Source: an uncultured Eubacteriales bacterium (lineage in GTDB: Bacteria > Bacillota > Clostridia > Oscillospirales > Oscillospiraceae). From it: 64,000 nt of DNA. The stretch is taken from contig ONSW01000010.1 in NCBI GenBank assembly GCA_900320595.1, positions 22,347 to 86,346 of the forward strand. The letters are read 5' to 3'. The notes under the pieces are model-generated. The model did no database searches. It was given only the letters and a program-made list of their open reading frames with translations, and had not been told where the DNA came from. Below are positions 1 to 64,000 of the stretch, piece after piece; the first letter of the stretch is position 1; the number at the start of each line of letters is the position of its first letter. A program made the translations under genes and the position numbers.

Positions 1-235
1 TCCCGGCCGGACGGCGGGAGAAGCATGACAATAGTAAGACCGCGGCAATAATAAAATATAATACTACTTTATATTAAACCACATCGCGGGGAATCGTTCA
101 ATCCTGGATTTCACGCAGACAGGCAGGAGCGGCCGGTTTTATCCCGCCACCGTGCAGGGACAAAACCGATCCGGTGACGAACTTCGCCCGCTTCCGCAAA
201 CAATACGACATCGAACAAACGCAAAAACGCAAAAA
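1..235. other. Left-edge intergenic DNA
   Basis: I see no gene here. The stretch around 40-80 is very AT-rich and holds several TATAAT-like hexamers on both strands, so it may be the promoter region of a gene lying to the left of the window. Positions 136-165 form a stem-loop (GGTTTTATCCC pairing with GGGACAAAACC, one mismatch) of unknown role. Confidence 0.3.
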
Positions 236-266
236 AGCAGCCCCGTTCCCACGGGGCTGCTTTTTT
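236..266 (-). terminator. Rho-independent terminator, possibly bidirectional
   Basis: A perfect GC-rich stem (AGCAGCCCCG with CGGGGCTGCT, loop TTCCCA) is flanked by A and T runs. It lies just beyond the alpha-amylase stop codon on the minus strand. The T run on the plus side could also stop transcription coming from the left. Confidence 0.8.
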
Positions 267-270
267 GTGT

Positions 271-1911
271 TTATCCCTCGCGCAGCACGGCGCTGGTCTG
301 GGGGCCGAGCGTCAGCACGCTGCCGTCAAGCACGGCGTCGCCTTGCCCGATCGAGGCGGCCAGCACGGAAAAGTCATGGCCGCCGATCGACGAAAGATCA
401 AAGCTCTGCTCGTTCGTCGAGGCGTTGTGCAGCACGCATACGGCGCTGCCCTCCCATTCGGAGACAAAGCCGCCCAGCTTGCCGCTGCCCTCGACGGCGC
501 GGTACTCTCCGCGCGCGATCTCGGGATTGGCATGTCGGATCATCAGCAGCGTTTTGTAATAGGTGTAAAGACTGCCGGGATCGGCGATCTGCTCCGCCGC
601 CGTCGTTTTCAGACGGTTCTCTTCGGGGTAATCCGCACCGGGCGGGTCGGATACGGCGTCGCCGTCGCCCCAGGGCATGGCAAGGCGTCGGTTGGCGTCG
701 GTGTTCGAACTGCCGCGCGAGCCCTTGACGCCCAGCTCCTCCCCGTAATAGAGGAAGGGCGAGCCGGGGCCGAGCAGGTACAGGTTGGCCGCCATCTTCA
801 TCCGGCCGTTCGTCACGGGCAAAAAGCCGGCCGCGCGATCCATGTCGTGGTTGGAGATAAAGGGGACGATCGCCGCGTCGCCGCGCAGAGAGCGGACCCT
901 GGCGAGATAGCTTTCCACATAGCCTGTCAGCTTGTCGACGCCGCTGCCCGCGGCGGCCTTCGCAATCAGCCCCTCCGCCTGGGAGAGGGTGAAGTCAAAA
1001 CAGTTGAGTGCGCTGTAATACTGGTCCGTGACGCCGTCGGTGTCCCAGACCTCGGCCACCGTGTAGATGTCGTTGTCAAGGGCGCGCAGCTCGTCCATGT
1101 ACCACTGCCAGAAGCCGGCATTCGCGCCATGGTCGCCGAGATAGACGTATTTTACCGCGTCGAAACGGAAACCGTCCACGCCGCGCTCGAGCCAGTATTT
1201 GGCGATCGCAAGCGTCTCGGCGCGTACGGCCTCGCTGTCAAAGTTCAGCTCGGGCATGTCGCCGGAGAAATTGCACTCGTATGAATCGTTTGTGCCGTCG
1301 ATCGGGCGGAAGGTGCGCCCGGCGGGGATGCTGTCGGAGGGGCACCAGGAATAGAAATCGTAATAGGGATCGTCCGTGCTGCCGCTGCGGTGGGCTGCCG
1401 TGAACGCAGTGAACCATGCGTTCTGCGCCCCGGTGTGGTTGAGCGGCAGATCGAGGATCAGCTTGACGTTGCGCGCCTCGCACAGCTCGCACAGCTCCCG
1501 GAGATCGTCCTCCGTGCCGAAGGCCGGATCGATCGTGTAATAGTCCGTCACATCGTACTTGTGATAGGAAGGGGAGGAAAAGACCGGCGTCAGCCAGATG
1601 CCCTCCACGCCCAGACTCTTTCCGGAATCGGGATCGCCGTCGTTGAGATAGTCCATCCGGCTGATGACGCCGCGCAGATCGCCCGTTCCGTCTCCGTCGC
1701 TGTCGGAAAACGAGCCGACGAAGATCTCATAAAAGACGCGGTCGTTGTCCTGGCAGACAAAGTCAGACTGCAGCGATGCGTCGCTGAGACGCACCTCGGC
1801 GTCCGCGTTCCATGCGTGCGTTCTGCCGGCGGTTTTTGACGCGGCGCAGCCGGAGATCAGCGAGCAGACGAGCACCAGGCATAGAAGCAGGGATAAGGCT
1901 CTTTTCATCAT
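271..1911 (-). CDS. Secreted GH13 alpha-amylase, lipoprotein
   Basis: Extracellular alpha-glucan hydrolase of family GH13, about 546 residues from the chosen start. The start is the first of two adjacent ATGs, behind an AAAGGGTGG-like ribosome site; the open frame extends further upstream but through the promoter. Residues 1-22 are a lipoprotein signal with lipobox LISGC. All four GH13 core motifs are visible: LDLPLNHTG (about 150-158), GFRFDAVK with the nucleophile Asp near 251, VAEVWD with the acid/base Glu near 287, and SNHDMD near 354 with the transition-state Asp. The enzyme would be anchored to the outer face of the membrane and release malto-oligosaccharides. The divergently transcribed sugar ABC importer next to it fits uptake of these products. 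The exact substrate (starch, pullulan, maltodextrin) cannot be told from sequence. Confidence 0.9.
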   Translation of the reverse strand: MMKRALSLLLCLVLVCSLISGCAASKTAGRTHAWNADAEVRLSDASLQSDFVCQDNDRVFYEIFVGSFSDSDGDGTGDLRGVISRMDYLNDGDPDSGKSLGVEGIWLTPVFSSPSYHKYDVTDYYTIDPAFGTEDDLRELCELCEARNVKLILDLPLNHTGAQNAWFTAFTAAHRSGSTDDPYYDFYSWCPSDSIPAGRTFRPIDGTNDSYECNFSGDMPELNFDSEAVRAETLAIAKYWLERGVDGFRFDAVKYVYLGDHGANAGFWQWYMDELRALDNDIYTVAEVWDTDGVTDQYYSALNCFDFTLSQAEGLIAKAAAGSGVDKLTGYVESYLARVRSLRGDAAIVPFISNHDMDRAAGFLPVTNGRMKMAANLYLLGPGSPFLYYGEELGVKGSRGSSNTDANRRLAMPWGDGDAVSDPPGADYPEENRLKTTAAEQIADPGSLYTYYKTLLMIRHANPEIARGEYRAVEGSGKLGGFVSEWEGSAVCVLHNASTNEQSFDLSSIGGHDFSVLAASIGQGDAVLDGSVLTLGPQTSAVLREG

Positions 1912-1945
1912 GCAAACCACCCTTTTTCCATCAAGTGATACAAAA

Positions 1946-1974
1946 ATAGTACTAAAGCGGCAGGGGAATGTCAA
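1946..1974 (-). promoter_or_regulatory. Sigma-A promoter of the amylase gene
   Basis: Read on the minus strand, TTGACA (1969-1974) and TACTAT (1946-1951) are separated by 17 bp and lie about 35 bp upstream of the start codon. An imperfect inverted repeat upstream, at about 2057-2130, could be a regulatory site. Confidence 0.7.
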
Positions 1975-2219
1975 GGCAAAACCCCTGTACAGCGCCAGCC
2001 CCTTTGTTCTTGCGAAAGGAACAAAACAGGATATGATCCGGGCGGAAAATGCATCCTGCCGCAGTATACGTGAAGCGCGCGTTTCCCGCATGCTGCGGGA
2101 GAGGGAAACGGGAACTGGCGTATAAGCGGCGAGGTCTGCCTCAACGCCCGGTGCGGAGAATAGTAAAACTCCACAAAACAGCCGGATGATTTTTATTAAA
2201 AAAGCCAAGCGCCGCGTAG

Positions 2220-2248
2220 TTTACAACAAAAAATCAAAATAGTATAAT
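2220..2248 (+). promoter_or_regulatory. Sigma-A promoter of the sugar ABC importer operon
   Basis: TTTACA (2220-2225) and TATAAT (2243-2248) are separated by exactly 17 bp in AT-rich DNA, about 150 bp upstream of the binding-protein gene. The 1912-2395 gap therefore holds two divergent promoters and a long leader for the importer. A leader hairpin (AAGCGGCG / CGCCCCGCTT, with a 2-nt bulge) lies at about 2318-2343. Confidence 0.7.
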
Positions 2249-2289
2249 AACAAACGTAAAATTTGTATTAAATCAAATGCGGTAGCACG

Positions 2290-2303
2290 TGAAAGCGAAT
2301 TCC
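2290..2303 (+). promoter_or_regulatory. Candidate catabolite-response element (cre)
   Basis: TGAAAGCGAATTCC matches the first eight positions of the CcpA cre consensus TGWAARCGYTWNCW and 11 of 14 overall. It lies about 40 bp downstream of the predicted -10, a usual place for repression by CcpA. This is a motif match only. Confidence 0.35.
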
Positions 2304-2395
2304 TGCATTTGGTTTCCAAGCGGCGAAAAACGCCCCGCTTTTCGTAATTCTCAGGCAGAAGATGCCTTTGAATAAATATCTTAGGAGGAACAAAA

Positions 2396-3601
2396 ATGAA
2401 GAAATTTCTTGCTCTGCTTCTGGTCCTCGTGATGATCTTTGTGCTGGCCGCCTGTGGACAGAAGGGTCCGGATCTGAAGATCTGGGTTCCCGAAGCCACG
2501 GTCGAGTTCACCAAGGCGCAGGTCGCCGAATTCCAGAAGGCGAATCCCGACTACGCCAAATACGTTATCGCTGTCGAGCCTGTCGGCGAGGGTGACGCCG
2601 CGTCCAATATGCTCACCGACGTTGAAGCCGGCGCGGACATCTTCAACTTCGCGCAGGACCAGCTGGCCCGTCTCGTCTCCGCCGGCGCGCTGACCCAGCT
2701 CTCCGATGAGGACGCCGCTGTGGTTTCCGCGGAGAACGATGCCGGCTCCGTCGCCGCTGCGACGATGGGCGGCACGATCTACGCCTACCCGCTGACCTCT
2801 GACAACGGCTACTTCCTGTATTACGACAAGAGCGTAGTCTCCGATCCCAGCAGCCTCGAGGCGATCCTCGCCGACTGCGAGAAGGCCGGCAAGGACTTCT
2901 ACATGGAGATCAACTCCGGCTGGTATCAGCCCGCCTTCTTCTTCGGCGCCGGCTGCACGCTGACCTATGACACCGACGATTCCGGCGCCTTCACGAAGTG
3001 CAACATCGACTATGCTTCCGACACCGGCGTCGGCGCTCTCAAGGCCATGATCGAACTGGCAAAGTCCCCTGCGTTCAAGAACGGCTCTTCCATCTCCAAC
3101 GCGACCAACGTCGCTGCGATCGTTGACGGCACCTGGGATTCCGGCGCTGCCAAGGAACTCTTCGGCGACAACTACGCCTGCGCGAAGCTCCCGACCGTGA
3201 AGATCAACGGCGTCGACACCCAGCTCGGCGGCTTCGGCGGCTTCAAGCTCCTCGGCGTCAAGCCGCAGACCGACGCAACGAAGCTTGCGCTCTGCGACGC
3301 TCTGGCCGCTTACCTCTCCAGCGGCGATGTCCAGCTTGCCCGCTACAATGCGGTGGGCTGGGGCCCGTCCAACAACACTGCCAAGGCTGACCCGGCCGTC
3401 CAGGCTGACGAGGCGCTCTCCGCTCTCGGCGCGCAGCTCGGCTACACCATCCCGCAGGGTCAGTACCCCGGCGACTACTGGAGCCTTGCCACCGCTCTCG
3501 GTGACTCTGTTATTGCCGGCGAGTACAACGACGCCGACGATGCTGCCCTGCTGGCGGCTCTGCAGAGCTTCCAGGATACCTGCATCGGCTACGCCGGCTG
3601 A
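2396..3601 (+). CDS. Sugar ABC transporter substrate-binding lipoprotein (MalE-like)
   Basis: Extracellular solute-binding protein of a CUT1-type carbohydrate ABC importer, 401 residues. It begins with a lipoprotein signal ending in lipobox LAAC (Cys20). The mature part starts DLKIWVPEA, the usual first strand of family 1 solute-binding proteins. AGGAGG lies 8 bp before the ATG. It is the first gene of the importer operon, with the two permeases downstream. The neighbouring amylase suggests malto-oligosaccharides as ligand, but sequence alone does not fix specificity. No ATPase gene is present, so a shared MsmK-type ATPase elsewhere is the likely partner. Confidence 0.88.
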   Translation: MKKFLALLLVLVMIFVLAACGQKGPDLKIWVPEATVEFTKAQVAEFQKANPDYAKYVIAVEPVGEGDAASNMLTDVEAGADIFNFAQDQLARLVSAGALTQLSDEDAAVVSAENDAGSVAAATMGGTIYAYPLTSDNGYFLYYDKSVVSDPSSLEAILADCEKAGKDFYMEINSGWYQPAFFFGAGCTLTYDTDDSGAFTKCNIDYASDTGVGALKAMIELAKSPAFKNGSSISNATNVAAIVDGTWDSGAAKELFGDNYACAKLPTVKINGVDTQLGGFGGFKLLGVKPQTDATKLALCDALAAYLSSGDVQLARYNAVGWGPSNNTAKADPAVQADEALSALGAQLGYTIPQGQYPGDYWSLATALGDSVIAGEYNDADDAALLAALQSFQDTCIGYAG

Positions 3602-3616
3602 TTTCTCACGCAATTC

Positions 3617-3649
3617 GATAAGGCAGGGCATGCCATGCCCTGCCTTATC
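3617..3649 (+). terminator. Intercistronic stem-loop between binding protein and permease
   Basis: A perfect 15-bp inverted repeat (GATAAGGCAGGGCAT) with a 3-nt loop follows the binding-protein stop. No T tract follows directly, so it more likely protects the upstream mRNA or partly attenuates. That would fit the usual excess of binding protein over permease. Confidence 0.65.
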
Positions 3650-3692
3650 TGATAAGATATCTGTTTTTCACTGATAATCGGGAGGTCCTGAT

Positions 3693-5087
3693 ATGGATGG
3701 AATAAAGAGAGGAAACGCCGTTACCCGCTTCTTCCGCTGGCTGGGAGCCGATCTCAGGGAGATCGGCCGCACCTTTGCCGAGGGAGACTGGAGAACCAAG
3801 CTGTCCTTCCTCATCATGGGCTTCGGCCAGCTCTGCCGCGGCCAGATCGCGCGCGGCGTTTCGATGCTGGCGCTCGAAGGAGGATTGCTGTACTTCATCT
3901 TCGGCTTCGGCTGGCAGTATTTGACCAAACTTGTCACACTCGGTACCATCGAGACCAGGCAGGACGGCCGCGTTACGATCTACGGCCACAACAGCTTCTT
4001 CATCCTGCTCTACGGCATCCTGGGCATTGTGGCGATCCTTGCCCTGATCTATCTCTGGCGCGTCAATCTGAAACAAAACCGGGAGGCCGAGGGCCTGCTT
4101 GCACAGGGAAAGCGTTTGCCGAGCAACAAGGCGGACCTTGCCTCGCTCCTGGATAAGAACTTTGACAAGACCCTGCTGGCTCTGCCGGTCCTGGGCATCT
4201 TCATTTTCACCGTGGTGCCGATCATCTTCATGATCTGCATCGCCTTTACCAACTATGACGTCACGCACCAGCCGCCCTCCAAGCTCTTTTCCTGGGTCGG
4301 CCTTGACAACTTCCGCGAGCTCTTCGGCATCGGCGGAGGCAGCGAGGGCTTCGGCGGCACCTTCTTCTACGTCCTGGGCTGGACGCTGGTCTGGGCGTTC
4401 TTTGCCACGTTCCTGACCTACTTCCTCGGCATGGCCGTCGCTATCCTGATCAACAAGAAAGGCATCCGTTTCAAAAAGCTCTGGCGCACGATCCTCGTCA
4501 TGACCATTGCCGTGCCCCAGTTCGTCTCGCTGCTTTACGTCGGCAAGATGTTTGCAGCGGACGGTCTCGTGAACGCCTACCTGCTCAAGTGGGGTTGGAT
4601 CAAGCAGACCATCCCGTTCTGGACGAACGCGACCTATGCCCGCATCCTGATCATCGTCATCAACCTGTGGATTGGCATCCCCTATACGATGCTGATCGTC
4701 ACCGGCCTTTTGATGAACATCCCGGCCGAGCTGTACGAGAGCGCACGCATCGACGGCGCCAACGCCTTCCAGACCTTCCGCAAGATCACGCTGCCCTATA
4801 TGCTCTTCGTCACCGGCCCCTTCCTGCTGACGCAGTTCATCGGCAACCTGAACAACTTTAACGTGATCTTCCTCTTAAACCAGGGCAAGCCGCAGTCAAT
4901 GAACCTGTCGAACAACGCCGGCGCGACCGACCTGCTCGTCACCTGGCTGTACAAGATGACGATCAACGACTCGAACTACAAGATCGCCGCCGTCATCGGC
5001 ATCATGGTCTTCCTTGTCACGGCGATCATTTCGCTGGTCGTCTACAACACGATGCCGTCTGTCAAGGATGAGGAGGGATTCCAGTAA
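3693..5087 (+). CDS. Sugar ABC transporter permease, MalF-type
   Basis: Membrane-spanning subunit of the importer, 464 residues. An N-terminal extension carries two hydrophobic segments (about 65-85 and 105-130). The core has six further segments and the ABC permease EAA loop near residues 344-370 (ESARIDGANAF, then TLPYM), which docks on the ATPase. The length and the extra N-terminal segments resemble MalF rather than shorter permeases. Its stop codon overlaps the next gene in the sequence TAATG, so the two permeases are translationally coupled. Confidence 0.88.
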   Translation: MDGIKRGNAVTRFFRWLGADLREIGRTFAEGDWRTKLSFLIMGFGQLCRGQIARGVSMLALEGGLLYFIFGFGWQYLTKLVTLGTIETRQDGRVTIYGHNSFFILLYGILGIVAILALIYLWRVNLKQNREAEGLLAQGKRLPSNKADLASLLDKNFDKTLLALPVLGIFIFTVVPIIFMICIAFTNYDVTHQPPSKLFSWVGLDNFRELFGIGGGSEGFGGTFFYVLGWTLVWAFFATFLTYFLGMAVAILINKKGIRFKKLWRTILVMTIAVPQFVSLLYVGKMFAADGLVNAYLLKWGWIKQTIPFWTNATYARILIIVINLWIGIPYTMLIVTGLLMNIPAELYESARIDGANAFQTFRKITLPYMLFVTGPFLLTQFIGNLNNFNVIFLLNQGKPQSMNLSNNAGATDLLVTWLYKMTINDSNYKIAAVIGIMVFLVTAIISLVVYNTMPSVKDEEGFQ

Positions 5088-5929
5088 TGAAAAGAAAACA
5101 GAGAATAAACAACACGATCTGCTATATCGTGCTGATCCTGATGAGCATCATCTGGCTCTTCCCCTTCGTCGGTCTGGTGCTCCAGTCCTTCCGCGGCGAG
5201 AGCGGCGGCATGGTCGCCTATCTGGTGCCGCACGAATGGTCGCTGAAGAACTATCAGTTCCTCTTCGGCAACAGCAGCAAGTTCCTCACCTGGTACGGCA
5301 ACACGCTGACCATCGCGATCTTTGTCTCGCTTCTGCAGACGCTGGTCGTCATCTGTGTCAGCTATGCGCTCAGCCGCATGCGCTTCCGCGGCCGCAAGGC
5401 GCTGATGAACATCTGGCTGGTGCTCGGCATGTTCCCCGGCTTCCTCACGATGATCTGCCTGTACTTCCTGCTCAAGACCCTCGGCCTGACCGAGGCCGGC
5501 GCGGTACCGGGTTTGATCTTGATCTCGGTCGCGTCCTCAGGCATGGGCTACTATGTCTGCAAAGGCTACTTCGACACGGTGCCGAAGGCGCTTGACGAGG
5601 CCGCGATCCTTGACGGCGCGACGCGCGCGCAGATCCTCGTCAAGATGATCATCCCCATGTCCAAGCCGATCATCATCTACACCGCGCTCGTTGCCTTCAT
5701 GGCGCCGTGGTGCGACTATATCTTCGCCTCCTATGTGGCTTTCGGCTATGAAAAAGGCTACAACGTGGCCGTCGCTATGACCCGCTGGGTCTGGACGAAC
5801 GACTACCAGGGCTTCTTCACGCGCTTCTGCGCGGGCGGCATCCTGGTGGCGATCCCTGTCACGATCCTGTTCATGTGCCTGCAGAAATACTATGTCGAAG
5901 GCGTCACCGGCGGCGCGGTCAAGGGCTGA
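5087..5929 (+). CDS. Sugar ABC transporter permease, MalG-type
   Basis: Second permease subunit, 280 residues, a standard length for MalG-type proteins. It has six hydrophobic segments and an EAA loop at about 164-192 (LDEAAILDGAT, then IPMSKP). The start codon overlaps the stop of the upstream permease by one base. A strong terminator follows at 5964, so the transcription unit is binding protein, permease, permease. The ATPase component is absent from the locus. Confidence 0.88.
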   Translation: MKRKQRINNTICYIVLILMSIIWLFPFVGLVLQSFRGESGGMVAYLVPHEWSLKNYQFLFGNSSKFLTWYGNTLTIAIFVSLLQTLVVICVSYALSRMRFRGRKALMNIWLVLGMFPGFLTMICLYFLLKTLGLTEAGAVPGLILISVASSGMGYYVCKGYFDTVPKALDEAAILDGATRAQILVKMIIPMSKPIIIYTALVAFMAPWCDYIFASYVAFGYEKGYNVAVAMTRWVWTNDYQGFFTRFCAGGILVAIPVTILFMCLQKYYVEGVTGGAVKG

Positions 5930-5963
5930 TCTGCCCCTGCCGGCTTTCCATCCAAACAAGCGC

Positions 5964-5997
5964 AAAGATCCGTCCGGGTGCCCGGACGGATCTTTTT
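5964..5997 (+). terminator. Terminator of the sugar importer operon
   Basis: Stem AAAGATCCGTCCGGG / CCCGGACGGATCTTT with a short loop, followed by a T run. Confidence 0.85.
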
Positions 5998-6110
5998 TCT
6001 TCACAAAATATTCACAGCACCTTTATGTTCACTTTAGGATTGCCCGGTATCATAACGCCAGACAAAGCAAGAAAGCCTTTGTGATCCCATGATAAAGTGA
6101 GGGAACAGCT

Positions 6111-8063
6111 ATGAAGAACAAAAAGCTCCTTTCCATCCTCCTCGCGCTCACCCTGGCGTTTTCCGCCGTGGGCTGCGGCGCCGCGGGCGGCGGCTCGGTC
6201 GACAAAAGTCTGACCGCTGACGCCTCCGACACCGAAGAGACGTCCGTCAGCGACGCCGTCTCGTCCTCGCTCGAGGAGCTGTTTACCGGCCGCGATCTCA
6301 GCGGCAAGAGCGGTGAGGATATCGTCACCGTCACGCTCTTCGGCGACACCGCGAGCGCGGACGGCGCGGGCGTTACCGTCTCTGACGGGCTCGTCACGAT
6401 CACCGCGGACGGCGATTATCTGCTCAGCGGCAGCTTTACCGGCAGCATCGTGATCGACGCGGACGACACCGCCAAGATCCAGATCATCCTCTCCGATGCC
6501 GTGATCGAGAGCGAGGGGCAGGCGGCCATCGTCGCGCTGTGCGCCGACAAGGTGTTTCTGACACTTGCCGAGGGCACGGACAATTCCGTCTCCGCCACCG
6601 GCGAACTTGCACCCTTCGGCGAGGTGAACGCCGACGGCGCGATCTTCTCCAAGTGTGATCTGACCGTGAACGGCACGGGCAGTCTGAGCGTCACCTGCGC
6701 GGAGGGCCACGGCATCGTCTCGAAGGACGATCTGAAGATCGCCTCCGGCACGATCACGGTCGACGCGGCCAGGCAGGGCCTCTCCGGCAAGGACAGCGTC
6801 AGCATTGCCGACGGCACGATCTCGATCACGGCCGGCACCGACGCGATCCACTCCGAGAACGCGGATGACGCCGAAAAGGGCGCGGTCTCGATCCTCGGCG
6901 GCAGCATCGCAGCCGAGAGCGGCAGCGACGGCATCGACGCTACCGGCGCGGTTTCGATCGAGGGCGGCAGCCTGAATATCACCGCGGGCGGCGGCGCGGA
7001 CAGCGTCTCGCGCTATGCCTCCGGCCGGGGCGGCTGGGGAGAGAGCAGCTCCTCCTCTTCGAGCGGCGGCAAGGGCGTCAAAAGCGATGCGTCCGTCACG
7101 ATCAGCGGCGGTACGGTCGACATTGACAGCGCCGACGACGCGATCCACACCGACGGCGAAGTCACAATCTCGGGCGGCGCGCTCACGCTCAAAAGCGGCG
7201 ACGACGGCGTCCACGCCGACGCATCGCTTACGATCAGCGGCGGCAGCGTTACCGTCAGCGACAGCTATGAGGGACTGGAGGCGGCCGACATCGTGATCGA
7301 GGACGGCGAGATCTCCGTTACAGCTTCGGACGACGGGCTCAATGCCGCGGGCGGCAATGACGGCTCGAACGGCGGCGGCTGGTTCGGCGGCGATCCCTTT
7401 GCCGCGCAGGACGCCTCCATCACGATCTCCGGCGGCACGCTTACCGTCAACTCTGACGGCGACGGCATCGACTCCAACGGCGATCTCACCGTCAGCGGCG
7501 GCACGATCTTCGTCTCCGGCCCGACCAATTCCGGCAACGGCGCGCTCGACTATAACGGAAGCGGCGTCATCACCGGCGGCACGCTCATCGCGGCGGGCGC
7601 CTCCGGCATGGCCGAAAACTTCTCGAACGGCTCGACCCAGTGCAGCGTGCTCGTGAATTTCTCCTCGACCGTTTCGGCGGGCAGCGAGATCTGCGTCTAC
7701 GATGCCGCGGGCAAGCTGATCGCAAGCTATACCCCCGAAAAGAATTACCAGTGTGCGGTCATTTCCGCCCCCGAACTCGCGGTAGGCGAGACCTACACCG
7801 TCACCGCGGGCGGCGCGCAGCAGACCGTGACCCTCTCCTCGACCATTACCGGCGGCGGTATGGGCATGGGAGGCATGGGCGGTATGGGCGGCCACGGCGG
7901 TTTCGGCGGCGGTGGCGGCATGCAAGGCGACTGGGGCGGCGAGACAGACGGCGTGACCTCCGCCACACCCTCCGACGGCGGCCAGGGTGGTTTCGGTGAT
8001 CAGGGCGGCTTCGGCGGTCATGGCGGAATGGGAGGGCCCGGCGGCCACGGCGGCAGACCGTAA
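6111..8063 (+). CDS. Carbohydrate-binding beta-helix lipoprotein (Cthe_2159/DUF4353-like)
   Basis: Large surface lipoprotein of 650 residues with signal and lipobox AVGC (Cys22). The body is built of repeated units of the type ISGGxxxI and DDGxHAD, which fold as right-handed beta-helix turns. This pattern matches the Cthe_2159 family of polygalacturonate-binding proteins, annotated as carbohydrate-binding domain-containing proteins. The last 80 residues are extremely rich in Gly, Met and His. A small Ser/Gly linker (about 302-322) interrupts the helix. It is flanked by terminators, so it is monocistronic. The likely role is binding plant or host polysaccharide at the cell surface; enzymatic activity is not indicated. 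Confidence 0.75.
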   Translation: MKNKKLLSILLALTLAFSAVGCGAAGGGSVDKSLTADASDTEETSVSDAVSSSLEELFTGRDLSGKSGEDIVTVTLFGDTASADGAGVTVSDGLVTITADGDYLLSGSFTGSIVIDADDTAKIQIILSDAVIESEGQAAIVALCADKVFLTLAEGTDNSVSATGELAPFGEVNADGAIFSKCDLTVNGTGSLSVTCAEGHGIVSKDDLKIASGTITVDAARQGLSGKDSVSIADGTISITAGTDAIHSENADDAEKGAVSILGGSIAAESGSDGIDATGAVSIEGGSLNITAGGGADSVSRYASGRGGWGESSSSSSSGGKGVKSDASVTISGGTVDIDSADDAIHTDGEVTISGGALTLKSGDDGVHADASLTISGGSVTVSDSYEGLEAADIVIEDGEISVTASDDGLNAAGGNDGSNGGGWFGGDPFAAQDASITISGGTLTVNSDGDGIDSNGDLTVSGGTIFVSGPTNSGNGALDYNGSGVITGGTLIAAGASGMAENFSNGSTQCSVLVNFSSTVSAGSEICVYDAAGKLIASYTPEKNYQCAVISAPELAVGETYTVTAGGAQQTVTLSSTITGGGMGMGGMGGMGGHGGFGGGGGMQGDWGGETDGVTSATPSDGGQGGFGDQGGFGGHGGMGGPGGHGGRP

Positions 8064-8065
8064 AA

Positions 8066-8097
8066 AAGAATGGGAAGCGGAGCTTCCCATTCTTTTT
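8066..8097 (+). terminator. Terminator of the beta-helix lipoprotein gene
   Basis: Stem AAGAATGGGAAGC / GCTTCCCATTCTT followed by a short T run. Confidence 0.8.
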
Positions 8098-8123
8098 AGA
8101 TCTTAGACTTTAGTTTTTAGCTT

Positions 8124-8165
8124 AAAAGAGGCAGTGAAAACCATCGGTTTTCACTGCCTCTTTTT
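8124..8165 (-). terminator. Terminator of the rpsP-khpA unit (possibly bidirectional)
   Basis: A long stem (AGAGGCAGTGAAAACC with GGTTTTCACTGCCTCT, 3-nt loop) lies 12 bp beyond the khpA stop codon. It has an A run on one side and a T run on the other, so it can act on both strands. Confidence 0.8.
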
Positions 8166-8177
8166 CTGCCCAAGGGA

Positions 8178-8408
8178 TCAGTCCATGATCTCCACAGAGA
8201 CCTTTTTGCCCTTCCTCTGGGCGACTGCGCGCATCAGGATGCGGATCTGCTTGACGATCCGGCCCTGACGGCCGATGACCTTGCCCATGTCGCCGTCGGC
8301 AACGCGGACCTCGAAGATCGTCTCGCCGTCGACTTTGCGCTCGGTCACAGAAACCTCGTCGGGATGATCGACCAGGCTCTGTACAAGATAGGTCAGAAGT
8401 TCTTTCAC
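8178..8408 (-). CDS. khpA: KH-domain RNA-binding protein KhpA
   Basis: Small RNA-binding protein of 76 residues made of one KH domain with the GKVIGRQGR loop near residues 39-47. KhpA (YlqC) binds RNA with KhpB and influences cell length in Firmicutes. The gene uses a GTG start behind GAGGAG and lies 17 bp after rpsP, the conserved neighbour. The usual rimM-trmD-rplS genes do not follow; a terminator does. Confidence 0.88.
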   Translation of the reverse strand: MKELLTYLVQSLVDHPDEVSVTERKVDGETIFEVRVADGDMGKVIGRQGRIVKQIRILMRAVAQRKGKKVSVEIMD

Positions 8409-8425
8409 AATTGATCGCTCCTCAA

Positions 8426-8662
8426 TTACGCTTCGATCTTCTTGAGAAGACCGCGAACGGTATCGGTGGGCTGAGCGCCCTGGGAAACCCAGTACTTCAC
8501 GCGCTCAACGTCGAGATTGAGCTTGTTGCCTTCCGCCATCGGATCGTAGGTACCCAGCTCCTCGATGAAGCGGCCGTCACGCGGGGAGCGGGAATCGGCG
8601 ACAACAACACGATAGTAAGGAGCCTTCTTGGCGCCCATTCTGCGAAGTCTGATTTTGACCAT
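8426..8662 (-). CDS. rpsP: 30S ribosomal protein S16
   Basis: Component of the small ribosomal subunit, 78 residues. The N-terminus [10 protein letters not shown] followed by [11 protein letters not shown] is characteristic of S16. GGAGG lies 10 bp upstream of the ATG. It lies between ffh and khpA in the order usual for Firmicutes, although a palindromic insert separates it from ffh. Confidence 0.95.
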
Positions 8663-8736
8663 GTATATTCACCTCCATACATTTTTCTGCAAGTTCAAAC
8701 TATATTACAAACACTGTTTCAGTGCCGTAACCTGAA

Positions 8737-8775
8737 TTAAAAACCGAAGCCGCCGAGCCCGCCGGGGCCGCCCTC
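8737..8775 (-). pseudogene. Duplicated 3'-end remnant of ffh
   Basis: Read on the minus strand this encodes GGPGGLGGFGF and a stop, almost the same tail as the intact Ffh (GGFPGLGGFGF and a stop) 150 bp upstream. Nothing else of ffh is present. It is separated from the intact gene end by a palindromic insert. Confidence 0.65.
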
Positions 8776-8895
8776 GTCAGAAGAAACTCGCTGCGTTCCG
8801 TTTTTACGGCTTTTTCAAAATCCGTAAAAACTGCACATTCGCTCCTTCCTTCTTCCTCTCCGATTCAAACCCACTTCGTTGGGCTTTGAATCGGT
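8776..8895. repeat. Palindromic insert behind ffh (family shared with the 28.7 kb insert)
   Basis: The roughly 120-bp insert holds two hairpins. One (8862-8894) pairs CCGATTCAAA with TTTGAATCGG around CCCACTTCGTTGGG. The other (8778-8855) pairs AGAAGAAA-side with TTCTTC-side sequence around CGTTTTTACGG / CCGTAAAAACTG. On the minus strand its start (AAGCCC..GGGTTTGA) and its end (TTCTGACG) resemble the insert at 28732-28850. It lies between the intact ffh end and a duplicated ffh tail. Confidence 0.6.
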
Positions 8896-10266
8896 TTAGA
8901 AACCAAATCCGCCGAGACCGGGGAAACCTCCCATGCCGCCCATTCTGCCGAGCTTTTTCTGCATCTTCTTCATGTTCTTGCTCGACAGCTGCTTCATCAT
9001 CTGCTGCATGGCTTCGAACTGCTTGATCAGGCGGTTGACGTCCACGACCTGCACGCCGGAGCCCGCCGCGATGCGCTTTTTGCGGCTGGAGTTGAGCAGG
9101 GCGGGGTTCTCGCGCTCTGCCGGGGTCATCGAAAGGATGATCGCCTCCTGACGCGACATCAGCTTGTCGTCGATCTTGGCGTTCTTCAGCGCACCGGCGT
9201 TCATCCCGGGGATCATCGAGGCGATGCTTTCAAGGTCGCCCATGTTTTTCAGCTGGCCCATCTGCTCGAGATAGTCGGTCAGCGTAAAGCGGTTGGCGCG
9301 CAGCCGCTCGGCCGCCTCCAGCGCTTTTTTCTCGTCAAAGCTCTGCTCGGCCTTTTCAATCAGCGTCAGCACGTCGCCCATGCCCAAGATACGGGAGGCC
9401 ATGCGGTCGGGGTGGAAGGGCTCGATCATGTCAAGCTTTTCGCCCACGCCGATAAACTTGATCGGCTTGCCCGTCGCGGCGCGGATCGACAGAGCGGCGC
9501 CGCCTCTCGCGTCGCCGTCGAGCTTGGTCAGCATCACGCCCGTCACGCCCAGCGCCTCGTCAAAGGCGGTCGCGGCGTTCACGGCATCCTGACCGGTCAT
9601 CGCGTCGACAACAAGCAGGATCTCGGCCGGCTCGACCGCGTCGCGGATGTTCTTCAGCTCGTCCATCAGCTGCTCGTCGATGTGCAGACGGCCCGCCGTG
9701 TCGAGGAACACCAGATCGTTACCGTGGCGCTTGGCATGCTCGATGGCGGCCTTCGCGATGTCCACGGGGTTCGTCTGGCCCATCTGAAACACGGGCAGAT
9801 CCAGCTGCGCGCCGACGGTCTCGAGCTGTCGGATGGCGGCCGGACGGTAGATGTCGCAGGCGACCAGCAGCGGGCGCTTGCCGGACTTGCGCATATAGGC
9901 GGCGAGCTTGGCGCCGTTGGTCGTTTTGCCCGCGCCCTGCAGGCCGACGAGCATCACGACGCTCGGCGATTTCGAGGAGATGTTGAGCTTCTGGTTGGCC
10001 CCGCCCATGAGCGTGCACAGCTCTTCGTTGACGATCTTGATGACCATCTGCGCGGGGGAGAGGGATTCAAGGACATCGGCGCCGCTGGCGCGCTCGGTCA
10101 CGGACTTGGTAAAGTCCTTGACGACCTTATAGCTGACGTCCGCCTCCAGGAGGGCCATGCGGACCTCGCGCATCGCTTCCTTCACGTCGGCGGTCGTGAG
10201 ACGGCCTTTGCCGCGCAGGCGCTTGAACGCTGCATTCAGTTTTTCCGATAAGCTTTCAAATGCCAT
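8896..10266 (-). CDS. ffh: Signal recognition particle GTPase Ffh
   Basis: Protein subunit of the signal recognition particle, 456 residues, which binds signal peptides emerging from the ribosome and hands them to FtsY. The N and G domains show the P-loop GLQGAGKTT (about 108), DTAGR (about 189) and TKLDGDARGG (about 248). The C-terminal M domain is methionine-rich and ends in a Gly-rich tail. It follows ylxM with 3 bp between them, the standard arrangement. The tail coding sequence is duplicated downstream (8737-8775). Confidence 0.96.
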   Translation of the reverse strand: MAFESLSEKLNAAFKRLRGKGRLTTADVKEAMREVRMALLEADVSYKVVKDFTKSVTERASGADVLESLSPAQMVIKIVNEELCTLMGGANQKLNISSKSPSVVMLVGLQGAGKTTNGAKLAAYMRKSGKRPLLVACDIYRPAAIRQLETVGAQLDLPVFQMGQTNPVDIAKAAIEHAKRHGNDLVFLDTAGRLHIDEQLMDELKNIRDAVEPAEILLVVDAMTGQDAVNAATAFDEALGVTGVMLTKLDGDARGGAALSIRAATGKPIKFIGVGEKLDMIEPFHPDRMASRILGMGDVLTLIEKAEQSFDEKKALEAAERLRANRFTLTDYLEQMGQLKNMGDLESIASMIPGMNAGALKNAKIDDKLMSRQEAIILSMTPAERENPALLNSSRKKRIAAGSGVQVVDVNRLIKQFEAMQQMMKQLSSKNMKKMQKKLGRMGGMGGFPGLGGFGF

Positions 10267-10269
10267 GGT

Positions 10270-10629
10270 TTATCCTCTCTCAAGCAGGGCCTTCAGCCCG
10301 TCCGACAGCTCGTTCGCGGCGGCACGCGCCTTCTCGTCAAGGGGGAGGGAAAGCAGGCCTTCCGCCTTGTCGTGCAGGCGTTCGAGCGAACGCTGCGTTT
10401 CGGAAAAGCGGCGGACAAGACCGGTTTTCTCCTCAATCTCCTCCAGCGCGGCGACCGCGCGGCGGACGTTGTCCCAAACGCCCTGGCGGGAGATGCCGCA
10501 CTGCTCGGCGATCTCGGCGAGGGAAAGATCCTCGTTGAAATACAGCTCGCAGGTCTCGCGCTGCTTGTCCGTCAGGAGCTGACCGTAGAAATCCAGCAGC
10601 AGGCTTTGCATCACTCTGTCCTCAGCCAT
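10270..10629 (-). CDS. ylxM: YlxM-type putative helix-turn-helix protein
   Basis: A 119-residue sigma-70 region-4-like protein containing LTDKQRETCELYF and an HTH (SLAEIAEQCGISRQGVWDNV). Its family is encoded next to ffh and is thought to affect SRP assembly or expression. The start was placed at the ATG preceded by AGGAGGT; the frame is open further upstream but only through promoter DNA. It is the first gene of the ylxM-ffh unit. Confidence 0.9.
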   Translation of the reverse strand: MAEDRVMQSLLLDFYGQLLTDKQRETCELYFNEDLSLAEIAEQCGISRQGVWDNVRRAVAALEEIEEKTGLVRRFSETQRSLERLHDKAEGLLSLPLDEKARAAANELSDGLKALLERG

Positions 10630-10666
10630 GTTGCCGCACCTCCTGTCAAGCAGAATACCTTTGCAG

Positions 10667-10695
10667 AATATACCAGAGAATCCGGCCGCTGTCAA
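10667..10695 (-). promoter_or_regulatory. Sigma-A promoter of ylxM-ffh
   Basis: On the minus strand TTGACA (10690-10695) and TATATT (10667-10672) are separated by 17 bp, a near-consensus promoter 38 bp upstream of the ylxM start. Confidence 0.8.
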
Positions 10696-10790
10696 GTATT
10701 TTTTCTTGGCAGCTTTTTCGCCTTCGGCGCATAAGCGGGGCGGGCGCGGGAAAAATACAGTATCCAGAATTTTGTAACAAGAGGAAATCT

Positions 10791-13700
10791 ATGGACATTG
10801 TATCATCCGGATTGAAACTTGAGGGCGCCCAGCTTGTTTCCTATGCGGCCTCCACAGCCAAGCTGCTTGCGCCCGACGGGCAGGGAACGGTGCGCGGCGA
10901 GATCGCGCGGCTGCGGCGTGAGCGGGGCGAACTGCGGCGTTTCGTGTCGGCGCTGCGCGAAAGAGCCGAAGCGGGCGAGACGCTCTCCGGCGCGGAGGAA
11001 TGGCTGGCGGACAATCTGTACCTCATCGAGCGCGAGAGTAAAACGGCCTTTGAAATGCTCAAGGGCTGCCCCGTGCTGCGCACTTGCGGCGGGGAGAGCC
11101 TGACCTTCGCGCTCTGCAGGGCGCTGCTCCGCGCGGGCGGCGGGAAGCTGACGGAGGAGCGCCTGCTCGCCTTCCTCGACGGCTTTCAGACCGTGTGCGT
11201 CCTGCGCCAGAGTGAGCTCGCTTCGCTCGGCGCGATGCTGCGCTGTGCCGTCATTTCCGCGATCGCGGAGGTCGAGAGGTCGATGCGCCGCGCACAGCAG
11301 AGCGATAATACCGCCGCTCAGGGCCACGCACAGCTCCTCTCGGCGCTCTTTGCCGCGCTGCGCGCCGTCCCGCTGATGGATCTCGACACGCTTACCGCGC
11401 GCGTCAACGTGCCGGGGCTGATCCTTGAGCTTGACCCCACGGGCGAATATCCGCGCATGGACGCGCTGTCGAAGAAGAGCTATCTGGGGCGGCTCGAGCG
11501 AATGGCCGCGGCGCGGGAAACCGACGAACAAAGCCTGGCCCGCGCGCTGATCGAGCGCGCCAAGCGGGAGGGAAGACACGTCGGGTTTTTCCTCTTTCCG
11601 GAAAACGGCGAGCGGAAAGGCGAGGCGTATATCGCCGGGAAAACGGCGCTCACAGCCGCGCTGGCGCTGCTCGCACTCTATCTGCTCGGGCCGGTCGGCG
11701 CGCTGCTTCTGCTGCTGCCGATCAGCGAGACGGTGACGAGCCTTGCGGATTTTGCCCTCTCGCGTCTGATCCGACCCCGGCGTATGCCGCGCATGGATCT
11801 CTCGAGCGGCATCCCGCCCGAGGGAAAGACATTGTGCGTGATCTCCACGCTCCTTTCCCGGGAAGAGGACGCGGAAGAAGCGGCGCAAAAGCTCGAGAGG
11901 CTTTATTATGCCTGCAGCGGGGACAAAGAGCGCGGCGCGCTTTTGTTCGGGCTGCTCGGCGACCTGCGCGCGGCAGACGGGCAGACGCTCCCGGAGGACG
12001 AGCGCGTGCTCTCCGCGGCGGCGGAGGCGATCGACAGGCTCAACGAAAACCACGGCGGCGGCTTTTTCCTCTTTACCCGGCCGCGCTGCTTTGACGGCGA
12101 GAGCTGGACCGGCCGCGAGAGAAAGCGCGGCGCGCTCTGTGCGCTCGCCGCCCTCCTGTGCGGCAGAGAGAGCGAGCTGACCGTACACAGCGATCAAGCC
12201 GCGCTCGCGGGAACGCATTTTATCCTGACGCTCGACGAGGACACGGTCGTCTATCCGGGCGCGGTGCGCGAGCTGATCGGCGCGGCGATCCATCCGCTCT
12301 GCCGCGCGGTGATCGACGAGGAAAAAGCCGTCGTGACCGCCGGTCACGCGATTCTCCAGCCCCGCATCGGCGTAACGCTCCGAAGCGCCCAGCAGACGGA
12401 CTTTTCGATCATCTTTGCCGGCGAGGGAGGCAGCGACCCTTACGGCGCGCTTGGCGGCGAGCTTTACATGGACGCCTTTGACCGCGGCGGCTTTACCGGC
12501 AAGGGGCTCATCGACGCCGCGGCGCTGCTCGCCTGCACGGCGGCGCGCTTTGACGGCAAAGGGATATTGTCGCACGACGCGCCGGAGGGAGCCTGTCTGC
12601 GCGGCGCCGTGCTGGGCGACGAGGAGTTTTACGACGCCTTTCCCGCCGCGCCGGAGGCGTATTTTCGCCGCCTGCACCGCTGGACGCGCGGCGACTGGCA
12701 AAACCTGCGCTTTGCCTTTGCGCGCGAGCTGCCGCCGATCGAGCGCGCCCGTTTTTTGGCCAAGCTCCGGCGCAGCGCCGTGCCGCCCGCCACGCTCGTC
12801 GCGCTGCTTGCGGGCTTCTTTTTCCCGGCGCGCGCCGGCGCCGCGGCCGCGGCGGCCGCGCTTTGTCTGCTGTCGGATCTGCTGCTCTCGCTCGGCGGCG
12901 AGCTGCGTCGGCTCCGGCGACGGACACGCCGATGGACGCGGATTCTGGCCGGCTTCGGAGGCGGGATCGTGGCAAACTTCGTGCGGCTCTGGCTCCTGCC
13001 GTGGGAGGCGTGGGTCTGCGCCTCCGCCGCGCTCACGGCGCTGTGGCGCATGGGAGTTTCCCACCGGCGCCTCCTGCAATGGGAGACGTCGGCCGAGAGC
13101 GCCGCAAGGGACGGCACGCCCGGCGGCTATGCGCGCACGATGGCGGCCGCGCTGCCCGTCGGGCTCGGCGCGATGTGCTTTTCCACCACGGTGATCGGCC
13201 GCGCGGCGGGGCTGATGTGGCTGCTCTCGCCGCTCGCGGCCTGGGCGCTGTCGCTCCCGGCCGCACGGGAGAAAACGATTCCCGCGGCAGACGAGCGCTA
13301 CCTGCGTGCCGCGGCGGCGGATACCTGGCGCTATTTTGCCGAAAACTGCACGGCGGAGGAGAATTTCCTTCCGCCCGACAACGTCCAGACCCAGCCCCCG
13401 CGCGGCGCGGCGCACAGCGTCTCGCCGACGAATCTCGGCCTCGCGATGACGGCGGCCGTCGCCTCCTGCGATCTGGGGCTGATCGGCGCGGACGAAGCCA
13501 CGGCCTTTATCGGACGGCTGACCGACACGGCCGAGCAGATGGAGCGCTGTCGCGGCCATTTTTACAACTGGTACGATACCCGCACGCTCGCGGTGCTGCA
13601 GCCGCCCTTTATCTCCACGGTCGACAGCGGCAACCTCTGCGCCGCGCTGCTGATAGCCGCCGCGTTTGCCGAGGAAAAGAAGGAGATGACGCTTGCCACG

Positions 13701-16700
13701 CGTCTGCGCTCCCTTGCCGGGGAAATGGACTTCTCCTTTCTCTATGACGAAAAGCGCGCGCTCTTTGCGATCTGCTATGATACGCTGCGCGAGCGGATGG
13801 CCGGCGGCTGGTACGATCTGATGGCAAGCGAGGCGATGCTCACGAGCTATCTCTGCGTCGCGCGCGGAGAGGCGCCGCGCCGCCACTGGCGCGCCCTCGG
13901 GCGAGCCTGCCTGCGGCTGGACGGCTACAGCGGTCTCGGAAGCTGGAGCGGGACGATGTTTGAATATCTCATGCCGGCGCTCTTTCTGCCGCTGGAACAG
14001 GGCGGGATGCTGTATGAAAGCAGCCGCTTTTGTCTCTATGCCCAGAAGCGTCGCATGGGCGTCGGCAGACCCTGGGGCATCTCCGAGAGCGCCTTTTTCG
14101 CGCTTGACGCCGCGGGGCGCTATCGCTACAAGGCGCACGGCGTCGGCGCGCTCGCACTGCGGCGGGGCATGGACGCCGAGACGGTCGTCTCGCCGTACAG
14201 CAGCTTTCTCGCGCTCATCCTCGACGGCCACGGCTCGGCGGAAAATCTGCGTCGTCTCGAGCGTCGGGGCATGCGCGGCCCCTGGGGCTTTTACGAGGCG
14301 CTGGATCTGACCGAGCAAAGGACGCGCTCGGAGGAGGGCGAGCGGGTGTGCTGTACGATGGCGCACCACGCGGCGATGAGTCTTTGCGCCGCGGCAAACG
14401 CACTCTGCGGCGGCAGCATCGTGCGCCGCTTTATGCGCGACGCGCGCATGGCGGCCTTCCGGCCCCTGCTGTGCGAGCGTGTGGGCGAGGGCGGCGAGAT
14501 CCTGCGGCGCTGCCGCACGGCGGAGAGAGCGCAGCGCCTGTCAGCCGTTAAGAAAACAAGATCCGGCGGACCGGGGGAGAAGGGCGTCTGCCTCCTCTCC
14601 AACGGGAGCTACACCGCCGCACTCGACGAGCGCGGCGCGCTCGGAGAGCGGTGGGATGAGACAAGCGTCTGGGACGCGCGGCTCGGCGGCCTCACGCTGA
14701 AGCTGCGTACCGGGACGGGAGAGGCGGCGCTGCTGCCCTCGGTACCGCGGCACTGGGAGATGGACACGGACAGCTGCCGCTATGAGTACGACACCACGCT
14801 CGGCCGCGCGGCGCTCACCATCAGCGTCGGGGCGGAGGAGAGCGGAACGCTCTATGAGCTCGAATGGAACGGCGCGGAGCCGTGTGAGGCGGAGCTTGCT
14901 TTTACGCCGCTTCTCTGTCCGCTGCGCGAGGCGCTCGATCATCCCGCCTTTGCCAGACTCGGGATCCGCGCGGAGGAGAGCGGGGACATGCTGCTCCTGC
15001 GGCGCATCGCGCCGAAAAGAGGGGATGATCTCACGTTCGCCGTCGCCTGCAGCGGCCGCGCGACTTACCTCCCCGAGCGGGAGGGAGACGGTCCGGTGCT
15101 GCTGCGCCCATTTGTCACGGTGCGTGCCGAACTGAGCGAAGAGCGCCCCGGCGTGCGCTTTGTGCTCTGCCTCGCCGCGGACGCGGAGGCGGCTGTGCGC
15201 GGGGCAAAACGGCTCCTCGCCTCGGGCGCGGAGGGACGCGGCTCCTTTGTCGGGGGCGCGGCCTCGCTTTTGGGCATGCGGGACGAGGAGCTTGCCGGCG
15301 CGATGGCGCTGTACGGCGCGATCCGCTCCTTCCGTCCCCGGGAGAGCGCGGAGCGGCGGAGATTGTGGCAGTATGGGATCTCCGGGGACGAGCCGCTGCT
15401 GCTCTGCCGCGGCGGGGCAAAGGAAGAGGAGAGACTGCTGCTGCAGTTCTGTCTGCTGCGCAGCCTCGGTGTAAAGGCGGAGATGGCGATCACAACGGAC
15501 GAGGCGGGCGAATACCCTGCCCGGACGCAGGAGCGCGTCACGGCCGTGCTGGGGCGCGTCGGGCTCGAGGCGCTGCTGGGGACGAGAGGCGGCGTGCACC
15601 TTGTACCGAGCGGGGCGGAGGAGATCGTCGCCTCCCGCGCCGCCTTTGTCGCGGGCCGGGAAGAGCGAGCGCGCGAGAGCATGCCGACGCCGGAATTCGG
15701 TGAGCGCAGCGGCGCGGGCGACATCCCGCAAAGCTTTGACGGCAGGGGCGGCTTTACCTTCCTGCTGGGCGGCACGCTGCCGCGGCGCCCCTGGCAGAAC
15801 ATCCTGACCGGGGCGGGCGCAGGCTGGCTCGTCAGCGAGTGCGGCAGCGGCTTTTTGTGGCAGCGCAACGCGCGCGAGGGGCGCGTCAATCCGCCGCCGG
15901 CGTACCCGGAGAGCACAAAGGGCAGCGAGATGCTGTGGCTCGAAACGCCGCGCGGCCGCGTCAGTCTCTTTGCCGCCGAGGACGGCATCCCCTGCCGCGT
16001 GTATTACTCCGGCGCTTTTGCACGCTGGGAAAAGGAGATCGGCGGGAGAAGGATCACGCTCACCGGCTTTGTCGACCCCGGGAGCGGCGCGCGTGTGCTG
16101 CTGCTCGACGGCGCGCGGGGGATGACGGTATGCTGGCGGATGGAGACGGTGATCGGCTCAAGCGACGGGGCGGCCGTGCGCTGCGGCTTTTCCGGCGGCG
16201 TCTTTACCGCCGAAAATCCGGAGAGCTTTGTGCCCGGGATGCGTTTTCTTGCCGCGGTCTTGGCTCCTGCGCGCTGCCGCTGCGACTGGAAAGAGCCCGG
16301 CATGCTGCTGTCCTTCACGGCGCAGGGCGGGGACGTGCTCGTCTGCGGTGTGTGCGGCGAGGGGCAGCTCCGCGCGCTATTAGAGCGCAAAAACGCCCTC
16401 GCGGCGATGCGCGCGGCCGGAGAGCGCTTTCGGCGCCGGACGGGCCGCTTTTCCCTGCGCTGCAGCGACGGGCGGCTGGAGAACTATATGAACGGCTGGT
16501 GCCTTGACCAGATCTATGCCCGGCTCGAGGCGCGCTGCAGCCTGTATCAGGGCGGCGGCGCGGTCGGCTTTCGCGACCAGCTGCAGGACGCGGTCAGCCT
16601 GCTTGTGATCGAGAGCGCCGCCGCGCGCGAACGGATCCTGGACGCCTGCCGCCACCAGTATCGAGAGGGAGACGTGATGCACTGGTGGCATCCGGGCGGC

Positions 16701-17789
16701 GCGGCGGACCGCGGCGTGCGCACGCGCTGCAGCGACGACCTCCTGTGGCTTTGCTGGGCGCTCGGGGCGTACACGGCGGCAACGGGCGATCTTGCGCTCT
16801 GCGCCGAGCGGGTGGCGTTCCTCAGTTCGCCGCCGCTCGGAGAAAAAGAACGCGACCGCTATGAGACGGCCGAGAGTACCGAAGAGAGCGCCGCGGTGAT
16901 CGACCACGCGCTGCGCGCGATCCGCTGCTGCGCGGCGCGCGGATTCGGGCCGCACGGCCTGCCGCTGATGGGAGCAGGCGACTGGAACGACAGCCTCAGC
17001 GACTGCGGCGGCGAGAGCGTGTGGCTGGCCTTTTTCCTGTGCGACTGCGCGCGGGGAATGGAAAAGCTGCTGCGCTGTCTCGGGAGAGAAGCGGAGGCGG
17101 AGGAATGCGGCGCGCTTGCCAAAAGGATGCTCGACGCGGCGGAGGAAAGCTTCAACGGCCGCTGGTACGAGCGGGCCTATCCCGCCCACGGCGCGTGGAG
17201 CCGCGGCGGCGAGCGCATCGATTCGATCGTGCAGAGCTGGGCGGTCTTCTGCGGAGCGAAGCATGCGAGCGAGGCGCTCGACCACGCGCTCTGCCGTCTG
17301 GTGGACGAACGGACGGGCATCGTCCGGCTGCTCGACCCGCCCTTTTCGGCGGCGGAGGAGCGGCTGGGGTATATCGTCTCCTACGGCGAGGGCTGCCGCG
17401 AAAACGGCGGACAGTACACCCACGCCGCCGTCTGGCTGGCGCGCGCCTGCTTTCTCGCCGGGCGTCCGGACGCGGGACGGGAGATCCTCGCAATGCTGCT
17501 GCCGCAGGGGAGAGACGCAAAGTACGGCGCCGAGCCTTACGTGCTGCCGGCCGACGTCTGCGCTGCGCCCGGCCACGAGGGCGAGACGGGCTGGACCTGG
17601 TATACGGGCTCGGCGGGCTGGTTTTTCCGTACCGTGACGGAAAACCTGCTCGGCATCCGGAGAGAGAACGGCGCGCTCTCGTACCGACCCTGCGCCTGCT
17701 CGCTCTTTTCGGTAACGGAGGTAAAGATCAACGGCGAGCGGCTGGAGGAAAAGGGAAAGAAAGGACTACCCAATCCGCCGGAGGGATGA
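10791..17789 (+). CDS. Giant cyclic-beta-glucan synthase-like protein (GT84 / glycoamylase-like / GH94)
   Basis: A 2332-residue membrane protein with the domain order of bacterial cyclic beta-1,2-glucan synthases. The N-terminal part has a hydrophobic pair at 284-315, then a glycosyltransferase region with TLDEDTVVYPG (about 479) and HRWTRGDWQ (about 628). Further membrane segments follow at 665-700, 716-753 and 785-823. Residues about 830-1250 resemble the Glycoamylase domain (ENFLPPDNVQ, then FYNWYDT, then STVDSGN). The C-terminal third is a GH94 phosphorylase-like domain with GDWNDSLSDCG near 2063, holding the expected catalytic Asp. It is somewhat shorter than the about 2800 residues of NdvB/Cgs. 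Making or trimming a beta-glucan at the membrane is likely; linkage and ring closure are not proven. It has its own start region after the divergent ylxM promoter. Confidence 0.78.
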   Translation: MDIVSSGLKLEGAQLVSYAASTAKLLAPDGQGTVRGEIARLRRERGELRRFVSALRERAEAGETLSGAEEWLADNLYLIERESKTAFEMLKGCPVLRTCGGESLTFALCRALLRAGGGKLTEERLLAFLDGFQTVCVLRQSELASLGAMLRCAVISAIAEVERSMRRAQQSDNTAAQGHAQLLSALFAALRAVPLMDLDTLTARVNVPGLILELDPTGEYPRMDALSKKSYLGRLERMAAARETDEQSLARALIERAKREGRHVGFFLFPENGERKGEAYIAGKTALTAALALLALYLLGPVGALLLLLPISETVTSLADFALSRLIRPRRMPRMDLSSGIPPEGKTLCVISTLLSREEDAEEAAQKLERLYYACSGDKERGALLFGLLGDLRAADGQTLPEDERVLSAAAEAIDRLNENHGGGFFLFTRPRCFDGESWTGRERKRGALCALAALLCGRESELTVHSDQAALAGTHFILTLDEDTVVYPGAVRELIGAAIHPLCRAVIDEEKAVVTAGHAILQPRIGVTLRSAQQTDFSIIFAGEGGSDPYGALGGELYMDAFDRGGFTGKGLIDAAALLACTAARFDGKGILSHDAPEGACLRGAVLGDEEFYDAFPAAPEAYFRRLHRWTRGDWQNLRFAFARELPPIERARFLAKLRRSAVPPATLVALLAGFFFPARAGAAAAAAALCLLSDLLLSLGGELRRLRRRTRRWTRILAGFGGGIVANFVRLWLLPWEAWVCASAALTALWRMGVSHRRLLQWETSAESAARDGTPGGYARTMAAALPVGLGAMCFSTTVIGRAAGLMWLLSPLAAWALSLPAAREKTIPAADERYLRAAAADTWRYFAENCTAEENFLPPDNVQTQPPRGAAHSVSPTNLGLAMTAAVASCDLGLIGADEATAFIGRLTDTAEQMERCRGHFYNWYDTRTLAVLQPPFISTVDSGNLCAALLIAAAFAEEKKEMTLATRLRSLAGEMDFSFLYDEKRALFAICYDTLRERMAGGWYDLMASEAMLTSYLCVARGEAPRRHWRALGRACLRLDGYSGLGSWSGTMFEYLMPALFLPLEQGGMLYESSRFCLYAQKRRMGVGRPWGISESAFFALDAAGRYRYKAHGVGALALRRGMDAETVVSPYSSFLALILDGHGSAENLRRLERRGMRGPWGFYEALDLTEQRTRSEEGERVCCTMAHHAAMSLCAAANALCGGSIVRRFMRDARMAAFRPLLCERVGEGGEILRRCRTAERAQRLSAVKKTRSGGPGEKGVCLLSNGSYTAALDERGALGERWDETSVWDARLGGLTLKLRTGTGEAALLPSVPRHWEMDTDSCRYEYDTTLGRAALTISVGAEESGTLYELEWNGAEPCEAELAFTPLLCPLREALDHPAFARLGIRAEESGDMLLLRRIAPKRGDDLTFAVACSGRATYLPEREGDGPVLLRPFVTVRAELSEERPGVRFVLCLAADAEAAVRGAKRLLASGAEGRGSFVGGAASLLGMRDEELAGAMALYGAIRSFRPRESAERRRLWQYGISGDEPLLLCRGGAKEEERLLLQFCLLRSLGVKAEMAITTDEAGEYPARTQERVTAVLGRVGLEALLGTRGGVHLVPSGAEEIVASRAAFVAGREERARESMPTPEFGERSGAGDIPQSFDGRGGFTFLLGGTLPRRPWQNILTGAGAGWLVSECGSGFLWQRNAREGRVNPPPAYPESTKGSEMLWLETPRGRVSLFAAEDGIPCRVYYSGAFARWEKEIGGRRITLTGFVDPGSGARVLLLDGARGMTVCWRMETVIGSSDGAAVRCGFSGGVFTAENPESFVPGMRFLAAVLAPARCRCDWKEPGMLLSFTAQGGDVLVCGVCGEGQLRALLERKNALAAMRAAGERFRRRTGRFSLRCSDGRLENYMNGWCLDQIYARLEARCSLYQGGGAVGFRDQLQDAVSLLVIESAAARERILDACRHQYREGDVMHWWHPGGAADRGVRTRCSDDLLWLCWALGAYTAATGDLALCAERVAFLSSPPLGEKERDRYETAESTEESAAVIDHALRAIRCCAARGFGPHGLPLMGAGDWNDSLSDCGGESVWLAFFLCDCARGMEKLLRCLGREAEAEECGALAKRMLDAAEESFNGRWYERAYPAHGAWSRGGERIDSIVQSWAVFCGAKHASEALDHALCRLVDERTGIVRLLDPPFSAAEERLGYIVSYGEGCRENGGQYTHAAVWLARACFLAGRPDAGREILAMLLPQGRDAKYGAEPYVLPADVCAAPGHEGETGWTWYTGSAGWFFRTVTENLLGIRRENGALSYRPCACSLFSVTEVKINGERLEEKGKKGLPNPPEG

Positions 17790-17863
17790 TATAATGAAAT
17801 ATTAGAAAAAAGACCGCATCGGGGCGAGCGCCCGGGATGCGGCGGGAAAACGGAGGGCGGAAG

Positions 17864-19240
17864 ATGGAATACACAAGATCCGAGATCCAAAACGGCGTGT
17901 GGCTGACCCACATTCGCTCCGACAAATTCAAGACCGCGTGCCTGAGCATCACGCTGCTCACACAGCTGCGCCGCGAGACCGCCGCGATGAACGCGCTGCT
18001 GCCGCTCGTGCTGCGGCGCGGAACGTCGCGCTACGGCGACATGGAGGCCATCTCCGGCCGTCTTGACGAGCTGTACGGCGCGGCGATCGAGCCGGTGGTG
18101 CGCCGGATCGGCGAGATCCAGTGCATCGGCTTCTTTGCGAGCGTCCCGGAGGAGGACTTTCTCCCCGCCGGGGCCGACACGCTGCGCGGCACCTGCGAGC
18201 TGATGGGCCAGATGCTCCTCTCGCCCAACACGCGCGGCGGGCTGCTGCTGCCGGACTATGTCGACAGCGAGCGCGGCAAGCTCATCGAGATGATCCGCGC
18301 CCGGCTCAACGACAAGCTGGGCTATTCCATCAACCGCTGCATCGAAGAGATGTGCTGCTGCGAGGATTACGCCGTCTCCCGTCTCGGCGACGAGGAGAGC
18401 GCGGCGGCCATCCGCTATCAGAAGCTGACAAAGCAGTACCGCAGCGTCATCCAGTCAAGCCCCATCGAGATCTTTTACTGCGGCCGGGCCGAGCAAAAGC
18501 GCGTGGAGAGTCTGCTGCGCGACGCGCTCTCAACGCTGCCGCGCGGCGAGATCGATTATGACATCGGCACGGACGTGCGTCTCAATTCGCTGGAGGCCGC
18601 GCCGCGGGAATATACCGAGCCGATGAACGTCACCCAGGCCAAGCTCGTGATCGGCTGGCGTCTCGGCGAGGCGATGGAGGAGCCGAATCCAGCCGCGCTG
18701 CGGGTGTTTTCCTCGCTTCTCGGCGGCTCGACGGCGTCGAAGCTGTTTGTCAATGTGCGCGAAAAGCTGTCGCTGTGCTATTTTGCAAGCGTGATCGTCG
18801 ACGTTCACAAGGGTGTGCTGCTCGCCTATGCGGGGACGGAATTTGACAACGTCGAGCGGGCGAAGGAGGAGATCTTTGCCCAGCTTGCGGCGATCGCGAA
18901 CGGCGAGATCACGGACGAGGAGCTCAGCGCGGCGAGAGCCGACGTGAAGAGCGCGCTGAAGAGCGCGCAGGACAGCCAGGGCGCGCTCGAGGGCTTTTAC
19001 CTCTCCGCCGTGCTCGACGGCGCCGACTATTCGCCCGAGGAGCTCGGCGCGCTCGTCGACGAGGTGACGAAGGACGACATGGTCGCGATCGCGCAGGGCT
19101 GCGAGTGCGACATGATCTACACGCTCACCGGCGACGGCAGCGAGGAAGACGAGGACGACGAAGAGATCGCGGAGCCCACTGAGGAAGAACTGCGCGCCTT
19201 TGAGGAGGATGAAGATGGAGATCCTGACAAAGAGATTTGA
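17864..19240 (+). CDS. yfmF: M16 peptidase-like protein YfmF (EF-P modification-associated)
   Basis: An inactive-looking member of the M16 (insulinase) family, 458 residues. The N-terminal half does not carry the HxxEH zinc site, as expected for the YfmF partner. In Bacillus, yfmF/yfmH-type genes were linked to the 5-aminopentanol modification of elongation factor P. The ATG behind GGAGGGCGG was chosen; an earlier in-frame ATG lies 27 bp upstream. The C-terminus is a long acidic stretch (EEDEDDEEIAEPTEEE). It overlaps yfmH by 26 bp, so the two are co-translated and probably form a heterodimer. Confidence 0.8.
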   Translation: MEYTRSEIQNGVWLTHIRSDKFKTACLSITLLTQLRRETAAMNALLPLVLRRGTSRYGDMEAISGRLDELYGAAIEPVVRRIGEIQCIGFFASVPEEDFLPAGADTLRGTCELMGQMLLSPNTRGGLLLPDYVDSERGKLIEMIRARLNDKLGYSINRCIEEMCCCEDYAVSRLGDEESAAAIRYQKLTKQYRSVIQSSPIEIFYCGRAEQKRVESLLRDALSTLPRGEIDYDIGTDVRLNSLEAAPREYTEPMNVTQAKLVIGWRLGEAMEEPNPAALRVFSSLLGGSTASKLFVNVREKLSLCYFASVIVDVHKGVLLAYAGTEFDNVERAKEEIFAQLAAIANGEITDEELSAARADVKSALKSAQDSQGALEGFYLSAVLDGADYSPEELGALVDEVTKDDMVAIAQGCECDMIYTLTGDGSEEDEDDEEIAEPTEEELRAFEEDEDGDPDKEI

Positions 19241-20492
19241 AAACGTCGGCGAAACGCTGCAGACGGCGGTGCTGGATAACGGCCTGCACATCTGCGTCGT
19301 GCCGAAAAAGGGCTTTTCGTCCTTCTTTGCCTGCTTCGGCACCTATTACGGCTCGGTCATGCGCAGCTTCGATCTTGCCGGCGTGCGGCACGACACCCCC
19401 GCGGGCGTTGCGCACTATCTCGAGCACAAGATGTTCGATATGCCCGGCGGCGACAACGCCCTGCAGAGCATGACCGCCACCGGCGCCGATCCCAACGCCT
19501 TTACCGCCTATGACGAGACGGTTTACTACTTCCACTGCACCGAGCATTTTGAGGAAAACCTGCGCACGCTGCTGCGCTTTGTCACCACGCCCTATTTCAC
19601 GGCCGAGACCGTGGAAAAGGAGCAGGGCATCATCGCCCAGGAGATCCGCATGTACGACGACGAGCCGGACAACGCGGTGTATGTCGATCTGATGAAGCTG
19701 CTCTACAAGTCCCACCCGGTGCGCGACGACATCGCCGGCACGGTCGAGAGCATTGCCGAGATCGACGCCGACACGCTCTATGCCTGCCACCGCGCGTTCT
19801 ATACGCCGGGCAACATGTGCCTGTGCGTCGCGGGCGACGTGGACGCTGCCGCGATCTGCGCGATCGCCGAGGAGATGCTCGGAGGAGAAAAGGGCGAGGT
19901 GCCGCAGCCGGTCGTGTATGAGGAAAACGACGCGCCCGAGAAGCTCTATACCGAGCGGGTGATGAGCGTCTCCGCGCCGCAGTTCCTGCTCGGCGCGGCC
20001 TACCGCCCGACCGAGGGAGACGTGCTGCGCGAGCGGATCGTCGCGCGCCTTGCGATGCGGCTTTTGTGCGGAACATCCTCGCCGCTCTACACCCGGCTTT
20101 ACCGCGAGGGGATCTTGAACCGCAATTTTGCCTACGGCACCGATTTCCCGGCCAACACGGCGCAGCTGACCGCAGGAGGAGAGAGCCCCGACCCGCAGCG
20201 CGTTTATGACGAGCTGATGGGAGAGGTCGACCGCATCGCCGCCGAGGGCTTTGACCCCGACGCCTTCGAGCGGGCCAAGCGCGCCTCGCTCGGCGCGCGG
20301 CTGCGCGGCTTTGAGGATTTTGACAGCGTGTGCCTGACGGCCTTCGACGCCGAACGTCTCGGCTACTGCATCTTCGACGCACCGGCGGTGCTCGCTTCCG
20401 TCACGGCGGAGGAATGCCGCGACTTTCTTGTGCGCGTGCTGACGCGCGAGCGCACCGCGCTCTCCGTCGTCCGTCCGCAGACGCACGCCTGA
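19215..20492 (+). CDS. yfmH: M16 peptidase YfmH (EF-P modification-associated)
   Basis: Zinc peptidase of the M16 family, 425 residues. The inverted zinc motif HYLEH is seen in AHYLEHKMFD near residue 70, and a downstream Glu (VEKEQGIIAQEI) supplies the third ligand region. It pairs with the non-catalytic YfmF encoded just upstream and overlapping. The start was placed at the ATG with GAGGAGG six bases before it, inside the end of yfmF. The target in the EF-P pathway is unknown. Confidence 0.83.
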   Translation: MEILTKRFENVGETLQTAVLDNGLHICVVPKKGFSSFFACFGTYYGSVMRSFDLAGVRHDTPAGVAHYLEHKMFDMPGGDNALQSMTATGADPNAFTAYDETVYYFHCTEHFEENLRTLLRFVTTPYFTAETVEKEQGIIAQEIRMYDDEPDNAVYVDLMKLLYKSHPVRDDIAGTVESIAEIDADTLYACHRAFYTPGNMCLCVAGDVDAAAICAIAEEMLGGEKGEVPQPVVYEENDAPEKLYTERVMSVSAPQFLLGAAYRPTEGDVLRERIVARLAMRLLCGTSSPLYTRLYREGILNRNFAYGTDFPANTAQLTAGGESPDPQRVYDELMGEVDRIAAEGFDPDAFERAKRASLGARLRGFEDFDSVCLTAFDAERLGYCIFDAPAVLASVTAEECRDFLVRVLTRERTALSVVRPQTHA

Positions 20493-20525
20493 CCGGACGA
20501 AAAGAAAAGCAAAAAGGAAGCCAAT

Positions 20526-21443
20526 ATGGAAACCGTATACGAGACCATTCAGCGCTCCTCGACGATCAGCTTTCCCGGGCTGTTCGGAGATTGGAGCATC
20601 GACCCGCCGGCGTTCTTCACGCTCTTCGGCCGGCCGATCTATTTCTATGGCGTGATCATTGCGCTCGGCTTTCTGCTGGGCATTACTTACTGCGCGAAGA
20701 GCGCCAAACGCTTCGGCATCCGCGAGGACGACGTCTATGACCTGGTGATCTGGCTGATCCCGCTGTCGATCATCGGGGCGCGGCTGTACTTCGTGGCGTT
20801 CAAGCTGGACTATTACGCCGCCCATCCCGACGAGATCATCGCAATCTGGAACGGCGGGCTTGCGATCTACGGCGGCGTGATCGCCGGCGTGATCGTGATG
20901 CTTTTTGTCTGCCGCCGGAAAAAGATCCCCTGGCAGGCGATGCTCGATCTCATTATCTACGGACTGCTGATCGGCCAGATCCTCGGTCGCTGGGGCAACT
21001 TCATGAACCGCGAGGCCTTCGGCGCCGAGACGGACATCTTCTGCCGCATGCAGCTTACCGCGCCGGACGGCAGCAGCATCTGCGTCCACCCGACCTTTCT
21101 GTACGAAAGCCTGTGGAACCTCATCGGGCTCGTCGGGCTGATCATCTGGGAGAGAAAAGGCGGCCGCCGCTATGACGGCCAGGCCGCGCTGGGCTATTTC
21201 TTCTGGTACGGCGTCGGCCGCACCTGGATCGAGGGACTGCGGACCGACAGCTTGTATATCGCCGGCACCTCGCTGCGCGTGTCGCAGCTGCTGTCGATCG
21301 TGCTGGCGCTCGTCTCGCTGGTGCTGCTCGTTGTGAACGCGCGCAAAAAGCACCCGCCGGAGGAGCTGTATGTCAACAAAGTCGCCGCCGCGGCGGCGGA
21401 GATCGTTCAAACAGAAAAAGGAGAGGAAACAGAGCATGAGTGA
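20526..21443 (+). CDS. lgt: Prolipoprotein diacylglyceryl transferase
   Basis: Membrane enzyme that moves diacylglycerol from phosphatidylglycerol to the lipobox cysteine of prolipoproteins, 305 residues. The Lgt signature GRWGNFMNREAFG lies at about 153-165, with seven hydrophobic segments around it. A 35-residue N-terminal extension precedes the first segment. Many lipoproteins in this window would be its substrates. Its stop codon overlaps the start of the next gene, so both are probably co-translated. Confidence 0.93.
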   Translation: METVYETIQRSSTISFPGLFGDWSIDPPAFFTLFGRPIYFYGVIIALGFLLGITYCAKSAKRFGIREDDVYDLVIWLIPLSIIGARLYFVAFKLDYYAAHPDEIIAIWNGGLAIYGGVIAGVIVMLFVCRRKKIPWQAMLDLIIYGLLIGQILGRWGNFMNREAFGAETDIFCRMQLTAPDGSSICVHPTFLYESLWNLIGLVGLIIWERKGGRRYDGQAALGYFFWYGVGRTWIEGLRTDSLYIAGTSLRVSQLLSIVLALVSLVLLVVNARKKHPPEELYVNKVAAAAAEIVQTEKGEETEHE

Positions 21444-21885
21444 CACGATGGACAAGCTCACGAGCACGCTCGGCGAGCTCATGAAAAGGGCAAAAGAGGT
21501 CGGCGGACAGACGCTTGAGGCCGTGGACAAAAACGGCGCAGTGCGCGGCGCCTACCAGCGAGGCACCGAGCGCACCAGGGCCTATGCGCGCATCGCCAGG
21601 CTGACGCTCGCGGGGAACAACGAGAACGACGAGCTGAAGAAGATCTACACGGAGATCGGCAAGCTGTATTTCGAACAGCAGCAGGGAACGGCCAACGGCT
21701 TCTTCGCCCCGCTCTTCGCCCAGGCAAAGGAGAGAGCGGAGAACATCCGCGCGATCGAGGCGGAGATCGACGCGCTGCGCGAGAAGATCGCCGAGGAGAG
21801 CGGCGAGAAGGACATCGAAGTCGAGATCGGCGCTTTCGACGACATCGTTTCCGCCGACGAAAAGGCCGCAAAGGGTGAAGAATAA
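21436..21885 (+). CDS. Small helical protein of unknown function, coupled to lgt
   Basis: A 149-residue protein that I do not recognise with certainty. It is mostly charged alpha-helix, starting MSDTMDKLTSTLGELM, with a predicted coiled coil at about 85-125. Homologous small proteins in clostridia are annotated only as hypothetical. It starts inside the end of lgt (8-bp overlap). A strong terminator follows. Residues 1-60 could contact the membrane or a partner, but there is no signal peptide or membrane segment. Confidence 0.6.
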   Translation: MSDTMDKLTSTLGELMKRAKEVGGQTLEAVDKNGAVRGAYQRGTERTRAYARIARLTLAGNNENDELKKIYTEIGKLYFEQQQGTANGFFAPLFAQAKERAENIRAIEAEIDALREKIAEESGEKDIEVEIGAFDDIVSADEKAAKGEE

Positions 21886-21896
21886 ACAGTAAAAAG

Positions 21897-21938
21897 ACAG
21901 GGCGTGCCCCGGAGGGCACGCCCTGTTTGCGTTTTTTC
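21897..21938 (+). terminator. Terminator of the yfmF-yfmH-lgt unit
   Basis: Stem ACAGGGCGTGCC / GGGCACGCCCTGT, loop CCGGA, then a T-rich tail. Confidence 0.85.
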
Positions 21939-21969
21939 TGTTCTTTTGAAGAGAGAGTCCGCCGGGCGC

Positions 21970-22248
21970 TTATTTCATCTTCTTTGAAAGACGAAAGGCG
22001 GCAATGATGCTGAATATGCTCAGCGAAACGGCCGTGGCGATGAGCGTGAACTCAAAGCGAAGCCCCAAAAGATTCCGCGTGAAATAGACCGCGGCGAGCG
22101 CGGCGACATCCAGAAGCGTCCGGAGCATGCTCATGGCCGAGAGCTGCCGCGCGTCTCCGGCGGAAAACTTTTTCGTAATAACGGCGTTGAGCACCCCGAA
22201 CAGGCCGCCCCAGACGAGGCCGACAAGAATCGAAAGAAAGATCTGCAT
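21970..22248 (-). CDS. Small three-helix membrane protein
   Basis: A 92-residue integral membrane protein with three hydrophobic segments (about 3-25, 45-62, 68-86). Size and topology recall ATP synthase subunit I (AtpI-like) proteins, but no ATP synthase genes are near and no diagnostic motif is present. It is transcribed alone on the minus strand, convergent with the lgt unit. Function is unknown. Confidence 0.5.
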   Translation of the reverse strand: MQIFLSILVGLVWGGLFGVLNAVITKKFSAGDARQLSAMSMLRTLLDVAALAAVYFTRNLLGLRFEFTLIATAVSLSIFSIIAAFRLSKKMK

Positions 22249-22423
22249 GGAATCAGGCTCCTTGTGTGAAATCGTTGGAAAAAGTATAGCACATCCCGCG
22301 CCGGATTACGATGAAAAATTCAAAAAATTCTCGTTTATTCTCCTCATCGCCGCAGATACTAATACCGAACGACTGCATACGGCGCCGTATGACGGACGTT
22401 TAGTCTTATTTGAGGTGATGAAC

Positions 22424-22597
22424 ATGAGTCCCAAAGAACTGCTTTATATCGAGGACGCGCTCGGCCACACGCAATTTTTGATGACCCAGTGCCGCACGGC
22501 GGCCAGCCAGCTGACCGATCCCGCGCTGCGCGGCGAGGCGCAGCGCCTGGTCGCGGAGCACCAGAAGCTGTTCACCAGCTTTTACAATCTTGTGTAA
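22424..22597 (+). CDS. Small protein coupled to a CotF-type coat gene
   Basis: A 57-residue protein beginning MSPKELLYIEDALGH. GAGGTG six bases before the ATG supports this start; an ATG two codons earlier is also possible. The helical pattern and the position before a CotF-like gene suggest a coat or forespore protein, as in many clostridia. No catalytic motif is seen. Confidence 0.6.
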   Translation: MSPKELLYIEDALGHTQFLMTQCRTAASQLTDPALRGEAQRLVAEHQKLFTSFYNLV

Positions 22598-22610
22598 GGA
22601 GGAGCGCGGC

Positions 22611-22859
22611 ATGAACGACAAGGAGATCATGGAAAACATTCTGATCACGACCAAGGGCGTCGTCGATCTGTATATGCACGGCACCGTCGAGTCGGCCACG
22701 CCGAACGTGCACGGCACGTTCAACACGGCGCTCGAAAGCGCGCTTTGCATGCAGAGCGACATCTACAAGGAGATGGCCGAGCGCGGCTGGTATCCGGCCG
22801 AGCAGGCCACCCAACAGAAGCTCGACGCCGTCAAGCAGAAGTACGCCGGGATCGCGTGA
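22611..22859 (+). CDS. Spore coat protein, CotF family
   Basis: An 82-residue protein with the Coat_F pattern: LYMHGTVES, then NVHGTFNTALESAL, then MQSDIYKEMAERGWYP. Such proteins are built into the spore coat during sporulation. AGGAGG lies 9 bp before the ATG. It is 13 bp behind the preceding small gene and is followed by a terminator, so both form one unit. Its presence is the best evidence in the window that the organism sporulates. Confidence 0.85.
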   Translation: MNDKEIMENILITTKGVVDLYMHGTVESATPNVHGTFNTALESALCMQSDIYKEMAERGWYPAEQATQQKLDAVKQKYAGIA

Positions 22860-22863
22860 GACG

Positions 22864-22895
22864 AAAAAGAGGGATGCGAAAGCATCCCTCTTTTT
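22864..22895. terminator. Bidirectional terminator
   Basis: AAAAAGAGGGATGC / GCATCCCTCTTTTT with a GAAA tetraloop sits between convergent genes (coat protein and 5-formyl-THF cyclo-ligase). Confidence 0.85.
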
Positions 22896-22907
22896 ATGAC
22901 AAAAGGC

Positions 22908-23474
22908 TTATTTCCGAAACACGCCCCGTTCGGTGACAAGGACGGAGAAGGCGCGGTCGTGCGGCTCGGTCGGAACGCACGCCAGTCGCTGCGTCTCAAA
23001 GGCGGTGAGGATCGCCGCGGCGCGCCCGCATCGGGCAAGATAGCGGTCGTAAAAGCCCATGCCGTGGCCGAGACGCCGCAGCGCCCCGTCAAAGCCCACA
23101 CAGGGGACGAGCACGGCGTCGAGCGCTTCCGGCTCCAAACGGCGCGACAGGCGCGGATCGGGCTCCGGCACGCCGAAGAGACCGGGCACAAGATCGTCCC
23201 CGGGTACATAGGCCTCCATGATGCCGTCCGCCGCCGTGACGGGAAAGGCCAGCGTCACGCCGCCTCGCCGCAGCGTCTCGTAAAGGGGACGCAGGTCGCA
23301 CTCGCTCCCGGCGGGAATATAGCCGAGCACCGCTTTGGCATCCCGCAGCTCCGGCAGGCTTTCGAGCAGGCGGCAGAGAGCCAGACTGTGAGCATGGCGC
23401 TCCCCGGCGCTCTGCGCGCGGCGGCGGGAGAGCGCGAGCGCGCGGCAGGCGTCCTTTTCTCTTTTCGCTTCCAC
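22908..23474 (-). CDS. 5-formyltetrahydrofolate cyclo-ligase
   Basis: Enzyme (MTHFS) that converts 5-formyl-THF to 5,10-methenyl-THF using ATP, 188 residues. The ATP/Mg loop GHGMGFYDRYL near residue 135 and the GYIPAGSECD strand are typical. I chose a GTG start because GGAGGGAG lies seven bases before it; an upstream ATG at 23507 would add 11 residues without a good ribosome site. It is monocistronic and convergent with the coat genes. Confidence 0.88.
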   Translation of the reverse strand: MEAKREKDACRALALSRRRAQSAGERHAHSLALCRLLESLPELRDAKAVLGYIPAGSECDLRPLYETLRRGGVTLAFPVTAADGIMEAYVPGDDLVPGLFGVPEPDPRLSRRLEPEALDAVLVPCVGFDGALRRLGHGMGFYDRYLARCGRAAAILTAFETQRLACVPTEPHDRAFSVLVTERGVFRK

Positions 23475-23558
23475 GCGTCTCCCTCCTCCCGGTGTTTTTC
23501 TCAGCATAGCACACCTTGCCTCTTCTGGCAAGAAGCGAGGAAAAAGCGGCCTGCGCAC

Positions 23559-23587
23559 TTGACGAAACGGGAGGGAAAAGGTATTCT
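23559..23587 (+). promoter_or_regulatory. Sigma-A promoter of the glycerol-1-phosphate dehydrogenase gene
   Basis: TTGACG (23559-23564) and TATTCT (23582-23587) with a 17-bp spacer lie 53 bp upstream of the start codon. Confidence 0.7.
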
Positions 23588-23639
23588 TAAAGGTAGCGAA
23601 AGAAGCTCTTTTACGATATACGAAAGGAAGAATTGCCCT

Positions 23640-24878
23640 ATGATCCTTGACTGCAAGAAATATCTCGGCCCCTGCGACTGCGGCCGCGACCACGAGCTGC
23701 GCACCAAGCTCGTCGTATGCGAATACGGCGCGCTGAAGAACTTTGACAAGTACATGGCCGACTGCGGCCTGACGGGCTTCCGCACCGTCATTTACGACAC
23801 GAACACCTATAACCTGCCGTCGATGACCCACGTCGCCGCCGACCAGGAGATCGTGCTGGAGGCCGCCGGCCTGCACAGCGAAAAGGGCCTGATCGAGGAC
23901 TGCATGACCCGCTTTGTCCGCAAGCCCGACTATGTCGTCGTTGTCGGAGGCGGCACGCTGATGGACTTCGGCCGTTACAGCGCCTGGAAGCTCGGCATCC
24001 CCTTCGTCGCGATCCCGACGATCGTCTCCTCCGACGGCTTCACGGCCGACATCTGCTCGATCATCATCGACGGCCAGAAGAAGTCGATCCCGATGCAGGC
24101 GGCCGACGCGGTCATCTGCGACATCGGCATCGTCTCCGGCGCGCCGCGCTTCCTGACGATCGCGGGCGTGCAGGACATCATGGCCAAGTACGTCTCGATC
24201 GCCGACTGGAAGATCGCGCATCTCGTCGCGGGCGAGTATTTCTGCGAGAAGGTCTGCGATATGGCGCAGGAGGCGCTGGACATCATGGTGCGCTGCGCCC
24301 ATGATCTGGCCGACGGCAAGGAGCCGGATTACGAGGCCATGGCCTATACGCAGATGCTCTCGGGTCTGACGATGCAGATCCTCTCGAACAGCCGCGCCGC
24401 CTCCGGCGCCGAGCATCTGGTGGCGCATCTGGTCGAAATGAAGCCGCGCGGTTTTGAAAAGGCCCACGGCCTGCACGGCGAATGCGTCGGCGTCGGCACG
24501 ATCATGTGCGCGGATGCCTACCACAAGCTGGCCGAGCGCGAGACGATCGAGGTCAAGCCCTTTGAGCCGATCGACGAGCAGTGGGTGCGCGAAGTGTTCG
24601 GCCCGCTTACCGACGGCATCCTGAAGGAAAACGAGAACGACGTACTCAAGACCTTCCCGCCCGAGAATATCAAGAACCACTGGCAGGAGATCCGCGAGAT
24701 CATCGCCGAGATCCCCACGGCCGAAGAACTGATCGACCTGTACACGAAGATCGGCGCGAAGCACTCGCTCGAGGAGCTGGAGATCGACCCCGCCGTCAAG
24801 GACGACTTCCTTGACATCTCCTCCGCGATCCGCAACCGTCTGACGCTGGCGCGCATGACCCGTCTGATCGTAAAATAA
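23640..24878 (+). CDS. egsA: sn-Glycerol-1-phosphate dehydrogenase (EgsA/AraM family)
   Basis: NAD(P)H-dependent reduction of dihydroxyacetone phosphate to sn-glycerol-1-phosphate, 412 residues. VVVVGGGTLMDFGRY binds the dinucleotide, AIPTIVSSDGF follows, and the metal-binding histidines are in AEHLVAHLVEM and HGLHGECV. AraM of Bacillus uses this product for heptaprenylglyceryl-phosphate lipids. The family occurs in archaea and some Firmicutes. The true start is the ATG of MILDCKKYLG; an open frame continues upstream across the promoter and is not coding. A glycerol kinase and PlsC lie a few kb away, but in separate units. Confidence 0.85.
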   Translation: MILDCKKYLGPCDCGRDHELRTKLVVCEYGALKNFDKYMADCGLTGFRTVIYDTNTYNLPSMTHVAADQEIVLEAAGLHSEKGLIEDCMTRFVRKPDYVVVVGGGTLMDFGRYSAWKLGIPFVAIPTIVSSDGFTADICSIIIDGQKKSIPMQAADAVICDIGIVSGAPRFLTIAGVQDIMAKYVSIADWKIAHLVAGEYFCEKVCDMAQEALDIMVRCAHDLADGKEPDYEAMAYTQMLSGLTMQILSNSRAASGAEHLVAHLVEMKPRGFEKAHGLHGECVGVGTIMCADAYHKLAERETIEVKPFEPIDEQWVREVFGPLTDGILKENENDVLKTFPPENIKNHWQEIREIIAEIPTAEELIDLYTKIGAKHSLEELEIDPAVKDDFLDISSAIRNRLTLARMTRLIVK

Positions 24879-24889
24879 CCGACAACAAC

Positions 24890-24926
24890 AAAACGCCTGA
24901 GCTGTCAAAAAGCTCAGGCGTTTTTC
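24890..24926. terminator. Bidirectional terminator
   Basis: AAAACGCCTGAGCT / AGCTCAGGCGTTTTT with loop GTCAAAA lies between convergent egsA and the zinc ribbon gene. Confidence 0.85.
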
Positions 24927-24936
24927 TCTTTTTTCG

Positions 24937-25170
24937 TTATTCAGTTTTGTCGAGCCAGGCACGGACCTTGGCGGCGTCCACCCCGAGACCGGAGGAGATA
25001 AAGGCCGTCAGCTCGTTATAGTTCAGCGAGCGGATGCGCTCATAGTTCTTGATGCCGGGCTTTACGTCGTTGGTACGGCCTTCGATGTAGCCGCACTCAT
25101 AGCACATCTGAACGGCATACTTGCGGTGAGAATCAAGCGTCATTTCGCTTCCGCAGCGGGGACATTTCAC
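24937..25170 (-). CDS. Small zinc-ribbon protein
   Basis: A 77-residue protein with MKCPRCGS and MCYECGY, two CxxC knuckles forming one zinc ribbon in the first 27 residues. The C-terminal 50 residues are helical (NYERIRSLNYNELTAF). Function is unknown; nucleic-acid or protein binding is typical of such ribbons. It starts behind GGGAGGCC and is monocistronic. A long palindromic element begins 70 bp upstream. Confidence 0.65.
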   Translation of the reverse strand: MKCPRCGSEMTLDSHRKYAVQMCYECGYIEGRTNDVKPGIKNYERIRSLNYNELTAFISSGLGVDAAKVRAWLDKTE

Positions 25171-25238
25171 AGGGCAGGCCTCCCATCGGTATAGGTTGTA
25201 TTTTCATGTTATCCCATCTTGGCGAAAAAAGCAAGTAA

Positions 25239-25403
25239 TAAGTAAACGATTATCCATGCGTCAAGGGCGAATTGCGAGAGAATTTGTGTTCTGGCAAAGG
25301 CGCTTTTTCGATGGCATACTTTGTGTATGTCGAGAAAAAGGGACGAAGGCAGGGCGCAAATGGTCCGCAAGGCGCCGAAGACGTATGGGTCATCGTTTGC
25401 TTA
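25239..25403. repeat. 165-bp imperfect palindrome, MITE-like
   Basis: The whole segment folds on itself. The outer arms TAAGTAAACGATTATCCATG and, read backwards, TAAGCAAACGATGACCCATA differ at few positions. Matching continues inwards through CTTTTTCGA / CTTTTTCTCGA to a tip at CATACTTTGTGTATG. It fills the gap between two minus-strand genes and ends four bases before the mannosyltransferase stop. No protein is encoded. A folded mobile element or long hairpin terminator is the simplest reading. Confidence 0.75.
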
Positions 25404-25407
25404 AAAA

Positions 25408-27204
25408 TCAAAACGGCCAGGTCGGCAGCCAGCGATAGAGCAGCGAGGCGGTGTGCGTATCGAGCTCCGCGCCCCAGAGCGCGGGATAAAAGAACACGAA
25501 GACCGCCGCGGCGAGCGCCGTAAAGCCCCAGACCGGGATGCGCCAGCGCGCGAGATTGTCCCGCATCAGCGTGAAGACATAACCCATCACCAGCACCAGG
25601 AAAACCGTGCACGGGAAATAGTGATAGGCAAAGGTGATGCGCGTGATGAACATCCACGGCACAAGCTGCGCGAAATACCCCAACAGCAGGAACAGCGCTT
25701 TTTTCTCCCGGCGGAAGAGCGCGCAGAAGGCCAGCACGAAAAGGGCGATCAGCCCGCCCCAGCAGAGGATGGGATTCGTAAACGCGCCGAAGCTCGAACG
25801 CGCGGTGCCGTTATAGTCGAGATAGTACAAGATCGGCCGGATGTCGAGCATCCACTGATACCAGCGGGAAGAATAGGGGTGCGTCGCGTTCACGCCGCTG
25901 TGATAGCGGAACATATAGCCCTGGTTGTCGAGCACGGTCTGCAGGTACTCCTTTTTGAAGTACATGCCGGGGCCGTGCAGCCCCCTGGCCGCGCCGTAGG
26001 GATAATAGGAGAGATAGTAGACGAGCGCGGGGACGAGCACGAAGAAGCAGAGACAGAAGAGAATGTTTTTTCCAAACGCTTCGAGCGCGCCTTTCTTTTC
26101 ACGCACAAGGCGGAAGATCCAATGCAGCGCCCAAATCACGCCGAGGCCCGCCCCGGCGTAAAGACAGGTCCACTTGCACGCCGCGCCCACGCCGAAGAAA
26201 AGACCGGCGAGCGCGAGGTCGCGCGGCCGTCCCTCCGCCGGCGCGGGGGAGAGAGAGTCCCCGCTCTCAGGGAAGAGCCAGCGGTACATGAAGTAATACA
26301 TCGCCAGCGTGAAGAACACGCCGTAGGTGTCGATCGTGGCGATGCGCGTCTGGACAAAGTGCATGAAATCGGCGGCGAGCAGCAGCGTGCAGCAGACGGG
26401 AACGCTGCCCCGTCCGAAGAGCCGCCGGGCAAAGGCGTAGACGAGCGGCAGCATCGCCACACCGAAGAGCGTCCCGGTAAAGCGCCAGCCGAAGGGCGTT
26501 ACGCCCCAAATCGCCATGCCCAGCGCGATCAGCAGCTTGCCCAGCGGGGGATGGGAGATCTCATAGGGGTTCATGCCGCGCATATGCTCAAGAGCCGTGC
26601 GAGCGTGGTAGATCTCGTCAAAATAGCTCGAGTTGAAGAACGTGCTTTTTGCCGGCACAAGACCCTGCTCGTCGGTCAGCTCGCTCACGGTCCGCCAGGG
26701 GAGGGCCGCGCCGTCAGCGCCAAAGAGCGCAAGCTCGCCCAGCTCCGGCGAGCCGTAGGCGGTCAGCCGCACATAGCGCGCCCGGCCGGAGAGGGACAGC
26801 TCGTGCCACTTTATGAGCGCGATATAATTTTGCTCGAGCTCGCAGACGTCGGCAAAGCTCTCGCCGTCCTCCGACAGGGCAATCGTATAGCCGCCCGTGC
26901 CGATCACGCTGTACGCCATCGCGCGGGAGAGATCATACGTGCTGCCAAGCTCAAGCGTCACGCTCTCGCCCTCGCGGAGGGCGACGGAGCTTTGCGGCGC
27001 GGACATGCTGCCGAGATGGGAAAAGGCGGCGACGGCATAGAGCAGCGTGACGAGCACGACGGCGAGCGTCTCGCCGCGCGTTTCTCCGCGGCTTTCGCTC
27101 ACGCGGCGCTTTGGCAGCGCGCAGCTTCGAAGCGGCGGCAGCAGGCAGAAAAAGCCCGTGATCAACAGCGCGGTCAGAACAGGGAAAATGGCAGTCAGTT
27201 TCAT
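25408..27204 (-). CDS. PMT-type protein mannosyltransferase (GT39) with inserted extracellular domain
   Basis: Polytopic membrane glycosyltransferase of 598 residues. The catalytic acidic pair is in YFDEIYHARTA (about 192-202), followed by HPPLGKLLI and TRIATIDTYGVFF. It would move mannose from polyprenyl-phosphate-mannose to protein Ser/Thr on the outer membrane face. Between the first two membrane segments lies an insert of about 120 residues (about 70-190) that looks like a discoidin-type beta sandwich (SYDLS-like start, SGRARYVRLTAYGS). The C-terminus has the four-helix PMT_4TMC-like block. It is monocistronic, with the palindromic element immediately behind it. Confidence 0.78.
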   Translation of the reverse strand: MKLTAIFPVLTALLITGFFCLLPPLRSCALPKRRVSESRGETRGETLAVVLVTLLYAVAAFSHLGSMSAPQSSVALREGESVTLELGSTYDLSRAMAYSVIGTGGYTIALSEDGESFADVCELEQNYIALIKWHELSLSGRARYVRLTAYGSPELGELALFGADGAALPWRTVSELTDEQGLVPAKSTFFNSSYFDEIYHARTALEHMRGMNPYEISHPPLGKLLIALGMAIWGVTPFGWRFTGTLFGVAMLPLVYAFARRLFGRGSVPVCCTLLLAADFMHFVQTRIATIDTYGVFFTLAMYYFMYRWLFPESGDSLSPAPAEGRPRDLALAGLFFGVGAACKWTCLYAGAGLGVIWALHWIFRLVREKKGALEAFGKNILFCLCFFVLVPALVYYLSYYPYGAARGLHGPGMYFKKEYLQTVLDNQGYMFRYHSGVNATHPYSSRWYQWMLDIRPILYYLDYNGTARSSFGAFTNPILCWGGLIALFVLAFCALFRREKKALFLLLGYFAQLVPWMFITRITFAYHYFPCTVFLVLVMGYVFTLMRDNLARWRIPVWGFTALAAAVFVFFYPALWGAELDTHTASLLYRWLPTWPF

Positions 27205-27271
27205 GTGATTCTTTCCGTACAGAGATGAGGATAGGGACGCTCCTGCTCGGAGGACGGGAGCGGGGGAGACT

Positions 27272-27916
27272 TTAAAACGGATGCAGAAAGAAAGCGACAG
27301 ACAGGCCGAGAAAAATCAGAAACCATGTAAGGCATCGGATGGCCGTGCCTCCGCAGCGGCTTGTGCAGATCTCAAAGGGATCGCGGGGGTTGATAAAAAT
27401 GGGGTATTGGGGATGCAGATTGTCGATCTGGAGAAACTCATTTTGAAAATGAATATTTGCGTACGCAGTCGTTATGCAATAATGCCCATTCCATTCAAAG
27501 CCGAATACAGGGTAGCAATAGGGGAGCCGGAGAGAATGCTTGAGAAGAAGGAAGTCCGCACAGACGCGCTGCGTACAGCGCAGCGGAACGACGACACCGT
27601 AATAAACGGCAAAGAAAAGCATGAGGAGGGCGCAGCTGCCGCAAAGAGCGCAAAAAACGATGCCGCGCGTTGCGGGAACGAGATAGAGAACGGCGGCAAC
27701 CAGGCTTATCAATACAAGAAAAACGCCGACAAGCTTGTGGATCGATCTGTCCTCCTCGCGGTCAAAAAAAGAAGTGACCTCCCGGATTGTCGCCGTCTTG
27801 CCCTTCCAGTCTTTTTGAATGGGGCGGTGGCCTTTCAACTGCGCTACGCCCAGATTAAAAGAAATAAAGGAAAAAGAGAGTATGGCAAGAAGAGAATAGA
27901 GTTCGACCTTTGTCAT
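27272..27916 (-). CDS. Hypothetical membrane protein
   Basis: A 214-residue protein I do not recognise. It has an N-terminal hydrophobic segment (7-25), a pair at about 62-108, and another at the C-terminus (about 195-212). The stretch between (about 115-190) is soluble and has several cysteines. Its start codon overlaps the stop of the HAD phosphatase gene (ATGA), so it is translationally coupled to it. Base composition is a little more AT-rich than its neighbours, which may mean a more recent arrival. Confidence 0.5.
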   Translation of the reverse strand: MTKVELYSLLAILSFSFISFNLGVAQLKGHRPIQKDWKGKTATIREVTSFFDREEDRSIHKLVGVFLVLISLVAAVLYLVPATRGIVFCALCGSCALLMLFFAVYYGVVVPLRCTQRVCADFLLLKHSLRLPYCYPVFGFEWNGHYCITTAYANIHFQNEFLQIDNLHPQYPIFINPRDPFEICTSRCGGTAIRCLTWFLIFLGLSVAFFLHPF

Positions 27917-28722
27917 CGGATGATCTCGTGCAGCTCCTTGACGCTGGGCAGGATATAGTCGGGCTGCCGCTCGGCGGCCGCGGCCATCTCCGCGCTCGTC
28001 TCGCCGGAGAGCACCAGCACGCTCACCGCCCCGGCGTTCTGCGCCACGGCGATGTCGGTATAGAGCCGGTCGCCCACGCAGCAGATCTTTTCGTTGGGCA
28101 CGCCGGTCATGGCCGAGATCACGTCGACCATGTTGCGGTTGGGCTTGCCGATATAGGTCGGCTCTTTCCCGCTGGAGGCCGTCAAAAGGGCGCAGATGCT
28201 GCCGCAGTCGGGCAGAACCTCGTCCGCGGGCATCGGGCAGACCCAGTCGGGGTTTGCGGCGATAAAGGCCGCGCCGCGGCGCAGGAAGTGGCAGGCGCGC
28301 TCAAGCTTTTCATAGACGAGCTCGGTGTCAAAGCCCTGCACGACCACGTCGACCGTGTCGGCGTCCGTGTGGCCCAGCTCGTCGTTGACGAGGTGGATGC
28401 CATAGCTCTTCAGCTCGCGGTGAAAGGCCTTCGTCCCGGCGATGTACACGCTCGCGCCGGGGTGGCGCTGGTTGAGGTACATGCCGGTGGCCATGCCGGA
28501 GGTAAAGACGTTTTCCCGCTCGCAGGGGAAGCCCAGACGGCGCAGACGGGTGATGTAATCCTCGCCCGCGCGGGAGGAGTTGTTCGTAAGATAGATGTAT
28601 TGTTTCCCCATGCGCGGGAAATCAAACATCAGCTCGCGCGCCCCCTCGTACACGTCGTCGCCCAAATACAAGGTGCCGTCCATGTCGAAGAGGAACAGTT
28701 CGCAGTTTTTCAGCTTATCCAT
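27913..28722 (-). CDS. HAD-IIA phosphatase (NagD-like)
   Basis: Haloacid-dehalogenase phosphatase of 269 residues. Motif I FLFDMDGTLYLGD (about 9-21), motif II LTNNSS, motif III Lys in GKPNRNM and motif IV VGDRLYTDI are all present. The cap is of the IIA type, as in NagD and AraL, which act on sugar phosphates or nucleotides. The start ATG follows GGAGGTTTGA. Its first 18 codons are duplicated 185 bp upstream, at 28839-28907, with a palindromic insert in between. The downstream partner is a hypothetical membrane protein. Confidence 0.82.
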   Translation of the reverse strand: MDKLKNCELFLFDMDGTLYLGDDVYEGARELMFDFPRMGKQYIYLTNNSSRAGEDYITRLRRLGFPCERENVFTSGMATGMYLNQRHPGASVYIAGTKAFHRELKSYGIHLVNDELGHTDADTVDVVVQGFDTELVYEKLERACHFLRRGAAFIAANPDWVCPMPADEVLPDCGSICALLTASSGKEPTYIGKPNRNMVDVISAMTGVPNEKICCVGDRLYTDIAVAQNAGAVSVLVLSGETSAEMAAAAERQPDYILPSVKELHEIIR

Positions 28723-28731
28723 TCAAACCTC

Positions 28732-28850
28732 CATATTCTATCGCGGCGAAGCCCAGCGTAGCGGGTTCGACGCGAAAAGGAAGAATAATGTCGCCGGTCA
28801 ATCCCGTGCCGCAAGCGGCGCGGGATGACCAGACGGCGTTATTCTGACGC
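28732..28850. repeat. Palindromic insert in the 5' end of the HAD gene
   Basis: The roughly 119-bp insert lies between a truncated and an intact copy of the gene start. It has two hairpins. One is AAGCCCAGCGTAGCGGGTT with flanking CGCGG/CGCG. The other, 28782-28845, pairs AGAATAATGTCGCCGGTCA with the reverse of TGACCAGACGGCGTTATTCT. The first hairpin resembles one in the insert behind ffh (AAGCCC, then CG, AG, GGGTT), and both inserts end TTCTGACG. Its right end (read on the minus strand) supplies the GGAGG ribosome site of the intact gene. Confidence 0.65.
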
Positions 28851-28907
28851 GGTGCCGTCCATGTCGAAGAGAAACAGTTCGCAGTTTTTCAGCTTTGTAT
28901 AATCCAT
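28839..28907 (-). pseudogene. Truncated 5' copy of the HAD phosphatase gene
   Basis: On the minus strand this reads MDYTKLKNCELFLFDMDGT followed by three unrelated codons and a stop. The intact gene 185 bp further on begins MDKLKNCELFLFDMDGT. The two differ by a 6-bp deletion and one synonymous change. The truncated copy is probably the original 5' end. Confidence 0.8.
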
Positions 28908-28930
28908 ATCATCCTCGAAACGTTAAAGAA

Positions 28931-30448
<1,518 letters not shown>

Positions 30449-30683
30449 GGCGGGGTTGCTCCTTTCGAAAATTGCGGCAGTGCGCATAAAACTCATACAA
30501 ACATTTTAGTACGAAAGCCGTCAACTTGCAACGGAAAACTTCACGTCCCGGCGCGGCGGGCGGGAAAAGCATAAAAAAACTGTAAACTTTCCCGCCGGGG
30601 AGAAAAAAAGACTTTGGAAAAAACCGGCGGGGTGGTATAGTTTATTAGAGCAACTCATTAATTCATCCGGAGGGCATACTGCC

Positions 30684-31505
30684 ATGCTGATGACTGTTAT
30701 CGTGATCGTGTCGCTGCTCGGCGCGGTGGGCTACGGCTTTGCCGCCTCGGTCGGCGTCGCCGGCCTTTGGAAATGCGCGCTGATCTTCGTGGGCGGCGTA
30801 CTGGGCCTGAGCGCGCTGTTTTTGCTTTTCGCGCTGATCGTTTCGTTTTTCATCGACCCGAGCTGGCCGCGGAAGACGCAGAACCCGATCTGCCGCTTCC
30901 TCGTTGCGCAGGGCGGAAACATGATCTGCTTCTTCACCCGCGTGCACACGCACGTAAGCGGGCTTGAAAAGCTGCCGGAGGACGGGCGCTTTCTGATGGT
31001 GGTCAACCACCGCTCGGCCTTTGATCCGATCTCCCAGTTCTACCCGCTGCGCAAGTACAACCTTGCCTATATCTCCAAGCCGGAGAATCTGCGTCTCTTC
31101 ATGGTGGGGCGCGTCGTGTCCGGCGCCTGCTTCCTGCCGATCGACCGCGACAACGACCGCGAGGCGATCAAGTCCATCCTCGCGGCGGTGGATTATCTCA
31201 AGCGGGATATCTGCAGCATCTGCATCTATCCCGAGGGCACCCGCAGCAAGACCGGCGAGCTGCTGCCCTTCCACCACGGCTCGTTCAAGATTGCCCAGCG
31301 CGCGGGCGTGCCGCTCGTCATCGCGGCGTGCAGCGGCTCGGAGAAATCCAGGAAAAACCTGTTTCTGCGTCCGACGCACATCTATTTCGACATCGCCGAG
31401 GTCATCCCCGCCGAGCAGGTGAAGGCCATGACGACGGCGGAGCTCAGCGACCACGCGCGCGACGTGATCGCCGCGGCGCTGAAGGAAAGGGAGGGAGAGG
31501 CATGA
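30684..31505 (+). CDS. plsC: 1-Acyl-sn-glycerol-3-phosphate acyltransferase
   Basis: Transfers an acyl chain to lysophosphatidic acid in phospholipid synthesis, 273 residues. It has an N-terminal hydrophobic region (two segments within residues 1-55), NHRSAFD (catalytic NHx4D, about 109), and YPEGTRSKTG (about 188). A TATAGT box lies about 45 bp upstream. The stop codon overlaps the start of the broken SDR gene (ATGA), so the two formed a coupled pair. Confidence 0.87.
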   Translation: MLMTVIVIVSLLGAVGYGFAASVGVAGLWKCALIFVGGVLGLSALFLLFALIVSFFIDPSWPRKTQNPICRFLVAQGGNMICFFTRVHTHVSGLEKLPEDGRFLMVVNHRSAFDPISQFYPLRKYNLAYISKPENLRLFMVGRVVSGACFLPIDRDNDREAIKSILAAVDYLKRDICSICIYPEGTRSKTGELLPFHHGSFKIAQRAGVPLVIAACSGSEKSRKNLFLRPTHIYFDIAEVIPAEQVKAMTTAELSDHARDVIAAALKEREGEA

Positions 31506-32148
31506 AGGTCGCCCTGATCACCGGCTCGTCCCGCGGCATCGGCGCCGCGTCGGCGCGTGAGCTGGCCGAGGCCGGATATGCCGTCTGCATCAATTATATC
31601 GAGCGCGAGGACAAGGCCGAGGAGCTTGCCGCCGCTTTGCGCGAGGAGGGACACGCCGTTCTCACGCACCGTGCCGATGTCGCCGACGCCGCGGCGGTGA
31701 GGGAAATGGTACGCCGCATCGAGCGGGAGCTCGGATATGTGACGCTGCTTGTCAACAACGCCGGCATCGCCGAGCAGCACCTGTTCCAGGACATCACACC
31801 CGAATGGTGGCAGCGCATCTTCGCCGTAAACCTCGGCGGCTGCTTCAACTGCATCCAGGCGGTGCTGCCCCATCGACCAAGCACGCGATCATCGGCCTGA
31901 CGCGCTCGCTGGCCGCGGAGCTTGCGCCGAGCAACATCCGCGTCAACTGCGTCGCGCCCGGCGTCATCGACACCGACATGGTCAAGGTGCTGGGGCAGGA
32001 GACGCTCGACAGCCTCGCCCGCGAGGCGATCCCGATGGGGCGTCTCGGCACGCCGGAGGAGATCGCGCGGGCGATCCGCTTCCTCGCCGACGAGGCCAGC
32101 TATACGACCGGCCAGGTGCTCGGCTGCGACGGCGGGTTTATAATTTAG
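31502..32148 (+). pseudogene. SDR oxidoreductase (FabG-like) with internal deletion and frameshift
   Basis: The first frame reads a normal short-chain dehydrogenase N-terminus: MKVALITGSSRGIGAAS, DVAD, LLVNNAGIAE, then FNCIQAVLPH. At about 31873-31880 it jumps to another frame that continues TKHAIIGLTRSLAAELAP and ends GQVLGCDGGFII. Roughly 30 residues that should hold the catalytic Ser and the Tyr of YxxxK are missing, leaving only the Lys side. As written the gene cannot make an active enzyme. It is coupled to plsC. A sequencing or assembly error is an alternative. Confidence 0.8.
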
Positions 32149-32202
32149 GAAAGCACGGTCATATACCGCGGCAGCGTTTAGCGGCATATGACCGTGCTTC
32201 CC
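32148..32202. repeat. Long inverted repeat between the SDR and ogt
   Basis: GGAAAGCACGGTCATAT / ATATGACCGTGCTTCC with inner CCGC / GCGG forms a stem of about 21 bp. No T run follows, so it is not a standard terminator. It overlaps the SDR stop region. Confidence 0.6.
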
Positions 32203-32230
32203 TGAAAACAGGATTAAGGGGGAACATACT

Positions 32231-32722
32231 GTGCTTTACACGGATTTGTTTGCTTCTCCGCTGGGGGAGATCCTGCTCGTGAGCGACGGCGAGGCGCTGT
32301 GCGGCCTGTACTTTGAGGGGCAGAAATATGTTCCGGCGCTCCCGGAGGCAGAGAAAGATCCCTCGCTCCCCGTTTTCAAATCGGCACGCGCGTGGCTCGA
32401 GCGGTACTTCGCCGGGGAAAAGCCCGAAGTCGATCTGCCGCTGTGCGCGGCGGGGACGGCATTTCAGCGCGCAGTCTGGGATCTGCTGAAGGAGATCCCG
32501 TACGGCGCGACCGTGACCTACGGCGAGCTTGCGGAGAGACTTGCGGCGCGGCGGGGGAGACCCTGCTCGGCGCGGGCGGTCGGCGCGGCGGTCGGGCGCA
32601 ACCCGATCTCTCTCATCGTGCCGTGCCACCGTGTGATCGGCGCGGACGGCTCGCTTACCGGCTATGCCGGCGGCCTTGCGCGCAAGCGCGCGCTGCTGCG
32701 GCTTGAGGGCATCGCGCCGTGA
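32231..32722 (+). CDS. ogt: Methylated-DNA--protein-cysteine methyltransferase
   Basis: Suicide repair protein that takes the alkyl group from O6-alkylguanine, 163 residues. The acceptor Cys lies in IVPCHRVIG (about 131), followed by [11 protein letters not shown]. The start is GTG behind AAGGGGGA. Its stop codon overlaps the GTG of the following Smr gene, so both are co-translated. Confidence 0.93.
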
Positions 32723-32961
32723 ACGACCCGATCATTGAGCTTGACGTCCACGGCATGACGCTCTCTCAGGCCTGCGTCGCCATCGACGCGGCGCTGCGCC
32801 GGTCAAAGGGCGCATACCGCATCCGCGTGATCCACGGCTATCACGGCGGCACCGCGCTGCGCGACGGGATCCGCGGCCGCTACGGTGCGAATGGGAAAGT
32901 CATACGCATCGAGCTTGGGCTCAATCCCGGCCAGACCGATCTCATCCTGCGCGAGTTTTAG
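32719..32961 (+). CDS. Smr-domain protein
   Basis: An 80-residue protein that is a single Smr (MutS2 C-terminal) domain: [12 protein letters not shown], then [14 protein letters not shown]. Smr domains are nucleases or RNA/DNA-binding folds; here the LDxH and HGxGxG-like motifs are present, the second as HGYHGG. The start is GTG, sharing bases with the ogt stop. Pairing with a repair gene suggests a role in DNA metabolism, which is inferred only. Confidence 0.8.
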
Positions 32962-32985
32962 CGCGCAGAGGGCTTCCGGTTTCGA

Positions 32986-33015
32986 TTGACACGCCGCGCC
33001 CGGATATGATATAAA
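32986..33015 (+). promoter_or_regulatory. Promoter of the tRNA-Ser locus
   Basis: TTGACA (32986-32991) and TATAAA (33010-33015), 18-bp spacer, lie 33 bp before the first, broken tRNA-Ser copy. The intact tRNA is now about 235 bp further from this promoter. Confidence 0.65.
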
Positions 33016-33047
33016 AGATAAGCTGGTTTCAAAAATCAGTCTCATAT

Positions 33048-33192
33048 GGAGGGTTACCGAAGCGGGGACGTTTGCGAGCGCCGCCGGGGGCGGGTAAAGC
33101 GAGCAAAAAGGAGTGGCAGCGGTCGAAAAACGCAAGGAAAAGCGTAAGCCCGCAGCGTTTTTCGGGTACCGCAACAGGACATAACGGGGCGG
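33048..33192 (+). pseudogene. Broken tRNA-Ser copy with a palindromic insert
   Basis: GGAGGGTTACCGAAGCGG (33048-33065) is identical to the first 18 bases of the intact tRNA-Ser. After about 114 bp the tRNA sequence CATAACGGGGCGG (33180-33192) appears, then homology stops. The insert contains an inverted repeat (GAAAAACGC / GCGTTTTTC). From 33193 to 33248 lie a GGCGG/CCGCC hairpin and CTCCCGAAAGGGAG. Confidence 0.7.
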
Positions 33193-33248
33193 CTCCGCCC
33201 ACACAATTCTATATCGTCGTTACCTCCCGAAAGGGAGTTGACATACAC

Positions 33249-33337
33249 GGAGGGTTACCGAAGCGGTCATAACGGGGCGGTCTTGAAAACCGTTAGGGCG
33301 AAAGTCCACGCGGGTTCGAATCCTGCACCCTCCGCCA
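33249..33337 (+). tRNA. tRNA-Ser (anticodon UGA)
   Basis: An 89-base type II tRNA. The acceptor arms GGAGGGT and ACCCTCC pair, followed by G and an encoded CCA. The anticodon loop CTTGAAA gives UGA at 33284-33286, the long variable arm is present, and the T loop is GGTTCGAATCC. It reads UCA codons. A terminator follows. The 5' half is duplicated upstream, and an AT-rich foreign-looking gene lies behind it. Confidence 0.95.
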
Positions 33338-33341
33338 ATCT

Positions 33342-33373
33342 GGCTCTGGAGCCTCGGTTCCAGAGCCTTTTTT
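33342..33373 (+). terminator. Terminator behind tRNA-Ser
   Basis: Stem GGCTCTGG / CCAGAGCC with loop AGCCTCGGTT and a following T run. Confidence 0.85.
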
Positions 33374-33406
33374 ACAACAACCAAAACACATAGATGGAGG
33401 TGCGAA

Positions 33407-34258
33407 ATGGCAATTTTGTTTTTCTCGGATGTGCTTCGTAAAGTTGGGCTTGACCCAGCAAAAGTGAAATTGATTCGTCATGTGATGACCGACGAAAACT
33501 TCAAAGAGTGCTATAAGGCCAATATGGTACGAGAGTACACCAGTCATCAAAAAGCGAATTTCAGCAAAGGGTATGAGTACTGGGTAACCTTTACCAGCGA
33601 TTCCGGTACACTTGCCAAGCTCCATTCTGTTTATCGTGTTGACGGTTTTGCCGCTGATACGGAAACAATGATTCCTATGGGTCTTCCTTTGTGCGAGGCA
33701 AAGCGGTTCAAAGGGCAAAATGCTTTTTATCATTTGGAGCAGGTCGATCTTCTGAAAGAGTATGAGGGAAAACTAATCATTGATTGGGGCAACTCTGCTC
33801 GAATGTGGCATCAGAAGGGCACAACAGAAAAGCCTATTATCTCCCTGCAGCCGGATGAAAAGAAGGTTTTTGCCGGCTATGAGGATTTAATCCTGACCTA
33901 TGACCAAATAAAAGAAATCATTGAAAACCCCAGCATTTATGAAGCATGGCACACAGCGTTGTCCTCTGTTTATGCAATCTACCTAATAGTTGACAGAGAG
34001 AATGGCCGTCAATATGTTGGCTCGGCTTATGGTGAGGACGGATTGCTGGGGCGCTGGTCATGCTATGTGAAAACACACCATGGCAACAACAAACTAATGA
34101 AGGAAGTAGTTTGTAACTACCCGGATAGGTATCACAACTTCCAGTTTTCGATCCTGCAGATCTTGCCCAAAACCTTAACGCCGGAAGAGGTTATCAACAC
34201 AGAAAGTCTCTACAAAAGAAAACTGCTCAGCGTTGAGTTCGGGATGAATGACAACTGA
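33407..34258 (+). CDS. GIY-YIG nuclease-domain protein, probably horizontally acquired
   Basis: A 283-residue protein whose C-terminal third is a GIY-YIG domain: VYAIYLIVD, then GRQYVGSAYG with the tip Arg in GLLGRWSCY, and a Glu in the later EEVINTESLYK helix. The N-terminal about 180 residues are not recognised; they include a stretch with WVTFTSDSG. The gene is clearly more AT-rich than the rest of the window and lies immediately behind a tRNA, a common integration site. GGAGG lies 8 bp before the ATG. It could be a stand-alone homing-type or defence nuclease. Confidence 0.75.
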   Translation: MAILFFSDVLRKVGLDPAKVKLIRHVMTDENFKECYKANMVREYTSHQKANFSKGYEYWVTFTSDSGTLAKLHSVYRVDGFAADTETMIPMGLPLCEAKRFKGQNAFYHLEQVDLLKEYEGKLIIDWGNSARMWHQKGTTEKPIISLQPDEKKVFAGYEDLILTYDQIKEIIENPSIYEAWHTALSSVYAIYLIVDRENGRQYVGSAYGEDGLLGRWSCYVKTHHGNNKLMKEVVCNYPDRYHNFQFSILQILPKTLTPEEVINTESLYKRKLLSVEFGMNDN

Positions 34259-34268
34259 CCCTGCTATA

Positions 34269-34387
34269 TCGTGGGACAGGGGACGGTTAATGCGTGTGAG
34301 GGTTACAAAATGGCTATAAGTAAGTTTTTACCCTCACTCGTCCATTTCGTGCGCGGCTTTGCGGCATGGGCGTTCTCTGTCCCACGA
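34269..34387. repeat. Inverted repeat TCGTGGGACAG / CTGTCCCACGA enclosing about 97 bp
   Basis: The perfect 11-bp arms enclose an inner pair GTGAGGGT / ACCCTCAC. The outer arms with GGGGACGGTT and TTCT resemble the common GGGACGGTT-CTGTCCC palindromes of Firmicutes, here split by an insertion. Confidence 0.5.
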
Positions 34388-34416
34388 AGAAAACAGCAAA
34401 TGAATCACACCGCCAC

Positions 34417-34456
34417 GGCGCGAGGAGCCAATCCACTCCCCGCGCCTTTCTTTTTG
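34417..34456 (+). terminator. Terminator-like hairpin
   Basis: GGCGCGAGGAG / CTCCCCGCGCC followed by TTTCTTTTT. It would end transcripts coming from the GIY-YIG gene. Confidence 0.65.
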
Positions 34457-34597
34457 CTTTTTCCTCTTTTTTTGCTTTTTTTCACCCACCCCTGTCCACA
34501 TTTCCCGTCGAAAAACGTATTATGTAATGGATGTTCAGAATAAAAAAATATGTGTTTAAAGAATTAGTCGGTTAAAAATCTATTAAGGAGCTACTTA

Positions 34598-34742
34598 ATG
34601 AAAGAGCTCATGCGGATTTAGTGGAAAAAAGGCTGCGATTGGCGGAATCCTTTTCGGCAAAGCTGGCCTTTTGGCTGGAGCATTAGGCAAGAAAATGATT
34701 TCTTATCGTTGCTCCAAATGTGGGTATACAATGGAAAAGTAA
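34598..34742 (+). pseudogene. Decayed small glycine-zipper/zinc-ribbon ORF
   Basis: AAGGAG precedes an ATG that reads MKELMRI and stops. In another frame the sequence continues GKKAAIGGILFGKAGLLAGA, then ISYRCSKCGYTMEK and a stop. The glycine-rich helix and CxxC knuckle look like a real small protein whose middle was lost. Confidence 0.5.
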
Positions 34743-34793
34743 GTAAACTTGATAATCCTAATCCTTGCGCTCGAAGCATGTAACAACTGTCGT

Positions 34794-34839
34794 CCAAGAA
34801 ACCAGATTTGTCAGCTGGACAATTCTGGTTTCTTGTTTT
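34794..34839 (+). terminator. Terminator behind the decayed zinc-ribbon ORF
   Basis: CAAGAAACCAGA / TCTGGTTTCTTG with inner TGTC / GGACA, followed by TTTTC. Confidence 0.7.
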
Positions 34840-34883
34840 CGTCAGCGCCCATAGATCCACTCCCATTTTTCTACTGTGCAACA

Positions 34884-34935
34884 TGTACCTTTTAGGCGTA
34901 CTTGCCTCGATCTTGTACCTTTTGGGCGCACTTAC
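34884..34935. repeat. Two 22-nt direct repeats, 30-bp period
   Basis: TGTACCTTTTRGGCGYACTTRC occurs twice with three differences, separated by 8 bp. Only two units exist. On the minus strand they would read PKRY in each copy. Confidence 0.55.
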
Positions 34936-34937
34936 AC

Positions 34938-34979
34938 ATACAAAAAGCAGTCCGGCCGGCGGCCGGGCTGATTTTGTAT
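34938..34979. repeat. 42-bp palindrome
   Basis: ATACAAAAAGCAGTCCGGCC is followed by its near-complement GGCCGGGCTGATTTTGTAT around two central bases. With TTTTTGTAT on the minus-strand side it could act as a terminator in that direction. Confidence 0.6.
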
Positions 34980-35213
34980 AACCGGTGCGGATTCGAACGG
35001 GAGTGAATGACATGCCGGGCCATGTCAGCACAGTCTTGCATGCCGCAAGCGCCGAAAAAAGCAGCATGAATTGCACAAATTGGCCGTTTTCCGGCAAATC
35101 CTGCGAGATCCGGTTTTTTTCACGGCCGCCGGGGGAGCGCTTTCCGCATTGCCGACCGGCGCCGGGAAACGAAAAAAACCTCCCACGCTTTTGTTAATTG
35201 TGCATAATTTCTG

Positions 35214-35241
35214 TTGACTATTTTTGTTGAAAAGCTATAAT
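35214..35241 (+). promoter_or_regulatory. Strong promoter with a long leader before a 49-residue ORF
   Basis: TTGACT (35214-35219) and TATAAT (35236-35241), 16-bp spacer. The leader of about 130 nt contains GAGATAA / TTATCTC arms (about 35255-35310) that can close a structured region. I could not match it to a known riboswitch class. Confidence 0.65.
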
Positions 35242-35375
35242 GCGGGCAAGACAGAGAGATAAAGGACGGCTCGAAAGACCCGGTGTCGATCGGCTTTACG
35301 ATTATCTCACGCCGAACACAAAAGCAAAATCAAATCTGTGCTCCGGCGCTGTCAAGAAAGGAACAATTACCCAGT

Positions 35376-35525
35376 ATGAACAACAACAAAAAGCTCTTTT
35401 TCCAGTCCCTGCGCACCCTCGTGCGTGAAGGCTTCCTCCTCTACGCGGCATCCACCAACTGCTTCCCGATGAATGCCAATCTGATCGAGCTGTACCAGCA
35501 GACGATTGACAAAGAGGCGAACTGA
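35376..35525 (+). CDS. Orphan 49-residue protein
   Basis: A short protein MNNNKKLFFQSLRTLV...NANLIELYQQTIDKEAN with no recognised domain and no signal peptide. It has its own strong promoter, a 130-nt leader, an AAAGGAAC ribosome site about 12 bases before the ATG, and a terminator about 120 bp behind the stop. This packaging makes it more likely to be real than its size suggests. The helical, amphipathic N-terminus might contact a membrane or a partner. Confidence 0.5.
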   Translation: MNNNKKLFFQSLRTLVREGFLLYAASTNCFPMNANLIELYQQTIDKEAN

Positions 35526-35648
35526 GAAAAGCGAAGGGCGCAGCGATGAATCCCTCCGTGAAGCGGAAGGTCTGCGCTATCCGATCAAAAACAAATCAGG
35601 CATGCCGGCGGCCGGATGTTCCGGCGGAAAGTGTCTGTATCAAATGCG

Positions 35649-35691
35649 GAAGATGGTCTGCCCGACGCGGCGCAGGCCATCTTTCCTTTTT
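35649..35691 (+). terminator. Terminator behind the orphan small gene
   Basis: AAGATGGTCTGC / GCGCAGGCCATCTTT followed by CCTTTTT. The stretch 35526-35648 between the ORF and this hairpin holds nothing I can name. Confidence 0.7.
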
Positions 35692-35802
35692 CGGGCATAA
35701 ACGCCCGTTTACGGCTTGCCTGTTTTTTGAATCTGCGGTATATTGGATGCGCATCGGTCGTTTGCCGATCGTATGAAACAGCAATACAAGGGAGAAAAAC
35801 AA

Positions 35803-37629
35803 ATGGAAACAAAACGTGCAAACGGATGGCGCACAGCGGCGATCATCGCGATGATCCTCTGCCTCGCGCTTGCCATCCTGTGTATAGTCATCCTGGCTCC
35901 GACAAACCATGGCGCGGAGCAGCCGCCGCTCGATGCAGAGGCGGAGCTTAAGTCCTGGTCGGCCGATTCCGCGGCACGGGACAGCCTTGTCGCCTATGTC
36001 AAGGCCGTCACGGAGGATGGCGGCGCGGATTATATCCCCGTGCGGGACCGCATCGCCGTGTTCGACATGGACGGGACGCTGACCTGCGAGACCTATTACA
36101 CCTATTACGACACGATGATGTTCATCGAATACTGTCTTGTCGACCATCCCGAGCGCGTCTCGGACGAGCTCAAGGAGATCGCGGCCTCGATCAAGCCGGG
36201 CTATCTCGCCGACGAGAACCTCGCGCGGAACTTCGCCAAGGCCTATGCCGGGATGACGATGGAGGAGTTCTATCAGTATGTTGTCGAATTCGGGCAGAAG
36301 AAGACCGAGAGCTTCCACAACATGCGCTACATCGACAACTTCTATCTTCCCATGGCGGAGGTCGTGAAGTATCTCTATGACAACGGCTTTACGATCTATG
36401 TCATCAGCGGCACCGAGCGCACGACGACCCGCGCGATCGTGGCAAACTCGCCCATCCGGGATTACGTCACGCCGAACCATGTGATCGGAACGGATTTCGA
36501 GGTCAAGCAGCCCGGCCACGAGACGGAAGCGTCCAACCTGAATTTCAAGTATGAAAACGGCGACGAGCTGATCCTGACCGGCGGCTTTATTCAGAAAAAC
36601 CTCAACGCCAACAAGTCCATTTATGTCGAGCGGGAGATCGGTCAGCGCCCCGTGCTGGCCTTCGGCAACAGCGGCAGCGACACGAGCATGATGAACTACA
36701 CGATCGACAGCCGCAACCCCTACCGGGCCGAGGCCTATATGGTCGTGGCCGACGACAGCGTCCGCGAGTGGGGCAAGCAGGATTGGGAGACCAAGTCGGC
36801 GGAATATGCGGCAAAGGGCTATATCCCGATCTCGATGAAGAACGACTTTGCCCAAATCTATCCCGAGGGCATCACCATTGCCGACGAGCAGTACCACGAG
36901 CGGAGATGGACGGTCACCGCGGAGGAAGCGGCAGCCCCGGCGGCGGAAGCGAAGGCGGCGGGCGACGTCATCCTCTCGGACGATCCCTCTGACTTCGTCC
37001 TGCTGAGCGAGGCCGTGCCGGACGCCATCCTTGAGATCCGCTACTATTCCACCTATAACTTCGTCGGCGATCGGATCGACGGCTATGAGGAGCCGCTCGC
37101 CATGCTGACGGAGGAAGCGGCGGCCGCGCTGCGGGACGTGAGCGACGAGCTCAAGGGCATGGGGTACCGCCTGAAGATCTTTGACGCCTACCGCCCGCAG
37201 ATGGCCGTGACGCATTTCATGAACTGGGCGCTCGACACCGAAGACACCCGCATGAAGGACTATTTCTATCCGGAGCTCGAAAAGGACGTGCTCTTCCCGC
37301 AGGGTTACATCGCCGAGCACTCCGGCCACAGCCGCGGCAGCACCGTCGACCTGACACTCTTTGACATGACGACGGAGAAGGAAGTCGACATGGGCGGCAC
37401 CTTTGACTATTTCGGCGAGCTCAGCCATCCCGACTATACCGGGATCACCGAGGAGCAGTATGCAAACCGCATGCTGCTGCGCGAGGTGATGCTCAAGCAC
37501 GGCTTCAAGCCGCTTGTCGAGGAATGGTGGCACTTCACGCTCGCGGACGAGCCGTATCCCGACACTTATTTCACCTTCCCCATCAACAGCGATTCGCTCG
37601 CCGACGGGGCGTATGACAAGGCCGCGTAA
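35803..37629 (+). CDS. Membrane-anchored HAD phosphatase fused to a VanX-type D-Ala-D-Ala dipeptidase
   Basis: A 608-residue two-enzyme protein. Residues 11-31 are a membrane anchor, so both domains should lie outside the cell. The HAD domain (about 80-330) has AVFDMDGTLTC with nucleophile Asp88 and Asp90, VISGTERTTTR (motif II), and AFGNSGSDTSMM (about 287, motif IV). It resembles secreted acid or phosphocholine phosphatases. From about 389 a VanX/M15D domain follows with LEIRYYSTYNFVGDRI, DAYRPQ, the zinc motif SGHSRGSTVDL (about 506) and EWWHF (about 573), holding the zinc His and catalytic Glu. An Ala-rich linker joins them. The start ATG has AAGGGAGA upstream. Whether it lowers glycopeptide susceptibility is unknown; extracytoplasmic placement argues for wall-peptide recycling instead. 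Confidence 0.82.
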   Translation: METKRANGWRTAAIIAMILCLALAILCIVILAPTNHGAEQPPLDAEAELKSWSADSAARDSLVAYVKAVTEDGGADYIPVRDRIAVFDMDGTLTCETYYTYYDTMMFIEYCLVDHPERVSDELKEIAASIKPGYLADENLARNFAKAYAGMTMEEFYQYVVEFGQKKTESFHNMRYIDNFYLPMAEVVKYLYDNGFTIYVISGTERTTTRAIVANSPIRDYVTPNHVIGTDFEVKQPGHETEASNLNFKYENGDELILTGGFIQKNLNANKSIYVEREIGQRPVLAFGNSGSDTSMMNYTIDSRNPYRAEAYMVVADDSVREWGKQDWETKSAEYAAKGYIPISMKNDFAQIYPEGITIADEQYHERRWTVTAEEAAAPAAEAKAAGDVILSDDPSDFVLLSEAVPDAILEIRYYSTYNFVGDRIDGYEEPLAMLTEEAAAALRDVSDELKGMGYRLKIFDAYRPQMAVTHFMNWALDTEDTRMKDYFYPELEKDVLFPQGYIAEHSGHSRGSTVDLTLFDMTTEKEVDMGGTFDYFGELSHPDYTGITEEQYANRMLLREVMLKHGFKPLVEEWWHFTLADEPYPDTYFTFPINSDSLADGAYDKAA

Positions 37630-37668
37630 GTGCGGGGAGAGAACAGAAAGAAACGCTCCCGGTCAAAA

Positions 37669-37945
37669 GGACGCGCAGATTAGGGAGACGACAGGTTTTG
37701 AACGGATCTTTTCCGCCCATACTTCACAGAAAAATCCGGAAACACATCAAGTATTTCCGGATTTTTCTATATTGTCTGGACAAAAAAACTCTCGCTCAAA
37801 ACTGCTTTGCACGCAAAAAGTGAGATTTTTGTGTCGGGCGAGGCGAAAAGCGCATGAATAATGGCTATATATTCCGAGCATTTTCAACGATGCCCGGCGT
37901 GAAAGATATCCTTTTTGCGCTGCCGTATCCCTATTCTGCGCGCCC
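37669..37945 (+). mobile_element. MITE copy A, with 26-bp terminal inverted repeats
   Basis: Left end GGACGCGCAGATTAGGGAGA and right end CTATTCTGCGCGCCC are inverted repeats. The body is nearly the same as copy B (56271-56505) in the other orientation, sharing GACGACAGGTTTTGAACGG, GTGTCGGGCGAGGCGAAAAG and GGCTATATATTCCGAGC. This copy is about 42 bp longer, owing to a hairpin at 37728-37768. No transposase is encoded. Confidence 0.85.
37728..37768 (+). terminator. Perfect hairpin inside MITE copy A
   Basis: AGAAAAATCCGGAAA / TTTCCGGATTTTTCT, loop of 11 bases. It lies about 100 bp behind the HAD-VanX gene and can end its transcription. Copy B lacks this segment. Confidence 0.75.
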
Positions 37946-38075
37946 TAAGGCCGGGAGCGTTTTCATAAAGAATGGAATGACAGACTTAATTTTCATTAAA
38001 ATGTCCGCTCCCTGCTTGCTCTTTTCCCGTAAGGTGGGTATAATTCCCATCGCATCATACAAGATGGAGAAAAAC

Positions 38076-39086
38076 ATGAAAAAGACAGTTGTTATCATGA
38101 TATTGATCGCGGCGCTCGCGCTCTCGCTTGCTGCATGCGGGAAAGCGCCCGCCGCGCAGAATACCGCCCCGGCCGCCGAAGCGCAGACGCCTGCCCAGGA
38201 GACAACTCCCGCGGCGGAAACGCCCGCCGCGCCGCAGAGCGAGCCGACTGAGCCCGCCGCGAAGCCCGAAGCCGAGGCCTTCCCCGCAAGAGCCGACGGC
38301 GAACGCTTTGAAGACGTCATCATGATCGAGGGCATGGAGGAGACCGTCCGCTACGAGCATGTCAAAAGCGCTGCGTTCGGCTTTGAGATGGACTATGACT
38401 ATGAGAACTTTGTACGCCGGAGCGACGCGGACTGTGAGCGGTTCGTCTCGGTCTGGGACAACGCCGCCGAGCCCGAGAATTATATTGAGGTAAGATCCGA
38501 CACAGGCAACGCCGAGCTCGTCGCCGACGCGATCATCGCGCGCCTTTCCGGGGACTATGAGATCAGACAGGAATACCGCGAGCTTGCGCGCGCGGGGCAG
38601 TGCATCCACATCGCGGCGGACATCATCAAGGGCACCGACCGGATGCCGGATCATCTGCAGTACGTCTACGTCATCCCGGCGGCCGACGGCTGCCGCGTCG
38701 TCACGGAGCACTGCTTCGTCGTGGATTGCGAAGGCCTCCTCAGACGCTTTGACTATATGCTGAACACGCTCACGGTCCCGGACGGAAACGGGGGAGAGGC
38801 GCTTTCGGATGAAGAGGCGCTTTCGGCCGTCAGAGCGTACTGCCTTGATTCCAACCCGGATCTGGAGGGCATCGTGAACGCCGACGAGTATCCGGTCTAC
38901 TGGATGGTAGAGACGAGCAGCGAGCAGCAGGTCGTGGTCCTGTTCCGCTCCTACACGGGCTCTGAGACCCGCTACTATGTCGACCGCGCCACGGGCGAGA
39001 CCACCGTGACAGATTTTGTCCCCGGCATCATGAGCGCCGAGCAGCCCTCGGAGGAGAGGCTGAACGTGCGGGACTATCTCGGCTGA
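38076..39086 (+). CDS. Lipoprotein of unknown function, paralogue 1
   Basis: A 336-residue lipoprotein with signal and lipobox LAAC. An Ala/Pro/Glu-rich linker (about 25-70) leads to a domain starting RADGERFEDVIMIEGMEETV and ending YMLNTLTVPDG. A second C-terminal domain (about 250-336) with YRVDRATGET-like TRYYVDRATGETTVTDF resembles a PepSY-type fold. GGAGA lies six bases before the ATG; earlier in-frame ATGs lie in the MITE and are not native. The first domain is repeated in the next gene. Function unknown. Confidence 0.75.
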   Translation: MKKTVVIMILIAALALSLAACGKAPAAQNTAPAAEAQTPAQETTPAAETPAAPQSEPTEPAAKPEAEAFPARADGERFEDVIMIEGMEETVRYEHVKSAAFGFEMDYDYENFVRRSDADCERFVSVWDNAAEPENYIEVRSDTGNAELVADAIIARLSGDYEIRQEYRELARAGQCIHIAADIIKGTDRMPDHLQYVYVIPAADGCRVVTEHCFVVDCEGLLRRFDYMLNTLTVPDGNGGEALSDEEALSAVRAYCLDSNPDLEGIVNADEYPVYWMVETSSEQQVVVLFRSYTGSETRYYVDRATGETTVTDFVPGIMSAEQPSEERLNVRDYLG

Positions 39087-39143
39087 TCGCCTTGCCGCTT
39101 CGATTTGCAGACCCCTGTGACAGGAAAACAGTTGGAGGGAAAC

Positions 39144-39824
39144 ATGAAAAAGACGGTTGTTATGATACTGCTTACCGCGGCGCTTCTGCTGTCGCTCGCC
39201 GGCTGCGGGATAGCTCCCGCCGCTGATACCGGCGCCGCCGGGACGCAGAGCGTACCGGCCGAAAATGCCGCGCCCGAGAGTGCGCAGCCCGCACCCGCCG
39301 AAGCGCCGGAGACCTCCGGCCGCGCCGACGGCGAGCGCTTTGAGGAGACGATCGTGCTTGAGGGCATGGAGGAGACGGTCGCATACGAGCACGTCCGCAA
39401 TGAGACCGTCGGCTTTGAGCTGGATTATGAATACGAGGATCTCGAACGCCACGGCGATCTCGAAAGCGAGAGCTTCGTCTCCCGCTGGGACGATCCCGAC
39501 GATCCCTGGAACTATCTCGAAGTAAGGCGCGACACGGGAAAAGCCAACCTGGTCGGCGACGCCCTGGCCGCGACGCTGAAAGGCATGTACGACAGCGTCG
39601 ACTATGAGGAATCCACGCTCGAGCGCGCGGGCGACTGCCTCGTGATCAGCGCCTCCGGCGCCAAGGACGGCGTCGCGCCCGCCGGCTCGCTGCAGACGGT
39701 GTACGTCATCCCGGCAGCCGACGGCTGCCTCGTCGCGACGGCGCACTGCACCTATGAGAGCGCTGAGGGCTTCGGCGCGCGCTTCGCGTACATGATGAAC
39801 ACGCTCACGCTCATCGGCGGATAA
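39144..39824 (+). CDS. Lipoprotein of unknown function, paralogue 2
   Basis: A 226-residue lipoprotein (lipobox LAGC) whose whole mature domain matches the first domain of the preceding gene: RADGERFEETIVLEGMEETV, NYLEVRRDTGKA, VYVIPAADGCLV, YMMNTLTL. It lacks the second domain. TTGGAGGGA precedes the ATG. The pair most likely arose by tandem duplication, with gain or loss of the C-terminal domain. It probably belongs to the same transcript as the following phosphatase gene. Confidence 0.75.
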   Translation: MKKTVVMILLTAALLLSLAGCGIAPAADTGAAGTQSVPAENAAPESAQPAPAEAPETSGRADGERFEETIVLEGMEETVAYEHVRNETVGFELDYEYEDLERHGDLESESFVSRWDDPDDPWNYLEVRRDTGKANLVGDALAATLKGMYDSVDYEESTLERAGDCLVISASGAKDGVAPAGSLQTVYVIPAADGCLVATAHCTYESAEGFGARFAYMMNTLTLIGG

Positions 39825-39864
39825 GGGCGCAAAAGCCGCCGATTTCCGGAAAGAGGGAGAGAAA

Positions 39865-40596
39865 ATGAGACTTTTGTTTATCCGTCACGGCGATCCCGAT
39901 TATACCGTGGACGGTCTGACGCCGACGGGACGGCTTGAGGCGCAGCTTTTATCCGACCGCATTGCGCCGATGGACATTGCGGAATACTATGTTTCCACGA
40001 TGGGCCGGGCGCGGGATACGGCGCGCCCGACGCTCGAAAAGGCGGGGCGCACGGCAGAGGAATGCGACTGGCTGCGGGAATTTTCGATCGGCGTCCACCG
40101 CCCGGACAAAGAGGGCGCGCTCAGCGCGGTCCCCTGGGACTGGCTCCCGCAGGACTGGGCAAAGGACCCCATCCTGCTCGACCGCGAGCACTGGCACGAG
40201 CACCCCGTGTTTGCCGAGATGGATCTGAAGGGCGCATACGACCGCGTCGTAGCGGAATTCGAGCGGGTCCTCGCCGCACACGGCTATGTCCGCGACGGCC
40301 TGTGCTATCGCGTCGAGCGCCAGAGCAGTGAAACGCTGGCCTTTTTCTGCCATTTCGGCGTAAGCTGCGTGCTGATGAGCAGACTTATGAACGTCTCGCC
40401 GATGGTGCTGTGGCACGCACTTGCCATGGCGCCGAGCTCCGTCACCACGGTCTATACCGAGGAGCGGCGGCCGGGCGTCGCGTCGTTCCGCGCCTCCGCC
40501 GTCGGGGATATCTCACATCTATACTGCCGCGGGCAGGAGCCCTCCTTTGCCGCGCGCTTCTGCGAGGTGTACGGAAACGGCGACCGAGTCGATTAA
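39865..40596 (+). CDS. Histidine phosphatase family protein
   Basis: Phosphoglycerate-mutase-like phosphatase of 243 residues. The catalytic RHG is in LLFIRHGDPDYT at the N-terminus, and a later conserved His is in FFCHFGVSCVL. There is a characteristic LTPTGRLEAQLLSDRI. GAGGGAGAG precedes the ATG by six bases. Substrate unknown. It follows the two lipoprotein genes at about 40 bp. Confidence 0.85.
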   Translation: MRLLFIRHGDPDYTVDGLTPTGRLEAQLLSDRIAPMDIAEYYVSTMGRARDTARPTLEKAGRTAEECDWLREFSIGVHRPDKEGALSAVPWDWLPQDWAKDPILLDREHWHEHPVFAEMDLKGAYDRVVAEFERVLAAHGYVRDGLCYRVERQSSETLAFFCHFGVSCVLMSRLMNVSPMVLWHALAMAPSSVTTVYTEERRPGVASFRASAVGDISHLYCRGQEPSFAARFCEVYGNGDRVD

Positions 40597-40608
40597 ATAC
40601 TGAATGAA

Positions 40609-40647
40609 AAAACAGTTCCCCGGATCGGTTGACCCGGGGAGCTGTTT
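40609..40647 (-). terminator. Terminator for the minus-strand membrane-protein gene
   Basis: AACAGTTCCCCGG / CCGGGGAGCTGTT, with a run of six T on the minus-strand side. It may also weakly stop transcription from the left. Confidence 0.7.
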
Positions 40648-40665
40648 GTCATAAGGAGAAGACGA

Positions 40666-41010
40666 TCATTTCTTCGCCTGCTTCTTTACGTTGTTCGCCG
40701 CGATAAAGACAATAAAGTTCATCACGACGCTGAGTACCGAGACGCCGATCATCTCGTCCGCGCTGCCTGCGATGGCGAGGACCAGCTGGAGCACGCTGAG
40801 GATCAGCGCGATCAGGACGACGACCCATGCGCCGCCGATTTTCTTCGCGTCCTTCGCCGCGGCGAAGAGAAGATACGCCGTCAGCAGCGACACGGCCGCG
40901 CTCACCCACGACGAGACGCTGTCGCCCTAAACCGCGGTGATCACGTTGACGACGGCCGAGAGAATCTCAAGGATACCGAATGCTCTCAAAACTTTCTGAC
41001 TTTTGGACAT
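40666..41010 (-). pseudogene. Small membrane protein gene with an in-frame amber stop
   Basis: From an ATG behind AGGAAA the frame reads MSKSQKVLRAFGILEILSAV, reaches TAG at codon 28 (40927-40929), and then continues in the same frame for 86 codons as SWVSAAVSLLTAYLL and further hydrophobic segments. The whole would be a 114-residue, four-segment membrane protein. The stop either inactivates it or is a sequencing error. A shorter product could start at the Met at 40905. Confidence 0.7.
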
Positions 41011-41185
41011 GATGCGTTTCCTCCCAGTATTGCCGATGATAGAGGTATTTTATACCAACGTGGAGAAAAAAGTCAGTTCCATCGGGACAAAACTGCCTGC
41101 GGGACTTCCCTGCAGGGCGGGAAAATGCTATACTGATGGTCACAGATAAATCGCTTCATCCGAAAGCGGCGGCAGGAGGGCTTCC

Positions 41186-41854
41186 ATGGAAAAAAAGCAA
41201 CAACCGGGCAAGCGTATTTTGATGAGCGCGCTCGGCGTCGTCATCTGCGGTGTCAGCGTGGGCATGTTCAAGCACGCCGCGCTCGGCGTCGACCCGTTCC
41301 AGAGCCTGATGAGCGGGCTCGACGCCGTGATCCCGATCCATTTCGGCACGCTGTATGTGATCGCGAATCTGCTGCTCCTTGCCTTTGCGCTGGCTTTCGA
41401 CAGGCGCAAGATCGGCCTTGCGACGCTCATCAACCTCTTTCTGCTCGGCTATATCGCGGAGTTTTCCCAGTCGTGCATGGCGCGGCTCGTGCCATCCCCG
41501 GCTCTCGGCGTCCGCTTTCTGATCCTGGCCCTTGCCGTGGTGATCATGTGTCTGGCCTCCGCGTTCTATTTCACGGCGGATCTGGGCGTGTCCACCTATG
41601 ACGCCGTGGCGCTCATCTGGTCGGAAAAGCAAAGCCGGATCCCGTTCTCCGTTTGCCGCGTGATCACGGACCTCGTGTGCGTGCTTGCCGGCGTCGCGCT
41701 GTGCCTCGCCGCCGGGTTTTCCCTCCGCCGGATCACCGGCGAAGTCGGCATCGGCACGATCATCACGGCCTTCTTCATGGGGCCGCTGATCCAGTTCTTC
41801 AACATCCGTATCGCGCGGCCCTTCCTCTGCGGCAGGGGAAAAACAGAACCGTAA
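41186..41854 (+). CDS. YczE/YitT-like membrane protein
   Basis: A 222-residue integral membrane protein with five or six hydrophobic segments. The pattern GVVICGVSVGMFKHAALGVDPF and DLGVSTYDAVALIW is typical of the YczE/YyaS/YitT group, with duplicated GxDP-type loops. Their function is unknown; YczE affects surfactin production in Bacillus. GGAGGGCTT precedes the ATG. It appears to start a new transcription unit (possible TATACT at about 41131). Confidence 0.7.
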   Translation: MEKKQQPGKRILMSALGVVICGVSVGMFKHAALGVDPFQSLMSGLDAVIPIHFGTLYVIANLLLLAFALAFDRRKIGLATLINLFLLGYIAEFSQSCMARLVPSPALGVRFLILALAVVIMCLASAFYFTADLGVSTYDAVALIWSEKQSRIPFSVCRVITDLVCVLAGVALCLAAGFSLRRITGEVGIGTIITAFFMGPLIQFFNIRIARPFLCGRGKTEP

Positions 41855-41931
41855 CGCCCGGAGGGGCAAAGCACGCTCTGCTGCCCGCGCCGGACGGCAG
41901 AGAAAGAACACAAAACATTGAGGTGATACGA

Positions 41932-42132
41932 ATGCGGCCGGTGATCGCAAAGCTTGCAAAAATGCTGACGGACTGTATGGACGTCAAGACGGGTCTCGTG
42001 AAAATGAGTGAGGACCGCTGGGAATATAAGATGCTGAGCGTCCTTTTGACGGACGAGATGGCGGAGCTGATGCTGAAAATGGGGCGGCGCAGGCCGACCA
42101 CGGCGGCGTGCGCCGCGCGGGGAAGATCATGA
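41932..42132 (+). pseudogene. Truncated N-terminal fragment of a larger oxidoreductase-type gene
   Basis: GAGGTG precedes an ATG reading MRPVIAKLAKMLTDCMDVKT, then EDRWEYKMLSVLLTDEMAEL and MGRRRPTTA, after which the frame becomes non-native and stops. This resembles the small N-terminal helical domain of clostridial 4Fe-4S/FAD pyridine-nucleotide oxidoreductases, in which RKPxT starts a winged helix. The rest is absent. The following esterase gene begins 31 bp later. Confidence 0.5.
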
Positions 42133-42163
42133 TCAAAAGCATGAAGGGAAAGAGCGAAGAAGC

Positions 42164-42826
42164 ATGATGAAAGAATCCTTCGTCCTCGACGGACGCACGG
42201 TGCGGCTCTTCGGAGACGAGACGCCGGAGATCCTCTTCCTCCAGCCCGCGGACGATGGGGAGACGCTGCCGCCGGAGAGCATGCGGGAGTGCGGCGTGCC
42301 CTTTGTGCACGCGGCCTTTGAGGTAAAGGACTGGAACCGGGACTTAAGCCCCTGGGAGGCGCCGCCGGTATTCGGAAAAAACGCTTTTGGCGGCGGCGCG
42401 GCGGACACGCTCGCGTTCCTGACGGAGCGGCTGCTGCCGGAGCTGCGCGTCCGGCTCGGGCTGCGGGACGACGTGAGGCTCTGCGTCGGCGGCTATTCGC
42501 TCGCGGGGCTCTTCGCCCTTTGGGCGGCGAGCCGGACGGAGCTCTTCGACGCTGTCGCGGCGGCCTCGCCCTCGGTGTGGTTCCCCGGCTGGCTCGACTA
42601 TTGCCGGGAAAACCCGATCCATGCCAAAAATGTATATCTCAGCCTCGGCGACAGGGAGGAGCGGACGAAAAATCCCGTGATGGCGCGCGTCGGCGACTGC
42701 ATCCGCGAAACGGAAGCGCTGCTGCGTCCCGACCACGCCGTCACGCTCGAGTGGAATCCCGGCGGCCATTTTCAGGATCCGGCCGGGCGCACCGCAAAAG
42801 CCTTCTGCCGCGCGGCGGCGCTTTAG
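42164..42826 (+). CDS. Esterase D-like alpha/beta hydrolase
   Basis: A 220-residue cytoplasmic hydrolase with nucleophile elbow GGYSLAGLFAL (Ser near 111), an acidic residue in YLSLGDREER, and the C-terminal His in NPGGHFQDP. These make a complete Ser-Asp-His triad. It resembles Esterase D/enterochelin-esterase-type folds. Two adjacent ATGs are possible; the first is given. Substrate unknown. Confidence 0.75.
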   Translation: MMKESFVLDGRTVRLFGDETPEILFLQPADDGETLPPESMRECGVPFVHAAFEVKDWNRDLSPWEAPPVFGKNAFGGGAADTLAFLTERLLPELRVRLGLRDDVRLCVGGYSLAGLFALWAASRTELFDAVAAASPSVWFPGWLDYCRENPIHAKNVYLSLGDREERTKNPVMARVGDCIRETEALLRPDHAVTLEWNPGGHFQDPAGRTAKAFCRAAAL

Positions 42827-42840
42827 TGACAAAGACCCGA

Positions 42841-43734
42841 TCAGCCCCGCTCCTGCTGCGCGGCAAAGGACGCACGTACCTGGGCGAGAAAACGCTCGGC
42901 GATCGGCGTGAAGGCCTGATACCGGTTCCAGATCAAATACAGTCTGACCGGGAGCGCGGGGAAAAGCGGCCGGAATACCAGCCCGCTCTCGCGGGAGGTG
43001 TTGACGAGATGGGCAAAGGTAAGCTGATACCCAAGTCCCTCGCGCACAAAGAGCGAGGCGTTGTAGCTCAGACGCGACGAGCCCTCCAGATGGAGCCGGT
43101 CAAAGCGCTCTCCCGCCCAGGTCTTGATATCCCCGTTCCAGCCCTGCTCGGACGTAAAGAGCGGAAGTCCCGAGAGATCATCCACCGTGATGGTCTCTTT
43201 TTTTGCGAGCGGATCGTTCTCCGGCAGGATCACACCCCAGAGATCGCCCTCGGGGAAGAGGATCGAATCGTATTTCGCCGCGTCCGGGCTGCTGCACAGC
43301 ACGGCGAAGTCGAGCAGCCCCTTGTCGAGCTTTTCCGTGACCTGCTCGGTGTCACCGCTCGTGATGTGATAGTGCAGCGCGGGATAGCTGCGTTTGAGCG
43401 CGTGCAGTTCCCGCGCGAGATACCGGATTTGATATGACTCGGCAAGCCCGAGATACAGCTCTCCGCCGCTGATGTCGTCGAGCGAGAGGAATTCCCGCTC
43501 GATCTTATCGGCCATGGTGACCAGATCCTCCGCCCGGTCGCGCAGCAGCAGCCCCTCGTCCGTGAGCGAGATGTTGAAGCTGTGGCGGACAAAGAGCTTT
43601 TTCCCAAGCTCCTCCTCCAGTGCGCGTATCGTGCGGGAGAGCGTCGGCTGCGTGACGTGAAGAAGCTCGGCGGCCCGGGTCATATTCTCCTCGCGGGCGG
43701 CGGCGAGAAAATAGCGTAAAGCGCGGATCTCCAT
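42841..43734 (-). CDS. LysR-family transcriptional regulator
   Basis: A 297-residue regulator with an N-terminal winged HTH (MEIRALRYFLAAAREENMTR, then VTQPTLSRTIRALE) and a C-terminal ligand-binding domain. The start ATG is preceded by AAAGGAAA. It is convergent with the esterase and divergent from the hydrolase operon at 43855, which it probably controls through the palindrome in between. Inducer unknown. Confidence 0.92.
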   Translation of the reverse strand: MEIRALRYFLAAAREENMTRAAELLHVTQPTLSRTIRALEEELGKKLFVRHSFNISLTDEGLLLRDRAEDLVTMADKIEREFLSLDDISGGELYLGLAESYQIRYLARELHALKRSYPALHYHITSGDTEQVTEKLDKGLLDFAVLCSSPDAAKYDSILFPEGDLWGVILPENDPLAKKETITVDDLSGLPLFTSEQGWNGDIKTWAGERFDRLHLEGSSRLSYNASLFVREGLGYQLTFAHLVNTSRESGLVFRPLFPALPVRLYLIWNRYQAFTPIAERFLAQVRASFAAQQERG

Positions 43735-43766
43735 CGTGATTTTCCTTTCTGCGAAATGCAAAAAAC

Positions 43767-43782
43767 GTATATCATGATATAC
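43767..43782. promoter_or_regulatory. Palindromic operator between LysR and the hydrolase operon
   Basis: GTATATCATGATATAC is a perfect 16-bp palindrome containing T-N11-A spacing, as LysR regulators prefer. A TATAAC box follows at 43785, on the side of the plus-strand genes. Confidence 0.6.
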
Positions 43783-43854
43783 AGTATAACTATTTGCGCA
43801 TGGAAAAGCAATCTGTTATCATGAAATCACAAGAAGAAAACGGAGGACGGAGAA

Positions 43855-44070
43855 GTGGACGAGAGGATCTCGCTGCGCGGATGCATGGAGGACGCGGGCT
43901 GCACGGAGGACAGCATCCGACAGGCAGAAGCGCTCCTTGCATCCGGCGATTCCGAGGCGTTGATCCGGTGTCTGCGCACCTGCCGCTGCGAGCAGCTGGA
44001 CGCGCTGCACGAAAAGCAAAAGCAGCTCGACCGGCTTGATCTGCTGATCCGCAAAGCCCGGACATGGTAA
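43855..44070 (+). CDS. Small helical protein
   Basis: A 71-residue protein with GTG start behind GGAGGACGG. It contains SGDSEALIRCLRTCRCEQLD and a charged C-terminal coiled coil. No family recognised. It lies 13 bp before the alpha/beta hydrolase gene and is probably under LysR control. Confidence 0.6.
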   Translation: MDERISLRGCMEDAGCTEDSIRQAEALLASGDSEALIRCLRTCRCEQLDALHEKQKQLDRLDLLIRKARTW

Positions 44071-44083
44071 GGAGGAAAAGAAC

Positions 44084-45085
44084 ATGATCAAAACCGAAAA
44101 CCTGAATCTGACAATGGAATGGGACAAGACCTTCCCCAAAAGCGACAAGGTCGAGCACAGCAAGGTCTGCTTTATAAACCGCTACGGCATCACGCTCGCC
44201 GGCGATCTCTACGTGCCGAAGGGGACGGAGGGCAGACTTCCGGCGATTGCGGTCTGCGGGCCGTTCGGCGCGGTGAAGGAGCAGTGTTCCGGCCTCTATG
44301 CCCAGACGATGGCCGAGCGCGGCTTTCTGACGCTGGCCTTTGACCCCTCATTTACCGGCGAGAGCGGCGGCACGCCCCGCTATATGGCCTCGCCCGACAT
44401 CAATACCGAGGACTTTATGGCGGCGGTGGATTTTCTCTCGCTGCACGAGCGGGTCGACGCCGGGCGCATCGGCATCATCGGCATCTGCGGCTGGGGAGGG
44501 ATGGCGCTCAACACCGCCGCGCTCGACACCCGCATCAAGGCGACGGTCGCCTCCACCATGTACGACATGACCCGCGTGAACGCAAAGGGCTATTTTGATT
44601 CCGAGGACAGCGAGGAAGCGCGCTATGCCAAGCGGGCGGCCATGTGCGAGCAGAGACTGGAGGACTTAAAGAGCGGTGAATACAAGCTTGGCGGCGGGGT
44701 CGTCGATCCGCTGCCGGAGGACGCGCCGTTCTTCGTCCGAGACTATTACGATTACTACAAAACGCCGCGCGGCTATCATCCCCGCTCGCTCAACTCCAAC
44801 GGCGGCTGGAATGTGATCGGCTGCGAGAGCTTTATCAACCAGCCCATTCTGCAGTACTCCAACGAGATCCGCAGCGCGGTCCTCGTGATGCACGGCGACG
44901 CGGCCCATTCCTGCTATTTCGGGCGCGATGCCTATGCCGACATGGTGCACGGCAGCAAGTACACGGCGAACAAGGAGCTGCTGATCATCCCGGGCGCGAC
45001 GCACACCGATCTCTATGACGGCGGGAAAAAGGGCGCCATCCCCTTTGACAAATTGGCCGCGTTCTTTGGCGAATACCTGAACTGA
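44084..45085 (+). CDS. YcjY-like alpha/beta hydrolase
   Basis: A 333-residue hydrolase related to the YcjY/DltE-type 'alpha/beta hydrolase' group. The nucleophile elbow is GICGWGGMAL (about 134), where Cys stands in place of the usual Ser, a feature of this group. FDPSFTGESGG and VMHGDAAHSCYFG and PGATHTDLYD supply the acid and His regions. GGAGG precedes the ATG by eight bases. It may be a dienelactone-hydrolase-like enzyme; substrate unknown. The upstream partner is a small helical protein. Confidence 0.78.
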   Translation: MIKTENLNLTMEWDKTFPKSDKVEHSKVCFINRYGITLAGDLYVPKGTEGRLPAIAVCGPFGAVKEQCSGLYAQTMAERGFLTLAFDPSFTGESGGTPRYMASPDINTEDFMAAVDFLSLHERVDAGRIGIIGICGWGGMALNTAALDTRIKATVASTMYDMTRVNAKGYFDSEDSEEARYAKRAAMCEQRLEDLKSGEYKLGGGVVDPLPEDAPFFVRDYYDYYKTPRGYHPRSLNSNGGWNVIGCESFINQPILQYSNEIRSAVLVMHGDAAHSCYFGRDAYADMVHGSKYTANKELLIIPGATHTDLYDGGKKGAIPFDKLAAFFGEYLN

Positions 45086-45089
45086 CAAG

Positions 45090-45659
45090 ATGAACGGGAA
45101 ACAAAAACAGACGGTGCTCGCAGTAGCGCTCTGCCTTGCGCTGCTGCTTGCGGGATGCGGCAAGGCTCCCGCGCAGGAGAGCGGAGCCGCCGGAACGCCT
45201 GCGGCAGAAGTCACGCCCGCCGCGGCCACAGCCGCGCCGGAGCCGACGCCGGCACCCGCCGGGGAACGGGAAGAGAACGAAACACCCGAGGAGGAAGAGA
45301 AAGAAATGCTTCAGATGAAGATCGGAGACACCGCTGTCACGGTCGAGTGGGAGGAAAACGAATCCGTCAAGGCGCTCGCCGAGCTGTGTGAAGAAACGCC
45401 GCTTGTGATCGAGATGTCGATGTACGGCGGCTTTGAGCAGGTCGGGTCGATCGGCGCGAGCCTGCCGCGCAGCGACGTACAGACAACGACGGCGGCGGGC
45501 GATATCGTCCTGTACGCCGGCAATCAGATCGTGGTCTTCTACGGCTCGAACAGCTGGGCCTATACCCGCCTCGGCCATATCACCGACAAAAACGCCGCCG
45601 AGATGGCTGAACTGCTTGGACAGGGCGACGTGAGATTGAGCCTCTCGATCGGAGGCTGA
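45090..45659 (+). CDS. Lipoprotein with cyclophilin-like domain
   Basis: A 189-residue lipoprotein (lipobox LAGC) with an Ala/Pro/Glu linker to about residue 70. The mature part, LQMKIGDTAVTVEWEENESV, then YGGFEQVGSIGASLPRSDVQ and GDIVLYAGNQIVVFYG, is the cyclophilin-like fold of secreted clostridial proteins. It starts 4 bp behind the hydrolase gene and ends 3 bp before the flavodoxin gene, so the three are one unit. Such proteins are often encoded with flavodoxins, but their role is unknown. Confidence 0.8.
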   Translation: MNGKQKQTVLAVALCLALLLAGCGKAPAQESGAAGTPAAEVTPAAATAAPEPTPAPAGEREENETPEEEEKEMLQMKIGDTAVTVEWEENESVKALAELCEETPLVIEMSMYGGFEQVGSIGASLPRSDVQTTTAAGDIVLYAGNQIVVFYGSNSWAYTRLGHITDKNAAEMAELLGQGDVRLSLSIGG

Positions 45660-45662
45660 GGG

Positions 45663-46175
45663 ATGGACATTCTTGTCTTGAACGGCAGCCCTCGCCCGCA
45701 GGGGGACACGGCGAAAATGGTCGCCGTTTTCCGGGATTCGGCCGAGCGCGCGGGGCATACGGTAACGGTCATCAATGTCTGCCGCATAAACGTCCGCGGC
45801 TGCCTCGCCTGCGAATACTGCCACGGAAAAGGGCAGGGCGCGTGCGCGCAGCGGGACGATATGCAGATGATCTATGAAAAGCTGCGCGAGACGGACATGC
45901 TCGTGCTGGCCTCGCCGATCTACTATCACAACATCAGCGGCCAGCTCAAGTGCGTCATCGACCGCTTTTACGCCGCACTCTACCCCACGGCGCCCGCGCG
46001 GCTGAAGAAGGCCGCCATGTTCCTCGCCTCCGGCGACGCGGACATGGACGTCGGAGCCAGGTTTTCCTATGAGGGCGATTTCCTCGGATACCTCGGGCTG
46101 GAGGACGGCGGGCTCTTTACCAACCACGATGAAGACGTGCTGGACAAGATCGCGGCCATGGCGGCGGCGCTGTAA
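45663..46175 (+). CDS. Flavodoxin-family NAD(P)H-dependent FMN reductase
   Basis: A 170-residue FMN-binding protein: LVLNGSPRPQGDTAKM binds the phosphate, and ASPIYYHNISGQLKCVIDRF is the typical second loop. GCLACEYCHGKGQGACAQRDDM contains four cysteines in the pattern of iron-sulfur flavoproteins. It probably passes electrons in the cytoplasm. Last gene of the unit. Confidence 0.85.
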   Translation: MDILVLNGSPRPQGDTAKMVAVFRDSAERAGHTVTVINVCRINVRGCLACEYCHGKGQGACAQRDDMQMIYEKLRETDMLVLASPIYYHNISGQLKCVIDRFYAALYPTAPARLKKAAMFLASGDADMDVGARFSYEGDFLGYLGLEDGGLFTNHDEDVLDKIAAMAAAL

Positions 46176-46189
46176 AATAACAGGCTTGG

Positions 46190-46226
46190 AAAAGGCGCGG
46201 ATCGGTCAATTGATCCGCGCCTTTTT
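46190..46226 (+). terminator. Terminator behind the flavodoxin gene
   Basis: AAAGGCGCGGATC / GATCCGCGCCTTTTT, loop GGTCAATT. Confidence 0.85.
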
Positions 46227-46238
46227 GGGATAGTGTAC

Positions 46239-46267
46239 TTTACCTTTCCCGGAAAATGCTGTATACT
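46239..46267 (+). promoter_or_regulatory. Sigma-A promoter of the PheC-like gene
   Basis: TTTACC (46239-46244) and TATACT (46262-46267) with a 17-bp spacer. Confidence 0.65.
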
Positions 46268-46327
46268 TTTCCCATCGCCGCACGGAGGAAAGCCCCGCCG
46301 CATCGGAAAAAAGCGGGAGCGCGCGGC

Positions 46328-47161
46328 ATGGAGTACGGGATGAAGAGAAGAACGCTGATTGCTCTCCTCTGCGCCGCGGCGCTGCTTGTTCTGACGGCAG
46401 TAGCGGCGACGACACAGGAGCGGGAAAAACGCATACCGCAGATCCGGGCAAGAGGCGTGCTGCTTGTCGGCACGACGGGGGATTACCGCCCCATGTCCTT
46501 CCTGGATGTGGACAGCGGCGAATACTGGGGCTTTGACATCGAGCTGGCGAAGGATCTGGCCGATGCGCTGGGCGTGGAGCTTCGCTTTGTGCCCACCACT
46601 TGGCCGACGCTGATGGAGGACACACTGGCCGGAAAATTCGACCTGGCCATCAGCGGCATCACGATCACGGAAGCAAGACGCGCGCAGGCGCTGATGTCCG
46701 AAGGCTATCTTGCGAACGGAAAGACCGTGCTCTGCCGCACTGCGGACGCGGGCAAATATACCTCGCTCGAGGCGATCGACCGTCCGGAGGTCGTCGTGAT
46801 GGAAAACCCGGGCGGTCTGAACGAGCAGTTCGTGCGCCAGAACCTGCCGCATGCGGCGCTTGTGATCCACCGCGTGAACGAGGAGATCCCCGGCCTGGTC
46901 GCTTCCGGTGCGGCGGACGTCATGATCACCGAGATCCTGGAGGCGGGCTATTACGCCGCGCGGGACAGCCGCTTGGCCGCGCCGCTGCTGCAAAGGCCCT
47001 TTACTCACGGCGAGCTCGGCGTACTGATGGCGCAGGGCTCGGAGGATCTGCTCGATTTTGTCAACAGCTTTCTGGCCTCGGCGCGCGAAAGCGGCCGGCT
47101 TGACGAGCTTGCGGAGACGTACATATACGGCGCGGCTTCCGATCTGGACGCCGCCGCGTGA
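46328..47161 (+). CDS. PheC-like (cyclohexadienyl dehydratase family) periplasmic-binding-fold protein
   Basis: A 277-residue exported protein with an N-terminal signal or anchor (about 6-26, no lipobox). It follows the family 3 binding fold but matches cyclohexadienyl dehydratase (PheC) most closely from memory: LVGTTGDYRPMSFLD, GFDIELAKDLADALG, FVPTTWPTLMEDTLAGKFD, SGITITEARR and NPGGLNEQFVRQNL. The Glu in MITEILEAG lies where PheC has its catalytic Glu (DAIEA). If active it would turn prephenate or arogenate into phenylpyruvate or phenylalanine outside the cytoplasm; otherwise it is an amino-acid-type binding protein with no permease next to it. Start chosen at the ATG eight bases behind GGAG. 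Confidence 0.7.
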   Translation: MEYGMKRRTLIALLCAAALLVLTAVAATTQEREKRIPQIRARGVLLVGTTGDYRPMSFLDVDSGEYWGFDIELAKDLADALGVELRFVPTTWPTLMEDTLAGKFDLAISGITITEARRAQALMSEGYLANGKTVLCRTADAGKYTSLEAIDRPEVVVMENPGGLNEQFVRQNLPHAALVIHRVNEEIPGLVASGAADVMITEILEAGYYAARDSRLAAPLLQRPFTHGELGVLMAQGSEDLLDFVNSFLASARESGRLDELAETYIYGAASDLDAAA

Positions 47162-47170
47162 GCTTTCTGC

Positions 47171-47208
47171 AAAGACTGCCCCTTCGAACGGAGGGGCAGA
47201 CTTTTTTC
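47171..47208 (+). terminator. Terminator behind the PheC-like gene
   Basis: GACTGCCCCT / AGGGGCAGAC stem with a T run. Confidence 0.8.
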
Positions 47209-47222
47209 AGGCCGGGCGGGTC

Positions 47223-47251
47223 TTGTGAAGAAGGGAAAAAAATGTTATACT
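47223..47251 (+). promoter_or_regulatory. Promoter of the acyltransferase operon
   Basis: TTGTGA (47223-47228) and TATACT (47246-47251), 17-bp spacer. A GC-rich leader hairpin (GCGCCCCG / CGGGGCGC, about 47263-47298) follows. Confidence 0.65.
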
Positions 47252-47357
47252 TTCTTCGTTCGGCGCCCCGGGGCAGACGGCCCCAGACGGGGCGCGTCCG
47301 CCTTTTTCGGCAGAATGGAGCAAACGTTAGCGCGGCAAGTCAGGCCGCACGGGAAGG

Positions 47358-48632
47358 ATGAACATGCAGAAGAACTGGTACCGGCTGGACACGGCCGCGC
47401 TGATCTTCCCCGCGATCGCACGGCGCGACTGGTGCAACGCCTTTCGCGTCTCCGCCGGTCTTTATGAGCCGGTCGACCCGGAGATCCTGCAGCGCGCGAC
47501 GGACGATATGCGCCGGCGCTTTCCGTTTTATTTTGTGACGCTGCACAAGGGCTTTTTCTGGTATTACCTCGAAGAGACCGGGAGAAGCGTGCGGGTGCGG
47601 CAGGACTACGCCTATCCGCTGACCTTTATGAGCAGCCGCGAGCTGAAGGAAAACTGCCTGCGCGTGCTGTATTATAAAAACCGCATCGCCGTCGAGTTTT
47701 TCCACTCGCTGACGGACGGACGCGGCGGCAGCATCTTCCTCTGCAACCTTGTCGCGCGCTATCTCGAACTCAGGTACGGCCTCAAGATCCCCAAGGAGGG
47801 GCTGATCGTCGACTGGAACGCGCCGCCCCCGCCGGAGGAGCTGGAGGACAGCTTTTTGAAAAACGCCGGCGAGGTCGCTGCGAGCCGGCGCGAGGAGGTG
47901 TCCTATCGGCTGCACGGCACGCGCTCCGAGCAGGGTTTCAAGACGCTGACCTGCGGCATCGTCGAGACGCAGGCGCTGCTCGACACGGCGCACCGCTATC
48001 ACGTGACGGTCACGGCGCTGCTCGCGGCCGTAATGGCGGAGAGCATCATCGCCATGCAGAACGCCGAGCGGCCGCGCCGCCGCCAGCGCCCGGTCAAGAT
48101 CACGATCCCGGTCGACCTCCGCCGCCTGTACGGCAGCCGGACGATGCGCAATTTCTCGCTTGTGCTGAACATCGGTGTCGACCCGCGCTACGGCGACTAT
48201 ACCCTCGAGGAGCTGTGCAAAACGATCTACCACCAGCTCTGCGCCAACGCCACGCCCCAGAACATGGCGGGCATGATCGCCGCGAACGTCCAGCCCCAGC
48301 AGGTCGTTGCGCTGCGGCTGGCGCCCGCGGCGCTGAAAAACGTTGTGATGGACGCCGTCTATCACCAAAGCGGTGAGAGCGGCGGATGTCTGAATATCTC
48401 GAACATTACCAGTCTGCCGCTGCCGGACGTTATGCAGCACTATGTCGAGCGCGCGGAGTTCATCATCGGCCCGCAGCGCAGCTATCCCAACAACTGCTCG
48501 GTTTTGAGCTACGGCGGGAAGACCTATATCAACATGATCCGCTCGATCCGCGAGTCGGAGCTTGAACGCCGCTTTTTCTCCCGTCTCGTCGAGCTGGGGA
48601 TCGCGGTCGAAATCGAAAGCAACAGGAGATAA
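47358..48632 (+). CDS. Condensation-fold acyltransferase (alcohol acetyltransferase-like)
   Basis: A 424-residue protein of the CoA-dependent acyltransferase/condensation fold. The HHxxxDG-type site appears as FFHSLTDGRGG (about 113-123), with the second His of the strict motif changed to Ser-Leu context but the catalytic His and DG kept. The C-terminal half contains TIPVDLRRLYGSRTMRNFS, the typical latch-region strand. Such genes in clostridia precede a zinc-ribbon membrane protein and an esterase, exactly as here. The acyl donor and acceptor are unknown. AGGATGAACATG gives two possible starts; the first ATG is used. Confidence 0.72.
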   Translation: MNMQKNWYRLDTAALIFPAIARRDWCNAFRVSAGLYEPVDPEILQRATDDMRRRFPFYFVTLHKGFFWYYLEETGRSVRVRQDYAYPLTFMSSRELKENCLRVLYYKNRIAVEFFHSLTDGRGGSIFLCNLVARYLELRYGLKIPKEGLIVDWNAPPPPEELEDSFLKNAGEVAASRREEVSYRLHGTRSEQGFKTLTCGIVETQALLDTAHRYHVTVTALLAAVMAESIIAMQNAERPRRRQRPVKITIPVDLRRLYGSRTMRNFSLVLNIGVDPRYGDYTLEELCKTIYHQLCANATPQNMAGMIAANVQPQQVVALRLAPAALKNVVMDAVYHQSGESGGCLNISNITSLPLPDVMQHYVERAEFIIGPQRSYPNNCSVLSYGGKTYINMIRSIRESELERRFFSRLVELGIAVEIESNRR

Positions 48633-48636
48633 CGAT

Positions 48637-49323
48637 ATGTACTGTGTCAAATGCGGCGTCAGGCTGCAGGAGGGGACGGAACGCTGCCCGCTTTGCGCCA
48701 CGCCGGTGTGGAACCCGGAGGAGACAACGGAGGAGCGCGGCTATCCTGACACGCTGCCGCGCGCCCACCGCGAATCGGACCTGCCCGGCGCGGTGGCCTT
48801 TACGGTGATCTGCGCCATTGCCGTGCTCGTCACGCTGACGGTCTGTTTCAAGCTGTACGGCGCGCTGCGCTGGGGCGGCTTCGTGGTGCTCGGCATCGCG
48901 CTTTTCTATGTCGTGGCCGTGCTGCCGCGCTGGTTCCGCCAGCCGCGGGGCGAGGTCTTTGTCCCGGTCGATCACGCGGCGATCGCGCTGTATATGCTCT
49001 ATATCTGTCTCAAGACCGGCGGCCACTGGTTTTTGAGCTTCGCCTTCCCGGTCATATTGGCGAGCTGTGCGCTCTCCACGGCGATGATCTGCCTGCTCAA
49101 ATACGTCCGGGGCGGGAGGCTGTTCATTTTCGGCGGTTTTCTGATCCTGCTCGGCGGCTTCACGGTGCTTGTGGAGTTTTTCGAGCATATCAGCTTCGGC
49201 ACGGAGATGTTCCGCTGGAGCCTTTATTCGCTCACTTCCTTCGGCGCGGCGGGCGTGTTCCTGCTGATCGCGGGGATGATCCCCGCGCTGCGGCAGGGGC
49301 TGGAAAAGCGCTTTTTCTTCTGA
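48637..49323 (+). CDS. Zinc-ribbon membrane protein (DUF6320-like)
   Basis: A 228-residue protein with an N-terminal zinc ribbon (MYCVKCGVRLQEG, then CPLCATPVW) followed by six hydrophobic segments between about 50 and 220. It starts 4 bp behind the acyltransferase gene with AGGAGA as ribosome site. I recall such proteins being found with acyltransferases of this type, which suggests a membrane partner or substrate channel. Function unknown. Confidence 0.7.
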   Translation: MYCVKCGVRLQEGTERCPLCATPVWNPEETTEERGYPDTLPRAHRESDLPGAVAFTVICAIAVLVTLTVCFKLYGALRWGGFVVLGIALFYVVAVLPRWFRQPRGEVFVPVDHAAIALYMLYICLKTGGHWFLSFAFPVILASCALSTAMICLLKYVRGGRLFIFGGFLILLGGFTVLVEFFEHISFGTEMFRWSLYSLTSFGAAGVFLLIAGMIPALRQGLEKRFFF

Positions 49324-49333
49324 GGGACGGGAG

Positions 49334-50188
49334 ATGGCAAAGCACCTGTTTTTGACCGAGCGGAGAAAGATCCCGGTCGGTCGTCATATGATCCGTCTGC
49401 TGATCCTCCGCCCGCTGGAGAGCCGGGAGGAAAAGGTCCCCGGCGTGCTGTGGATCCACGGCGGGGGCTATCAGTCCGGCTCGGCCAAGGACGTTTTCGC
49501 CACGCGGGCGCTGTCGCTCGTCGTCAAATTCGGCGCGGTGCTCGTCGCACCGGATTACCGTCTTTCGAAAAAGCACCCCTATCCGGCCGCGCTGCACGAC
49601 TGCTATGCCGCGCTGCTCTATCTGCGGGATCACGCCGCGGAGATCGGCGTGCGCGACGACCAGATCATGGTCGGCGGCGAGAGCGCGGGCGGCGGCATGG
49701 CCGCGGCGCTGTGCATGCTCGCCCGCGACAGGGGAGAGGTGAACATCGCCTATCAGATGCCGCTCTACCCAATGCTTGACGACCGGGACACCCCCTCCTC
49801 GGCCGACAACCACGCTCCGAACTGGAACACCCGGCGCAACCGCAGGGCCTGGAAGCGCTATCTGCGCGAGGCCTACGGCACCGACATCGTCTCGTGCTAT
49901 GCCGCCCCCGCGCGGCGCGAGGATTACAGCGGCCTGCCGCCCTGCTATACCTTCGTCGGCGAGATCGAGCCGTTTTACTGTGAGACCGTGGACTATGTCC
50001 GCCATCTGCAGGAGGCCGGTGTGGAGGCGGAGGTCGACGTGTATCCCGACTGGTTCCACGCCTATGACCTGTTCTTCCCAACGAAGAAGGTCGTGCGCGA
50101 GGCGATCGCGCGCTTTGAAGAACACTATCAATATGCCGCGGCGCATTATTTCGCGCCGCAGAAGGAAAGAGAAGGAGAAAGCTCATGA
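49334..50188 (+). CDS. HSL-type alpha/beta hydrolase (esterase)
   Basis: A 284-residue esterase of the hormone-sensitive-lipase group: oxyanion motif IHGGGYQSG (about 45), nucleophile elbow GGESAGGGMAA (Ser near 118), an acidic residue in EIEPFY, and His in DWFHAYDLF. The triad is complete. It starts 10 bp after the membrane protein gene and overlaps the next gene (ATGA). Together with the acyltransferase it may add and remove an acyl group. Confidence 0.82.
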   Translation: MAKHLFLTERRKIPVGRHMIRLLILRPLESREEKVPGVLWIHGGGYQSGSAKDVFATRALSLVVKFGAVLVAPDYRLSKKHPYPAALHDCYAALLYLRDHAAEIGVRDDQIMVGGESAGGGMAAALCMLARDRGEVNIAYQMPLYPMLDDRDTPSSADNHAPNWNTRRNRRAWKRYLREAYGTDIVSCYAAPARREDYSGLPPCYTFVGEIEPFYCETVDYVRHLQEAGVEAEVDVYPDWFHAYDLFFPTKKVVREAIARFEEHYQYAAAHYFAPQKEREGESS

Positions 50189-50727
50189 GCAAAAAAGTGT
50201 TGATCCTCTCCGCAAGCCCGCGGAAGAACAGCAATTCCGAGATGCTCGCACGCGCCTTCGCCGCCGGCGCGGAAGCAAGCGGGAACGAGGTCGAGCTGAT
50301 CTCGCTGCGCGGAAAAGACCTCCGCTTTTGTCAGGGCTGCTTTGCCTGCCAGCGGACGGGAAAGTGCGTGATCGCGGACGATATGCTTTGGATCGTGCCC
50401 AAAATGGAGCAGGCCGACGTGCTCGTCTTTGCCACGCCGATCTACTATTACGAGATGAGCGGCCAGATGAAGACGCTGCTTGACCGCGGCAATCCCCTTT
50501 TCGTGGCGGACTATCGTTTCCGCGACATCTATTTTCTCTCTTCCGCGGCCGAGGACGAGGAGGAGGTCCCGCTGCGCGCGCAGAGCGGTCTGGAGGGCTG
50601 GATCGCATGCTTCCCCAAGGCCAGACTGGCCGGCTGCGTGTTCGGCGGCGGCGTGACGGAGTGCGGCGAGATGAAAAACCGCCCCGACAGACTCGAGGCG
50701 GCCCGCGCGATGGGAGCCTCGGTCTGA
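50185..50727 (+). CDS. Flavodoxin-family NAD(P)H oxidoreductase
   Basis: A 180-residue FMN-dependent reductase: LILSASPRKNSNSEML, FCQGCFACQRTGKC and ATPIYYYEMSGQMKTLLDR are the FMN-binding loops. Cysteines near 48-58 are typical of NADPH-dependent FMN reductase-type iron-sulfur flavoproteins. It is translationally coupled to the esterase by ATGA. Last gene of the four-gene operon. Confidence 0.85.
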   Translation: MSKKVLILSASPRKNSNSEMLARAFAAGAEASGNEVELISLRGKDLRFCQGCFACQRTGKCVIADDMLWIVPKMEQADVLVFATPIYYYEMSGQMKTLLDRGNPLFVADYRFRDIYFLSSAAEDEEEVPLRAQSGLEGWIACFPKARLAGCVFGGGVTECGEMKNRPDRLEAARAMGASV

Positions 50728-50736
50728 CAGAAAAGC

Positions 50737-50781
50737 AAAACAGCGCCCCGGCGGAAAACCGTCGGGGCGCTGCTTGTTTTT
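50737..50781. terminator. Bidirectional terminator
   Basis: AAAACAGCGCCCCG / CGGGGCGCTGCTTGTTTTT lies between convergent genes. Confidence 0.8.
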
Positions 50782-51515
50782 CAGAATCTGTGCTTGATCG
50801 TTTCAAGTGCATCCGCTGCGCTGCGCAGATGCTCGGCAAGCGGCAGCTCGGAGTGCAGCGCAAAGAAAAAGTGGATGCGCTGCCTGGCCTCAGACCGCGC
50901 GCTCTGAATGTGCGCCTTGAGCGCCTCGTAGCGCACGACGACGTTGTTTTCCTCGGCAAAACGTTTGATGCGTGCCGCCAGATGCGCCGAATAGGCGACG
51001 TCCAGCGTGAACACGCCGAAGAAATAACCGATCACAAACGAGAACGCCAGATTGTGCGAAAGCCAGTCGAGTGCCGAGAGCACATGGGGATGGACGAGAA
51101 AATAATACACGGCGCCGAGCACCGCCCAGAAGAAGGAGAACAGCGGGCAGATCAGCCCCTGAATGTTGCCGCGGCAACCGGTGTAATCCCACAGACGCAG
51201 CTTCGCCCACTTCAGCAGCGCCAGTCCCGCGAGGTATTCGATCCCTGTCATGCTCACGGCCATCGCGGCGAAGAGCAGCAGCTTTCCCGCCGCGCTCGCG
51301 CCGAGACCGCTCCGCTCGCCGAGCGCGGCCAGCAGATATAAAATGCACAGTCCGGTGCCGTACAGCGGCACATAAGGCCCGACGCAGAAGCCGGGATTGA
51401 TCCATTTGTGCTCCGGGTTCGAGGAGGAGAAAAATTTGCGGAAGAAGACCTCCAGCACCCAGCCGAAAACAGAGCCGATGAAAAACAGATACGCAAGACA
51501 AAGAAAAAGACTCAT
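50781..51515 (-). CDS. CmpB-type putative ABC transporter permease
   Basis: A 244-residue membrane protein of the ABC_trans_CmpB family: FIGSVFGWVLEVFFRKF, then KWINPGFCVGPYVPLYGTG, then IEYLAGLALLKWAKLRLWDY. It has five or six hydrophobic segments and a charged cytoplasmic tail. Despite the name, transport has not been shown. GGAG precedes the ATG at 51515; ten further codons upstream are open but lack a ribosome site. It follows the recombinase-like gene on the same strand, with a terminator in between. Confidence 0.78.
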   Translation of the reverse strand: MSLFLCLAYLFFIGSVFGWVLEVFFRKFFSSSNPEHKWINPGFCVGPYVPLYGTGLCILYLLAALGERSGLGASAAGKLLLFAAMAVSMTGIEYLAGLALLKWAKLRLWDYTGCRGNIQGLICPLFSFFWAVLGAVYYFLVHPHVLSALDWLSHNLAFSFVIGYFFGVFTLDVAYSAHLAARIKRFAEENNVVVRYEALKAHIQSARSEARQRIHFFFALHSELPLAEHLRSAADALETIKHRF

Positions 51516-51540
51516 TTCAGAAGCTCCTTCAACATAAGAA

Positions 51541-51575
51541 ATCAAAAACCGGCGTTAAACACGCCGGTTTTTGAT
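51541..51575. terminator. Terminator behind the recombinase-like gene
   Basis: ATCAAAAACCGGCGT / ACGCCGGTTTTTGAT with a 5-nt loop is a perfect, symmetric terminator. Confidence 0.85.
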
Positions 51576-51603
51576 CGAAATCGGATCGCCGGGGGGGAGG
51601 CGG

Positions 51604-52350
51604 TCACTCGTTCTCCATCATCTTTTTCAGCTCGCGCGCCTCGGCCTCGACGTCCTTCTTCATCTGGCGGACGGTGTCGTGGTGCTCGACCTCGGCGCGG
51701 ATGCGGTCCTTGCGTCTCTCACGCTCGACGTCGTGCAACTCCAGCTTTTCATCGGCGGCCTTTTTGACCTCCTTCGCCTCGGCGCGGACCTGCTTTTTCA
51801 GCTCGCCTAGATCGTGGCGGCTCTGACGGACGGCGTCCTTGAGCTCGGATTTGATTTCGTGTTCCATCTGCTTATAGTCTTTCATTTTCTTTTCCTCCTG
51901 TTCTTTGATGCGGCGATAAAACGTGTTGGGCTTCAGTTCAAGCAGTGCCATAGCCTGGCGGGCGTTGAGCTCGCCGCCCTTCCAGCGTGCGACGACAGAT
52001 TCAAACAGCTCGTCGTCAATGACGATAGGCTTGCGCCCCTTGTACTTGCCTTCGCTTTTGGCACGCTCGATGCCGCTGCGCCGCCGGGCACTTCGGCCGG
52101 ACTGCTCCAGATCGTTCAGCGCACGGCAAAGGGAAAAGAGGGAAGCGCCCTGCTCAGGACGCGTGTCGATCGCTTCCTTGCTGCAGACAAGCTCGCCGCC
52201 CTTGTCTGCCAGTTTTACGGCCGCCTCGAGGAAAGCCTTTGCACTGTCCGAAACGGCGGAAATGCTGTCGATGCGGACACAGTCGCCCGGCCGGATCGCT
52301 TCGATCGCCTCGGTAAAGGCTTTTTGATCCTGTGCGTAAACGGTTTCCAT
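51604..52350 (-). CDS. Catalytically degenerate serine-recombinase-like protein with coiled-coil tail
   Basis: A 248-residue protein. Residues about 1-105 follow the resolvase/invertase catalytic domain (SLFSLCRALNDLEQS, RRSGIERAKSEGKYKGRKP), but the N-terminal strand with the catalytic Ser (YxRVS) is absent. The DRLxR motif is replaced by SISAVSDSAKAFL. Residues about 110-150 form the Hin-type HTH (LNARQAMALLELKPNTFYRRI). The last 95 residues are a highly charged helix (EIKSELKDAV, then KKQVRAEAKEVKKAA), not found in normal recombinases. It is probably a DNA-binding structural or regulatory protein derived from a recombinase. It has its own strong promoter. Confidence 0.78.
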   Translation of the reverse strand: METVYAQDQKAFTEAIEAIRPGDCVRIDSISAVSDSAKAFLEAAVKLADKGGELVCSKEAIDTRPEQGASLFSLCRALNDLEQSGRSARRRSGIERAKSEGKYKGRKPIVIDDELFESVVARWKGGELNARQAMALLELKPNTFYRRIKEQEEKKMKDYKQMEHEIKSELKDAVRQSRHDLGELKKQVRAEAKEVKKAADEKLELHDVERERRKDRIRAEVEHHDTVRQMKKDVEAEARELKKMMENE

Positions 52351-52379
52351 CCCGACCCCTCCTCTTCTTTACGGACAGG

Positions 52380-52408
52380 AGAATAGCACAAAATTAAAAG
52401 TATGTCAA
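52380..52408 (-). promoter_or_regulatory. Promoter of the recombinase-like gene
   Basis: On the minus strand TTGACA (52403-52408) and TATTCT (52380-52385) with a 17-bp spacer; GGAGGGG follows before the ATG. Confidence 0.8.
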
Positions 52409-52516
52409 TAGGATTTATTGCATTTATGACACATTTCATATTTTGTTCACACCCTATTGAAACACATCGGCGCCGCGTCAGCTCATAGAGGGGAATCGTT
52501 ACAAAACACAAAAAAG

Positions 52517-52545
52517 TTGTAACAATAAAACACAAAATATAGTAT
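52517..52545 (+). promoter_or_regulatory. Promoter of the surface-protein gene
   Basis: TTGTAA (52517-52522) and TAGTAT (52540-52545), 17-bp spacer, in very AT-rich DNA. The leader of about 180 nt includes GCGCGT / ACGCGC arms (52631-52666). The whole 52351-52728 gap is thus two divergent promoters plus this leader. Confidence 0.6.
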
Positions 52546-52728
52546 TAATCTTTCTTAAATTGCCCCTTTCAGGTACAAAATATATTGCAATGACAGGAGG
52601 AAAATGATAAGATAGCATACTAGAATAACAGCGCGTTTCTTCCCTTTTCATCGGGGGTGACGCGCATCAGACCGCCGTGCCGATGGGCGCGGCGCGGATA
52701 GAACAGTTCCTGTTTGGAGGAAACAGAA

Positions 52729-55700
52729 GTGAAGATGAAAAAAGGCATCTGCCTCCTTTTATGCGCCATACTGCTTGTCGGTCTGATGCCGGCCGGCGCC
52801 CTTGCGGCAAACGGCCCCGGCATTGCGGGCGACGTATGCGCGTCGATCTGCCTCACGGGCGGGATGGACAAAACGATCTACTCCGCCGACAGCGCGATCG
52901 AGCAGCAGATCCTCTATCCGGGCGAGCTGACCGAGGCGCGTTATCTGCTGCCCGACGGCGTGAGCTATGACGCCGTGAGCAACACGCTCACGCTCACGGA
53001 CTTCTCCGCCCCCTCCGCCGTGCTTTCGCTGACGATGATGGGCAGCGACTTCAAGATCCGCCTGAGCGGCAGCAGCTCCCTCGCGGCCATCCGTTCGGAA
53101 TCGATGGGCTGGGGCGGCAGCATCACCTTCACCGGCGACGGCGCGCTTGATGTGACGAACTATTCCGAGGCCGGGATCACGGTCAACGCCGGCGGCGCGG
53201 CCGATTTTGTCCGCGTCGAGCCGCAGGTGCGCCTGACGGTCACGGGCGCCGGAAACGCGATCGTTGTTGCCGGGACGAGTTATGGCGACGGCGCGATCAG
53301 CTTTGACACGGCATCGCCCAACGTGCGCGCCGAAGACAGCTCCTATGCGCTCACCGATCAGCTGACGAGCGACGGCGCCCTGATCGACGTCTGCACCCGC
53401 TCCGGGGAGGAGGGCCTCTTCGGTCTGGAAGCCGACATCGATCCCGAGACGGAAAGCCTTGTTTACAACGTCTATCAGCTCGGCGAGAGGGACGGCGCGG
53501 GCGCCTACAGCGCGGCGCTCATCGAGGAGAAGATCGCGGATATCTCCGCGTTCGGCCAGGTCTATACGCCTCACGAATGGGCGCTTTATGACGTCAATAC
53601 GGGCGCGCCCGTCTCCCAGGTACGGCTGGCCCGCTTTTCCGTCAGCGCGCAGGCCGCCGATGAAAACGGCAGTGTCAGCGTGTCCCAGACGGCCGTCGGC
53701 CGCGGCGGCAGCGCCGTCGTCACCGTGCAGCCCAACGACGGCTATAAGCTTGCTTCTCTCACCGTAAACGGCGTCGAGGTGACGCCGACGAACGGCAGCT
53801 ATGCGATCGGCGGCATCATTGCCGACCAGAGCGTCACAGCCTCCTTTGCCGAAGCCGCGCCCGCGCGGATCGCGATCACGGCTCCGGAGACGACGGACTT
53901 TACCGTGCCCGGCGTCAGCGAGGACGATTTTGTCAGCGTACCCTTTGTCGCCACTGTCACCGACGGCGCGGACGACCCTGTCGGCGCAACGGTCGAGTGG
54001 CGCGTCGAGCCTGAACTCAGCGGGATCTCGATCCGCCAGGACGGCTGCGTCGTCATCACGGCGGGCGCCAAGGACATCGTCGGGGACGAGCATCTCTCCT
54101 TTACGGTAACGGCTGCGGTGCAGGACACCGAGCTTTCGGATGACAGCGGCAGCTTTACCGTCGCGCTCGCCGAGAGAAAAGCGACCGCCATTTCCATGAC
54201 GCGCGAGGGCGAAGCGTTAGGCGGCAGCGATACCGTCACGATCCCCGCCGAGGGGACCGCCACGGCGAGCTACGGCGCCGTCGTGACCGACCAGTACGGC
54301 GAGGAAATGGACGAGGAGATCGCCTGGGTCGCCGGGGACTGGCCTGTCGGCGTCAGCCGCCAGGACAACACGCTCTCGGTCACGAGCGAGGCGAAGGACG
54401 GCAGCACGCTCGACGTCACGGCCTCGGTCGCGTCAGACAGCACGATCAAGGACACGATCACCGTGACCTTTGTGGAAAAGACCGAGGAGCCGGAGCCGAC
54501 CGGCGAGGGCGGGGAAGGCGAGGAAACGGGCGACGGCGACCAGGCAAGGCGTGCGCCTCTGTTGGGGGCACCCGGTCCGACCCTGACGACGGCAACGGGC
54601 GGCGAGGGCCTTACGATCGTCTGGCCGACGGTCACGCTCGCGGACGACCCGGTCTACGGCATCACCTGGGGCGAACTGGTCACGCTTGGCGAGGACGGCT
54701 CTGTCACAAAGGATGGCGAGCCCGTCAAGGGCAGCTTCACCGTCAAGGCGGAGAGCGCGATCCCCAATATCAGCGACAGCTATACGGTCCTCTTCACCTA
54801 TACCGAGGACGAGGTTGAAAAGACGGCCGAGAGCAGCGAGCAGACCGTTACGCTTTCTCGCAAAGCACTTACAGCGGATATGGTCACGCTTTCCCCCTCC
54901 GAGATGCCCTATACCGGCGCGGCGTGTGAGCCGGCCGTCTCACTCAAGGACGGCGATCGGTCGCTTGAAAGCGGCAAGGACTATACCCTTGCGGGCTATG
55001 CCGACAACATCGAGATCGGCAAGGACACGGCCAAGGTAACGGTCACGGGCGCGGGCAACTATACCGGCAGCGTGGAAAAGAGCTTTTCCATCACGGCGAT
55101 CCCCGGCAGCGCGGTGACCGAGTTCATCACCTCCCGCAAGCCGGAGGACGAGGGTATCGAGCCGACGGTCGAGGTGAAAAACGGCGACGCGACGCTCAAG
55201 AAGGGGCAGGACTACGATGTCTCGTTCCTCTATGACATTCCCTCGAAGAGCGGCACCGCCACGATCACGCTCAAGGGCACTTACAGCGGCACGATCGTTT
55301 CGCGCTTCGACCTGCCAAACTATCTTATCACCGAGGGCGCGGGCAGCAGCTGGAACAAGGGCTCGTCGAGCGAGCTCGGCTTTACCGCGAACGGCGCGCT
55401 CGGCAAGTTCACCGAACTGACCGTGGACGGCAAGACGGTCGACCCGTCCTACTACTCCACCGCCTCCGGCAGCACGATCGTCAAGCTCAAGCCCACTTAC
55501 TTAAAGAGCCTTTCCGCCGGCAAGCACATCATCGGCGTTGCCTACAAGGACGGCAAGGCGCTTGCGATCTTCTCCGTTACGGACGTCAACCGCCGCGGCG
55601 TCGCGACCGGCGACGACAATGACATGACCCTTTGGATCGCGATCCTGGGCGTGAGTGTGATCGGTCTGGCCGTGCTGTGCGTGGCGCTGGCCGTCACGAG

Positions 55701-55746
55701 CCGGAAGCGGGCAAAACGCAAAAAGAAGAAAACGACCCGCAAATAA
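52729..55746 (+). CDS. Large membrane-anchored surface protein with Ig-like and B-repeat-like domains
   Basis: A 1005-residue exported protein: signal peptide (cleavage near GALAANG), an N-terminal beta-rich domain, a B-repeat-like unit (SAQAADENGSVSVSQTAV to SVTASFAEA, about 303-380), two or three Ig-like units to about 590, a Thr/Glu/Gly linker, then MBG-like modules (YTGAACEPAVSLKDG, VTVTGAGNYTGSVEKSFSI). The C-terminus has one membrane segment (about 966-988) and a Lys/Arg tail; there is no LPxTG before it. The GTG start lies eight bases behind GGAGG. It is likely an adhesin or surface scaffold. Confidence 0.75.
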   Translation: MKMKKGICLLLCAILLVGLMPAGALAANGPGIAGDVCASICLTGGMDKTIYSADSAIEQQILYPGELTEARYLLPDGVSYDAVSNTLTLTDFSAPSAVLSLTMMGSDFKIRLSGSSSLAAIRSESMGWGGSITFTGDGALDVTNYSEAGITVNAGGAADFVRVEPQVRLTVTGAGNAIVVAGTSYGDGAISFDTASPNVRAEDSSYALTDQLTSDGALIDVCTRSGEEGLFGLEADIDPETESLVYNVYQLGERDGAGAYSAALIEEKIADISAFGQVYTPHEWALYDVNTGAPVSQVRLARFSVSAQAADENGSVSVSQTAVGRGGSAVVTVQPNDGYKLASLTVNGVEVTPTNGSYAIGGIIADQSVTASFAEAAPARIAITAPETTDFTVPGVSEDDFVSVPFVATVTDGADDPVGATVEWRVEPELSGISIRQDGCVVITAGAKDIVGDEHLSFTVTAAVQDTELSDDSGSFTVALAERKATAISMTREGEALGGSDTVTIPAEGTATASYGAVVTDQYGEEMDEEIAWVAGDWPVGVSRQDNTLSVTSEAKDGSTLDVTASVASDSTIKDTITVTFVEKTEEPEPTGEGGEGEETGDGDQARRAPLLGAPGPTLTTATGGEGLTIVWPTVTLADDPVYGITWGELVTLGEDGSVTKDGEPVKGSFTVKAESAIPNISDSYTVLFTYTEDEVEKTAESSEQTVTLSRKALTADMVTLSPSEMPYTGAACEPAVSLKDGDRSLESGKDYTLAGYADNIEIGKDTAKVTVTGAGNYTGSVEKSFSITAIPGSAVTEFITSRKPEDEGIEPTVEVKNGDATLKKGQDYDVSFLYDIPSKSGTATITLKGTYSGTIVSRFDLPNYLITEGAGSSWNKGSSSELGFTANGALGKFTELTVDGKTVDPSYYSTASGSTIVKLKPTYLKSLSAGKHIIGVAYKDGKALAIFSVTDVNRRGVATGDDNDMTLWIAILGVSVIGLAVLCVALAVTSRKRAKRKKKKTTRK

Positions 55747-55756
55747 CTAAAAAAGT

Positions 55757-55785
55757 AAGCCGCTGTGCATCGCACAGCGGCTTTT
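55757..55785. terminator. Terminator of the surface-protein gene
   Basis: AAGCCGCTGTGC / GCACAGCGGCTT with loop ATC and a T-rich tail, between convergent genes. Confidence 0.8.
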
Positions 55786-55788
55786 CTC

Positions 55789-56268
55789 TTATCTTTGGTC
55801 TGTGACAAAGTGGCGGACGGTCGTTTGCGGATGGCGCAGCTCGTCATTGAAGAACACGGGATAGAGCTTTCTTTTCTCCTCCGGCGAGACCCAGACGAGA
55901 AATTCCTTTTCGCCCGCCTCGGTGAAGCTCTCGCACACGGGCTCAAAGTCCGCGGGCGTCTTCATGTAAAAATAATAGCCAAGCTCATAGATCAGCTTGC
56001 CCAGATGGACGGGCGTGTCACCGTAAAAGAAATCCTCCGTCACAAAGCCGAGCCGGTCGATCTCCATCTCCCGCCCGGTCTCTTCCCTCACTTCGCGCAC
56101 GACGGCCTGCTCCGCCGTCTCGCCGAACCGGATCCGGCCGCCTACGGAGTAAAGATAATCATAGTTCGGATTGCCGGCCATCAGAAATTTGCCGTCTTTC
56201 ATGATGATCGCGCCGACGCGGATGTTGACAACGCCGCCGTCACATTCGATACATAGATCCTTTCCCAT
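55789..56268 (-). CDS. NUDIX hydrolase
   Basis: A 159-residue pyrophosphohydrolase. The Nudix box is GGRIRFGETAEQAVVREVREE (about 51-71, GX5EX7REUXEE form). The N-terminus DGGVVNIRVGAIIMKDGKFLM is typical. I place the start at MGKDLCIEC. MITE copy B ends two bases upstream of this ATG, so the original ribosome site has been displaced. The frame stays open into the MITE, where an AGGAATAATGG could provide a new start and add 30 residues (MAIYSEHFQ...). Substrate unknown. Confidence 0.83.
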   Translation of the reverse strand: MGKDLCIECDGGVVNIRVGAIIMKDGKFLMAGNPNYDYLYSVGGRIRFGETAEQAVVREVREETGREMEIDRLGFVTEDFFYGDTPVHLGKLIYELGYYFYMKTPADFEPVCESFTEAGEKEFLVWVSPEEKRKLYPVFFNDELRHPQTTVRHFVTDQR

Positions 56269-56270
56269 TA

Positions 56271-56505
56271 GGGCGCGCAGAATAGGGATACGGCAGCGCA
56301 AAAAAAGATATTTTCGCGCCGGGCTTCGTTGAAAATGCTCGGAATATATAGCCATTATTCCTGTATTATTCCTGTGCTTTTCGCCTCGCCCGACACAAAA
56401 ATCTCTCATTTTGCGTGCGAAGCAGTTTTGAGCGAGAGATTTTTCTGCGCAGTATGGGCGGAAAAGGGCCGTTCAAAACCTGTCGTCTCCCTATTTTGCG
56501 CGCCC
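56271..56505 (-). mobile_element. MITE copy B
   Basis: A 235-bp element with ends GGGCGCGCAGAATAGGGATA and CTCCCTATTTTGCGCGCCC, inverted repeats of about 26 bp with three differences. It is homologous to copy A (37669-37945) in opposite orientation. It contains AAAAATCTCTC / GAGAGATTTTT arms that can terminate the GNAT gene transcript. No coding capacity for a transposase. Confidence 0.85.
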
Positions 56506-56514
56506 TCTCTTCCT

Positions 56515-57045
56515 TTACAGCTCGATCCAGTACCGCTCGAGCGTCTCCTGATCTTCTTCATCCCAGATCGTGCTGTGGAACACGCCGCCGTTTGCCAGGA
56601 TCGTGCGGCGGCTGCCCTCGTTATCAACGGCGCAGCTGATCATCACGCGCCCTAAGCCAAGCGCGCGTGCCTCCTCCAGCCCCATCGCGAGCATCCGCTT
56701 GGCATAGCCCTTGCGCCGTTCGCCCGGCCGCACGGAATAGCCGATATGCCCGGCGTATTGCGCAAGATAGTCGTTCAGATAGTGCCGCAGCTGCAGCATG
56801 CCGAGCAGACGGTCGTCCGCCTCGCGCACAAGGATGAACTGTGTGGAGACGACCTTGCCCTCCGGCACGGTCTCGGGGCGGCTGAAGCGTTCCACCTCGT
56901 CGAGCCACGCGCGTCCGCTCTCAAGACGGCGCAGGCTGCCGGCGCCGTCCATGCTGCCGCCGAAGTCCAAAAACTCGCGCCGGTATTCTTCATACTGCGG
57001 GATGTATTCCGCCGTCGGGCGCAGAAGCAAAAGCTTTTCCTCCAT
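56515..57045 (-). CDS. GNAT-family N-acetyltransferase
   Basis: A 176-residue acetyltransferase with the acetyl-CoA loop VRPGERRKGYAKRML (about 106-120, Q/RxxGxG/A form) and a following SCAVDNEGSRRTILANGGVF. It belongs to the group of GNATs whose N-terminus starts LLLLRPTAEYIPQYEEY. Substrate unknown. The MITE lies directly behind its stop codon. Confidence 0.85.
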   Translation of the reverse strand: MEEKLLLLRPTAEYIPQYEEYRREFLDFGGSMDGAGSLRRLESGRAWLDEVERFSRPETVPEGKVVSTQFILVREADDRLLGMLQLRHYLNDYLAQYAGHIGYSVRPGERRKGYAKRMLAMGLEEARALGLGRVMISCAVDNEGSRRTILANGGVFHSTIWDEEDQETLERYWIEL

Positions 57046-57100
57046 TTCCGATCACTTCCTTTTTGGCAAGGATACAGCAAAAAGGCGCAAATTGCAAGAA

Positions 57101-57131
57101 AAACGCCGATCCTTCCGGATCGGCGTTTTTC
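57101..57131. terminator. Terminator of the redox operon
   Basis: AAAACGCCGATCC / GGATCGGCGTTTT, TTCC loop, T run on both strands. Confidence 0.85.
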
Positions 57132-57141
57132 TTTATCATGA

Positions 57142-58332
57142 TTACATGATGGGGATCTTGATCTTGAGATCCGTCAGCGGCCAGGAGGAGCAGGCGTGGA
57201 ACCAGCCCATCTCCTTGTCCATGCGCCGTCTCCCGTCGCCGATCGGGGAGACGAAGATGTCGCCCGAGAGCAGATGGCTGCGGCAGAAGCCGCACTCGCC
57301 GTTGCGGCAGTGGGTGTCGATCGCAATGCCCGCGCGCTCGAGCGCGACAGCGACCGGCTCACTGGCCTTGGCGTCGATGACGTCCTCATGGATGCCGCGC
57401 ACGACCGTGATCTTAAAGGTCTTTTCCTCGGTGCCCTTCGGGTAGCCAGGCAGGGTCGAGACGTCTGCGGGATTGTTCACCACGTCGTGGCGGAAGCGGC
57501 GGACAGGCACGCCCATCTCGTCGAGCGCCTTCTTGACAAAGCGGAACATCGGCAGCGGACCGCAGAACATATAGGTGCAGTTGGGCGTCGAGTACTTCTC
57601 GATGATCTCGCGGGTGATAAAGCCCTTTTCGCCGTCCCAGTCGGGCTCGTCGGAGAGGACGTGGACGACCTTGACGTCGGGGCAGTCGGCCTCGATCTTG
57701 GCGAGCTCGTCCTTGAGAACGATGTCGTTTGCCTTGACCGAGCCGTAGAGGATCGTCAGTTTGACGCCCTTGAGCTTGCCGTAGGCGATCTCCTTGGCCA
57801 TCGAGTGGAACGGCGTGATGCCGCTGCCGCCGGCCAGCGCCACAAGCTCCTTCGAGTCGCGCATCGGCTCATAGTAGAAGAAGCCGAAGGGAAGAGCACC
57901 CTGCAGCTCGTCGCCGACCTTGACATTCTCAAAGAGATAGTCCGGCACGAGATAGGGCACGTTGCGGCGCACCGTGATCTCGAAGAAGGGGTGCTCGCCG
58001 CGTGCCTCAAAGGGGGCGGAGGAGATCGTGTAGGGGCGGGAGAGAACGCTCTCGCCGATCTTCAGACGGAAGTTGACGTACTGGCCGCTTTGGAACACGG
58101 GGATGTGGCCGTCCGCGCTCTCAAAGCGGAAGATGCGGGAGGTGGGGGAGGCCTCGCGGATATCGACGACCTTAAAGGTCATGTGCTCCGGATGGAGCTT
58201 GTCCGCCATCTCGCGGATCGGGTCCCTCGGATCGGGGATCGGAGAACCCGCGGCAAAGTTGGCTTCTCTGAGCTTGGTGACGCGGGAGGCTCCGCCGACG
58301 TCCTTCAAAAAGCCTTTGACCTTAATACTCAT
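57142..58332 (-). CDS. Ferredoxin-NAD(P) reductase-type flavoprotein with C-terminal 2Fe-2S domain
   Basis: A 396-residue electron-transfer protein. The FAD domain has RPYTISSAP (about 98-106), the NAD(P) domain has GGSGITPFHSM (about 167) and CGPLPM (about 256). The C-terminal ferredoxin domain binds a plant-type 2Fe-2S cluster through CRNGECGFC (about 341-349) and a later Cys in WFHACSS. It would take electrons from NAD(P)H and pass them to a partner, here most plausibly the flavoprotein encoded 3 bp upstream. An N-terminal 50-residue extension is present. Last gene of the minus-strand redox unit. Confidence 0.85.
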   Translation of the reverse strand: MSIKVKGFLKDVGGASRVTKLREANFAAGSPIPDPRDPIREMADKLHPEHMTFKVVDIREASPTSRIFRFESADGHIPVFQSGQYVNFRLKIGESVLSRPYTISSAPFEARGEHPFFEITVRRNVPYLVPDYLFENVKVGDELQGALPFGFFYYEPMRDSKELVALAGGSGITPFHSMAKEIAYGKLKGVKLTILYGSVKANDIVLKDELAKIEADCPDVKVVHVLSDEPDWDGEKGFITREIIEKYSTPNCTYMFCGPLPMFRFVKKALDEMGVPVRRFRHDVVNNPADVSTLPGYPKGTEEKTFKITVVRGIHEDVIDAKASEPVAVALERAGIAIDTHCRNGECGFCRSHLLSGDIFVSPIGDGRRRMDKEMGWFHACSSWPLTDLKIKIPIM

Positions 58333-58335
58333 TTC

Positions 58336-59883
58336 TCACAGCCTCCCTTTCTTTTCCATGTCTTCCTTGACGCCCTTGGCCGCGGCGCGGCCGTTGGTGA
58401 TCTGCGGGCCCATGCCGTCGCCGCTCATGCCGTGAGCGCCGGCGAACTCGAGCCCCTCGATGAAGTGATCCTTCTCCTTCATCTGCAGACGGGCGACGGC
58501 GTGGTCCTCCATCGAGTGGAGATAGCCGTAGATGTTGCCCTTCCACGCACCGACATAGTGCGAAACGGTCATCGGGGTGGTGACTTCAAATTCGATGATC
58601 CTGTCGCGGAAGTCGACCTTGGTGACCTTCAGGCACTCTTCGATCATCTCGTTGGCAAGACGCCGCTTGAGATCGAAGTAGTCCTCCTCCTTGACGTCCT
58701 CAAAGGGCTTGGAGGGGACGAGCGCCGTGATCGAGAGCTGGGTGATGCCCTCGGGCAGCGTGGGGTTGGCGTAGTTGAGGCAGATCGTGGTGATGTAGTT
58801 GTACGGCTCGGTGATGTTCGCGTAGTTCTCCCAGATCTTGTTGGTGTCCATCGTCGTGCCGGAGAAGGTGGAATAATCGGTGATGCCGTTCTCCTCCGGG
58901 GTGCCCTCGATGAGCATGATGACGGAAACGGGGACGACGGAGAGCTTGCGGTTGTTGATCATGCGGATCGCGCCCTCGGGGACTTCGCTGAGCGGCTCGA
59001 TCATCTGGGTGTAGACGCGGTTGGGGTAGGCGCCGGAGATGACATAGTCGCAGTGGATCTCGTCGCCGCGCGCGGTGCGCACGCCGTAGACCTTGCCGTC
59101 GCGGACCAGGATCTTTTCGACTTCCTGGTTGAACTCGTACTGGGCGCCGTTCTCCTCGCACTTAGCCTGGAGCTTCATGCTCATCTCATGGCTGAAGCCG
59201 CGGCAGACATAGGAGCCGGTGAAGTAGTCGGCCATCAGGAAGGCGTAGATCGTAAAGGGCAGATCGTCCATGCGGTTGCCGACGTAGATCCAGTAGGGCG
59301 TCAGCATCTCAACGGCCTTCTTGGGCAGACCGAAGGTATCGATGACCTCGGTCGCGGTATAGCCGACAGTCTTGACGAAGTCGGGGTGCTTTAAAAGCAT
59401 CTGCACCTTGCTCATCGGGTGGACGGAGAGGTAGTTCATGCTGTCGTACACACGGCGGCAGAGCAGCATCAGCTCGTGCACCTTGTCATAGGTGCCGGGG
59501 CAGACCTCGTCGATCTCCTTGGCGACGGTGGTGTAGCTGTCGTCATAGTCGGGGTGCAGCACCTTGTCGATGCCGGAGTTCGGCAGCACGACGCGGTAGC
59601 ATTCGGGAACAGGGAGCCAGTCAATGTCCACGCCCATGTCGTCGAAGAACTGGCCGACCTTCAGGCGCTTGCCGGGCTGGCCGATGGACATCATTTCATG
59701 CAGCGTAGCCTCGATCTCAAAGCCGTTGCGCACAAAATCGGTGGCGAGACCGCCGGGCATGTTGTGCTTTTCAAGGATCAGAATGTCCTTGATGCCCCAG
59801 GCCTGCAGCTGCAGGCAGGCGGACATGCCGGCCAGTGCGCCGCCGATGATGACGACGTCGTAATGGTCTTTGTAAAATTTCAT
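58336..59883 (-). CDS. Phytoene-desaturase/retinol-saturase-like FAD oxidoreductase
   Basis: A 515-residue flavoprotein. The dinucleotide fold is YDVVIIGGALAGMSACLQL (about 8-26), with EKHNMPGG following, as in carotenoid desaturases and isomerases. The C-terminus FAGAHGMSGDGMGPQITNG holds the second FAD-contact motif. This superfamily includes desaturases, cis-trans isomerases and saturases. Set between a PUFA-isomerase-like gene and a reductase, a role in reducing or isomerising a conjugated double bond is plausible but inferred. GAAAGGAATA precedes the ATG. Confidence 0.78.
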   Translation of the reverse strand: MKFYKDHYDVVIIGGALAGMSACLQLQAWGIKDILILEKHNMPGGLATDFVRNGFEIEATLHEMMSIGQPGKRLKVGQFFDDMGVDIDWLPVPECYRVVLPNSGIDKVLHPDYDDSYTTVAKEIDEVCPGTYDKVHELMLLCRRVYDSMNYLSVHPMSKVQMLLKHPDFVKTVGYTATEVIDTFGLPKKAVEMLTPYWIYVGNRMDDLPFTIYAFLMADYFTGSYVCRGFSHEMSMKLQAKCEENGAQYEFNQEVEKILVRDGKVYGVRTARGDEIHCDYVISGAYPNRVYTQMIEPLSEVPEGAIRMINNRKLSVVPVSVIMLIEGTPEENGITDYSTFSGTTMDTNKIWENYANITEPYNYITTICLNYANPTLPEGITQLSITALVPSKPFEDVKEEDYFDLKRRLANEMIEECLKVTKVDFRDRIIEFEVTTPMTVSHYVGAWKGNIYGYLHSMEDHAVARLQMKEKDHFIEGLEFAGAHGMSGDGMGPQITNGRAAAKGVKEDMEKKGRL

Positions 59884-59900
59884 TCCGTATTCCTTTCAAA

Positions 59901-59927
59901 AAAGCGGGGCCGGCATAAGCCGGCCCC
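59901..59927 (-). terminator. Terminator-like attenuator within the redox unit
   Basis: On the minus strand GGGGCCGGC / GCCGGCCCC with a 4-nt loop is followed by GCTTTTTT. It lies between the isomerase-like gene and the saturase-like gene, so expression of the two downstream genes may be lower or conditional. Confidence 0.7.
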
Positions 59928-59938
59928 GAATCATCGGT

Positions 59939-61327
59939 TTAGAAGAATCTGTCAACCAGCTCGCGGGAGTACTCGGCAGTCTCGTCCATGTCGCCGAAGC
60001 TCATGACTTCGCCGGCATAGTAGGTGTCGTACTTGCCCTGCATCGCCTCGACCTTGTCATACCAGCCGGCGGCGTAGTCTTCGGTGAAGACATGCGGGAA
60101 GTAGTAGACGCTCCACTCGTTGATGACCTCTTCGGCCGGGTTGTGCATGATCTTGAGGTCGTCCTGAACCATCTGGCGGCACTCCTCGTAGGGGATCTCC
60201 TTCGAGTTCTTGTGCTTGCGCAGAGCATAGGTGGTGATGACCTGGTCGATCTGATCTCTCCAGCGGCGGTAGTAGACCATCAGGTGACCGAGCTTTTCGG
60301 GCTCCATGTTGTCAAAGACATAGTAGGAGATCTCCGGGTGATTCTCGGGCTTGGTGAGGAAGGCCTGGACGTCGTAGCGCTCGTAGTCGATCTTGGAGAA
60401 GAGCTCCTTCTCGTCGTCGCGGGCGTCGAAGTACTCGACCATGCCCTTCTGACCGTCGGCGCGCTTGCCCGGGATGTAGAGAGGAGCGGTGACGATGACC
60501 TTGTCAAACTCCTCGACCTCGCCGTTGACGGTGATGAAGACCTTGCCGTCGTGGCGCTCGACCTTCTCGATGTTGCTGTTCAGACGGGCGGGGTTCTTGA
60601 TGTGCTCGTTGAGCTGCTCCCAGATGTACTGGGTGCCTTCCTTCCAGGTCCAGAGGTTGACCTTGACGAAGTTCATGCAGGTCTGGTAGTCAAGGTACTT
60701 CAGAACATAGGCGGCGGGGATCTCGTCAAAGTAGCCGTAGCCGAAGGAGGTGAACGGTCCGATCCAGATCTTCTGAACCAGAGGAACGCCGTTCATTTCA
60801 CAGAACTTCTTGAACGGGAGGGCCAGATCCTTCAGGTTGGGGTTCACGCCCTCGACCTTTTCACGGCCCGGGGTAACGGCATAGCCGTCGTAACGACCCT
60901 CGGCAACGCCGCGGTGGCCGTTGACGTCATAGCCCTTGTACTTGGTCTCCAGCAGTTCGCCGAACTTCTTCAGCTGGCCCTTCATCTTGAGCATCCAGGG
61001 ATTCTTGATGATGTTGCCGAGCGTGCGGGCAAACGGCTCGATCACGTCGCCCTTGGCGTTCTTGTAGTTGCGGTTGAGCTGGGGACCGTCGTGGGTGATG
61101 CCGCAGAACTCTTCCACGTCATGAACAGCATAGTAGGAGGGAACGCCCATGATGGCGCCCATCTCATAGCGTCTGCCGTTGTAATGCGGGCTCCAGCACT
61201 TGCCGCCGACGCGGTCGTTGCGCTCGAAGATCACATAGTTTTCGTATCCTTTTTTCTCGAGATACATGCCGGCGGAAAGACCCGCGGGGCCGCCGCCGAT
61301 GATGGCGATGCGAATGTTCTTGTCCAT
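59939..61327 (-). CDS. PAI-like FAD-dependent polyunsaturated fatty acid double-bond isomerase
   Basis: A 462-residue flavoprotein: RIAIIGGGPAGLSAGMYLE (GxGxxG at 11-16), GGKCWSPHYNGRRYEMGAIM, VPSYYAV, then AAYVLKYLDYQT, and the C-terminal YYAGEVMSFGDMDETAEYS. From memory this pattern runs the whole length with the Propionibacterium (Cutibacterium) acnes linoleate isomerase PAI, which makes trans-10,cis-12 conjugated linoleate, including the GRRYEMGAIMGVPSY and YYFPHV segments. The reaction would shift a double bond of a free fatty acid without net redox change. It heads the minus-strand redox unit; GGAGGAAG precedes the ATG. Substrate assignment is by family only. Confidence 0.78.
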   Translation of the reverse strand: MDKNIRIAIIGGGPAGLSAGMYLEKKGYENYVIFERNDRVGGKCWSPHYNGRRYEMGAIMGVPSYYAVHDVEEFCGITHDGPQLNRNYKNAKGDVIEPFARTLGNIIKNPWMLKMKGQLKKFGELLETKYKGYDVNGHRGVAEGRYDGYAVTPGREKVEGVNPNLKDLALPFKKFCEMNGVPLVQKIWIGPFTSFGYGYFDEIPAAYVLKYLDYQTCMNFVKVNLWTWKEGTQYIWEQLNEHIKNPARLNSNIEKVERHDGKVFITVNGEVEEFDKVIVTAPLYIPGKRADGQKGMVEYFDARDDEKELFSKIDYERYDVQAFLTKPENHPEISYYVFDNMEPEKLGHLMVYYRRWRDQIDQVITTYALRKHKNSKEIPYEECRQMVQDDLKIMHNPAEEVINEWSVYYFPHVFTEDYAAGWYDKVEAMQGKYDTYYAGEVMSFGDMDETAEYSRELVDRFF

Positions 61328-61381
61328 GTTCTTCCTCCGTATTCAAATTTGGTTGAAGTCTGAAGTTTTTCAGATATAGTC

Positions 61382-61387
61382 ATTATA
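61382..61387 (-). promoter_or_regulatory. -10 box of the redox unit
   Basis: TATAAT on the minus strand, about 55 bp before the isomerase-like start. No good -35 is seen, so an activator may be needed. The shared 225-bp divergent region also contains the plus-strand promoter. Confidence 0.5.
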
Positions 61388-61517
61388 CAACACGCTCTGC
61401 AAAAAATCACTATATTTTTTTCCAAAACTGTCGAAATCTTTATCAGTTTTCACAAGGAAAAAAGATAATGAAGCCTGTTTCTTTGATAAAAGGCTTTCCT
61501 TGCCGCAAGGGATGTGG

Positions 61518-61523
61518 TATATT
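61518..61523 (+). promoter_or_regulatory. -10 box of the acyl-ligase operon
   Basis: TATATT preceded by GATGTGG lies 30 bp before the start codon. TTTCCT at 61495 is a weak -35 at 17-bp spacing. Confidence 0.45.
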
Positions 61524-61552
61524 GAGAAAAAAGGAATAATTGGAGGTGCCCC

Positions 61553-62896
61553 GTGCGATTTGACAGCTTTGACCATCTGCTCTCCCATTTCGCCCTGACG
61601 ACCCCCGACGCCCCCGCGCTGCGCTATGAAAAGACGACGCTCTCCTTCCGCGAACTCGACGAGACCGTCCGCAAACGCGCCGGGGAGCTGCGCGCGGGGG
61701 GCAAAAGCTGCATCGGCCTTCTCTGCGACGGCAGTCTCGACAACGTGATCGAGATCTTTGCCGCCTCTCTTGCCGGGCTGCAGCTGGTGCTGCTTGACGC
61801 CTCGCTGCCCTCGGACGTGCTCAAAAGCCTGATGCGCTATACCGACGTCGACCTGCTCTGGGGCGACGAGGAGCTGTGCGACGAGCTCTCCCTTGCCCTG
61901 ATGGCGGGCGTGAAGGACGGCGGCGGAAAGATCCTGTTCTTCACCTCCGGCACGACCGAGCGGGCCAAGGCCGTCGTGCTGACGGACCACAGCCTGTGCC
62001 AGAGCGCGTACAACGGCTCGGCCAAGCTGCCCCTCTCGCCGGATGACACGCTGCTGTGCATGCTGCCGCTGGGGCATGTGTTCGGCTTCGTCTGCGGCCT
62101 TCTCTGGGGCCTCAGCTGCGGCGCCTGCGTCGCGCTCGGCCGCGGGCCGCGGCATTATCTCGACGACTGCGACTTCTACCGCCCCACGGCCGTCTCCGTC
62201 GTGCCGCTGCTGCTGGGCTTTCTTGTCAAGCAGCGGTGCATCAATCCGGAGCTCAAGCTCGTGCTCGTCGGCGCGGGCGACTGCCCGCCGGCGCTGCTCC
62301 AGGCGGCCGGCGCGATGGGCATCCGCATCAGCTTTGGCTACGGGCTGACCGAGACGAGCTCCGGCGTCGCCATTTCCGTCTCGGGCGACCCCTATGCCAT
62401 GGAGATCTGTCCCGACGACACGATCACCCTTGCCGAGGACGGCGAGATCCTGATCGAGGCGCCGACCTGCATGATGCAGGGCTACTACAAGCGCCCCGAC
62501 GCGACGCGCGCCGTGCTGCAGAACGGCGTCTTCCACACCGGCGACCTCGGCCGCTTTGACGAGGAGGGCAAGCTCCACATCACCGGGCGGAAAAAAGACG
62601 TGCTCGTCCTGCCGGACGGCACCAAGATCTTCCTGCCGGAATATGAATCCGCGCTGATGCACGCGCTGGGACATACGGAGCTGGCCGTCACGCTGAAGAA
62701 CGACCGGCCGATCCTGGTCTTTTCCGGCGCGGCGGAGAAGGACCGGCTGCAGGAAAAGCTGCGCGAGGTGATGCGCACGCTGCCGCGCGGCCAGCAGATC
62801 GCGGACATCCTTTTGACAGACGAGCCGCTGCCGAGAACAGCAACGGGCAAAATTAAACGCTGGGAGCTCCAGCAGAAAGTGAGTGACAACACATGA
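61553..62896 (+). CDS. AMP-forming acyl-CoA/acyl-ACP ligase
   Basis: A 447-residue adenylate-forming enzyme. The P-loop ILFFTSGTTERAKAVVLT (about 128), GYGLTETSSG (about 261), HTGDLGRFDEEG (about 328) and the C-terminal catalytic Lys in TATGKIKRWE (about 435) are all present. At under 450 residues it is compact, close to DltA and fatty acyl-AMP ligases. The start is GTG behind TTGGAGG. It overlaps the acyl carrier protein gene (ATGA), so it probably loads an acid onto that protein. The substrate is likely a fatty acid given the adjacent genes. Confidence 0.85.
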   Translation: MRFDSFDHLLSHFALTTPDAPALRYEKTTLSFRELDETVRKRAGELRAGGKSCIGLLCDGSLDNVIEIFAASLAGLQLVLLDASLPSDVLKSLMRYTDVDLLWGDEELCDELSLALMAGVKDGGGKILFFTSGTTERAKAVVLTDHSLCQSAYNGSAKLPLSPDDTLLCMLPLGHVFGFVCGLLWGLSCGACVALGRGPRHYLDDCDFYRPTAVSVVPLLLGFLVKQRCINPELKLVLVGAGDCPPALLQAAGAMGIRISFGYGLTETSSGVAISVSGDPYAMEICPDDTITLAEDGEILIEAPTCMMQGYYKRPDATRAVLQNGVFHTGDLGRFDEEGKLHITGRKKDVLVLPDGTKIFLPEYESALMHALGHTELAVTLKNDRPILVFSGAAEKDRLQEKLREVMRTLPRGQQIADILLTDEPLPRTATGKIKRWELQQKVSDNT

Positions 62897-63138
62897 CCAG
62901 ACAGGAAGTATTGGAACAGACCAAAAAGGTGATTTACGACTGCTTCCCCGACATGGCGGATATTGATCTGCAGGAGGACAGTGTGATCAACACCGAGACG
63001 GCGATCGACTCGATGGGCTTTGTGCTGGTGATCTGCAAGCTCGAGGCGCTCTTTGACGTGCGCATCCCCGAGCGGCAGTGGCAGAAGCTGCAGACGCTCG
63101 GCGACGTGGTGGACGCGATCTGCAAGAGACTCAAATGA
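62893..63138 (+). CDS. Acyl carrier protein
   Basis: An 81-residue carrier protein. The phosphopantetheine Ser is Ser40 in TAIDSMGF, a DSM variant of the usual DSL motif. The four-helix pattern ends LGDVVDAICKRLK. Both ends overlap neighbours by ATGA: the ligase upstream and the thioesterase downstream. It is a dedicated carrier for this pathway rather than the housekeeping AcpP, judged by its context and divergent sequence. Confidence 0.88.
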   Translation: MTRQEVLEQTKKVIYDCFPDMADIDLQEDSVINTETAIDSMGFVLVICKLEALFDVRIPERQWQKLQTLGDVVDAICKRLK

Positions 63139-63803
63139 GCGTCTATTCCGAGGAGATCCTGCTGCGCAGCAAGGACGTGGACATGTACCGCCGTCTGCGC
63201 ACATCGGAGCTGTTCCGCATGCTGCAGGAGGCGTCGATCCGCCATACCGAGCAGCTTGGCATGGGACGCGACAAAACGCTCGACCGCGGCATCCTCTGGG
63301 TGCTGCTGATGCAGCGCGCCGAGATCGTCCGCATGCCGGAATACGACGAGCGCATCGTGCTCAAAAGCTGGCCGGGCAAGACGATGCATCTGCTCTTCCC
63401 GCGCTATTACAGTCTGGAGACCGCGGCGGGCGAGCCGCTTTTGAAGGCAAGCGCGCTGTGGAGCCTTGTCGACGAGAAAACGCGCAAGGTCGTCTTTCCG
63501 GAAAAGTACGGCGTGGTGATCGAGGGCGCCGTGACAGGCGAGGAAATCGCGATGCCGGGCGGCGTTGCGAAGAAGGAGACCACATGCGAGCGGGACTTTA
63601 CCGTTCCGTACAGCTTCGTCGATCTCAACGGGCACATGAACAACACCCGCTACTTCGACCTCTGCGAGGACTGCGTCGGCGCGGCCGCCGCGGGGCGCGC
63701 TCCGCTGGGGCGCGGAAGGGGAGTCGTATTTCCTCTCCGGCGAGACCGAGCGCAGCGTGTTCCGCATGCGGCTCGACTATACGGGCGAAGCGGAATAAAA
63801 TAA
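63135..63803 (+). CDS. FatA-type acyl-ACP thioesterase with a frameshifted C-terminus
   Basis: A 222-residue double-hotdog thioesterase. The first hotdog begins VDMYRRLRTSELFRMLQEAS; the second has the FatA motif LNGHMNNTRYFD (about 175). After AAAAGRA the frame turns non-native (PLGRGRGVVFPLRR). The native ending ESYFLSGETERSVFRMRLDY is readable in another frame and stops at 63798. About 20 residues are missing at the junction near 63692-63714, where GGGGCGCG occurs twice. The enzyme would release fatty acids from the carrier; as written it may be damaged, or the assembly is wrong here. Confidence 0.75.
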   Translation: MSVYSEEILLRSKDVDMYRRLRTSELFRMLQEASIRHTEQLGMGRDKTLDRGILWVLLMQRAEIVRMPEYDERIVLKSWPGKTMHLLFPRYYSLETAAGEPLLKASALWSLVDEKTRKVVFPEKYGVVIEGAVTGEEIAMPGGVAKKETTCERDFTVPYSFVDLNGHMNNTRYFDLCEDCVGAAAAGRAPLGRGRGVVFPLRRDRAQRVPHAARLYGRSGIK

Positions 63804-63805
63804 GA

Positions 63806-63849
63806 AAAACAGGCCGGGAAAAGCACTTGCTTTTCCCGGCCTGTTTTTT
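63806..63849. terminator. Bidirectional terminator
   Basis: AAAACAGGCCGGGAAAAGC / GCTTTTCCCGGCCTGTTTTTT with loop ACTT, between convergent genes. Confidence 0.85.
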
Positions 63850-63867
63850 GCGATGAAGAGGGAGGGG

Positions 63868-64000
63868 TTAATCCTCTGTCTTCTGCTGCTCCATTTCCTT
63901 TTTGAAGAAATCGGTCAGCCCGACGGCGCGGGCGACGGGAACGGAGAAGGCGATCCCCTGGCTGGCGCTGCCCAGACCCGCGGCCTGGTAGATCTCGCGC
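63868..64000 (-). CDS. C-terminal fragment of a gene cut by the window edge
   Basis: The last 43 codons of a minus-strand gene, ending SQGIAFSVPVARAVGLTDFF and EMEQQKTED. The QGIAFSVPV stretch resembles the end of the catalytic domain in HtrA-type serine proteases (GIGFAIPV), but too little is visible to be sure. Confidence 0.4.
   Translation of the reverse strand, partial: REIYQAAGLGSASQGIAFSVPVARAVGLTDFFKKEMEQQKTED

Follow-up and report, generated by a model that had tools for sequence, protein, structure and literature searches.

The window, a stretch of 64,000 nt, spans positions 22,347 to 86,346 of contig ONSW01000010.1 (assembly GCA_900320595.1, an uncultured Eubacteriales bacterium of the Oscillospiraceae) and ends where the contig ends. 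Six open reading frames, A to F, were found in it at or near the places where the first-pass annotation had put them, with C, B, and A on the minus strand and D, E, and F divergently on the plus strand. A scan of named genomes found 301 relatives, and the best 80 of these were kept as loci; a locus is called testable if it has enough contig.

C (59939 to 61327, minus strand; 462 aa) is, by homology and fold, a PAI-type isomerase of polyunsaturated fatty acid double bonds, an activity predicted from sequence. The annotated PAI-like sequence over its whole length holds up: 221 of 416 aligned residues (53%) are identical to those of Propionibacterium acnes PAI, the homology is full length, and a phmmer search of the PDB returns 2b9w (PAI) at 1.6e-134, with the runner-up at 9.4e-11. 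C has the three-domain PAI fold, and 2b9w is also the top Foldseek match (7.3e-56, TM 0.88/0.96, rmsd 1.6), followed by a runner-up at 4.8e-21. This lead of 35 orders of magnitude in E-value rules out that C is an unrelated amine oxidase, the outcome that the first-pass annotation had named as fatal to its proposal for C and B; the best structural matches are PAI for C and a carotenoid desaturase for B. Amine oxidases occupy the ranks under the best structural matches of both proteins. Residues R88, F168, and F193 of PAI correspond to R86, F195, and F220 of C, which are invariant in 27 relatives; R88 and F193 are presumably the substrate-gate residues of PAI. In PAI, the oxidized FAD transiently takes up a hydride, and the product is trans-10,cis-12 conjugated linoleate. 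C is longer than PAI by ~22 residues around positions 140 to 165, so its regiochemistry may differ.

B (58336 to 59883, minus strand; 515 aa) belongs to the Amino_oxidase clan, with an FAD-binding N terminus and a CrtI-type fold. Its best NCBIfam match is crtI_fam (1.6e-25), with 89.7 bits against a cut-off of 238.1, and B is therefore not an orthodox CrtI; carot_isom (TIGR02730) follows at 7.9e-21, with 74.4 bits against a cut-off of 586.9. The AlphaFold model (pLDDT 89.5) has the carotenoid desaturase 4rep as its best fold match (TM 0.79/0.83), which gives B a fold of enzymes that act on polyenes. The description of B as a flavoprotein like phytoene desaturases and saturases thus stands at the level of the fold, with the family cut-offs missed. 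CrtI-fold enzymes may desaturate or isomerize instead of saturating, as PMC3382138 describes in its available text. B is a CrtI/CRTISO-fold flavoprotein and probably a double-bond reductase, for which we propose a saturase activity on conjugated fatty acids; "saturase" is chosen over "isomerase" solely on the ground that B comes with a reductase of its own.

That reductase would be A (57142 to 58332, minus strand; 396 aa), the proposed electron donor of B. As annotated, it is a flavin reductase carrying 2Fe-2S: the FAD_binding_6 (PF00970), NAD_binding_1 (PF00175), and C-terminal plant-type Fer2 (PF00111) domains all score above the Pfam cut-offs. Its nearest solved relative is the benzoate dioxygenase reductase 1krh, and it falls below the equivalog cut-offs of the named FNR-type members BenC and PaaE. 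Among the best 80 of the 301 relatives, 69 loci have both frames intact; the B-A gap is -4 to 4 in all of them, and 52 show a 4-base overlap of A with B. The two proteins also covary in pairwise identity (r 0.95).

D (61553 to 62896, plus strand; 447 aa) is an AMP-forming acyl ligase (AMP-binding; PF00501, 7.5e-40), proposed here to be the fatty acyl-ACP synthetase that serves E; in the PDB it is most closely related to CoA ligases, from which sequence cannot separate it. E (62893 to 63138, plus strand), an acyl carrier protein with a DSM phosphopantetheine motif, scores above the cut-off for PP-binding (PF00550) and is distinct from the other ACP of this genome, a second PP-binding protein that sits at C88. 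E overlaps D by 4 bases, as it does in 43 of 70 loci among the best 80 of 301 relatives. F (63135 to 63803, plus strand) is a FatA-type acyl-ACP thioesterase related to 2own; its N-terminal Acyl-ACP_TE domain (PF01643) has 67.3 bits against a cut-off of 23.7 (1.5e-18). The annotated families of ligase, carrier, and thioesterase are thus confirmed, whereas the gene model of F had to be revised: its start is moved to 63135, and it is frameshifted here. It tracks the intact 236-aa relatives to about residue 188 and then loses the frame; the counterpart of their residues 209 to 235 lies in another frame at window positions 63700 to 63780, and ~20 residues have no counterpart. F is intact in relatives and broken in the window's own assembly.

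A terminator-like hairpin (59905 to 59928, minus strand), in which a T run comes after a stem of 10 G-C pairs, lies in the C-B gap. Such hairpins are present in 47 of 66 C-B gaps among the best 80 of 301 relatives, versus 3 to 9 in ten Markov resamplings. We propose that the hairpin is an attenuator, which would give more isomerase than reductase. The divergent promoter region between C and D (61328 to 61552) contains recurring promoter-like words: among 66 C-D intergenic regions, TGTATAAT (as ATTATACA, on either strand) occurs in 37, versus 1.6 in shuffles, and ATATAGTG in 14, versus 0.6. A shared operator palindrome was sought in the divergent promoter regions and not found; the promoter-like words alone recur.

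The clustering of the six genes is far above chance. Among the best 80 of 301 relatives, 58 of the 60 testable loci have all six together; the two operons are conserved together, as the first-pass annotation required. In the same set, B comes immediately downstream of C in all 73 testable loci and A downstream of C-B in 69 of 69. Complete loci also occur in the orders D-E-F-C-B-A and C-B-A-D-E-F, and B follows C in these too. Among 300 family genomes, D is found in 15 of 15 with a close C, even where the two are unlinked (G109 and G264), and in 1 of the 285 others, whose contig stops short of where C could lie. The Fisher p value for this co-occurrence is 2e-24, a figure that ignores genome relatedness and leaves out the distant C of G014 and G281; together with the 58 of 60 loci, it rules out chance adjacency. 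A polyketide or carotenoid biosynthetic cluster was also rejected, as a rough clustering of neighbouring ORFs, one that also groups antisense ORFs, shows no ketosynthase or phytoene synthase in its conserved clusters. An occasional seventh gene, absent from the first-pass annotation, is seen at the locus.

The locus varies in three units: C, B-A, and D-E-F. In loci L049, L059, and L060, C is 90 to 93% identical to that of the window but B and A are only 56 and 53% identical, and B-A is therefore taken to be a unit swapped relative to C. Each swap leaves a B-A pair at the site. Six of the 300 family genomes have a B of 68 to 74% identity but neither C nor D, and distant B-A pairs (29 to 38% identity) are also found in other loci. 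Since B-A occurs without C or D, the substrate of B need not be the product of C. This independent pair, the C-B hairpin, and the rumen setting are additions to the first-pass annotation.

The locus is kept together in many ruminant-gut bacteria, mostly uncultured: judging by record titles, 31 of the 80 loci (the best of 301 relatives) come with a named ruminant host and 36 others are RUGs, 67 together. Between the window and L110, C is 82% identical with a four-fold-site divergence of 0.65, and B is 58% identical with 0.75. Recent transfer as the sole cause of the conservation of C is thus unsupported in distant pairs, where its four-fold sites have diverged as those of its neighbours. In closer pairs, four-fold divergence is lower for C than for D (0.37 versus 0.68 for L109-L120; 0.17 versus 0.44 for L049-L059), suggesting that exchange of genes or constraint on codons may contribute to this conservation. 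Metagenome-assembled genome (MAG) titles place L062 and L103 in Coriobacteriaceae and L110 in Sphaerochaetaceae; going by these titles alone, transfer across phyla could have occurred, with mis-binning as the alternative. The GC3 of the locus genes follows each locus. Plasmid carriage was rejected: the PLSDB matches to B and C (30 and 3 records, respectively) are all below 60% identity, and none is a close relative.

From gene content, conservation, co-occurrence, folds, and gate residues, we infer the activities, the substrate of B, the electron path from A to B, and the order of D-E-F action. The locus is, with a probability of roughly 0.6, a system dedicated to the biohydrogenation of dietary polyunsaturated fatty acids, with a putative order of isomerization, reduction, activation, and release. 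C would shift a double bond of free linoleate or linolenate by PAI chemistry to give a conjugated diene, most likely of the trans-10,cis-12 type that PAI, its homologue, produces. Electrons from NAD(P)H would pass through the FAD and 2Fe-2S of A to the FAD of B, which would reduce the diene to a trans monoene. D would then activate the acyl chain and load it onto E, and F would release it, so that toxic or reduced chains might be held, processed, and expelled rather than enter membrane lipid. If C acts on free acids, such an ACP cycle is not obviously needed.

D tracks C and not B-A (the six genomes with a close B lack both), which is consistent with membrane-lipid adaptation, with exogenous polyunsaturated fatty acids isomerized, loaded onto ACP, and placed in phospholipids, F serving as an overflow valve and reduction being secondary. 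This is unlikely, as neighbour clustering finds no acyltransferase in the conserved neighbour set and the dedicated thioesterase within the operon argues for release. The occurrence of close and distant B-A pairs without C, and their swapping as a unit in L049, L059, and L060, could instead mean that B-A is a general reductase of another lipid (isoprenoid, quinone, sterol, or bile acid-like) that adjoins C because both answer unsaturated-lipid stress; the invariable position of B after C (73 of 73 loci), other gene orders included, and the retention of the pair through each swap make this improbable. That B is a CRTISO-like, reduced-FAD-dependent cis-trans isomerase of conjugated fatty acids, with A only keeping the flavin reduced and no net hydrogenation, agrees with its carot_isom match, near that of crtI_fam, and with the requirement of CRTISO for reduced FAD without net redox change (described in part of PMC3382138) but is quite doubtful, given a carot_isom score of 74 bits against a cut-off of 587 and a one-to-one, translationally coupled A (the 4-base overlap in 52 of 69 loci), which suggests stoichiometric electron demand.

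Biohydrogenation is a known bacterial activity in the rumen (from the available text of PMC4478896 and PMC9533493), and its trans-10 branch has been linked to milk fat depression (PMC10019597, likewise). If the locus is the biohydrogenation system preferred here, a broader picture can be sketched tentatively: it might be the principal genetic source of biohydrogenation in the rumen outside Butyrivibrio, trans-10 pathway included. It would then be a semi-mobile three-module system shared by uncultured Oscillospiraceae and other bacteria of ruminants; an attenuator would keep isomerase levels above those of the reductase, B-A would represent a new class of fatty acid saturases, and saturation would take place on a dedicated ACP. 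As the source of the enzymes that convert polyunsaturated fat from the diet to trans and saturated fat, the six-gene locus is a good candidate. Biohydrogenation in the rumen determines the kinds of fat that end up in milk and meat, and a compact, conserved, transferable gene set with a testable reaction order provides specific genes for expression, for tracking in metatranscriptomes, and for inhibition. If the proposal is true, the set would also supply a new reductase class for fatty acid double bonds and a better marker than the isomerase gene alone.

A literature search for such a six-gene system found none, and the known systems resemble it in part. PAI of Propionibacterium (Cutibacterium) acnes (2b9w) is described as a stand-alone isomerase; C shares its fold, gate residues, and full-length homology but has the ~22 extra residues and adjoins reductase and carrier genes. 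Butyrivibrio fibrisolvens is said to have a linoleate isomerase and a CLA reductase, reportedly the work of Kepler and Tove, of Hughes in 1982, and of Fukuda in 2007. Its enzymes give cis-9,trans-11 products and vaccenate, in contrast to the trans-10,cis-12 type proposed for C. The pathway proposed here, isomerization and then reduction of the conjugated diene in rumen bacteria, is the same as that in the available text of PMC2654759 and PMC4478896; a linoleate isomerase gene was not found in Butyrivibrio genomes, according to part of PMC6249431. Multienzyme saturation of polyunsaturated fatty acids by gut bacteria is likewise known from the Lactobacillus plantarum CLA-HY/DH/DC/ER system, a hydratase, SDR, decarboxylase, and enone reductase (names as in part of PMC13365329); a Pfam search found none of these families among the six proteins. 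PAI genes in rumen MAGs are already known: the available text of PMC10019597 reports an isomerase gene in 23 of 228 MAGs, 7 of them of the PAI type, in Lachnospiraceae, Oscillospiraceae, and unclassified, with one correlated with milk t10,c12-18:2. That study sought isomerases and lipases alone, and the same text does not mention B-A, D-E-F, or the locus. With the carotenoid enzymes CrtI, CRTISO, and CrtN, finally, B shares the fold, but it lies far under their family cut-offs and, in anaerobes, has a dedicated 2Fe-2S reductase as its partner.

All six open reading frames of the proposed locus are found where the first-pass annotation had placed them. Three lie on the minus strand and encode a PAI-like protein (C, 59939-61327), a flavoprotein with the CrtI fold (B, 58336-59883), and a reductase (A, 57142-58332). 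Divergently, on the plus strand, lie the genes for an acyl ligase (D, 61553-62896), an acyl carrier protein (E, 62893-63138), and an acyl-ACP thioesterase (F, 63135-63803). In the window, D-E and E-F each share a four-base overlap, and three bases separate B from A. Among loci with both ORFs intact, and with start codons assigned by script, a four-base overlap is found for B-A in 52 of 69, for D-E in 43 of 70, and for E-F in 52 of 72. The window is the end of one contig of a draft genome (2.07 Mb, 107 contigs), and F loses its frame after about residue 188, near that end; its homologues in relatives are intact and have 236 residues. The frame break is either an assembly error or a real loss. 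Elsewhere, the window encodes a 1,010-residue protein, probably located at the surface, that contains an InlB-type B-repeat domain (52714-55746) and a short protein combining a resolvase N-terminal domain with a long charged tail (51604-52350, minus strand).

By sequence and predicted fold, C is a homologue of the Propionibacterium acnes linoleate isomerase, PAI. A phmmer search of the PDB retrieves PAI (2b9w) at 1.6e-134 across the entire length of C, with 221 of 416 aligned residues identical and the next entry at 9.4e-11. An AlphaFold model of C (27 of 55 dereplicated relatives as input; pLDDT 84.4) superimposes on 2b9w with TM scores of 0.88/0.96; the matches that follow, beginning at 5e-21, are for the most part amine and nicotine oxidases. 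2b9w leads both the sequence and the fold matches, in line with the whole-length similarity claimed initially. PAI residues R88, F168, and F193, which have a role in substrate gating, correspond to R86, F195, and F220 of C and are invariant across the 27 relatives; about 22 residues around positions 140 to 165 of C have no counterpart in PAI. B scores under every curated family cutoff, highest with CrtI-type models, and its structure model (44 sequences; pLDDT 89.5) is closest to the carotenoid desaturase 4rep, followed by nicotine and monoamine oxidases and CrtI. The A protein contains FAD, NAD, and C-terminal 2Fe-2S domains, as expected of the flavin reductase originally suggested.

A named-genome scan with C yielded 301 relatives, the best 80 of which were analyzed. 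Among these 80, 31 titles mention a ruminant host and another 36 denote RUGs (rumen uncultured genomes, a usage that appears in PMC9005536); the remaining 13 give no information on the source, and no human source is mentioned in the titles of these closest 80. Where the contig is long enough to show the gene in question (a testable locus), B lies directly downstream of C in all 73 of these best relatives, A comes next in 69 of 69, and divergent D-E-F is found in 68 of 70. The two operons, first described as one candidate fatty-acid isomerization/hydrogenation locus with its own ligase, carrier, and thioesterase, are indeed conserved together in related genomes, the complete set being found in 58 of 60 testable loci (exceptions, L050 and L084). 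In a second sample, 397 genomes from the family of UBA6987 (titled Lachnospiraceae), B is found at 1e-60 or better in 14 genomes and C adjoins it in 8 of these; other gene orders include D-E-F-C-B-A (L192 and L193) and C-B-A-D-E-F (L194).

Among 300 genomes of the window's own family, C is found in 17, with 15 close versions (79 to 100% identical) and two distant ones (G014 and G281; 53 to 55%), from whose surroundings the other five genes are all absent. D is found in 16, namely all 15 with close C plus G276, whose contig stops 355 bases past D; in G109 and G264, D-E-F is present on a different contig from C. B is found at 1e-40 or better in 37 genomes. A 68 to 74% identical B is carried by six genomes that lack both C and D; in five of them the B-A pair is intact, and in G298 the B gene is broken. 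D-E-F is therefore tied to C, and B-A is able to stand alone. Loci L164 to L168 hold B-A pairs at 68 to 74% identity to the B of the window, with neither isomerase nor carrier genes alongside; L165 also has, in convergent orientation, two short-chain dehydrogenases and a CaiB-like gene, identified by eye. In a phylum sample of 398 genomes, PAI-like proteins at 1e-30 occur in only four others, at 161 to 179 bits.

C, B-A, and D-E-F behave as three separate units. Pairwise identities of B covary strongly with those of A (r = 0.95), as do those within D-E-F (0.76 to 0.88). C covaries weakly with the other genes (0.37 to 0.61) and is the most conserved, with a median pairwise identity of 84% versus 51 to 63%. 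Relative to the window, L049, L059, and L060 show 90 to 93% identity in C and 71 to 74% in D but only 53 to 57% in B and A: their B-A pair was exchanged as a cassette. Distant pairs show nearly as much divergence at four-fold sites in C as in the genes around it, so much of the conservation of C is due to selection. Between closer pairs, four-fold divergence is lower in C than in D, and exchange or codon constraint may therefore play a part as well.

The C-B gap contains a terminator-like hairpin with a stem of ten G-C pairs (59905-59928). The 81 loci provide 72 such gaps, six of them shorter than 30 bases and too short for a hairpin; terminator-like hairpins, differing in sequence, are found in 47 of the 66 gaps of at least 30 bases, compared with 3 to 9 per run in ten first-order Markov resamplings and 7 in 66 D-C intergenic regions. 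We read the hairpin as a putative attenuator that would keep the isomerase more highly expressed than the reductase. In the divergent promoter region (61328-61552), ATATAGTG is located upstream of a TGTATAAT box preceding C; they recur in 14 of 66 and 37 of 66 relatives, respectively, and might represent a regulator site.

A GltD-like, NADPH-type Fe-S flavoprotein of 900 to 940 residues (best NCBIfam match PRK12771, 433 bits against a cutoff of 516) is encoded after A in 16 of 56 testable loci and may be an alternative electron supply. It also adjoins the distant C copies in G014 and G281 and lies beside PAI-like genes (29 to 31% identical) in three of the four other phylum genomes. It is absent from the window's locus; elsewhere, the same genome encodes four long homologues, one adjoining HypA and a second acyl-ACP thioesterase. 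A separate PAI cluster of other Bacillota (L232, 3381-10689; also L233 and L234) encodes an HTH protein, a PAI-like protein (29 to 31% identical to C), the Fe-S flavoprotein, a DUF5692 membrane protein, HypA, and HypB, with domains assigned by Pfam on L232 alone; L231 shares the HTH and PAI-like proteins, together with a membrane protein similar to that of this cluster, and lacks the flavoprotein. HypA- and HypB-like nickel-chaperone genes accompany the flavoprotein near PAI, B, or acyl-ACP thioesterase genes (L161, 9475-13268, G000:C45; L039, 4379-10405; L197, 8529-14830), and no hydrogenase is seen within these three stretches.

From the observed genes, folds, conservation, and co-occurrence, we infer the enzyme activities as follows. 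C would isomerize free polyunsaturated fatty acids by PAI chemistry with oxidized FAD, and B would reduce the conjugated diene with electrons from NAD(P)H delivered via A. D and E would load acyl chains onto a dedicated carrier, from which F would free them. As the presence of D-E-F follows that of C, not that of B-A, the carrier may handle the fatty acid itself or the isomerase product, either keeping toxic chains off membranes or offering them to B.

A search of the open-access literature turned up neither a description of the six-gene locus nor a fatty-acid saturase of the CrtI type; as subscription papers fell mostly outside this search, it provides weak evidence that the locus is new. PAI itself is already known, as is its presence in rumen MAGs (7 of 228, as reported in PMC10019597). 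PMC6249431 reports finding no isomerase gene in the Butyrivibrio genomes that it examined. The isomerase-reductase pathway of Butyrivibrio is known biochemically, and the locus is compared with it here at the level of the pathway.
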